Shown here one piece after another: positions 1-27,240 of a DNA stretch of 27,240 nt. The DNA is from a virus: the IMG/VR virus record IMGVR_UViG_3300045999_006612, positions 1 through 27,240 of that record. One strand, written 5' to 3'. The translations under genes and the position numbers were made by a program. The notes beneath the pieces were generated by a model. The model made no database searches and was not told where the DNA came from. It saw only the letters and a program-made list of their open reading frames with translations. Position 1 is the first letter of the stretch; each line of letters starts with the position of its first letter.

Positions 1-483
1 TAATCTCATTTTAGGATTCTTTTGATTCTTTGTTGCATGTAATGCTCCTAGTGCAAACATTCCACCTGAGCCTTCCGCCATATAATTAACTACATTTTCA
101 CCCACATGAAAGTCTTCGTCTACTACAAATATTCTGCCTTCTAGTCCTACTATAAATATGCCACCTGTATCTTCATCTGTTCCGCCTATGTCTCCGAAGC
201 CATGATCTTTAAAAGCAACCTTGACTGAGTCTATAAACTTTGTTCGCATAAACTTATCTAATCCAGAGTTAGTTTTAGTTGGAGTATATTTTGGTGGAGT
301 CCAGCTGTATTGAAGAATTTGTCCCATACGAAAACTATCAGTGAAAGCTATACCATATTGCCCAACTTTAAAAACTTTAGGCTCTTTCCTTGACATAACC
401 CATCCGCTTTTATCATCAGATGCGGCATGGTCGGAACCCATATAGACAGTTCCATTTTGAGCTATAGCCACAATACAAGTCAT
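1..483 (-). CDS. Proteasome beta/HslV-like Ntn hydrolase (C-terminus off window)
   Basis: Open from ATG at 483 to the left edge, so 161 codons are seen and the C-terminus is missing. The protein starts M-T-C-I-V-A-I; removal of Met would expose Thr1, the nucleophile of proteasome beta subunits and HslV. Counting from that Thr, an Asp falls at position 17 in GSDHA, exactly where HslV has its catalytic Asp, and a Lys follows at 35 (KVFKV), two residues beyond the HslV Lys33. Near the visible end GSGGMFALGALHA matches the HslV-type GSGGPYA segment. The family are threonine peptidases that form rings. I infer a self-activated protease or peptidase, perhaps acting in capsid maturation or host protein turnover; the role is unknown. 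A -10 box six bases before the ATG suggests a leaderless message. Confidence 0.8.
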   Translation of the reverse strand, partial: MTCIVAIAQNGTVYMGSDHAASDDKSGWVMSRKEPKVFKVGQYGIAFTDSFRMGQILQYSWTPPKYTPTKTNSGLDKFMRTKFIDSVKVAFKDHGFGDIGGTDEDTGGIFIVGLEGRIFVVDEDFHVGENVVNYMAEGSGGMFALGALHATKNQKNPKMRL

Positions 484-489
484 AATCTT

Positions 490-495
490 AGTATA
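490..495 (-). promoter_or_regulatory. -10 box (TATACT) for leaderless Ntn hydrolase gene
   Basis: TATACT lies six bases upstream of the ATG at 483, so transcription would begin at or next to the start codon. No Shine-Dalgarno sequence is visible. The matching -35 region (TAGCAT at 17 bp) is poor. Confidence 0.5.
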
Positions 496-515
496 CTAAA
501 TATAAATTCGATATG

Positions 516-824
516 CTAGTCTGATTCGTGTTCAAGATGAATTATTGATAGTTTAACTAATGTTTCTTCTAATTCAGCCCTGACCTCAATTAATTGCTGG
601 ACGGCAGTATAATATTTATCTTTCCAGTCAGTCAGGTCTTTTTCAAGCTGGTAAAGCTGGATCTTTAGATCTTTTAACTCTAATTTAAGCTGATCCTGAT
701 ATCTCTCTAATTTTCTAGTTTCTTCTCTTTTAGCCTGTGATACTGCATTAACAATTGCCGTTCCAAATCCGCCTAAAACTGCAGCAGAAATTGAAATAAT
801 AATAGTGGTTATATCCATAGACAT
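516..824 (-). CDS. Small membrane-anchored coiled-coil protein
   Basis: A 102-aa protein with a hydrophobic N-terminal segment at about residues 5-28 (ITTIIISISAAVLGGFGTAI), then a charged helix rich in Leu, Glu and Lys to about residue 92 with a heptad-like pattern. This layout fits a single-pass membrane protein with a long soluble coiled coil, as in some phage lysis or envelope proteins, but there is no diagnostic motif. It sits alone between its own -10 box and the promoter of the Ntn hydrolase gene. Start: M1 at 824 is nine bases from TATAAT; M3 is an alternative. Function unknown. Confidence 0.7.
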   Translation of the reverse strand: MSMDITTIIISISAAVLGGFGTAIVNAVSQAKREETRKLERYQDQLKLELKDLKIQLYQLEKDLTDWKDKYYTAVQQLIEVRAELEETLVKLSIIHLEHESD

Positions 825-833
825 TATACTCTA

Positions 834-839
834 ATTATA
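834..839 (-). promoter_or_regulatory. -10 box (TGTATAAT) for the coiled-coil gene
   Basis: TGTATAAT with nine bases between the box and the ATG at 824, giving a leader of at most two or three bases. A second overlapping TATAAT lies at 823-828. No Shine-Dalgarno sequence is seen. Confidence 0.55.
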
Positions 840-853
840 CAGGGAAATGAATA

Positions 854-1090
854 TTAAACTAATAATTCAGAAGCTGATATCTCATTGCCCACATATCGCT
901 TCTTTAATACATAATCCCTTACATAATCTGCGCCATTTGATCTTCCAGACAAAATAACTACCCAGCGTGGTTCAAATTTAGATGTTATGCAAGTTTCACA
1001 CATAAGTAAATTTATTGGTAGCAAAGCTGAACGCTTGGCATGCAATTGGTTCTTAGTCTTATTGCATGAATAACATAGAATTTTTTCCAT
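854..1090 (-). CDS. Small zinc-ribbon protein, unknown function
   Basis: A 78-aa protein with CYSC at residues 6-9 and CETC at about 31-34, a two-CxxC zinc-ribbon arrangement, then a basic C-terminal half with no known motif. Small CxxC proteins of this sort are common in actinobacteriophages, usually with no assigned role. It is the last gene of the WhiB operon; its ATG overlaps the upstream stop as TAATG, which suggests translational coupling. Confidence 0.7.
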   Translation of the reverse strand: MEKILCYSCNKTKNQLHAKRSALLPINLLMCETCITSKFEPRWVVILSGRSNGADYVRDYVLKKRYVGNEISASELLV

Positions 1091-1299
1091 TAGTTTTCTT
1101 CCTCAAAATGCTGAAATACGATTTCTTCTACAATAGCGAACTCGTCATTTTCTATTAAGACAACATGTTCTATGTCATCTTTCTGATACTTTACCTTAGA
1201 AGCAAATGCTCCCATTTTCTCAACTGTGCCATATACATTCTCATCATGTATATAAACAATGGTCACTCTGTCATAATACTCTTTCACTTGGCACCCCAA
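1090..1299 (-). CDS. Hypothetical protein, about 65-69 aa
   Basis: An acidic small protein with alternating hydrophobic residues (VTIVYIHD, VVLIEND, FAIVEEIVF) suggesting a small beta-rich fold. No family recognised. The start is uncertain: TTG at 1299 overlaps the upstream gene by 29 bases, and an in-frame GTG at codon 5 would overlap by 17. It lies between the WhiB-operon genes on both sides with overlaps, so I take it as real. Confidence 0.6.
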   Translation of the reverse strand: MGCQVKEYYDRVTIVYIHDENVYGTVEKMGAFASKVKYQKDDIEHVVLIENDEFAIVEEIVFQHFEEEN

Positions 1300-1588
1300 T
1301 TAGTTCGCATCTTACTCCATATGACTCAATTACCTTCTTAACTCTACTAACATAATCAATAACCATTTCCTTTTTAATCCCGTCAAAAAGTATAAAGTTA
1401 TCTTCATATAGTTTAATAGCTAAGAAATCTGGATATTTGGCAATATCCATCTGTAATCCTGTTACTGGCACCTTAATTTGTTTTACCTTTTGTGCCATTT
1501 CATTGTTATAAAATACTGGCTTATTTGGATCACCAGTCCATTGGTTAATTCCGTGTTTAAAATGATCCTTGTCTTTATCAATGAACAC
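1271..1588 (-). CDS. Hypothetical protein, 105 aa
   Basis: Starts at GTG (1588), five bases after AAGGAG, a good ribosome site that decides the start. The protein mixes basic N-terminal and hydrophobic central segments (DFLAIKLYEDNFILFDG), with no recognised motif. Third gene of the WhiB operon; it overlaps the whiB-like stop by 11 bases. Function unknown. Confidence 0.65.
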   Translation of the reverse strand: MFIDKDKDHFKHGINQWTGDPNKPVFYNNEMAQKVKQIKVPVTGLQMDIAKYPDFLAIKLYEDNFILFDGIKKEMVIDYVSRVKKVIESYGVRCELIGVPSERVL

Positions 1589-1922
1589 CTTTACTCCTTA
1601 ACCTTTTCCATGTTTCTGCTGTTTTATGCAAATTCCTAGTTCTATCTGTTGTTCCCGCATTTAAATAAACTCCGCCCCAGATTCCATATTCTGAATTTTG
1701 AACACCAGATTCATGACACATCTTAATTACTGGACAGCTCAGGCAAGCCTCGTCAATGCTTTTAGCTATATTGGAATCCGCTTCATATTTTTCATAGAAT
1801 AGGTTTGTATCCATTCCACGACATATTGCTAGATGCCACCAATCAAAATCGTCTTCATCTATTCCTAGATCATTTAAAATATTTGACATACTTTTTAGGT
1901 AACTTCCAGATTCCTTGTTCAT
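1578..1922 (-). CDS. whiB: WhiB-family Fe-S transcriptional regulator
   Basis: A 114-aa protein with the full WhiB signature: C34, C60-x2-C63 and C69 to ligate a 4Fe-4S cluster, followed by GIWGG at 80-84, the turn that contacts the principal sigma factor in known WhiB proteins. The C-terminal tail has Arg and Lys residues for DNA contact. WhiB proteins occur essentially only in Actinobacteria and their phages, so this is the best host clue in the window. Mycobacteriophage WhiB proteins are known to alter host WhiB circuits; the same role here is inference. Start ATG at 1922 overlaps the upstream gene by 53 bases; M12 at 1889 would cut the overlap to 20, and neither has a clear ribosome site. 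Confidence 0.93.
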   Translation of the reverse strand: MNKESGSYLKSMSNILNDLGIDEDDFDWWHLAICRGMDTNLFYEKYEADSNIAKSIDEACLSCPVIKMCHESGVQNSEYGIWGGVYLNAGTTDRTRNLHKTAETWKRLRSKGVH

Positions 1923-2100
1923 TGACAGTTATTTTTTCTGCCAATCCCCATTCGTCTCTAAACATGCCATTTTTATCAGTAAATCCATTGGCATTTCTTT
2001 TCCAGATTATAAGGTCATAATTTTTCCAAAAAGCTTCTTGGGTCTTAGTTTTTGATCTATTTATAAATATTTCTACACCACGGAGGTTTAAATTTAACAT
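1870..2100 (-). CDS. Hypothetical protein, 76 aa, first gene of WhiB operon
   Basis: Small basic protein with many Trp and aromatic residues (FWKNYDLIIWKRN, FRDEWG) and a C-terminal KLPKKYVKYFK. It follows a near-consensus promoter and has AGGA five bases before its ATG. No family recognised. The pattern resembles short phage proteins that bind host factors, but that is only a guess. Confidence 0.65.
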   Translation of the reverse strand: MLNLNLRGVEIFINRSKTKTQEAFWKNYDLIIWKRNANGFTDKNGMFRDEWGLAEKITVNEQGIWKLPKKYVKYFK

Positions 2101-2118
2101 ATTTTCCTAAACACTAAA

Positions 2119-2159
2119 CCGTAGCATCCCTATGTATTATTATACAGGAATAACTACGG
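2119..2159 (-). repeat. Imperfect inverted repeat around the WhiB-operon -10 box
   Basis: Arms CCGTAG (2119-2124) and CTACGG (2154-2159) are perfect; inside, further pairing (ATCCCTATGTAT against ATTCCTGTAT) continues almost to the centre. The -10 box lies in the middle. This is the position of a repressor operator; a transcript starting near 2132 would lack most of the upstream arm, so a DNA-level role is more likely than a hairpin. Confidence 0.55.
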
Positions 2160-2168
2160 CTGTGTCAA
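2139..2168 (-). promoter_or_regulatory. Consensus sigma70-type promoter of the WhiB operon
   Basis: TTGACA (2163-2168), 18-bp spacer, TATAAT (2139-2144) preceded directly by TG. Both hexamers match the consensus perfectly, the best promoter in the window. The expected start near 2132 leaves a leader of about 30 bases with an AGGA ribosome site. Confidence 0.85.
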
Positions 2169-2180
2169 TTGATTTTTATG

Positions 2181-3053
2181 TTATTTTTTAAAGTTAAAAG
2201 ATCCAGCCCAGAATGACTTTGTTACCATGTCTGCCTCTGTCAAATCTTCTGCTTTTTCTACTGGAACGCAATTTGGTACCATTCGGCCACCTTTTTCTTT
2301 CATTCCATCTTGACGATAACCCGTCCAGCATTTTTGCATTTCATTATCCCATGCATCTTCTGGGTCATCGCTCTTATAAACTTCCTTCTTTTCGTCTTTC
2401 ATTTCTTCTACATCTTCAGACTTAGCAATTGGCCATGTATTTTCCATATTGTTGGCATCTTCTATTTCATTGCCAACTGGCATAGGGTTTTCTGGAGATT
2501 CAGTTTCTGTCTCCTCTTCCTCTTCTGGAACCTCAATCATTCCTTCAATTGCCTCCATAAGATGCTCAATTACAATTCCGAGTTGTTCTTTTGTAATCTC
2601 TGCTCGTAATGCTTTAGTAATATTTTCGTCATCTGCAATCTCAACTACTGTATCGACTGGATTAACTACATCATCCAAAATATCTTTAATCTCTTCTACT
2701 AATTCGTTTGTCGTTAATGATTTCTTCATATTCTTCTCTCTTTCTACAATTTTACGAGACCAAGAGAATCCTGCGTCCCCGCCCCACGCTAGCCACATGA
2801 TCTTTCCATTAGATGGATTTTCTGCATTGTCCCAGTCTTTACCTTTTTTATCTACTTCATGACGTGAAAAGTAAGAATACATTCTTTTAACTGTTGATAG
2901 GCTAAGGGTTTCTCCTCTAGCAAGCTGTCCTGCACGAGTCCAACCTACCATTGTTCCAGCACCCTTTGCTTTGCCCTGCTCTTTTAATTTAATTGCACGA
3001 CGGGCTGCAGACTGCATCCCAGCTGTTGGTTTGTATCCTTCTTTAGCCATCAT
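2181..3053 (-). CDS. Putative head-associated/structural phage protein
   Basis: A 290-aa protein. The N-terminal 105 residues are basic and contain IMWLAWGGDAGFSWSRKIVE, a segment that recurs in phage proteins encoded near head genes. The middle (about 110-200) is acidic and helical with a Glu-rich run. The C-terminal part has CWTGYRQDGMKEKGG and RMVPNCVPVE, the KxGxxVPNCVP type of motif seen in phage capsid or portal-linked proteins. AGGAG precedes ATG-ATG, and the first ATG overlaps the stop of the 47-aa gene. It closes the lysis-region operon. Exact function unknown; family placement is from memory of the motifs. Confidence 0.6.
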   Translation of the reverse strand: MMAKEGYKPTAGMQSAARRAIKLKEQGKAKGAGTMVGWTRAGQLARGETLSLSTVKRMYSYFSRHEVDKKGKDWDNAENPSNGKIMWLAWGGDAGFSWSRKIVEREKNMKKSLTTNELVEEIKDILDDVVNPVDTVVEIADDENITKALRAEITKEQLGIVIEHLMEAIEGMIEVPEEEEETETESPENPMPVGNEIEDANNMENTWPIAKSEDVEEMKDEKKEVYKSDDPEDAWDNEMQKCWTGYRQDGMKEKGGRMVPNCVPVEKAEDLTEADMVTKSFWAGSFNFKK

Positions 3054-3193
3054 TTCTCCTTAACGTTTAATATTTTAACGTTTTTTACTTCATCGTCAAC
3101 GCCAAAAATGTCGCTAACGTAATCTCTTGCATCATCTTCACTAAAAGCTTCTATCTGTGCTTCTACTTCAAGCTTAATGATATAGGTTTTCAT
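3050..3193 (-). CDS. Small acidic protein, 47 aa
   Basis: A short ORF filling the space between the endolysin and the structural-like gene. It begins MKTYIIKLEVEAQIEAFSED and continues with DARDYVSDIF, a layout like the many phage peptides MKxYxVxxxxEAxxEEDARDYV. Its stop overlaps the next ATG as ATGA and its last codons hold the AAGGAG ribosome site of that gene. Both ends fit the tight packing of the region. Function unknown; possibly a single beta-alpha unit. Confidence 0.7.
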   Translation of the reverse strand: MKTYIIKLEVEAQIEAFSEDDARDYVSDIFGVDDEVKNVKILNVKEK

Positions 3194-3769
3194 TTACTTG
3201 CCGCAAGTAGGGCACTTCTGTGACTTTGCTGCAGGCTTTGCTGCAGGCTTTGCTGCTGTCTTAGCAGCTCCACCAAACTTAGGGCGTCCAAAACCAACAA
3301 TTGAAATTTGTTCGCCTGCTTTATTCTTTTTAAATGCACGTAACTTTTTTGAAACTTGTCCGCCATTTCTTTGGCTCCCCTTTTTGTCTGGGCTAGTGTT
3401 TCCTTCGATACACCATACAGTTCCATCTTCATTGTCCTTGATAACAATTCCAACGTGAGAAATTCTATCGACACCGTCTGAAGGGAAATCAAAATAGGCG
3501 ATATCTCCTGGTTCTGGATCTGCAATGTCTCCATCAATCCATGCTCCAGCTTTCTTAAATGCTGCAGCGCCACCTGGAGTGTAAACTGTATTAGGAATTT
3601 TTACGCCAGCCTCATTACCGCACCACATAACAAAAGAGCCGCACCATGGTTGAAAATTTGCTTTTGTAAAAGCACCGTACTTTGTTTCGTTATCTTTAGG
3701 ACCTTCAATGGTTCCTAATTCTGCTGTAGCAACTTCAATTAAACGAGCTGCTGTTCCTTGTTCTGCCAT
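3194..3769 (-). CDS. CHAP-domain endolysin (peptidoglycan hydrolase)
   Basis: A 191-aa protein with a CHAP/NlpC-type domain over about residues 8-165: nucleophile Cys43 in QPWCGSFVMWC, His105 in ISHVGIVI, and EGN at 122-124 supplying the polar third site. PGDIAYFDF just before the His strand is typical of CHAP. Such enzymes cut peptide bonds or the amide in peptidoglycan and release progeny. A linker of KPAA repeats (about 168-182) leads to a terminal CPTCGK, perhaps half of a zinc knuckle. No signal peptide, so export would need a holin; the two-helix protein just upstream overlaps its ATG. A virion-associated lysin is the alternative. Confidence 0.85.
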   Translation of the reverse strand: MAEQGTAARLIEVATAELGTIEGPKDNETKYGAFTKANFQPWCGSFVMWCGNEAGVKIPNTVYTPGGAAAFKKAGAWIDGDIADPEPGDIAYFDFPSDGVDRISHVGIVIKDNEDGTVWCIEGNTSPDKKGSQRNGGQVSKKLRAFKKNKAGEQISIVGFGRPKFGGAAKTAAKPAAKPAAKSQKCPTCGK

Positions 3770-4179
3770 TAGTCTTTATCCCAATCTAGATCAACTGGTT
3801 GCTCTTCTGGCATTTGTCCATCTGGCTTTGCTGCCAAACGAGCTGCAGTTGCATCAATTTCTGCTTCAAGCTTTTTATCAGCCTGTGTATTCTTTGCATC
3901 CATCTCTTTGTTTGCTAGCTGTGCTGACATAATATCTTTAGCACCAGACTGTCCAATAAGAAGGCCTGCAAGTGTTCCTGTAATAAATGTTGCAACTGAT
4001 CCAAGAACATTGAAAAACATTTTATCATTCTCTGATTGACCAGTTAATGGTTGCTGAACAAATAGTAGTCCATATAGGATACCTGTTGATGTTAAAAATA
4101 AAATACTTCCTAGAGTAATGCCTAAAACAAATTTTAATAAAGCATCTAACTCTGAAGGATTTCTACGAACTCTAGCCAT
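3769..4179 (-). CDS. Two-helix membrane protein, holin candidate
   Basis: A 136-aa protein with hydrophobic segments at about residues 15-41 (FVLGITLGSILFLTSTGILYGLLF) and 55-77 (FFNVLGSVATFITGTLAGLLIG), a basic N-terminus and a long charged C-terminal tail. Size, topology and position directly upstream of the endolysin, with TAATG overlap, fit a class II holin. No sequence motif defines holins, so the call rests on context. The lipoprotein and a second small membrane protein lie just upstream. Confidence 0.6.
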   Translation of the reverse strand: MARVRRNPSELDALLKFVLGITLGSILFLTSTGILYGLLFVQQPLTGQSENDKMFFNVLGSVATFITGTLAGLLIGQSGAKDIMSAQLANKEMDAKNTQADKKLEAEIDATAARLAAKPDGQMPEEQPVDLDWDKD

Positions 4180-4375
4180 TTTGAACTACCTCATAACCTT
4201 CTACTAAATCTTTTGTGCATGTGCCAGAAGATTCACAAATTGGGGGATTGCACTCTGCATTCTTCCAGTTGGCTGGGTCTTGGCATGGATATCTGTATCT
4301 ATCCTGCGGAACCGAGCATCCTGATAATAATAGCATTAATAGCCCTGAGAGGGCAATAGCAGTTAATTTCCTCAT
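4172..4375 (-). CDS. Small phage lipoprotein
   Basis: A 67-aa protein with a lipoprotein signal: MRK, hydrophobic stretch, then lipobox LLLSGC with Cys20. The mature part is about 48 residues with four further Cys (CQDP, AECNPPICESSGTC), probably two disulfides. Expected outside the membrane, anchored by lipid. Small phage lipoproteins act in superinfection exclusion or as outer spanins; with an actinobacterial host and its place in the lysis operon either lysis or exclusion is possible. Transcribed from a -10 box six bases ahead of the ATG. Confidence 0.75.
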   Translation of the reverse strand: MRKLTAIALSGLLMLLLSGCSVPQDRYRYPCQDPANWKNAECNPPICESSGTCTKDLVEGYEVVQNG

Positions 4376-4381
4376 AACACT

Positions 4382-4387
4382 ATTATA
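4382..4387 (-). promoter_or_regulatory. -10 box (TATAAT) for leaderless lipoprotein gene
   Basis: TATAAT immediately after the stop of the upstream membrane-protein gene and exactly six bases before the ATG at 4375. A weak -35 (TTAAGA) lies at 17 bp. No Shine-Dalgarno sequence precedes the ATG, so the message for the lysis genes probably starts at the start codon. Confidence 0.6.
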
Positions 4388-4389
4388 CC

Positions 4390-4599
4390 TTATTCCTCAT
4401 CTTTTCTTAATGGTATGGTAATTAGCCATATAGCTAGGGATAACACAGTGGCAATTCCCACTATATCCCTTGCTGTTCCAGTTAGGGTTAGCCAGGCAAT
4501 AAAAAAACCTAATATTGTAAATACCTGATTTATGCTTTCTAGAATAGCATCCTTAATCCATCCTAAAAATCCTTTTATAACTTTAATTATTAATTTCAA
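4390..4599 (-). CDS. Small two-helix membrane protein
   Basis: A 69-aa protein with an amphipathic basic N-terminus and hydrophobic segments at about 24-40 (INQVFTILGFFIAWLTL) and 46-64 (IVGIATVLSLAIWLITI), ending RKDEE. This could be a second holin or antiholin. It starts at TTG (4599), preceded by GGAGG in GAGGAGGATAAATTG, and overlaps the stop of the PA14 gene by four bases, so the two are probably co-translated. Confidence 0.65.
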   Translation of the reverse strand: MKLIIKVIKGFLGWIKDAILESINQVFTILGFFIAWLTLTGTARDIVGIATVLSLAIWLITIPLRKDEE

Positions 4600-6707
4600 T
4601 TTATCCTCCTCATCACGGCACCAGCAATTTGTGATGCAATAATTACTGGCACAATTACTTCTTGTGCTTTTTCTCTCTGATCGTCTGTCATGTCGCTACC
4701 TAATTCAGAGAAATTAGATAGTAATTCTCCTACATCCACCGCTAATACAGAGCCAAGTGGGTCTGCCAAAAATGCTTCTGTTTGAACTTCTGTTACTGCA
4801 TCTGCTAATGTAAAGGGCATTGGGGTTTCTCCTGCATCCCCTGCTCTTTCTGCAAACTCAACAAATGCTGAGGCAAGTGCTGGATTAGACTTCATCTGCT
4901 CAGCAATCTGTGCAACTTCTGATGGCTTGATGCCGAGATCTCCAGCAATTTCTGCCTTTGCTTCTTGGGTCAAAGACTTAAGAGTTTGGCTAACTGCTGC
5001 TACTTGCTCAGGTGAAAGTGTAACTAAATTATTATCCTTGCTTGTAAGGTTAGCAATAACTCCAGACAAATCCTCTGCTGTACCCGTTCCTTTTTCAGGA
5101 ATAAGTTCAGCCAACTCTTCATCTTCTATTTCAGGATTAATTGTTGGTTCTGGTTCAGGGGTTGGCTCTTCTGTAGGTTCTGGAGTCGGTTCTTCAGTTG
5201 GCTCTACGACTGGCTCTTCTGTTGTTTCTGGATCTGGGGTAGGCTCATCAGTTGGCTCTGGCTTAGGGTCTTCTGTAGGCTCTTCTGTAGGCTCTGAAGA
5301 AGGTTCTGGGGTAGGTTCTTCAGTAGGTTCCTCAGTTGGCTCAGTTGATGGTTCTGGAGAAGGTTCTGGGGTAGGCTCAACTGTAACCTCTGGTGTTGGT
5401 TCTGTCTTTGGCATATTTGCAAGGGCAGTAGCGATAGCAGCATTAATCCTTTGCTTTTCTTCAAAATCCCATTGAGCAATATACTCTTCTTCAGCAGCAG
5501 TAATTGCATTATTCATATCTTCAATTGCATTATTATAATCTTCCATGGCATCATTTTTTTCATCTAATGCTTCTTGAGTATTATCTTGTGCAGTTTCATA
5601 ATATGTTTGTGCATTATTTTTATTAGTATTAGCAGTTGTTAATTCACTGTTATATGTATTTAACTTTGAAAGTTCCGTGTTATAAATAGATAACTTATCA
5701 TTATAAGTTGCTAAGGCAGATGTTCTTGTTGCAAGTGCTTGGTTATAAGCATTTATTTGTTCTTGTGTTGGTCCTGGACCAGAAGAAAATGTATTAAGAT
5801 TACAACTAAAGTTTTCTCCCCATACTCTTGGATTTCCAGCATAGTCACAACCTGCTCCAGTCCAGCCTCCAGGAATTGCCCAGCCAAGATGGTAGTCTCC
5901 AGGACCTCCGCCGTTATACCACCAAATTTCTACACCCAATGTTTTGTCTTCGCTAACATCATATACTGGGGAATAGTCACTCCAAGTAGTTCCTTGCTCT
6001 TGCCAGTTATCAACTGCAAGGGATCCGTCTACATACATTCTAAATCCATCATCTGTATATCCTGCAAAATATGTTGTTGTAAACCATGATGGAACAGTAA
6101 TTGTTCCAGTAAATTTAACAACAAAATTCTCATATCTATTTCCACAAACTGGAAGATACATAGAGTTTGAGTTCCAAGTACCAGAACAAAGAACGGATCC
6201 TGGGGTAGCGACATTTCCTTGTCTGACAAGAGCATAAACAGTATAGGCTAGCCCTGTTCCTCCAGCAGCCTGCATATTAGATTGTGTGGTTTGAAGATTA
6301 ATATTGGCTATATTTAATGCTTCTTGAGCATTATTTCTATTTGTTAATGCAGTTGAAACTATTGGGGTTTGATCATCTACCGCCTTTTGTGCTGCATTTA
6401 ATAATGATATTTTATTGTTGAGATTAGATAGGGCTTGTGATTCCGCATCTACTGCTTGGCTATATTCTTCTTCTGCTGCAATCTTATTATCTCTTGTAAG
6501 TACAGCCGCATCATACTTATCTTCAGATATTGATATTAATTCTTGTGTTTGTGCTTTGTCTGTTAAATTTTCTAAGTTATAATTTAATTCAGCAATTCTT
6601 TCTGCTGCAAGTGATATAGGATCATCGCCATTTGCTGGTGTCATAAAAAGCCAGCCAAATGCAAGCAATGTTGCAGCTGTTATTCTAAATAATTTATTCC
6701 TAGTCAA
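4596..6707 (-). CDS. Secreted PA14-like protein with coiled coils and Pro/Glu/Thr repeats
   Basis: A 703-aa protein starting at TTG (6707), seven bases after AGGAG. An N-terminal signal peptide (about 1-27, ending near PANG) is followed by a coiled coil (30-150), a PA14-like beta domain (about 150-305, with YAGYTDDGFRMYVDG, WWYNGGGPGDYHLGW), a second coiled coil to about 435, a long repeat of PTPEP/EEPTPEP units (about 440-545) and a helical C-terminal domain ending in a hydrophobic stretch. PA14 domains usually bind sugars or sit in adhesins and fibres. The signal peptide suggests export from the infected cell, unusual for a virion protein. Function is inference: adhesion, surface masking or a lysis-related role. 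It heads a short operon with its own promoter. Confidence 0.75.
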   Translation of the reverse strand: MTRNKLFRITAATLLAFGWLFMTPANGDDPISLAAERIAELNYNLENLTDKAQTQELISISEDKYDAAVLTRDNKIAAEEEYSQAVDAESQALSNLNNKISLLNAAQKAVDDQTPIVSTALTNRNNAQEALNIANINLQTTQSNMQAAGGTGLAYTVYALVRQGNVATPGSVLCSGTWNSNSMYLPVCGNRYENFVVKFTGTITVPSWFTTTYFAGYTDDGFRMYVDGSLAVDNWQEQGTTWSDYSPVYDVSEDKTLGVEIWWYNGGGPGDYHLGWAIPGGWTGAGCDYAGNPRVWGENFSCNLNTFSSGPGPTQEQINAYNQALATRTSALATYNDKLSIYNTELSKLNTYNSELTTANTNKNNAQTYYETAQDNTQEALDEKNDAMEDYNNAIEDMNNAITAAEEEYIAQWDFEEKQRINAAIATALANMPKTEPTPEVTVEPTPEPSPEPSTEPTEEPTEEPTPEPSSEPTEEPTEDPKPEPTDEPTPDPETTEEPVVEPTEEPTPEPTEEPTPEPEPTINPEIEDEELAELIPEKGTGTAEDLSGVIANLTSKDNNLVTLSPEQVAAVSQTLKSLTQEAKAEIAGDLGIKPSEVAQIAEQMKSNPALASAFVEFAERAGDAGETPMPFTLADAVTEVQTEAFLADPLGSVLAVDVGELLSNFSELGSDMTDDQREKAQEVIVPVIIASQIAGAVMRRIN

Positions 6708-6746
6708 CTATAACTCCTAAACAAACCTATTTTGTCTATTTAGTTA

Positions 6747-6755
6747 ATTATAGCA
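6747..6755 (-). promoter_or_regulatory. Extended -10 promoter (TGCTATAAT) of the PA14 gene
   Basis: A perfect TGnTATAAT extended -10 element. The expected start near 6740 gives a leader of about 33 bases ending in the AGGAG site. No good -35 box, as often with extended -10 promoters. Confidence 0.7.
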
Positions 6756-6760
6756 TTAAA

Positions 6761-6949
6761 TCATTTAGGATTATCTGTTTTATAAAACCCAGATCCTTTA
6801 AATTGAATTCCAAATGGTGTGAAATGTCTTGTCATTAATGACTCACAAACATCACATTTATAAATAGATTCGGTATCCATAATACCTCTTGTTATTTCAA
6901 TGATTGGATGTTCTTCATCATCAATACAACGATATTCGTATACTGGCAT
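6761..6949 (-). CDS. FmdB-like zinc-ribbon protein
   Basis: A 62-aa protein that opens MPVYEYRC, the hallmark of the FmdB/CxxC_CxxC_SSSS family, with CDVC at residues 32-35. The first knuckle is degenerate: only C8 is present and the second Cys is missing, with H14 the nearest possible substitute. The C-terminal FKGSGFYKTD is also typical of the family. FmdB-like proteins are small putative regulators of unknown target. ATG overlaps the thermonuclease stop (TAATG), so they are co-expressed. Confidence 0.8.
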   Translation of the reverse strand: MPVYEYRCIDDEEHPIIEITRGIMDTESIYKCDVCESLMTRHFTPFGIQFKGSGFYKTDNPK

Positions 6950-7356
6950 TACTTCCCGCTCTTTTTTCTCGCTTTTGCTAAAGCATCAAAATCTTTGACC
7001 TTAGTCTCTCCCATATATCCCCACGCATGTCCATCATTAATCATTTTTTGATTGATAGAAATGTCAGACCCGTCTAAAAATACCCAACCTAAAATTCTTC
7101 CATACTTTTCTGATGAATCCATTTTTTCTGTTTTAATAACAACTGTCTTTGCTGAATCAATTGCATTCTTTAAATATGCTTTAGCTTCAAGTCCAAGGGC
7201 TTTTTCCATCTTATCTGATGTGCGACTTTCTGGTGTATCTATTCCAGCTAATCTTACTCGTGAACTAAATGAGATATCAAATCCAAGATCTATGTCAACA
7301 TCGATTGTATCTCCGTCCACAACCTTGCTTACTTTCTTTACATAGTACTCAAACAT
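6949..7356 (-). CDS. Thermonuclease (SNase-like nuclease)
   Basis: A 135-aa protein covering the OB-fold SNase domain: VVDGDTIDVDIDLG at about 12-25 with metal-binding Asp residues, RVRLAGIDTPE (catalytic Arg and Glu) at about 33-43, and KYGRILGWVF with the second catalytic Arg at about 84-93. Ca2+-dependent cleavage of DNA and RNA is the family activity. It has no signal peptide, so it should act in the cell, for example in host DNA breakdown. AAGGAG lies five bases before the ATG. The gene is preceded by its own promoter and a structured leader with a terminator-like hairpin, suggesting controlled read-through. Confidence 0.9.
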   Translation of the reverse strand: MFEYYVKKVSKVVDGDTIDVDIDLGFDISFSSRVRLAGIDTPESRTSDKMEKALGLEAKAYLKNAIDSAKTVVIKTEKMDSSEKYGRILGWVFLDGSDISINQKMINDGHAWGYMGETKVKDFDALAKARKKSGK

Positions 7357-7367
7357 TTTATCTCCTT

Positions 7368-7395
7368 AAAAATGAGCAGTTTATAGACATGCTCA
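7368..7395 (-). terminator. Terminator-like hairpin ahead of thermonuclease
   Basis: Stem TGAGCA (7390-7395) with TGCTCA (7373-7378), an 11-base loop and five T (7368-7372) in the transcribed direction. The stem is short, so termination may be partial. It sits between the structured leader and the AAGGAG of the thermonuclease gene. Confidence 0.5.
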
Positions 7396-7453
7396 GGTCC
7401 ATCCTACGGGTAGCGTCCCGTCATCTGCGACTCCCCAGTGACGGGGTGCAGAT
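7373..7453 (-). ncRNA. Candidate structured leader RNA or small RNA
   Basis: About 80 bases, visibly richer in G and C than the flanks. In transcript order the segments are ATCTGC (7453-7448), CCCCGTCA (7446-7439), GGGG (7436-7433), GCAGAT (7428-7423), TGACGGG (7423-7417) and CCCGT (7410-7406). ATCTGC pairs with GCAGAT and CCCC with GGGG; ACGGG pairs with CCCGT. Alternatively CCCGTCA pairs with TGACGGG (7 bp), which excludes the inner hairpin or forms a crossing pair. The -10 box at 7458-7463 places the transcript start at the edge of the first stem. I do not recognise any known riboswitch class. Confidence 0.5.
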
Positions 7454-7457
7454 TTCT

Positions 7458-7463
7458 ATTATA
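7458..7463 (-). promoter_or_regulatory. -10 box (TATAAT) before the structured leader
   Basis: TATAAT overlaps the stop codon of the Hsp20 gene. Transcription starting about seven bases on, near 7451, would begin at the first stem of the leader. The -35 region (CACGTA at 18 bp) is weak. Confidence 0.55.
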
Positions 7464-7935
7464 CTATTTCTTTCTTCTTTTTACGTGATAAGGGAGCAAA
7501 TACCTTTTCTTCTGGTGTAAACGAATCAAGAATTTCAAATTGTTTTGGTTTTGCTTCTTCTGGAACTAACTTAACAATAAGAACACGAAGGACGCCATTT
7601 TCCATGACAACCCCTGTTACGTTCATATATTCAGATAAAGAAAATGTTCGTGTAAATGCTCTTGCACCGATTCCTTTATGAATATACTTGTTTTCGTCTT
7701 CCTGCGAAGACCCTTTAATCGTTAAGACATTTTTTTCTTGCTCAATAGAAATGTCTTCTTTCTTAAATCCAGCCAAGGCTAGTTCGATCATATAGGTATC
7801 CTCGCTTACCTCAACCAAATTGTATGGTGGGTAGCTTGTTGAATTATGCATTACCTTTTCGAGATCTTGAAAATGGCGATCCCAACCAATAAAAAAAGGA
7901 TCCTTAAAAAGATCCAGTGAGAATGTGTTAACCAT
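7459..7935 (-). CDS. Hsp20 small heat-shock protein
   Basis: A 158-aa protein with an alpha-crystallin domain at about 45-130: DTYMIELALAGFKKEDISIE, VLTIKG, and the closing ENGVLRVLI (the GxL signature strand). Family members hold unfolding proteins in an ATP-independent way, as cytoplasmic oligomers. Phage Hsp20 genes are known, notably in cyanophages, where a capsid-folding or stress role is proposed; the same here is inference. AAGGAGG six bases before the ATG is a strong ribosome site. It has its own promoter just downstream of the tRNA-Gly. Confidence 0.93.
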   Translation of the reverse strand: MVNTFSLDLFKDPFFIGWDRHFQDLEKVMHNSTSYPPYNLVEVSEDTYMIELALAGFKKEDISIEQEKNVLTIKGSSQEDENKYIHKGIGARAFTRTFSLSEYMNVTGVVMENGVLRVLIVKLVPEEAKPKQFEILDSFTPEEKVFAPLSRKKKKEIV

Positions 7936-7978
7936 ATTATTCCTCCTTCAAGCGAATAAATTAATTTAGTGGCCTCCT

Positions 7979-7992
7979 ATTGGACAGCCAAT
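7979..7992 (-). repeat. Inverted repeat at the Hsp20 transcription start
   Basis: ATTGG-4-CCAAT covers the expected start site (near 7989) of the promoter at 7996-8001. It may be an operator; it is not the CIRCE element. Short, so it could be chance. Confidence 0.35.
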
Positions 7993-7995
7993 CTT

Positions 7996-8001
7996 ATTAT
8001 A
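7996..8001 (-). promoter_or_regulatory. -10 box (TATAAT) of the Hsp20 gene
   Basis: TATAAT between tRNA-Gly and the Hsp20 gene, with a start expected near 7989 and a leader of about 54 bases carrying two purine-rich AGGAGG motifs, the second being the ribosome site. No clear -35. Confidence 0.5.
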
Positions 8002-8012
8002 CCATTTTTTTG

Positions 8013-8083
8013 AGCGGATGATGAGAATCGAACTCACCCCTTCTGCTTGGAAGGCAGAGGCACTACCAATATGCAACATCCGC
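8013..8083 (-). tRNA. tRNA-Gly(UCC)
   Basis: Full cloverleaf of 71 bases: acceptor GCGGATG/CATCCGC, D arm with TTGGTAG, anticodon arm TCTGC-CTTCCAA-GCAGA giving anticodon UCC, T arm with GTTCGATT. Discriminator U. CCA is not encoded. Reads GGA glycine codons, frequent in this AT-rich genome. Confidence 0.95.
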
Positions 8084-8087
8084 AGAG

Positions 8088-8161
8088 CACCCTCGGCAGG
8101 AATCGAACCTGCGACGCAGACCTTAGAAGAGTCTCGCTCTATTCCGCTGAGCTACGAAGGT
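8088..8161 (-). tRNA. tRNA-Arg(UCU)
   Basis: Cloverleaf of 74 bases: acceptor ACCTTCG/CGAGGGT, D arm AGCTCAGCGGAATAGAGC, anticodon arm AGACT-CTTCTAA-GGTCT giving UCU, T arm GCAGG-TTCGATT-CCTGC, discriminator G. It reads AGA, a codon the AT-rich phage uses often. CCA is not encoded. Lies four bases upstream of tRNA-Gly, so both are probably cut from one transcript. Confidence 0.95.
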
Positions 8162-8169
8162 AAACCTGA

Positions 8170-8352
8170 TTAAAAAATCTTTTTCTTTTTATCTTCCATC
8201 TTTTTTGTGTCTGATTCAGACGCATATAAAGCTCTTAGTTGTGCTTCTGCTGCAGTTCTTCCAGAATGACATCCAACTAATTCATTGCTACCCTCTTTAA
8301 CTACAGCGTAACCGCTGCATCCTGCTGCGTTTTGTTTAATTTGCCAAGGCAT
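8170..8352 (-). CDS. Small conserved phage protein, 60 aa
   Basis: Reads MPWQIKQNAAGCSGYAVV then VGCHSGRTAAEAQLRALYASE and a Lys-rich tail. The pattern CxGYAVV...GCHxxxxxAxAQxRALYA recurs in actinobacteriophage proteins, often near head or protease genes, where it is a short domain of unknown role. AGGAGG seven bases before the ATG. It lies between the 107-aa gene and tRNA-Arg in the terminase operon. Confidence 0.75.
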   Translation of the reverse strand: MPWQIKQNAAGCSGYAVVKEGSNELVGCHSGRTAAEAQLRALYASESDTKKMEDKKKKIF

Positions 8353-8361
8353 TTTATCCTC

Positions 8362-8685
8362 CTAGTTATTTGGTATATCTGGATTATCTATTTCAATAAT
8401 TCCAAAATCTTTTGATACTTTTTTTCCTTCTTCAGTTAATTCAAATATGGCATTTAAATCTTCATCATATGTGATATTAACCAAACCCATTTCGTACAAC
8501 TGCATCATAGACTGATCTATGTGCTCTGCGTGTGCTTGCCATAAATCTGGTGCAACCTCTTTAGCGATATCAGTAATGCCAAAGATAAACTCGCCATCTT
8601 CTGATATTCCAGCAACTTCTATAGCACCAATCTGTATATAATAATCTAGCATCTCACCGTCATCTGGATCTAAATCTTTCATCAT
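8362..8685 (-). CDS. Hypothetical protein with winged-helix-like C-terminus
   Basis: A 107-aa acidic protein. Residues about 40-95 (LWQAHAEHIDQSMMQLYEMGLVNITYDEDLNAIFELTEEGKK) have the helix-helix-wing rhythm of a small winged-helix domain, ending in LTEEGKK as many such regulators do. No DNA-contact signature and strongly acidic overall, so this could equally be a structural helper. It follows the tRNA-Met gene; GAAAGG precedes ATG-ATG. Function unknown. Confidence 0.65.
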   Translation of the reverse strand: MMKDLDPDDGEMLDYYIQIGAIEVAGISEDGEFIFGITDIAKEVAPDLWQAHAEHIDQSMMQLYEMGLVNITYDEDLNAIFELTEEGKKVSKDFGIIEIDNPDIPNN

Positions 8686-8696
8686 TACCTTTCTTG

Positions 8697-8770
8697 TACA
8701 CCAGGTAGGACTTGAACCTACGATAGCCGAATTATGAGTTCGGGGCCTTAACCAACTTGGCTACTGGTGC
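8697..8770 (-). tRNA. tRNA-Met or tRNA-Ile2 (anticodon CAU)
   Basis: Cloverleaf of 74 bases: acceptor GCACCAG/CTGGTGT with a G-U first pair, anticodon arm CCGAA-CTCATAA-TTCGG giving CAU, T arm GTAGG-TTCAAGT-CCTAC, discriminator A. It lacks the C1-A72 mismatch and the GGG/CCC anticodon stem of an initiator, so elongator Met or lysidine-modified Ile2 (reading AUA) remain. Ile2 would suit an AT-rich phage; the sequence alone does not decide. Confidence 0.93.
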
Positions 8771-8777
8771 CAAGTGT

Positions 8778-9029
8778 TTATTGTAACGTACCGTCTTCAT
8801 TTTTGTCAATAGTAGTCTCTACTATCTGCTGTACATAGTCAGAGAAATGTTTTCTAATGTTTCCAGAAGGCCTAGACCCAAGAACTTTCCATAACCTTTT
8901 ATATTCTATCACATTGGCAAATGTGGTTGGGCATAGAAGAACCTCATTGTATTCTTTTAAAACTGTTGGCAACGGAACATGCTTGCCACAACATTTACAT
9001 TCTTTAGCTTTTTCTTGATATATGCTCAT
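8778..9029 (-). CDS. Small zinc-binding protein, unknown function
   Basis: An 83-aa protein starting MSIYQEKAKECKCCGKHVPLP, with a CxCC knuckle at 11-14 and one more Cys in LLCP at about 32-33, followed by a basic helix. It resembles the short Cys-rich proteins that sit next to terminases in many phages, some of them HNH remnants, though no HNH motif is seen. Its ATG overlaps the terminase stop as ATGA. Confidence 0.65.
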   Translation of the reverse strand: MSIYQEKAKECKCCGKHVPLPTVLKEYNEVLLCPTTFANVIEYKRLWKVLGSRPSGNIRKHFSDYVQQIVETTIDKNEDGTLQ

Positions 9030-10825
9030 AGTAACGTCATTCTCTCTATCTCGCTTGCCAAACTATCTGGCATTCTTGGTGCCCGAATCATGTTTGTAAC
9101 AATTTCATCTTCTTCTTTTTTACCGAAGTCCTGCTCAAAGGACATGGACTCATATGTATGAATATTTACCTCTTCATTATTTGTAAAACGTGTTCTGCTT
9201 ATTGCGTTAAATATAGATCCACATACAGCATCCGCCAAGTCTTTAGAACCCTTTCTAGGGTGATCTACTCTATCTCTCATTATCTTTAACTGCAGTAATT
9301 CATCAATGAGTAGTGGTATTGCTGGCCCTCTTAGTCTTTCTTCCGCCACGACCATAGCCATATCGTCATAATGTTTTTTTGCAACAGATAAAATTTCTGT
9401 ATTGACACCGTATTGCTTTAACTGCTGCATCATGTCGTGAGAGTTCCAGCGGTCAAATGTGCACACCTTTATATTAAATCCTCTAGATCTAAGTGAAAGA
9501 ATATAATCTTTAACTTCAGTAAAGTCTACAGATTTATCTTTTGTAGGCGTCCAATATCTTACTGCATCGACCTCAATTATTGGTGCTGGTTGAGAATATG
9601 TATCCGTTACCTTGACATTAACCCACTTCTGAACATGGGACATTGCTACAGCACAATGGTCATGCTTTTGTGCAAGATCAACGTGCAGGAAATAAACCTT
9701 GTCTGGATCTGGAACAAACCACTCTTCAAGTCTTCCAAAATTATCTACTGCCTGTGCGCCAACATTAAATGCTTTTTCAACTTTTTCCCTTGACTTAAAG
9801 AATGCATCAATTGCTTCTGGTGGCATGCATGCAAATCTTGATAGTGCGTCTAAAGGATTTGTGTAGAACGCTGTTTTAAAGTCATCGATTGTTCTTACTG
9901 GATTAATCTCCCATGTTGGTCTTTTAAGAGCATATACTTTAGGAATCTTATACGAAATGATATGATCTTCTTCCCATTGAATTTCAAATTCATTTCCTTC
10001 TGTGCCATCTGGTAACTCTTCATACATCTTAAATCTATGCTCACGAATTATAGTTTCTTTTTCAGCTACCACCGCATCATATCTTTGCTGAATGTAATCG
10101 TTTTTATATCTTGGAAACGAAAGAAGAATAACCTTTCCAAAGTCTGGAAAACGAGAATCAACCGAAGCTCTATACATATCATAAATTGCACTACCAGTCT
10201 TTGCCTGCTCATGACCAGTTGTGTTTTCAATACTAAAGCCTGAAATTTCGTCAAGGATTACAACGATTACGTTATAGCCTTCCCATGCTTCACGCTCTGA
10301 GTGACCAGAGTGAACTGTTATTGCTTTATCAAACTGTACCTCAGAAGCTTTTGCATTATATCTTCCAGCAAACCAAGGTGACTTATCAATTCTTGTTTTA
10401 AATCCTTTAAAGAAAACATTGTTTGCCTGCTGAGAGTTAATAGCAATATTAATAATATCAATACTGTCTCCAGGAGGTTTTCCATAATATGTGGCTGGAT
10501 CTTTTAGGCATAGCAATAGATAAACTATATAGGCTACAGCAATTGTTGAGCAGTAATCTTTTCCAGAACCTTTGCCTAGCTGAGCAACAACTTCGTTTGC
10601 TGTTTGCTTAGATCTTATTCTTCCCTCTTCTTCGCCAAAAAGTTTAATAAGGGTTGCCTCTTTATAAATTTGAGAACTTTTTTCAATTAATGTGTATTGA
10701 AATTCAGACAAAGGTGGTAGGCCTAAATACTGTGGGCCGTTTACAAATGTTCTTAAATCGACAGGCTTTTCGTCAAACTCTTCTCCGTCAAGTATGTCAA
10801 TTAAATCTGAAAAATCAAACGACAT
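9026..10825 (-). CDS. terL: Terminase large subunit
   Basis: DNA-packaging motor and headful nuclease, about 599 aa from the ATG at 10825. That start has GAGG six bases upstream; a TTG at 10837 gives four extra residues and is the base for the numbering here. ATPase: Walker A AQLGKGSGKDY near 85-95, Walker B VIVVILDEIS with DE at 196-197. RNase H-like nuclease: Asp387 in HVDLAQKHDH, Asp462 in CTFDRWNS, and a third Asp in KDLADAV near 558. All catalytic sites are present. It overlaps the small terminase by 11 bases and the next small gene by ATGA. Confidence 0.95.
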   Translation of the reverse strand: MSFDFSDLIDILDGEEFDEKPVDLRTFVNGPQYLGLPPLSEFQYTLIEKSSQIYKEATLIKLFGEEEGRIRSKQTANEVVAQLGKGSGKDYCSTIAVAYIVYLLLCLKDPATYYGKPPGDSIDIINIAINSQQANNVFFKGFKTRIDKSPWFAGRYNAKASEVQFDKAITVHSGHSEREAWEGYNVIVVILDEISGFSIENTTGHEQAKTGSAIYDMYRASVDSRFPDFGKVILLSFPRYKNDYIQQRYDAVVAEKETIIREHRFKMYEELPDGTEGNEFEIQWEEDHIISYKIPKVYALKRPTWEINPVRTIDDFKTAFYTNPLDALSRFACMPPEAIDAFFKSREKVEKAFNVGAQAVDNFGRLEEWFVPDPDKVYFLHVDLAQKHDHCAVAMSHVQKWVNVKVTDTYSQPAPIIEVDAVRYWTPTKDKSVDFTEVKDYILSLRSRGFNIKVCTFDRWNSHDMMQQLKQYGVNTEILSVAKKHYDDMAMVVAEERLRGPAIPLLIDELLQLKIMRDRVDHPRKGSKDLADAVCGSIFNAISRTRFTNNEEVNIHTYESMSFEQDFGKKEEDEIVTNMIRAPRMPDSLASEIERMTLL

Positions 10826-11357
10826 CAGCATCCTCAATTACAACTGACTCAACTATTCCAGTAATTTGTGAAAGCCTTTTAGCAACATCCATTTTACATT
10901 TTGGACATCCAGAAGTAACTTCTTTTAATATCTTTACAAGTATGTCTTGCTTTCTCTCTGTGTCTGCAATTTGTCCAGCTAGCTCAGCGTTGTCTAGCAG
11001 TCCTACCTGCTGCAGCATTCCAATTCTTTTCGTTTCAATGTCTGATATAAGTTTTAGTGCATTGGCCTTAACATTTAGCTGACCAGATTGATCTGCGTCC
11101 TCTACCGTCTTCCAAGCCTCTTTGATGAGCATTGCGTAGTGCTGGTCTGCCCCAGAGATTGCTTCTTTTGCACGTTCTCTTGAAGAGGTGTCGTTGTGTA
11201 CAACAGATTTCCACTCGTCAATAAGCTCAACAACCTCTGCACGTTTAAATCCAGTAAGGCTTGCTATTGTCGTGGGATTATTTCCTTTAAGCAGTTCTTC
11301 AACCACTTTATTCATGCGATCATAATGATCTGCTAATTCAAGCTCTATTGTAATCAT
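10815..11357 (-). CDS. terS: Probable terminase small subunit (HTH DNA-binding)
   Basis: A 180-aa protein placed directly upstream of the large terminase and overlapping it. Residues about 20-52 (VEELLKGNNPTTIASLTGFKRAEVVELIDEWK) form a helix-turn-helix; the middle is a long helical hairpin of the kind that makes TerS rings; the C-terminal part has CPKCKMDVAKRLSQITG, perhaps a zinc knuckle. The family recognises the packaging site. Position and fold agree, but I rely on context for the name. The 5' end overlaps the cupin by 20 bases and AGAGG directly abuts the ATG, so the true start might be later. Confidence 0.75.
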   Translation of the reverse strand: MITIELELADHYDRMNKVVEELLKGNNPTTIASLTGFKRAEVVELIDEWKSVVHNDTSSRERAKEAISGADQHYAMLIKEAWKTVEDADQSGQLNVKANALKLISDIETKRIGMLQQVGLLDNAELAGQIADTERKQDILVKILKEVTSGCPKCKMDVAKRLSQITGIVESVVIEDADVV

Positions 11358-11676
11358 CCTCTATTCTTTGAATATCATCTTCTCCAAAGTATGTGCCTGT
11401 CTGAACCTCTATAAACTCTACAGGACTCTGTTGAGATTCTATTCTATGAAGATCTCCAGCCTTTATATCTATTGAGTGTCCTGGAGACATAATTTTGCTT
11501 ACCCCGTTTATTGTTACATAAGGATTACCAGAAACTATAAACCAATGCTCGTGTCTTTTCTCATGCTTTTGATATGACAATCTCTGTCCAGACTCAATGT
11601 AGATATACTTTGTCTTATGCTTATTTGATTCGTCAAGGATTTTATAATAACCCCACGGCCTATTCTCTGTAGTCAT
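11338..11676 (-). CDS. Mannose-6-phosphate isomerase-type cupin
   Basis: A 112-aa single-domain cupin close to the C-terminal domain of type II PMI/GMP enzymes (PF01050): RPWGYYKIL, YIESGQRLSYQKHEKRHEHW with metal-binding His and Glu, FIVSG, then HRIES, EFIEVQTGTYFGEDDI and EDDYNR. It probably isomerises fructose-6-P and mannose-6-P or another sugar phosphate; substrate not fixed by sequence. It lies beside the sugar cassette at 12046-14578 but has its own -10 box and runs on into the terminases. A TATAAT six bases from the ATG suggests a leaderless message. Confidence 0.85.
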   Translation of the reverse strand: MTTENRPWGYYKILDESNKHKTKYIYIESGQRLSYQKHEKRHEHWFIVSGNPYVTINGVSKIMSPGHSIDIKAGDLHRIESQQSPVEFIEVQTGTYFGEDDIQRIEDDYNRA

Positions 11677-11682
11677 TATATA

Positions 11683-11688
11683 ATTATA
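11683..11688 (-). promoter_or_regulatory. -10 box (TATAAT) for leaderless cupin-terminase operon
   Basis: TATAAT just past the stop of the upstream gene and six bases before the ATG at 11676, with TTGCTA (four of six -35 matches) at 17 bp. No ribosome site. This would be the promoter for cupin, both terminase genes and the genes after them. Confidence 0.65.
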
Positions 11689-11691
11689 CTT

Positions 11692-12036
11692 CTAGTCGAC
11701 TGAAATAGCAAGTTTCTTAGCAATTTTAAGTAAGATTAAATAACCAATCATGTCGTCAATATCATTATCTCCTGCAAAGCCTGAGCCATTTTTAATCCTA
11801 TTAATCTTATCATCAATACGAATTTTAATCTGCTCTTGATTATCCGCCTGAGAAAATATACGAATAGGAGACAATGCTGAATCTCCATACGATATATTCT
11901 TTTGAATTAGCATCTCTGCAATATCAAGACACTCTCTAATAATTTTATGTCCTGAAGGTGCATCAGTTGCTATTAATTGTAAATCTGTTACCCATGCTTG
12001 ATAGTTATCTTTATTTGGATAGTCTGTAATACTCAT
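11692..12036 (-). CDS. Nucleotide-modification-associated/MazG-like helical protein
   Basis: A 114-aa helical protein. KNISYGDSALSPIRIFSQAD, IKIRIDDKINRI and DIDDMIGYLILLKIA match a widespread phage family with motif KNxxYGxSAL...RIDDK...DxxGYLxLL, annotated near DUF1599 (nucleotide modification associated domain). The spaced Glu and Asp residues recall MazG-type pyrophosphatases. Activity is unproven. GGGGCGGG precedes the ATG. Last gene before the cupin promoter. Confidence 0.65.
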   Translation of the reverse strand: MSITDYPNKDNYQAWVTDLQLIATDAPSGHKIIRECLDIAEMLIQKNISYGDSALSPIRIFSQADNQEQIKIRIDDKINRIKNGSGFAGDNDIDDMIGYLILLKIAKKLAISVD

Positions 12037-12045
12037 TCCCGCCCC

Positions 12046-13479
12046 TTACTGAACCTGCGATATATAACTTTTATCTATCGCAACTGAATTTTGAACATCT
12101 GGCATTAAAGTATAAACATTAAATAAGCCTTTATCTCCATGCCTAAATATAAACCAGTCTGTAGGCATATCCATTCCGATATTTTCTACATAATTACAAA
12201 GCTTCTCAGCGCCTGCCTTAGACACTACATAGCACAAGGTAGACCAGTCTTGATATGCCTTTGAGACAATCTCGTTAACATAATATTTTCTATTATATCT
12301 ATCAAACTGATTTTCGTCAACATATATGCTGAATACGTCATAGTCTTCTGGAACATTATCCATAAATAATTCGTATGCGTCCATAAAATTATCATAAACT
12401 AATACGTCATCTTCAAATACTAATATGGAATCTAAGTCACTGTTCTTTAAATATTTCCATGCATTATAATGGCTTCCAAAATTGCCAAACTCTCCAGGCT
12501 TAAATGAATGCCACCCAAACTTAAATTCAGGATTTTCTTTATAGAAATCATTTACGCAGGCTTCATCTTTAGCATTTAAAGATTTAATATTTAGCTTGTT
12601 TCCGATAACTACTTCTTCTACTTTATTTCTATTTGCTATTCTTTCATCATTAATATGAATTAAGTGATAGTTAATCTTTTGTTTTCTTTTTCTAAAAACT
12701 GGATCTGAATTATAGAAGTTATTAAATGACATACAGTCTGGTGATCCAGACATTCTTCCGCTAATTCTTGATAGGATTAATCCAGCTCTTTCTTCATCCA
12801 TCCCCTTTATCTTAGCAAACTCTGTAAATGACTGGTAGATTATATTTGTTTCATGTGTGGCCTGCCCATGATCATAACTACTTCCAAATGGGTGTGTTAC
12901 TATAAACTTATTATCTCTAAGAACAAGCCCATCGTTGTATATTGAAAATGCTGACCATACTAAATCAATCCCCCACCCAGAAATCATTGTCTTTAGATCA
13001 TGTTTATTGTCAACATAATCCATATACTCTGACATAAAGTCAACTACATCTCTATGTAAGAAATACATCATACCATTTGTATTAGTTGATATAAGCAAGT
13101 CCTTATCGAATGGTATTCTCTGAAGAAGAGTAGAAGATTCATTCCATGGATCATATGTAAAATGTGGGGCATATGCATAAGTATTTGTGTATGAATCTAA
13201 TACTTCATTTGCCCTATTGTAAACTGCAGACCAGTTGTCATGGCTGACATCTCCACATATAAATACCATATAATCATTTGATCTATCAAAATCTTTTAAC
13301 GCCTGATTAAATTGTCTATAATATCTTATATCACCAACATTATTCCAGTGATCCCGCTTCATGTTTCCAGAATTAATTACCTTATGTGGCAGATCAGAAT
13401 CAATGAACTGCTTTTCAATATTGTCAATTACATTGTAGTGGACATCATCCCAACAAACTATATAGGTAAAAAGTTTCAT
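12046..13479 (-). CDS. Two-part glycosyltransferase with GT25-like C-terminal domain
   Basis: A 477-aa protein. The C-terminal third (about 310-477) resembles family GT25: FGNFGSHYNAWKYL, SILVFEDDVLV with the EDD metal or sugar-nucleotide site, then VPEDYDVFSIYV and ATPTDW-like MDMPTDWFIF. The N-terminal 250 residues look like a second glycosyltransferase-A fold (KLFTYIVCWDD start, YMVFICGDVSHDNW, TNTNGMMYFLHRDV), less certain. GT25 enzymes add galactose or related sugars in LPS and capsules; here the acceptor may be a virion protein or host glycan. Its ATG overlaps the cytidylyltransferase stop (ATGA), tying it to that cassette. Confidence 0.75.
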   Translation of the reverse strand: MKLFTYIVCWDDVHYNVIDNIEKQFIDSDLPHKVINSGNMKRDHWNNVGDIRYYRQFNQALKDFDRSNDYMVFICGDVSHDNWSAVYNRANEVLDSYTNTYAYAPHFTYDPWNESSTLLQRIPFDKDLLISTNTNGMMYFLHRDVVDFMSEYMDYVDNKHDLKTMISGWGIDLVWSAFSIYNDGLVLRDNKFIVTHPFGSSYDHGQATHETNIIYQSFTEFAKIKGMDEERAGLILSRISGRMSGSPDCMSFNNFYNSDPVFRKRKQKINYHLIHINDERIANRNKVEEVVIGNKLNIKSLNAKDEACVNDFYKENPEFKFGWHSFKPGEFGNFGSHYNAWKYLKNSDLDSILVFEDDVLVYDNFMDAYELFMDNVPEDYDVFSIYVDENQFDRYNRKYYVNEIVSKAYQDWSTLCYVVSKAGAEKLCNYVENIGMDMPTDWFIFRHGDKGLFNVYTLMPDVQNSVAIDKSYISQVQ

Positions 13480-13898
13480 TTCATTCTCCCTTTAATTGCT
13501 GTAGATGAAATTGTTTTTGTATAAGGGACATAAACTAACCCAATCCCTCTTTCATCTAACCAGCTTTGATCAAAGCTCATCTGGGAATAATAATCTTTTT
13601 CTGCCCAATCTGACCCTACAACAATATAATTAGGCTGAACTTGATCTATAGCAATTTTTGAATCCGCTCCGCCAACATTCATAACAACACGATCAACATA
13701 GCGACAGGCTAGCAAGACTTCTGCTCTTTCATCCTCGCTACAGACTGGCTTTTTATTCTTAAACTGCAAGATAAAATCATCAGTGTTTAGCGATACAACA
13801 ACTAGACCATCTCCAGCAATCTCTCTGCATCGCTTTAATAAATTAACATGACCTGAATGGAAAAGGTCAAACGTTCCTCCTGTGTAAACTACATTCAT
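13476..13898 (-). CDS. TagD-like cytidylyltransferase-family protein
   Basis: A 140-aa nucleotidyltransferase: GGTFDLFHSGHVNLL at about 7-21 holds the HxGH signature, and ISSTAIKGR near the C-terminus is the second family motif. The fold matches glycerol-3-phosphate cytidylyltransferase (TagD) and the HldE/RfaE C-terminal domain, which activate a phosphorylated sugar or polyol with CTP or ATP. The substrate is not readable. It sits between the methyltransferase (TAATG overlap) and glycosyltransferase, so it probably supplies the activated sugar. Confidence 0.88.
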   Translation of the reverse strand: MNVVYTGGTFDLFHSGHVNLLKRCREIAGDGLVVVSLNTDDFILQFKNKKPVCSEDERAEVLLACRYVDRVVMNVGGADSKIAIDQVQPNYIVVGSDWAEKDYYSQMSFDQSWLDERGIGLVYVPYTKTISSTAIKGRMK

Positions 13899-14578
13899 TA
13901 AATTCCCAACCCTCTTGTTATATTTTCATACACCTCTGGCAACACAAACCAACTATCCCATTTAGACTCTTCTGGCAATACCTGAACGTATCCATTGTAA
14001 ATCATTAAATCATTTATTAAATCTTTTTGATAAGTATTATTGTGCTCAATACTTACTACTTTAAACTTACGTGAGAAATCATATGCACTAAGAATTGAAT
14101 GCTCTGAGCCCTCTGTATCAATAGAAAGATAATCAATTACATCTGGAGCATCATGTTTATCTAATAAATCTTTTAAAGATATAGTAGAAACATTGTATCT
14201 TTTGCCATGATCAATTCTTGTTTGAGTGTGAATATCATCAAATGCAAACTCTGCTATTCCAGACAATCCCTGAAGATTAATCACCTCAACAAATTCAACT
14301 GTCTCCCCTGTTTTATCTGAGACACAAAGCTCATCAATTGTAGAAGTTCTTTTCTTATGTAAAACCTTATTGTAATGTTTTGAAGGCTCTACTAGTAAAC
14401 CACTCCATCCGTAGTATGTCTCAAGAAGGAATGTGTTAGAAAGATATACTCCGTCGCATGCACCAAATTCAACAAAGTATCCTGGTTCTTCTCCAAGAAA
14501 GAATAGGGGTAGGAGATCCTGTCTAATTTGAGAATAAGATTCACGCTTATCACAAAACTTATTAAACTCTTCAATCAT
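13898..14578 (-). CDS. FkbM-family methyltransferase
   Basis: A 226-aa class I SAM-dependent methyltransferase: FVEFGACDGVYLSNTFLLE at about 35-53 is the SAM loop, GLLVEPSKHYNKVL the acidic ribose strand, and DYLSIDTEGSEHSIL the FkbM-type catalytic segment. The family O-methylates sugars and polyketides. With the neighbouring cytidylyltransferase and glycosyltransferase it suggests a methylated surface glycan. Its ATG overlaps the stop of the small HTH gene. Confidence 0.88.
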   Translation of the reverse strand: MIEEFNKFCDKRESYSQIRQDLLPLFFLGEEPGYFVEFGACDGVYLSNTFLLETYYGWSGLLVEPSKHYNKVLHKKRTSTIDELCVSDKTGETVEFVEVINLQGLSGIAEFAFDDIHTQTRIDHGKRYNVSTISLKDLLDKHDAPDVIDYLSIDTEGSEHSILSAYDFSRKFKVVSIEHNNTYQKDLINDLMIYNGYVQVLPEESKWDSWFVLPEVYENITRGLGI

Positions 14579-14721
14579 CTTTTTTTAATTAGCCCAAACT
14601 TTTCTAAATACCTCTGTATAGTCATAGCAGAGACATCACACTCTTTACCTATTTCTGTAACTGTTTTCTTTTGAACGACATACCTTCTATGTAACCATTC
14701 CCTACTTTGATATAATTTCAT
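14575..14721 (-). CDS. Small HTH DNA-binding protein, 48 aa
   Basis: A 48-aa ORF beginning MKLYQSREWLHRRYVVQKKT and ending TIQRYLEKFGLIKKR. Residues about 19-42 form a helix-turn-helix (TVTEIGKECDVSAMTIQRYL) of the kind found in resolvase or Xre-like regulators. It fills the gap between the RuvC-like and FkbM genes with ATGA overlaps at both ends, as the neighbours do. It may be a regulator or a DNA-end-binding helper; no more can be said. Confidence 0.8.
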   Translation of the reverse strand: MKLYQSREWLHRRYVVQKKTVTEIGKECDVSAMTIQRYLEKFGLIKKR

Positions 14722-15284
14722 CTTTCTGTTAGCACCTTATTTGCATAATGAGCAATTCCAAACGAATCTGCTACATCAAAATCTTCCAGCGATAGACTGT
14801 ATTTACTGTTAAAGTAATCAACTGTTCTTTGCTTACGCATATTACGAAGCTGTGTTTTATACCATGAATCTGCATATCCTGGATTCTTTACTCTGACTGC
14901 CAGCTTTTCATCTTTTGTTGGATTTTTGTTTCCAATATAAGCCTGCCAAGCGGTAGGAGAAATAGTGATAACCTTAGCTCCAGTAGACATAAGCTCAGCA
15001 ATAACAACGCCATATACATAAGACAATTTTATCACAGCATCTGGTGATCTGACAAGGATGGCGCCCTCTACGACTATATAATCGGACTTTAATTCATCTA
15101 GCATTACAGACATTTTTAACTTAGCGTCATATATTTTTTCATATATATCATTGCCTGATAGATTAATCTTGCCCCACTTTAAAGGAACATCGTTTTCCAT
15201 CAAGCAAAAAGCAATAGAATTTGTAGAGGCGTCTATACCAAGAACTCTGTTTGCCTGTGTCTTTTTTAGGCTAGCTAACGTCAT
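14718..15284 (-). CDS. RuvC-like Holliday junction resolvase
   Basis: A 188-aa RNase H-fold nuclease: GIDAST with Asp18, VVEGA with Glu73, and DVADSFGIAHY with Asp170 and Asp173 at the C-terminus, the RuvC-like D-E-D/D set. SPTAWQAYIGNKNPTKDE between the two acidic motifs is typical. It should resolve recombination or replication branches before packaging. Overlaps the upstream zinc-finger gene by 14 bases. Confidence 0.88.
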   Translation of the reverse strand: MTLASLKKTQANRVLGIDASTNSIAFCLMENDVPLKWGKINLSGNDIYEKIYDAKLKMSVMLDELKSDYIVVEGAILVRSPDAVIKLSYVYGVVIAELMSTGAKVITISPTAWQAYIGNKNPTKDEKLAVRVKNPGYADSWYKTQLRNMRKQRTVDYFNSKYSLSLEDFDVADSFGIAHYANKVLTER

Positions 15285-15549
15285 CTATCATTCCAATTAG
15301 CTTATTCTTATTAGCCACATTAATCTTTTTTTCACATGCTGAACATATATTAGATTGATTATATCTGCTTAATTGAATTTTACATTTAGAGCATGCCCTG
15401 AATGCCCCATTTCTAATGGCTTTCTTTTCATAATACTTTTCCATAATTCTTCTGTTTGTTGCAACTCTGCAGCATTCATCAGAACAGTATTTTTGATTAT
15501 GAGTCTTGGCGTCAAAGTCTTTGGCACATTCTTTGTTACCACAAATCAT
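15271..15549 (-). CDS. Double zinc-finger protein, unknown function
   Basis: A 92-aa protein with two Cys clusters: an N-terminal CGNKEC...YCSDECC (residues 3-27) and a later CSKC...CSAC (about 53-73), with a basic helix KYYEKKAIRN between them. This resembles FCS/MYM-like fingers of phage nucleic-acid-binding proteins. It lies between the Cas4-like nuclease and the RuvC-like gene with overlaps on both sides, so a helper role in recombination is a fair guess. Confidence 0.7.
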   Translation of the reverse strand: MICGNKECAKDFDAKTHNQKYCSDECCRVATNRRIMEKYYEKKAIRNGAFRACSKCKIQLSRYNQSNICSACEKKINVANKNKLIGMIDDVS

Positions 15550-16337
15550 AGCTTGGGAACCTCAAACTTTTCTATTTGAACTGTGCCTAATGGAGTTTCT
15601 TTTGAATAGCACTCCTTCTTAATTGGGCAATATGTGCAAGGCATCTTTGACTTAGTTGCGCCAACTGGCCTCATAGGAAGATCTCCATCTTGGAAATTAT
15701 CCCAAACCTCTTGCATCCACAGAAATGTATCCTCAATTATTTGTTTATTCTTATCATTCATAGATACGGGAATAATTAAAATTTCCTGTGTATTCTTATT
15801 CTCGTATAAAAAGAAGCCTTCCTTTGCATTTTTTAACTTCATATATGTTAGAAGCTGAAGCATATGATTAGCAGACGACTTCATCTCTGCCTGCCTTGTA
15901 TCCCATACTTCTTGCTTAGCCGTCTTAATTTCTCCAATGACTGTTTCTCCATCATATTCCATAATCAAGTCAATGAAACCTCTAATTGGTGGATACTCAT
16001 TAATAATTTCTTCTTCTTCGGCCCTCCACTCAGGCATTGTCTTAATTAAATTTTGTAGCCTTTCATGTGCCTGTGTACCCTGAGCCATATTAGCAACAGC
16101 AACAGCGTCGTTATCATCAATAAACATTGCTCCGCTAAAAGCCATGTACCAATATCTTGGGCATGTCCCATGACCATATCCTAAAGAACTTGGGCTAAAT
16201 GATTTCTTTGTCATCTCGCCATCTGCACGCTTTGTATTCCTGTACGACTCATCCAGCAAAGAAGCAAATCGTTCTGGATCAAAAAATTTACCAGTGTGCT
16301 TCTTAAACTTAAGATTCTTTACTATATCTCTACCCAT
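15546..16337 (-). CDS. PD-(D/E)XK exonuclease, Cas4/RecB-like
   Basis: A 263-aa nuclease. GFIDLIMEYDGETVIGEIKTAK (about 118-139) holds the D...ExK catalytic set, and QLLTYMKL further on is the usual QxxxY helix. One Cys in TCPRYWY near residue 60 and three at the C-terminus (CTYCPIKKEC) are placed as in Cas4 and AddB 4Fe-4S nucleases. It probably resects DNA ends for RecA-dependent recombination. Nothing CRISPR-related is nearby. Joined by overlaps to XapX and the zinc-finger gene. Confidence 0.88.
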   Translation of the reverse strand: MGRDIVKNLKFKKHTGKFFDPERFASLLDESYRNTKRADGEMTKKSFSPSSLGYGHGTCPRYWYMAFSGAMFIDDNDAVAVANMAQGTQAHERLQNLIKTMPEWRAEEEEIINEYPPIRGFIDLIMEYDGETVIGEIKTAKQEVWDTRQAEMKSSANHMLQLLTYMKLKNAKEGFFLYENKNTQEILIIPVSMNDKNKQIIEDTFLWMQEVWDNFQDGDLPMRPVGATKSKMPCTYCPIKKECYSKETPLGTVQIEKFEVPKL

Positions 16338-16494
16338 TAGTAAACCTAAATACTAATGCTGCGCCTAACCAAATACCAACAATTCCCATTACAGCTGGAA
16401 AATATGGTGGTGCTGGGACTGGCAGCTTAAAAGCTGCAAATATACCACCTAGTACTGCACCAGTAAATGTTGAAAGCAATATGTCTTTTATCAT
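16330..16494 (-). CDS. XapX-domain membrane protein, 54 aa
   Basis: A short ORF in the space between two genes: ILLSTFTGAVLGGIFAAF, LPVPAPP, then VMGIVGIWLGAALVF. Two hydrophobic segments joined by the PVPAPP turn are the XapX (DUF1427) signature, described in bacteria as a small membrane protein of unknown role. Start overlaps the upstream stop (TAATG), and the stop overlaps the nuclease ATG by eight bases, supporting a real gene. XapX in a phage recombination operon is not something I can explain. Confidence 0.85.
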   Translation of the reverse strand: MIKDILLSTFTGAVLGGIFAAFKLPVPAPPYFPAVMGIVGIWLGAALVFRFTNG

Positions 16495-16829
16495 TATGAA
16501 TTATACCTAACCACATACTTAAGTGCATCTACAAGTTTGTCTATGGACTCTTTTACAGAATAATAAATATTCTTCTTATTATTATTTTCTGTGCCAGCCT
16601 TATCCTTTGCAATTGTAGAATAAACTGATGCAAGCACAGCAAACTTGGTTGACATTGCTTGCAACTCCATAATTAAATGCGGAGCCTTTGCAGAGGGAAC
16701 ATCTGGATTCATTAGTAATTTTACCACAATAGCCAAAGCTTTATCTAGGTGCTCGTCCTTCATAAACTCGTGTAGGTCGTTAAATTCTGTAATATCACTT
16801 ATCAACTCTAATGTGTTTTTATCACTCAT
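16494..16829 (-). CDS. Hypothetical helical protein, 111 aa
   Basis: All-helical by composition with an acidic N-terminal half (LISDITEFNDLHEFMKDE) and a central conserved-looking stretch VPSAKAPHLIMELQAMSTKFAVLASVYST. Similar unnamed proteins appear beside recombination genes in actinobacteriophages. No motif identifies it. It overlaps both neighbours in the RecA operon. Confidence 0.6.
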   Translation of the reverse strand: MSDKNTLELISDITEFNDLHEFMKDEHLDKALAIVVKLLMNPDVPSAKAPHLIMELQAMSTKFAVLASVYSTIAKDKAGTENNNKKNIYYSVKESIDKLVDALKYVVRYNS

Positions 16830-17127
16830 GATTGTCCTCCCAAAATTGGATCAGCTCTTCTAGTACTGCCCACTCAATAATTCCAAGACGTACCTTGGAC
16901 TCTTCACCGATAATAATTTTTAATGCTGGATGCATATCCCTATTTACTTTAAAGGTATCTGTGCATATCTTTGCCCAGTTATCTTTATTTAAAGCAAAGG
17001 ATTTGCCTGCTTCTTTATAATCCACAAGGAACTTCTTCCATTGTGCATCACCTTTTTGGTAATCTCCACGACCACTGTTCTTTTGTGCTTTTGCACCATC
17101 ACGTTTTACTTCAGATCTTTCTGACAT
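16822..17127 (-). CDS. Candidate PD-(D/E)XK Holliday junction resolvase
   Basis: A 101-aa protein with GRGDYQKGDAQW...FLVDYKEAGKSFALN. The D27...D36-x-K38 spacing and the GxGDxxKGDA lead-in recall small phage resolvase-like nucleases with an E/DxK core. The short length is near the family minimum, and the EVK motif is VDYK here, so the assignment is tentative. It sits two genes after recA, in an operon that also has a RuvC-like protein. Alternative: a DNA-binding helper without catalysis. Confidence 0.45.
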   Translation of the reverse strand: MSERSEVKRDGAKAQKNSGRGDYQKGDAQWKKFLVDYKEAGKSFALNKDNWAKICTDTFKVNRDMHPALKIIIGEESKVRLGIIEWAVLEELIQFWEDNHE

Positions 17128-17318
17128 TATCCAACCTTAAATACGGTCTCATGCCCCTTGGAGCATCGCCAAGACATAACCATATCTAGAGCATCCCAGA
17201 ATGCGCCCTCTACGTCTTCGTCGCACTTTGAGCATGGCCTTACTCCACCAAGTTTTTCTAAGTTAGAATGTTCTATCTTTTCATCTGGCTTATTAAAAAA
17301 TTCATTAAGATCTGGCAT
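17127..17318 (-). CDS. Small zinc-binding protein, 63 aa
   Basis: Has PCSKC (residues 28-32) and WRCSKGHE (51-57), giving Cys29, Cys32, Cys52 and His56 as a likely zinc site. The acidic stretch DVEGAFWDALDMVMSW between them is unlike a classic ribbon. Overlaps the 3' end of recA by 14 bases and the next gene by TAATG. Function unknown, probably recombination-linked by context. Confidence 0.65.
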   Translation of the reverse strand: MPDLNEFFNKPDEKIEHSNLEKLGGVRPCSKCDEDVEGAFWDALDMVMSWRCSKGHETVFKVG

Positions 17319-18309
17319 TTATTTCTCCTACTAAGTTGTCTACAACATCTGGATTTTCCCTTAAGTATGCTACAGCCTTTGCACGTCCTTGAAAACGTTC
17401 TCCATTTACTGTATACCATGCTCCACCTTTTTCTACTATTCCGCACATCTCTGCAACATCAAGAGTCTCTCCGATCCTGTCTACACCCAAAGCTTCCCCT
17501 TGGTAATAAAAGTCGTACTGTCCTGATAAATTTGGGGGGCCAAGCTTGTTGTAATCAATAATCCAGTTAACTGGCCGTCCAACTCTTTGTTCAATGATCT
17601 TGTCGCCAACTTTAATCCCAGCCTTAATAGCATTCGCCTCAGCTTCAGACGACCAGAGTTTAATGACAGTGGAAGAAAAGAACTTGACTGCCATGCCACC
17701 TGTGGGGATGTGACTAGCATGCATAGATCCAAATTGATTTCGTTGCTGTGAGATGAGAACAAGTAATGTGTTTTTGTTTGCATAGTTTAACATCTTGACT
17801 GCGTGGGTCATATCCTTTGCTTCTGCGCCGATTTGCTTAGTGTCTTGCAAATCTTTCATTTCATTTCCATCTTTTTCAAAATAGATGGCTGGTAATAATG
17901 CTGAAATAGAATCAACAACAATTAAATCAACTCCAGCATCCATAAGTTTTGTTGCTACGTCAACCATATCATTAACTGTTTTGGCTGGGGAATAGATAAG
18001 AGAAGAAGAATCTACGCCTAATGACTCTGCCCAAGATTGATCATAAGAAGCCTCAGCATCAATCCAAGCACATGTCTTTCCTTCTTTTTGTGCAATAGCA
18101 ATCATCTGTAGACAGAATGAAGACTTTCCAGCAGACTTATTTCCCCAAACTAGGACCTGTCTGCCATAGCCAAGACCTCCCTTTAATGCCATGTTTAATC
18201 CGATGCTTGGCGTTAATTGTTTCTCAACAACAACATTCTGTGCAGATTGAACTCGTGCCCTTGTTTTTGGATCTAGCTTTGCTAATATATTATCAATTAT
18301 AATTGTCAT
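17305..18309 (-). CDS. recA: RecA-type recombinase
   Basis: A 334-aa RecA/UvsX-like protein: Walker A GNKSAGKS at 56-63, Walker B LIVVDSIS at 129-136, and VLISQQRNQFGSM, the strand with the polymer and DNA-binding loop. ATP-dependent strand exchange for recombination-dependent replication and repair. It is shorter than E. coli RecA (353 aa) at the C-terminus. It has its own extended -10 promoter and opens the recombination operon of nucleases and resolvases. Confidence 0.95.
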   Translation of the reverse strand: MTIIIDNILAKLDPKTRARVQSAQNVVVEKQLTPSIGLNMALKGGLGYGRQVLVWGNKSAGKSSFCLQMIAIAQKEGKTCAWIDAEASYDQSWAESLGVDSSSLIYSPAKTVNDMVDVATKLMDAGVDLIVVDSISALLPAIYFEKDGNEMKDLQDTKQIGAEAKDMTHAVKMLNYANKNTLLVLISQQRNQFGSMHASHIPTGGMAVKFFSSTVIKLWSSEAEANAIKAGIKVGDKIIEQRVGRPVNWIIDYNKLGPPNLSGQYDFYYQGEALGVDRIGETLDVAEMCGIVEKGGAWYTVNGERFQGRAKAVAYLRENPDVVDNLVGEINARS

Positions 18310-18329
18310 TTAAACTCTTTCTTTCTCAT

Positions 18330-18338
18330 AGTATAGCA
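18330..18338 (-). promoter_or_regulatory. Extended -10 promoter (TGCTATACT) of recA
   Basis: TGnTATAAT-like element just downstream of the MazG-like gene; transcription should start near 18323, with a leader of about 14 bases containing GAAAGAG. No SOS or LexA box is seen. Confidence 0.6.
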
Positions 18339-18686
18339 TTAAAATAAATTGCCGTGAAGTCTTGGACGCTCTTTATTGATATTCATTTTATTATTTAAAA
18401 TCTCATCAATTGAATGCTCTAGTAAATTAGAACTCATCATTGCAGCATATAAATCTAGAAGCCTAATAATTACATCAGCCATTTCTTCTACAGTATTTTC
18501 GCTACCTTTATTTTTTCGAATTGCTTCCAATACCTCTGTTACTTCTGAGTGTACTAGGGCAAGCTTATTTCCAATTACATTGTAATTTATTTCTTCGTCC
18601 CAAAATCCTTTTTCTTTTGCTGTCTCATGCAGCACAGCTGCCAACGCATCCAGACCGTAATCTGTTACCATATCAAACGCTTCCAT
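18339..18686 (-). CDS. MazG-like nucleotide pyrophosphohydrolase
   Basis: A 115-aa all-alpha NTP-PPase: KLALVHSEVTEVLEAIRKN supplies the ExxE helix and NTVEEMADVIIRLLDLYA the E...xD metal helix of MazG and dCTPase-type enzymes. It hydrolyses NTPs or dNTPs to monophosphates; phage MazG proteins have been linked to dNTP pools or host alarmones. Last gene of the DnaE operon; overlaps the upstream stop by 14 bases. Confidence 0.85.
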   Translation of the reverse strand: MEAFDMVTDYGLDALAAVLHETAKEKGFWDEEINYNVIGNKLALVHSEVTEVLEAIRKNKGSENTVEEMADVIIRLLDLYAAMMSSNLLEHSIDEILNNKMNINKERPRLHGNLF

Positions 18687-18870
18687 CTTCTATTTCCTTT
18701 AAACTAAACGTAAATGAAGATTTTTCTTCATTATAATATACTGCAATCTCTCTAGTATCTGATGCGGCATTTAAAAACGTTGCTGTTTTAACATCCACAC
18801 TTTTAACTGTATCTAATATGGCAATAAGCAATTGCCCTAAATTTAGATCCACTGGTAGTTCTTCTGTCAT
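18673..18870 (-). CDS. Hypothetical protein, 65 aa
   Basis: Contains DLNLGQLLIAILDTVKSVDV followed by a short beta-rich tail (REIAVYYNEEKSSFTFSL). No family recognised. Translationally coupled (ATGA) to the 76-aa gene upstream and overlapping mazG-like downstream. Function unknown. Confidence 0.6.
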   Translation of the reverse strand: MTEELPVDLNLGQLLIAILDTVKSVDVKTATFLNAASDTREIAVYYNEEKSSFTFSLKEIEDGSV

Positions 18871-19097
18871 TTATCCTCCACGAATATATCTATTTTCCCA
18901 TTTGATTTAAGCCAATCAAATGTTGCCATCAAATGCTCTCTAGTTTCGCATGTCTCGCAACCATCGTACAAATCATACGGCTCCCAATCTTCTGGGATCA
19001 CATCATCATATAAGTAGCTCATGCACATTGATCTATGATCGCTTATGAATGTTTCTAGCTTTTGTGCTTCTTCAGTTGTTAAAATTACTTCAATCAT
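18867..19097 (-). CDS. Hypothetical acidic protein, 76 aa
   Basis: Acidic, with two close Cys residues in DGCETCETREHL and an MCMSYLYDDVIPEDWEPYDLY stretch. Unnamed. Its ATG overlaps the dnaE stop as ATGA, so it is translated with the polymerase. Possibly a polymerase or DNA-mimic partner by position only. Confidence 0.6.
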   Translation of the reverse strand: MIEVILTTEEAQKLETFISDHRSMCMSYLYDDVIPEDWEPYDLYDGCETCETREHLMATFDWLKSNGKIDIFVEDK

Positions 19098-22000
19098 TTT
19101 ATTTCCTTTACATTTAATGTGCCATCATCAAGCTTTGCAAGAACGACTTTACACTTCATTCCTTCTCTCATTTTAGCCAGAGACATCTTGTATAGCGTTG
19201 GGAAAACAATTGCTCTTGTTAATTCCTTTTGAGCATTTGACAATACAATGTGGCTCATCATTTTTCCAGCTTTAGTTTTATAATTTGTAAAATTAACCAC
19301 AATATACTCGTCTTCTTCTAGATCATACTCTTTTCTATAAAGATAATCTACAAACAAGTCTGCGGCATTCGGATCAATTTCTTTTACATTAACATATCTA
19401 GCAATGCGGTTATCCCCAACTAATATAAAGTACATTTGATTAGGTTCAATTTGTGTATCTTCATGATGGAATAATCCAATTGTTCCCGTCTCATCAACTA
19501 ACTCTACTCTTGCCCACCCGTTTCCACGCTTAATACTTTTAACCATACCGAACATAACAAAAGAACCTAGATCGTCAAAGTCGTCAATAGGTCTAGCCTG
19601 AGCTTTAATTCTAGGGGGTATGCCAGCTAAATTAAATGTTGGTATACCTAAATACTCATAGTAATTATCTTTTTCGTCACCCGTTCTTGCGTTGTCTTCA
19701 AACGCTGCACCTCCAATAGAGTTTAAGGCTGCTATAGCTCTACTGTTAATTCCGCTTCCCTTTTTAGAAGCCTTGTCAATAAAATCGGCGTAGTCGGTAA
19801 AAGGCCTTTTATCTATAATCTTATTAGCAATGCTATCGGATATAAACTTTACCTCAGCTAGACCGAATCTAATTCCATCATCCTGCAATGAAAAATATAT
19901 GTCTGACTCATTAATATGCGGAAGCATAATACGCAAACCTAAACGCTTAGCTTCAATCAAATATTCTGTTCTTGCGTCCTTATCATTTTCGTTTTTAAGA
20001 ATTGAAAACATGAACTCAAGAGGATAATAGGACTTAAGCCAAGCAGTATAATAACTAAGCATAGAGTAAGCAACAGCATGTGAGCGGTTGAAAGAATAGC
20101 CAGCATGAGCCTCAAAGTCGTGCCAAAGCTGCTCTGCTTTTTTCTGACTAATGTGTTCTGAAGCCCCAGCAATAAACTGATCTTTGAATTGGTCAAATTC
20201 TTTTGCATCTTTTTTCTTTCCAATAATCTTGCGGACCTTATCAGCCTCTGACCAAGACATTCCTCCCAAGTGTACGCAAGCCTGCATAACCTGTTCTTGA
20301 TATATAATAACACCATATGTATTTTCAGTAAACTGCTTCATTATTTTATGGCTGTAATCAACCGCTTCTCTGCCATGCTTGCGGTTAATATATGCAGCAC
20401 CTACTGTATTCATCGCACCTGGACGAACCAAAGCATTAGAAGCAACCAAGTCTTCAAATTTATCTACTCCCATCTTCATCAATAAGTTTGTATACGGAGT
20501 AGCTTCAGCTTGAAATACACCCTTTGTGTATCCCTCACTTAACATTTGATAAACCTTTGGGTCATCTAAAGAAAGAGAAGAAAGATCAATTTCTTTTTTA
20601 TGTCTTTTCCTAATAGATTCTAAAGTATCTGAAATAACTGAAAGCGTTTTTAATCCCAAGGCATCAAGCTTGATAAGTCCAATATCTGCAACTGTATCCA
20701 TGTCATATGCAACAACTGGTATGCGGCCAGACACTTTATCCTGAGCATCTTCTCTTGATTCAACTGGTGCATATTTTCTTAAATCATCTTTTGCTACAAC
20801 AACACCAGCAGCATGAACGCCTACGGATCTAATTCGACCACGTAGTCTTTCTGCTAACCAAACAACTTCTGGATATCTCAATCTAAAGTCTCTTGTATTT
20901 GGAGATTCCATAAAATCTTCAAAGGTGTCTACTGGCTTTAATGCACGATTTACTTCCTGTAATGGAACCATAAATACACGAGCAGCATCACGAACTACAC
21001 CCTTATCTTTAAAATAAGTGTAGGTAGAAATAGATGCAACATGCTTAAACTTTTTCTTTAAATAATCCTTGACCTCTTTACGTCTGCGGTCTTCAAAGTC
21101 TGTATCGATATCTGGAAAGTCATTTCTTTCTGGATTGATAAATCTAAAAAACAAAAGGTCGTATTTAATTGGATCAACGTCTGTAATTCCTAGGGCATAG
21201 CAAACAAGTGATCCTGCTGCAGAACCACGTCCAGGACCAACACGAATGCCAGTATCCTTTGCCCAATTAATCATATCTCCAACAACAAGGAAGTATGAAG
21301 CAAAATTCTTTGAGGCAATTACTGAAAGCTCTTCTTCCATGCGTTCCGTATAAATATCATCTGAAGCCTTTCCAAGCCTCTCTAAGCCCTTTACAGCCAG
21401 CTCCCTTAGTCTTTCATCAGCATCAGTCTTTGGGACGGGCAGAAGGTCTAAGGCCTGATAAAAGTCATATTCCTGCACCTTATTAGCAATCTCCATAGTA
21501 TTATCAAAAATGTCTGTTCGATTAATTAAAGCCTTTTTAAAGTCAGCTTCAATCTCTTCACGACTTTGAATAAATAAATTATAATTCTGAAAAGAGATTC
21601 TGCGCTCTGGATAAAGATAGTTAAATCTATCTAACATGTTCTTCATATTTCTAGACATATCAAAGTCCATGTCTTTATCTGCCTTTGGAGATGTAGACAA
21701 TATGAGCAATGCTTCTTCTAAAATTCTATCTTCTTCTTTAGCAAAATGGGCATCTCCTGTTGCCACCGCCTTAATTTTAAGTTCATCTGCTAACTCAAGA
21801 AGCTTTGAATTTATTTCATGCGGATTATGAGATTGCACCTCAATGTAAAAGTCATCTCCAAAAGTTTTACTAAAATCTTTGAGTATAAGCTTGGCTTCCG
21901 AAAATTCGCCTTTTTCAATAGACTTAGAAATAAGTCCATTAAGGCAACCAGAAAGGACAATAATACCTTCTGCATATTCTTTTAATACCTCTCTATCAAT

Positions 22001-22363
22001 ACGTGGCTTATGATAAAAGCCTTCGTTCCAAGCAAGTTCCTGAAGAATGTTTATATTCTCAAGCCCCTTCTTATTCTTTGCAAGAAGGATGATGTGGTTG
22101 TAAGCCTGAATAGACTTATCTGTTTTAGATGAGCGGTCAAATCTATCAGTAGGTGAGATGTAAGCCTCAACGCCAAGGATTGGTTTGATGCCCAATTCTT
22201 TTGCTGCAATTTGCATTTCACGATGTGAGGACAATGTGCCATGATCTGTGATTGCAATTGCAGTTTGCCCAGCATCTAATGCAGCCTGACATAACTCTTT
22301 AGGTGAATTTAGTCCATCCATTAATGAATAATAGGAATGAACGTGTAAGTGTGTAAAGCTCAT
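19094..22363 (-). CDS. dnaE: DNA polymerase III alpha subunit (DnaE-type, C-family)
   Basis: A 1089-aa replicative polymerase. PHP domain: HLHVHSYYSLMDG at 5-17 and AITDHGTL at about 38, metal residues intact. Palm: GPGRGSAAGSLV near 376-387, catalytic PDIDTDF at about 417-423 and a third Asp in IGLIKLDALGLKTL. Near the C-terminus FVMFGMVKSIKRGNGWARVEL begins an OB fold. No clamp-binding pentapeptide was identified by eye. It is slightly shorter than E. coli DnaE (1160 aa), mainly at the tau-binding end. GGCGG precedes the ATG; tRNA-Leu is 24 bases upstream. It replaces polA-type polymerases used by many phages. Confidence 0.95.
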   Translation of the reverse strand: MSFTHLHVHSYYSLMDGLNSPKELCQAALDAGQTAIAITDHGTLSSHREMQIAAKELGIKPILGVEAYISPTDRFDRSSKTDKSIQAYNHIILLAKNKKGLENINILQELAWNEGFYHKPRIDREVLKEYAEGIIVLSGCLNGLISKSIEKGEFSEAKLILKDFSKTFGDDFYIEVQSHNPHEINSKLLELADELKIKAVATGDAHFAKEEDRILEEALLILSTSPKADKDMDFDMSRNMKNMLDRFNYLYPERRISFQNYNLFIQSREEIEADFKKALINRTDIFDNTMEIANKVQEYDFYQALDLLPVPKTDADERLRELAVKGLERLGKASDDIYTERMEEELSVIASKNFASYFLVVGDMINWAKDTGIRVGPGRGSAAGSLVCYALGITDVDPIKYDLLFFRFINPERNDFPDIDTDFEDRRRKEVKDYLKKKFKHVASISTYTYFKDKGVVRDAARVFMVPLQEVNRALKPVDTFEDFMESPNTRDFRLRYPEVVWLAERLRGRIRSVGVHAAGVVVAKDDLRKYAPVESREDAQDKVSGRIPVVAYDMDTVADIGLIKLDALGLKTLSVISDTLESIRKRHKKEIDLSSLSLDDPKVYQMLSEGYTKGVFQAEATPYTNLLMKMGVDKFEDLVASNALVRPGAMNTVGAAYINRKHGREAVDYSHKIMKQFTENTYGVIIYQEQVMQACVHLGGMSWSEADKVRKIIGKKKDAKEFDQFKDQFIAGASEHISQKKAEQLWHDFEAHAGYSFNRSHAVAYSMLSYYTAWLKSYYPLEFMFSILKNENDKDARTEYLIEAKRLGLRIMLPHINESDIYFSLQDDGIRFGLAEVKFISDSIANKIIDKRPFTDYADFIDKASKKGSGINSRAIAALNSIGGAAFEDNARTGDEKDNYYEYLGIPTFNLAGIPPRIKAQARPIDDFDDLGSFVMFGMVKSIKRGNGWARVELVDETGTIGLFHHEDTQIEPNQMYFILVGDNRIARYVNVKEIDPNAADLFVDYLYRKEYDLEEDEYIVVNFTNYKTKAGKMMSHIVLSNAQKELTRAIVFPTLYKMSLAKMREGMKCKVVLAKLDDGTLNVKEIK

Positions 22364-22387
22364 TTATTTCCGCCGTTTCTTTTCATG

Positions 22388-22460
22388 TACCAAAGGTGAG
22401 ATTCGAACTCACGCTGTATAGATTTTAAGTCTACCGCCTCTGCCGCTGGGCTACTCTGGC
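22388..22460 (-). tRNA. tRNA-Leu(UAA) with short variable loop
   Basis: Cloverleaf of 73 bases: acceptor GCCAGAG/CTTTGGT with a G-U first pair, anticodon arm GTAGA-CTTAAAA-TCTAT giving UAA (reads UUA), variable loop only ACAGC, T arm GTGAG-TTCGAAT-CTCAC, discriminator A73. Bacterial tRNA-Leu is class II with a long variable arm, so this is atypical, although A73 is what leucyl-tRNA synthetase needs. Charging could be by another synthetase; the anticodon is unambiguous. Confidence 0.9.
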
Positions 22461-22464
22461 ATAA

Positions 22465-22486
22465 GGGAGCAGAATACTCTGCTCCC
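22465..22486 (-). terminator. Strong hairpin between SSB-like gene and tRNA-Leu
   Basis: Nine-base perfect stem GGGAGCAGA/TCTGCTCCC with a four-base loop, 4 bases upstream of the tRNA. The following bases are TTAT, so the U-tract is weak; it may attenuate transcription or set a processing boundary for the tRNA. Confidence 0.55.
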
Positions 22487-22496
22487 CGCCAAAGAT

Positions 22497-23174
22497 TTAC
22501 CAGTCTAAGCTGCTACTTGTAGCAGTTGATGCCTGATCTTCTCCGCCTGAAGGCTCTCCCGAAAAGAATCCTTCTTGCTCTGTGTAAGGTAGGTCTCTTA
22601 CAGCAGATGTTTCAAGTTCATACAAATCTAATGATGAGTAGTCAAATGCTGCTTCATCCTTAGCTAATGGAATAATTGTATAACTTGTATCTGTCTTTGT
22701 ACCACTTCGCTTGATGCGCCACATTAAATTTGTAATGCTTCCCATTTCGCCAGCATATTCAATTAATGTTGGAGTAACAGTCTTTCCACTGCTACCCTGT
22801 GACAAAATTGCAACGTAGGGGTCTTCTTTGCCATCATCAACAAGTACATTGATATAAAGTCTTGAACGACCTTTCCACCCCGCCTTATAGTCCTTACGAT
22901 GTTGTTCGCAGCCCCAGCACTTACCTTGATCTTCCATTGTGCATAGCGCCTTACGTCGATAATCTTTTGGATTTGTATGTTCAACGGCAATAAAACCTAA
23001 ACCGTTCTTCTCATTGTAACTTGGCGAATCAGGATCAAGCTCCTGTAAAAATCTAATCTTAACGCTTTCGCCATCTTCTAGCTTTACCCAACGACCCTTT
23101 GTAGAATCTGACTCGTTGTATGCAGGCTTATCTAGTGCCTTATTTAAATCTTTTAGTCCTTTAACGATACCCAT
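22497..23174 (-). CDS. Single-stranded DNA-binding protein candidate
   Basis: A 225-aa protein with an OB-like body, a Cys cluster (LCTMEDQGKCWGCEQH, about 77-92) reminiscent of the zinc motif in T4 gp32-type proteins, and an acidic, Ser/Thr-rich tail ending SSLDW, like SSB tails that recruit partners. It stands between primase and polymerase with its own promoter, as an SSB would. No sequence signature proves it; it could also be a replisome-linked protein of another kind. Confidence 0.6.
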   Translation of the reverse strand: MGIVKGLKDLNKALDKPAYNESDSTKGRWVKLEDGESVKIRFLQELDPDSPSYNEKNGLGFIAVEHTNPKDYRRKALCTMEDQGKCWGCEQHRKDYKAGWKGRSRLYINVLVDDGKEDPYVAILSQGSSGKTVTPTLIEYAGEMGSITNLMWRIKRSGTKTDTSYTIIPLAKDEAAFDYSSLDLYELETSAVRDLPYTEQEGFFSGEPSGGEDQASTATSSSLDW

Positions 23175-23193
23175 TTTGTCTCCTTATGTAGTT

Positions 23194-23210
23194 GATGGTA
23201 TATATCCATC
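23194..23210 (-). repeat. Inverted repeat GATGG-7-CCATC in SSB-like leader
   Basis: GATGG (23194-23198) and CCATC (23206-23210) flank a TATATAT centre, just downstream of the expected start site near 23213. Could be an operator or a 5'-end RNA hairpin protecting the message. Chance cannot be excluded. Confidence 0.4.
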
Positions 23211-23219
23211 TGTATTACT

Positions 23220-23228
23220 ATTATATCA
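23220..23228 (-). promoter_or_regulatory. Extended -10 promoter (TGATATAAT) of the SSB/DnaE operon
   Basis: Perfect TGnTATAAT, its TGA doubling as the stop codon of the primase gene. The start is expected near 23213, with an AAGGAG ribosome site further on. Confidence 0.7.
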
Positions 23229-24224
23229 CTTATTCCAAGATCTGTATTCTATATCGGATACAGCATTTTTAATACAGGCTTTAATTTCTTCATCAGTCAT
23301 ATCGCCAGCATCTTTTGCATCATGTGGATATATCTTACCATATCCGTAAGAAGCCCACAAGATGTCTTTTGTTCTAAGTTTATTAGCTATACTTAAACCT
23401 AGTTCTCTTCCAGCCAGATCTGCGTCTGTCATTATAGTAATCCTATTAAAATATCTATTTAATATCTGCTGCTGCTCTTTAGATAAAAACCCACCTAATG
23501 TTGCAACAACGTTAGGAAAGCCTGCCTGATGAATTCTTATAGCATCAAAACTGGACTCAACTACGATAACATGGTCTCCAATTTTTTTAGCCTTGTGTAC
23601 ATTAAACATTGTCTTGCTCTTTGGAAGATTGGTGCTGTTTTTAAATGACTTACCTTCAATTGATCTTCCAACAATACCTATAGGCATTCCGTCTGGACTA
23701 TGCACTGGAACAGTGACCATGCCAGTATTTTTAGAATAGCCTAAATTAAAATCAATAATAGACTGGTTAAATATACTTCTAGATTTAAAATAATCTTGTC
23801 CCTCTGATGTTGAAATTAATTCATCGTGTAAACGGCTTAATGTATCTTGGGAAAACTCCTCAAACATTGGCTTATCTTCCATGGCATTTGCTAGCAACTC
23901 ATCAAAGTTTTCCAACACTTCGGTTTCTTTTGCAGATATAAACCTCATGGCCTCAAAATCATTCTTGTGACTTACCCTTTTAATTAGTTCAAGCAAAGTT
24001 CCAGCTTCACCGCATGACGGGTTAAAACAAATAAAGGCACCCTTTTCACGACTTACGCTAAAACTTGATGTATGTCTATTGGAATGAAATGGGCAGTAGC
24101 ATAGGTAATCATTTGAAGTTTCTCCAACTACATCTAATCCAAGTTCTTTTAGGATTGATTTGATGTGGGCTGGAGAGTATTGCGTGGAATCAACTTCCCT
24201 TGTGTTATGCCCTCTGATTGCCAT
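23226..24224 (-). CDS. dnaG: DnaG-type primase
   Basis: About 332 aa from the ATG at 24224 (a longer start at 24275 adds 17 residues; positions below use the longer form). CHC2 zinc motif CYCPFH...CFNPSC with C61, H64, C83 and C88. TOPRIM: VIVVESSFDAIRI with the catalytic Glu and TIMTDADLAGREL with DxD. No C-terminal helicase-binding domain as in long bacterial DnaG; the protein ends soon after TOPRIM, typical for phages. Makes RNA primers. It follows the DnaB-like helicase through a 100-aa gene. The shorter start still overlaps that gene by 76 bases. Confidence 0.93.
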   Translation of the reverse strand: MAIRGHNTREVDSTQYSPAHIKSILKELGLDVVGETSNDYLCYCPFHSNRHTSSFSVSREKGAFICFNPSCGEAGTLLELIKRVSHKNDFEAMRFISAKETEVLENFDELLANAMEDKPMFEEFSQDTLSRLHDELISTSEGQDYFKSRSIFNQSIIDFNLGYSKNTGMVTVPVHSPDGMPIGIVGRSIEGKSFKNSTNLPKSKTMFNVHKAKKIGDHVIVVESSFDAIRIHQAGFPNVVATLGGFLSKEQQQILNRYFNRITIMTDADLAGRELGLSIANKLRTKDILWASYGYGKIYPHDAKDAGDMTDEEIKACIKNAVSDIEYRSWNK

Positions 24225-24451
24225 GCCTTCTTCTTTCCTACATAAACTCCATGGAGTGTCATTAAGAACTTCCATGTCTCACCTGTGAATTCTACCGAAA
24301 ATGCTGGATCTATGTCAAGCACTTTTACATATCCTTTTGATCTCATGTCATGAGTTAACAGATTTTCATATTGTGGTCTTAAGCTAATAAGCTGTGCATT
24401 GTCATGAAACTCAACATTAATTTGAAACCTTTTAATTCTTCTGTGAGTCAT
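24149..24451 (-). CDS. Hypothetical protein between helicase and primase, 100 aa
   Basis: From M12 of the longer frame (ATG 24451; an upstream start at 24484 overlaps the helicase end further). Contains KRFQINVEFHDN, SKGYVKVLDIDPAFSVEF and HGVYVGKKKAWQSEG, ending ITQGKLIP. The VYVGKKKAW and GITQGKL segments recur in unnamed proteins of actinobacteriophage replication clusters, in my recollection. The out-of-frame overlap with primase is large, so confidence is modest. Confidence 0.6.
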   Translation of the reverse strand: MTHRRIKRFQINVEFHDNAQLISLRPQYENLLTHDMRSKGYVKVLDIDPAFSVEFTGETWKFLMTLHGVYVGKKKAWQSEGITQGKLIPRNTLQPTSNQS

Positions 24452-25676
24452 TTTGGAACGGATTCTCGTAAATCTCTTTAACAATACCTCTATTGATATC
24501 CCAATCTAGATATAGACCAAACTCGTGGCCGTGACGATTCTTTCTTGATACCACCTCAATCATGTTTGTTCCTGGATATCTGTGAACAGCCATAGCCATA
24601 TCAGCATCATACTCAATAGCCTTCGACCAAGCAACCTGGCTCATCATAGGTGGATTATCTTGATCAGATATATCGTCAGCAGTTGCTGCAGTAATATCAA
24701 TGATAGGAATGTTATTTGATACTGCAAGCAGCTTGAACTCACGAGAAATATTGCGGTTACGTTCTACTTCTGAATTGCTTCGCTTATTGTCGTTAAATAA
24801 CTGGTGGTAATCAAGAATAACCAAGTCTGGCTTATGCTGATCGATCTTACCCTGAATTGTTGCTGGTGTTACCTCTGTATTACCCTCATTAGAAACAAGT
24901 ATGAAACTATTTTTGTTTTCAAACTTCTTTGTACTCCATGAACGAAAATCGTCAATGTTAATATCGCCTTTAGAAAAATCGCTAGCCTTAAATAAACCAG
25001 AACCAAGCATTGTATAGATGCGGTCACGCATATTTTCTGGAGACATCTCAAGGGATACAATCATTGGTTTAAATCCTTGCTCCCATGCCTTGCATGCCAA
25101 GTAAGATGTAAACCACGTCTTACCACGGCCTGGCCAACCAATTGCTACAATTAAGTGTCCTGGAGCCATGCCAGTTGGATATGCTAAATCAATTGCTTCA
25201 AATCCAGTTTTAATTCCTGGAGATCCGCCCATTTCTGCAGAACGAATCTTAAGTGCATCCATATGCCTAATCGCTGACTCTGCATCAGTAATGTCTAAGT
25301 CACGAACATTATTTGTAAACCTGCTTAGGTTTGCTAATTGGCTTTGCATTTCTGCAAGCACTCTGGATGCAGCATCTTCTTTAAGCATAGATCCACTTTT
25401 AATAAGAATGTTCTTTAGCCTATTTGACAAGAACTCATTCTTAAGTTTATCAAGGTAGTAACCTGTTTCTGCTTTTACTTCTACTGGCTCAAAGTCTTTA
25501 AATCTTTCAATCAATACTCCAGCTTCTGGTACAGCCTTAAACTTATAATAATATGACTTAAGGCCTTCCCAAATATCTCTGTGTGAAGTAAAGAGCTCAT
25601 CTACGTTGTCTGCTAATAATGTGCTTATGTCTTTATTCTTACATACGGCAGATATTAATGTTGCTTCTGTATTCAC
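24432..25676 (-). CDS. dnaB: Replicative DNA helicase, DnaB-type
   Basis: A 414-aa helicase starting at GTG (25676). Walker A IGWPGRGKT near 179-187, DnaB motif MIVSLEMS, and Walker B DLVILDYHQLF near 280-290, followed by the motif with AWSKAIEYDADMAMAV. The N-terminal ~120 residues match DnaB's helical collar in length. It unwinds DNA ahead of the phage polymerase. GTGA overlap with the upstream gene and close spacing to primase support a primosome operon. Confidence 0.95.
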   Translation of the reverse strand: MNTEATLISAVCKNKDISTLLADNVDELFTSHRDIWEGLKSYYYKFKAVPEAGVLIERFKDFEPVEVKAETGYYLDKLKNEFLSNRLKNILIKSGSMLKEDAASRVLAEMQSQLANLSRFTNNVRDLDITDAESAIRHMDALKIRSAEMGGSPGIKTGFEAIDLAYPTGMAPGHLIVAIGWPGRGKTWFTSYLACKAWEQGFKPMIVSLEMSPENMRDRIYTMLGSGLFKASDFSKGDINIDDFRSWSTKKFENKNSFILVSNEGNTEVTPATIQGKIDQHKPDLVILDYHQLFNDNKRSNSEVERNRNISREFKLLAVSNNIPIIDITAATADDISDQDNPPMMSQVAWSKAIEYDADMAMAVHRYPGTNMIEVVSRKNRHGHEFGLYLDWDINRGIVKEIYENPFQNDSQKN

Positions 25677-25996
25677 TCTATTCCGCCATTCTCAACCATC
25701 TTTTTCGTTTCTTCTAATAACAAACGACGCTTCTGCTTATCCTTCTGTGCTTCAACCTCTACTGCATCCATCCTATCAAAATTATAGAAAAAGAATTGCA
25801 TTGGGTGTCCGCCCTTTGGCAATGAAAAATAATATACTAAAAGTTCCTTTGCACGATCAAATCCTACACTATCTATTACATCTTGCATAGCCCACTTTTC
25901 ACGAAATTTATTTATTTGTGGTGTGCGACCATATTTTTCTTTATATAAAGATTGATATAGGCTAATCAGAACATAAGGTTCTTTTTTATTTTCCAC
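25673..25996 (-). CDS. Putative helicase-loader-like protein, 107 aa
   Basis: Starts at GTG (25996). Helical and basic, with YKEKYGRTPQINKFREKW, then DVIDSVGFDRAKELLVYYFSL and a charged coiled C-terminal helix (EVEAQKDKQKRRLLLEE). Position immediately upstream of dnaB, with four-base overlap, is typical of phage loaders or replication initiators; the sequence has no AAA motif, so any loading role is inference. Confidence 0.55.
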   Translation of the reverse strand: MENKKEPYVLISLYQSLYKEKYGRTPQINKFREKWAMQDVIDSVGFDRAKELLVYYFSLPKGGHPMQFFFYNFDRMDAVEVEAQKDKQKRRLLLEETKKMVENGGIE

Positions 25997-26189
25997 GCTT
26001 TAGTTCTTCCTCCACCTCACGAGTTTTTTCAATAAGCTTATCTTCTACAAACTTATATACTCTTTCGGTGGCAGACTCAACATTTTCGCCAAGGCGCAAA
26101 TCATCCTCTACTCCAATGCCTATCTTGATGCTTTCATAGTTGCCTAGATTCCTTGTAAAGGATAGGTCTACTTTTACCTTTGTTGTCAT
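25986..26189 (-). CDS. Small conserved phage protein, 67 aa
   Basis: Begins at ATG 26189, which overlaps the upstream stop as TAATG (a start at 26204 is possible). VKVDLSFTRNLGNYESIKIGIGVEDD is a conserved-looking beta segment and the second half is a charged helix. The NLGNYES motif recurs in proteins of actinobacteriophage replication clusters. Function unknown. Confidence 0.65.
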   Translation of the reverse strand: MTTKVKVDLSFTRNLGNYESIKIGIGVEDDLRLGENVESATERVYKFVEDKLIEKTREVEEELKRGK

Positions 26190-26671
26190 TACTCCGCCTT
26201 CCATACAGGTACGAACTTTCCATCTTCTGTCTTAGTATACAATATAGTATTGTGTTTGAGAATAGCTAGCAATTCAGTTTTTGAAGGCAATTTTGAAGAG
26301 TGCCCATCATCTAAAATAAATTGATGCAATTCTAATATGTCTTTTTGATTAAACATATACTTAGACCATTTACTATCTGGATTTCCAATTGGATACACTC
26401 TATGAGGTACACGAATTTTTCCTTCAAGTATGTAGTCTTCAATAGTTACCTTGTGCTTACCTAGAATTTCCCCCACTTGGGAGGTGGTAAAAGCATTCTC
26501 CATGTATTTAATAACCTGAGAATAAGAATACATAACACGCTTTTTATCTGGATAGCACCAAGCAATGATCTCGTCTCTAGATCTTGATGACTTTAATACT
26601 TTATGTATTTTGTCATTTAAGAAGAAATAGAGAAACTTCTTCGGTGCTGGAGTTCTCTGTTGTCTAGCCAT
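26189..26671 (-). CDS. MerR/excisionase-like HTH protein
   Basis: A 160-aa protein. Residues about 60-120 (AFTTSQVGEILGKHKVTIEDYILEGKI, then NQKDILELHQFI) fit the MerR/Xis-type winged helix that reads TTxxVAxxLGxxxxTIxxYIxxGKI. The N-terminal 55 residues are basic and unassigned. Candidate regulator of the replication operon or origin-binding factor; targets unknown. Its start overlaps the zinc-ribbon gene by 55 bases. Confidence 0.75.
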   Translation of the reverse strand: MARQQRTPAPKKFLYFFLNDKIHKVLKSSRSRDEIIAWCYPDKKRVMYSYSQVIKYMENAFTTSQVGEILGKHKVTIEDYILEGKIRVPHRVYPIGNPDSKWSKYMFNQKDILELHQFILDDGHSSKLPSKTELLAILKHNTILYTKTEDGKFVPVWKAE

Positions 26672-26802
26672 TTTGCAAGCGCATTCGTTTCCTTATTAAT
26701 CATCCATCGTTTTCCACACATAACGCAGAATAGCTCCATGTGCAGTTTCTGTGAGAATACTCTATCAATGAATACTCTGCCATCACACTTCTTACATCTC
26801 AT
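26617..26802 (-). CDS. Zinc-ribbon protein, 61 aa
   Basis: Two knuckles, MRCKKC at 1-6 and CVMCGKRW at 26-33, make a classic four-Cys zinc ribbon, followed by NKETNALAKWL. Ribbons of this kind bind nucleic acid or RNA polymerase. ATG overlaps the phosphoesterase stop as TAATG. Its 3' end overlaps the HTH gene by 55 bases in another frame, longer than usual here, but the ribbon is intact. Confidence 0.7.
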   Translation of the reverse strand: MRCKKCDGRVFIDRVFSQKLHMELFCVMCGKRWMINKETNALAKWLDNRELQHRRSFSISS

Positions 26803-27240
26803 TATAAACTAAACAACTTTCCGTCGACTACACATGTATAATTTGGAGATACATGAATCATTTGAACGTGTGGATATTCTCCATTTTCAATATGAGCTAT
26901 AGCAAAACCTTTTTGCCAATCATGATGCTGAGTATATTTCATTCCTGGACCCTTTTCGTCACACATGTGACCAATTTCGTAGCCACGCAAAGTTTCACCC
27001 TCGCCATTGTTTCTAAGTTCATATGTTACCATATGTGAAGCAATTCTGTGTGAGTGTCCTCTAATTAATGAAACCTGCATATCTTCCATATCTTTTCTAA
27101 CAGCACCAGTTGCAGAAATAGAAAGTCCATGATGAACGTGAATGTCTCCAAAACGGCGGCGTGGAAGGCTGTCGTAATAAATATAATCATATCCCAATGA
27201 ATCTAGCGACCATAATGATTCTGGTGTAACTTCATTTCTT
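26802..27240 (-). CDS. Metallophosphoesterase (N-terminus off window)
   Basis: Open from the right edge to a stop at 26804-26802, with 145 codons seen and no start decided; a TTG at 27197 is not needed since the frame stays open upstream. IHVHHGLSISA and SLIRGHSHR are calcineurin-like phosphoesterase motifs (late His and GH[ST]H metal site). HDWQKGFAIAHI and CVVDGKLFSL close the fold. The earlier DxH and GNH motifs would lie outside the window. Phage members act on DNA or phosphoproteins; the substrate is unknown. Confidence 0.8.
   Translation of the reverse strand, partial: RNEVTPESLWSLDSLGYDYIYYDSLPRRRFGDIHVHHGLSISATGAVRKDMEDMQVSLIRGHSHRIASHMVTYELRNNGEGETLRGYEIGHMCDEKGPGMKYTQHHDWQKGFAIAHIENGEYPHVQMIHVSPNYTCVVDGKLFSL

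What the first reader, a model, noticed from the sequence alone, without database searches (positions are those of the whole stretch)
7368..7463. Promoter, GC-rich alternative-pairing RNA and terminator-like hairpin between Hsp20 and thermonuclease genes
The roughly 100 bases after the Hsp20 stop hold a TATAAT box, several complementary segments that can pair in two mutually exclusive ways (7417-7423 with 7439-7445, or 7448-7453 with 7423-7428 plus 7433-7436 with 7443-7446 and 7406-7410 with 7417-7421), then a hairpin with five U before the thermonuclease ribosome site. This is the layout of a switching leader or a small terminated RNA. I recognise no known riboswitch or ribozyme class. What signal it would read is open; nuclease expression timing is a possible reason.
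Basis: partly seen in the sequence, partly recalled or inferred. Interest (0 to 1): 0.65.

Follow-up and report, generated by a model that had tools for sequence, protein, structure and literature searches.

The report
Widespread phage RNA pseudoknot after genes
The stretch between two genes of this freshwater virus encodes a folded RNA that ends in a tiny knot-shaped element, and the same knot turns up just after gene ends in phages of many unrelated bacteria, where I found no description of it, so it looks like an overlooked general part of phage messenger RNAs.

Summary
All are conserved in about 60 related phages. The proposed switch pairing (7445-7439 with 7423-7417) is not conserved. The "terminator" stem is half of a compact H-type pseudoknot, 7400-7374: stem GGAC/GUCU, loop CU, stem GAGCA/UGCUC, loop ending AAAC. 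Its U5 run is absent from the closest relatives.

The pseudoknot is the real find. It occurs in hundreds of unrelated phages: Staphylococcus, Lactobacillus, Bacillus, Arthrobacter, Rhizobium, roseophages, crAss-like, Chaseviridae, cyanophages. Both stems covary almost perfectly: 323 of 324 variants found without requiring pairing still pair. No Rfam 15 family matches at the stretches tested. It sits just after stop codons, rarely closer than 5 nt and most often 6-7 nt, followed by about 9 G-poor A/U-rich bases. Neighbouring genes are functionally unrelated, so it is a generic mRNA element, not a gene-specific switch. Most likely it is a mechanical roadblock that fixes or protects RNA ends (inferred). 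Termination or pausing is the main rival.

The parts
7459..7935 (-). Hsp20 / alpha-crystallin gene upstream of the RNA
   Evidence: Pfam HSP20 E 9.7e-17; kept upstream of the RNA in about 60 relatives
7458..7463 (-). TATAAT box (probable -10) overlapping the Hsp20 stop codon
   Evidence: Lies a few bases upstream of hairpin A in 118 of 124 occurrences of the hairpin-A pattern in fetched loci, mostly IMG/VR; no clear -35, so the promoter is inferred
7423..7453 (-). Hairpin A: AUCUGC/GCAGAU (7453-7448 with 7428-7423) plus CCCC/GGGG (7446-7443 with 7436-7433)
   Evidence: Helix 1 99.4% and helix 2 96.0% of cells paired in 31 relatives
7406..7421 (-). Hairpin B: ACGGG/CCCGU with loop ACGCUA
   Evidence: Covaries ACGGG/CCCGU, GCGGG/CCCGC, UUCGGGU/ACCCGAA, UUUGAGC/GCUCAAA in relatives; optional module, replaced or absent in some
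7385..7400 (-). Pseudoknot stem 1 and its enclosed bases: 7400-7397 (GGAC) with 7388-7385 (GUCU); loop 1 CU 7396-7395; loop 2 U 7389
   Evidence: Position 1 pair: 133 distinct variants, all standard pairs, found without requiring pairing; S1 types GAC/GUC, GUC/GAC, CAC/GUG, GGC/GCC, CGC/GCG in units of this leader
7374..7394 (-). Pseudoknot stem 2: 7394-7390 (GAGCA) with 7378-7374 (UGCUC); loop 3 7384-7379 ending AAAC (7382-7379)
   Evidence: S2 pair 2: 96 of 97 G-C; S2 pair 3: 80 A-U, 13 U-A, 1 C-G, no mismatch
7365..7373 (-). A/U-rich tail after the pseudoknot (AUUUUUAAG), running into the ribosome site
   Evidence: In 706 instances the 9 bases after the pseudoknot lack G in 412 cases against 74 in a control stretch
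6949..7356 (-). Staphylococcal-nuclease-like gene downstream (ribosome site 7367-7362)
   Evidence: Pfam SNase E 5.1e-17

Best explanation
The 7463-7374 minus-strand region encodes a modular structured RNA that starts at a TATAAT box with hairpin A, carries an optional hairpin B and ends in a compact H-type pseudoknot just before the nuclease ribosome site. The pseudoknot belongs to a widespread, apparently undescribed class of phage RNA element that usually sits a few bases after a stop codon and is followed by about 9 G-poor, A/U-rich bases. Shown here: the fold by covariation, its spread, its position, its indifference to gene function, and the lack of conservation of the proposed switch. 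Inferred: it acts mechanically, as a knot too compact to be pulled open easily. It is placed just beyond the reach of a terminating ribosome so that it stays folded, stops ribonucleases, and so sets or protects the end of the upstream message and separates the fate of neighbouring cistrons. In this phage the unit would act as a 5' stabilising leader for the nuclease message, or as a short stable RNA.
For: Unbiased covariation scans: 133/133, 96/97 and 94/94 variants pair. 671 structural instances against 1 in shuffled DNA. Stop-to-knot distance: 13 cases in all at under 5 nt or overlapping the stop, then 14 at 5, 68 at 6 and 55 at 7. In long gaps the knot sits within 15 nt of the stop in 27/60 and 22/50 cases, but within 25 nt of the next start in only 5/60 and 3/50. 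It stays about 15 nt after the stop when the downstream gene is on the other strand. Neighbours on both sides are functionally unrelated. G-poor 9-nt tail. Up to 8 copies per contig; six between successive genes in 2.5 kb of L441. Loop lengths 2/1/7 with an A-rich loop 3 match mechanically strong plant-virus pseudoknots (own knowledge).
Against: No transcript, RNA-end or decay data were available, so the roadblock function is not tested. In this Hsp20 family a TATAAT precedes the unit and 102 of 117 units have a ribosome site within 45 nt, which looks like a leader rather than a 3' element. In L184, L185 and L208 the knot sits 8 nt after a TATAAT. U-rich tails and new promoters just after the knot in some phages would equally suit termination.
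Confidence: 0.45

Rival explanations
1. The pseudoknot is a transcription terminator or pause signal in which the knot replaces the usual hairpin and the A/U-rich tail is the weak RNA-DNA hybrid; where the tail is U-rich it ends transcription, elsewhere it only pauses or attenuates.
For: At least 6 T in the first 10 bases after the knot in 27% of cases against about 3% of control windows. Some operon ends read TTTATTTTTTATC or ATTTTTTTATTC with no canonical terminator. TTGAC-17/19-TAnnnT promoters follow in 13 of 375 cases without a nearby start against 2 when shuffled. The tail is about the length of the RNA-DNA hybrid.
Against: 331 of 706 instances have a ribosome site and start within 60 nt, with little room for a new promoter. 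T content is the same whether the next gene is co-directional or not. C is not depleted as in U tracts. The tail of the window's nearest relatives is AUUAAUAUU.
Confidence: 0.25
2. It acts on the ribosome: a barrier at the mRNA entrance of the terminating ribosome that hinders read-through, sliding or re-initiation and so insulates neighbouring cistrons, or conversely a translation element for the next gene.
For: The floor at 5 nt and mode at 6-7 nt from the stop match the spacing at which viral pseudoknots meet the ribosome (own knowledge). An A/U-rich single-stranded stretch after a pseudoknot near a ribosome site is the layout of the T4 gene 32 operator (PMC3014915).
Against: The spacing has a long tail beyond 15 nt. 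Stops are mostly UAA, not leaky ones. In long gaps the knot is far from the next start, and it is kept where no co-directional gene follows.
Confidence: 0.12
3. It is a ligand- or protein-responsive leader or aptamer (riboswitch or operator) that controls the downstream gene.
For: Loop bases CU and AAAC are nearly invariant; in the present family the unit usually precedes a ribosome site.
Against: Downstream genes share no function. The knot tracks the upstream stop rather than the start. The alternative pairing is not conserved. The knot does not include the ribosome site.
Confidence: 0.08
4. The unit is a small stable noncoding RNA gene of the phage whose 3' end is the pseudoknot.
For: A TATAAT precedes a chain of exchangeable structured modules. 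In L730, L776, L794 and L795 the bases after the knot read as a U-rich tail and then, from the sequence, an opposite-strand gene; in L731 and L740 a new TATAAT-like box follows.
Against: Only 15 of 117 units lack a nearby downstream start. The knot alone, without promoter or modules, is the common form elsewhere.
Confidence: 0.1

Closest known systems
Luteovirus-type compact H-type pseudoknot (beet western yellows virus frameshift site)
   Same: Loop lengths 2 / 1 / 7, loop 1 starting with C, A-rich loop 3 next to a short stem 1, spacing of about 6-7 nt from a codon at the decoding site (own knowledge of that family)
   Different: No slippery site; follows UAA stop codons in non-coding DNA of phages; 5-bp stem 2; loop 3 ends in AAAC; no shared ancestry shown
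T4/T2 gene 32 autoregulatory pseudoknot
   Same: Phage mRNA H-type pseudoknot followed by an unstructured A+U-rich stretch (PMC3014915)
   Different: That one is a 5' operator for one protein upstream of one gene; this one follows stop codons beside unrelated genes in unrelated phages, with a different sequence
Intercistronic RNase III hairpins of T7 and REP-type 3' stabilisers
   Same: Generic structures between cistrons of polycistronic messages, repeated in one genome, indifferent to gene identity (own knowledge)
   Different: Those are plain hairpins restricted to certain phages or hosts; this is one conserved pseudoknot across many host phyla
Intrinsic (Rho-independent) terminator
   Same: Structure followed by an A/U-rich, sometimes U-rich, tail soon after a stop codon
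   Different: Two crossing stems with conserved loops, tail often lacks a U run, and about half of the instances are followed at once by a ribosome site
STAXI and manA RNA motifs (Weinberg 2010)
   Same: Phage- or mobile-element-associated candidate RNAs with pseudoknots; manA lies near ibpA (Hsp20) genes (PMC2864571)
   Different: Rfam scan of the window element and of related loci gives no match to either; manA precedes ibpA, the present unit follows Hsp20

Membership tests
Intrinsic (Rho-independent) terminator | Single G+C-rich hairpin | tested here: not met
   The 3' hairpin stem is stem 2 of a pseudoknot; stem 1 covaries 133/133
Intrinsic (Rho-independent) terminator | Run of U directly after the stem | tested here: inconclusive
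   UUUUU in the window, but AUUAAUAUU in nearest relatives; at least 6 T of 10 in 27% of all instances
Intrinsic (Rho-independent) terminator | Ends transcription | not testable with these tools
   No RNA data; a start codon with ribosome site lies within 60 nt in 331 of 706 instances
Switching leader (riboswitch / attenuator) | Two conserved mutually exclusive helices | tested here: not met
   Alternative helix 70.5% paired against 70.6% shuffled, no compensatory pair
Switching leader (riboswitch / attenuator) | Consistent set of downstream genes | tested here: not met
   Nuclease, DNA polymerase, primase, PhoH, scaffold and others
H-type pseudoknot of the compact luteovirus kind | Two crossing stems with compensatory changes | tested here: met
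H-type pseudoknot of the compact luteovirus kind | Short loop 1 beginning with C, A-rich loop 3 | tested here: met
   Loop 1 CU (rarely CC); AAAC at the end of loop 3 in 109 of 117 units where loop 3 was not constrained
H-type pseudoknot of the compact luteovirus kind | Base triples and programmed frameshifting | not testable with these tools
   No 3D or functional data; mostly non-coding position, nothing that suggests frameshifting
T4 gene 32 operator | Located upstream of an SSB gene and bound by its product | tested here: not met
   Downstream genes are unrelated; in Arthrobacter phage Amigo the knot follows, not precedes, the SSB gene
Rfam 15 families (incl. STAXI, manA, wcaG) | Match to covariance model | tested here: not met
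   No match to the RNA on its own strand up to E = 10 in the window; only tRNA at gathering score in 20 related loci; no match at the element in 3 further loci at E <= 5

The most novel reading that the evidence does not exclude
A single RNA pseudoknot class, used by tailed phages of most major bacterial phyla, that works as a universal end-guard or processing block in phage polycistronic messages, placed just beyond the terminating ribosome: a host-independent RNA part shared across the phage world by descent, transfer or convergence.
Probability: 0.4. Interest if true: 0.9.

Novelty: new variant of a known kind. Interest (0 to 1): 0.8.

Why it matters
A 26-nt RNA fold with near-perfect covariation, found in phages of Firmicutes, Actinobacteria, Proteobacteria, Cyanobacteria and Bacteroidota (and in metagenome bins of candidate phyla) and unmatched in Rfam at the loci tested, would be one of the most widely shared RNA elements known in phages. 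It often lies just before the scaffold and major capsid genes, where phages must change expression sharply within one message, so it may explain how that step is achieved. It gives a short, testable handle on phage mRNA processing that can be studied in named laboratory phages, and a compact part that may be portable between bacterial hosts.

Tried and rejected
Exact search with the hairpin B sequence found nothing in IMG/VR; homologues were found through the proteins instead. Switch pairing: rejected. Known Rfam class: rejected. Gene-specific regulation: rejected. Stop-codon read-through: disfavoured because UAA dominates (247 UAA, 75 UAG, 27 UGA). Promoter directly upstream as the general rule: rejected, 6 of 706 against 5.6 in shuffles, although it holds in the Hsp20 family. 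Canonical terminators after the knot at convergent ends are no rarer or commoner than elsewhere (4 of 33 against 88 of 709), which does not discriminate; the gene caller used there is crude. E. coli chromosomes: no match. Literature: nine completed searches of open-access papers found no description; subscription papers and preprints were not searchable.

Full report
WHERE IT IS. The window is a 27,240-base virus record. Its terminase is 62-63% identical to those of Streptomyces phages such as Francob and Gilson. The finding lies on the minus strand between an Hsp20 gene (7935-7459) and a staphylococcal-nuclease-like gene (7356-6949; Pfam). Read 5' to 3': TATAAT (7463-7458, overlapping the Hsp20 stop), hairpin A (7453-7423), hairpin B (7421-7406), AGGAU, then GGACCUGAGCAUGUCUAUAAACUGCUC (7400-7374), AUUUUU, AAGGAG, AUG. 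By energy alone the fold is only modestly better than shuffled sequence (z -2.25).

CONSERVATION OF THE WHOLE UNIT. Searching IMG/VR with the Hsp20 protein gave 80 loci, and nearly all of those read carry the same kind of RNA directly after the Hsp20 stop. In 31 distinct leaders of the same architecture, aligned without a structure model, hairpin A and both stems of the 3' element are 98.6% paired (slid controls 38-47%), with 3 pairs changed on both sides. Hairpin B covaries freely (ACGGG/CCCGU, GCGGG/CCCGC, UUCGGGU/ACCCGAA, UUUGAGC/GCUCAAA). A scan for hairpin A alone gave 124 distinct places in the fetched loci. Of these, 118 have TATAAT just upstream and 117 have the 3' element downstream; the rest are mostly truncated or chance matches. 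Between the two lie none, one or two of several exchangeable modules, so the unit is modular. The gene after it varies: nuclease, a small protein beginning MPVYEYKC, and others.

THE SWITCH IS NOT THERE. The alternative helix (CCCGUCA with UGACGGG) is paired in 70.5% of cells, the same as shuffled (70.6%), with no compensatory change and with one pair broken in 26 of 31 sequences.

THE "TERMINATOR" IS A PSEUDOKNOT. The bases of the hairpin loop and flanks also pair: GGAC (7400-7397) with GUCU (7388-7385), crossing GAGCA (7394-7390) with UGCUC (7378-7374). To test this without bias I scanned IMG/VR for variants in which one pair was forced away from its usual letters on both sides but not required to pair. 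For stem 1 pair 1, 133 distinct variants: 93 C-G, 29 A-U, 9 U-A, 2 U-G, no mismatch. For stem 2 pair 2, 96 of 97 G-C. For stem 2 pair 3, 80 A-U, 13 U-A, 1 C-G, no mismatch. Four of nine letter combinations would pair by chance. The tally counts distinct contexts, some of them from related phages. In the 117 units of the window's own family stem 1 appears as GAC/GUC, GUC/GAC, CAC/GUG, GGC/GCC and CGC/GCG (pairing of stem 1 was required in that listing). Loop 1 is CU (rarely CC) and loop 3 ends in AAAC. In 5.7 Mb of fetched loci there are 671 distinct structural instances against 1 after shuffling; these loci were largely fetched with patterns containing CU and AAAC, so the loop conservation is partly imposed by the search except in the Hsp20 family.

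HOW FAR IT REACHES. Titles of the latter span Lactobacillales, Lachnospiraceae and other Bacillota, Alphaproteobacteria, Bacteroidota, Cyanobacteria, Chloroflexota, Campylobacterota, Patescibacteria and others. Several sit beside phage head genes, but a few follow apparently cellular genes, such as feoB in a Nautiliaceae bin. Among named phages, short queries hit 165 records in one search, including Staphylococcus Phietavirus, Lactobacillus, Bacillus megaterium phages, Arthrobacter phage Amigo and Rhizobium phages. Others hit Roseobacter SIO1, Lentibacter and Celeribacter phages, crAss-like cr7_1, E. coli Chaseviridae and Cylindrospermopsis phages. In Firmicutes phages the knot lies upstream of the scaffold and major capsid genes; in roseophages after ribonucleotide reductase; in Amigo between SSB and a tRNA. 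E. coli genomes gave no match. Rfam 15 has no match at the elements tested, and open-access literature searches found no description.

WHERE IT SITS. Outside the Hsp20 family the distance from the upstream stop codon to the knot has a sharp floor: 13 of about 600 instances overlap the stop or lie under 5 nt from it, then 14 at 5, 68 at 6, 55 at 7, then a decline. Of 500 instances with both neighbours called, 454 have the upstream gene and 431 the downstream gene on the same strand. When the downstream gene is on the other strand the knot still sits about 15 nt after the stop; when the upstream gene is on the other strand no proximity remains. In long co-directional gaps it hugs the stop and not the next start (27/60 and 22/50 against 5/60 and 3/50). 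So it is primarily a post-stop element. The 9 bases after it are G-poor (no G in 412 of 706, against 74 of 706 in a control stretch) and A/U-rich; 27% have at least 6 T in 10 against about 3% in control windows. The neighbouring proteins share no function on either side. Some phages carry several copies, up to 8 per contig, with six between successive genes in L441.

HOW IT PROBABLY WORKS. Shown: a conserved pseudoknot, post-stop position with a floor, G-poor tail, indifference to gene function, wide spread. From established knowledge: pseudoknots with these loop lengths are mechanically strong, and the ribosomal mRNA helicase lies about 5 nt beyond the decoding site, so the floor would keep the knot folded while the upstream gene is translated. 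Inferred: the knot is a roadblock to ribonucleases that sets or protects message ends and separates the fate of neighbouring cistrons. The chief rival is transcription termination or pausing; U-rich tails and new promoters after the knot in some phages support it, and the many instances followed at once by a ribosome site speak against it. In the window the unit follows a probable promoter, so there it would be a structured 5' leader of the nuclease message, or a short RNA when transcription ends at the knot; 102 of 117 such units have a ribosome site within 45 nt.

LIMITS. No RNA data. Gene calls around the instances are by simple ORF rules. The promoter has no clear -35. Published work behind subscription, and preprints, were not searchable, so an earlier description cannot be excluded.

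Noticed in passing
L441:2853-5368 (minus-strand coordinates): Six copies of the pseudoknot within 2.5 kb of one virus contig, most with a tail like AUAUAUUUUUUGUC; stem 2 differs between copies but stays paired.
   Followed up: partly
L057, L060, L073, L723 and others, between hairpin A and the pseudoknot: An alternative module GUCGGGGGAGACAGCGAC...AAAUAACUG that could itself be a small pseudoknot (GUCG/CGAC plus CAG/CUG) replaces or joins hairpin B.
   Followed up: no
L024, L054, L066, L069, L070 after the Hsp20 stop: Another 5' module, GUUCCAUCUGAUGGGACACGGGCAAUAGUUACGCC, replaces hairpins A and B while TATAAT and the pseudoknot stay.
   Followed up: no
L183, L199, L253, L272, L275 upstream of the pseudoknot: A larger structured module after TATAAT (AUUCCGUCAUGAUACAUGCAGUUGC...GAGUACGG) precedes a hairpin and the pseudoknot; a new TACAAT-like box follows in several.
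   Followed up: no
L730:1526-1589 minus strand: Sub-threshold match (27.4 bits, gathering 43, E 0.055) to the ROSE_3 RNA thermometer, by position upstream of the Hsp20 gene; no such match upstream of Hsp20 in the window.
   Followed up: partly
L678:1967-4022: The pseudoknot pattern follows an apparently cellular feoB gene in a Nautiliaceae bin, so the element is not strictly limited to phages.
   Followed up: no
L240, L249, L288 and similar, just after the pseudoknot: In Firmicutes phages the U-rich tail is often followed by UAUGC; in some this opens a very short reading frame before the scaffold gene, in others not.
   Followed up: no
window 8012-8161, 8696-8770, 22387-22460: Four tRNA genes: Gly(UCC), Arg(UCU), Met(CAU), Leu(UAA).
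   Followed up: no
window 4596-6707: 703-aa protein with a TTG start, a PA14-like domain and a long PT/E-rich repeat; probable virion or adhesion protein.
   Followed up: no
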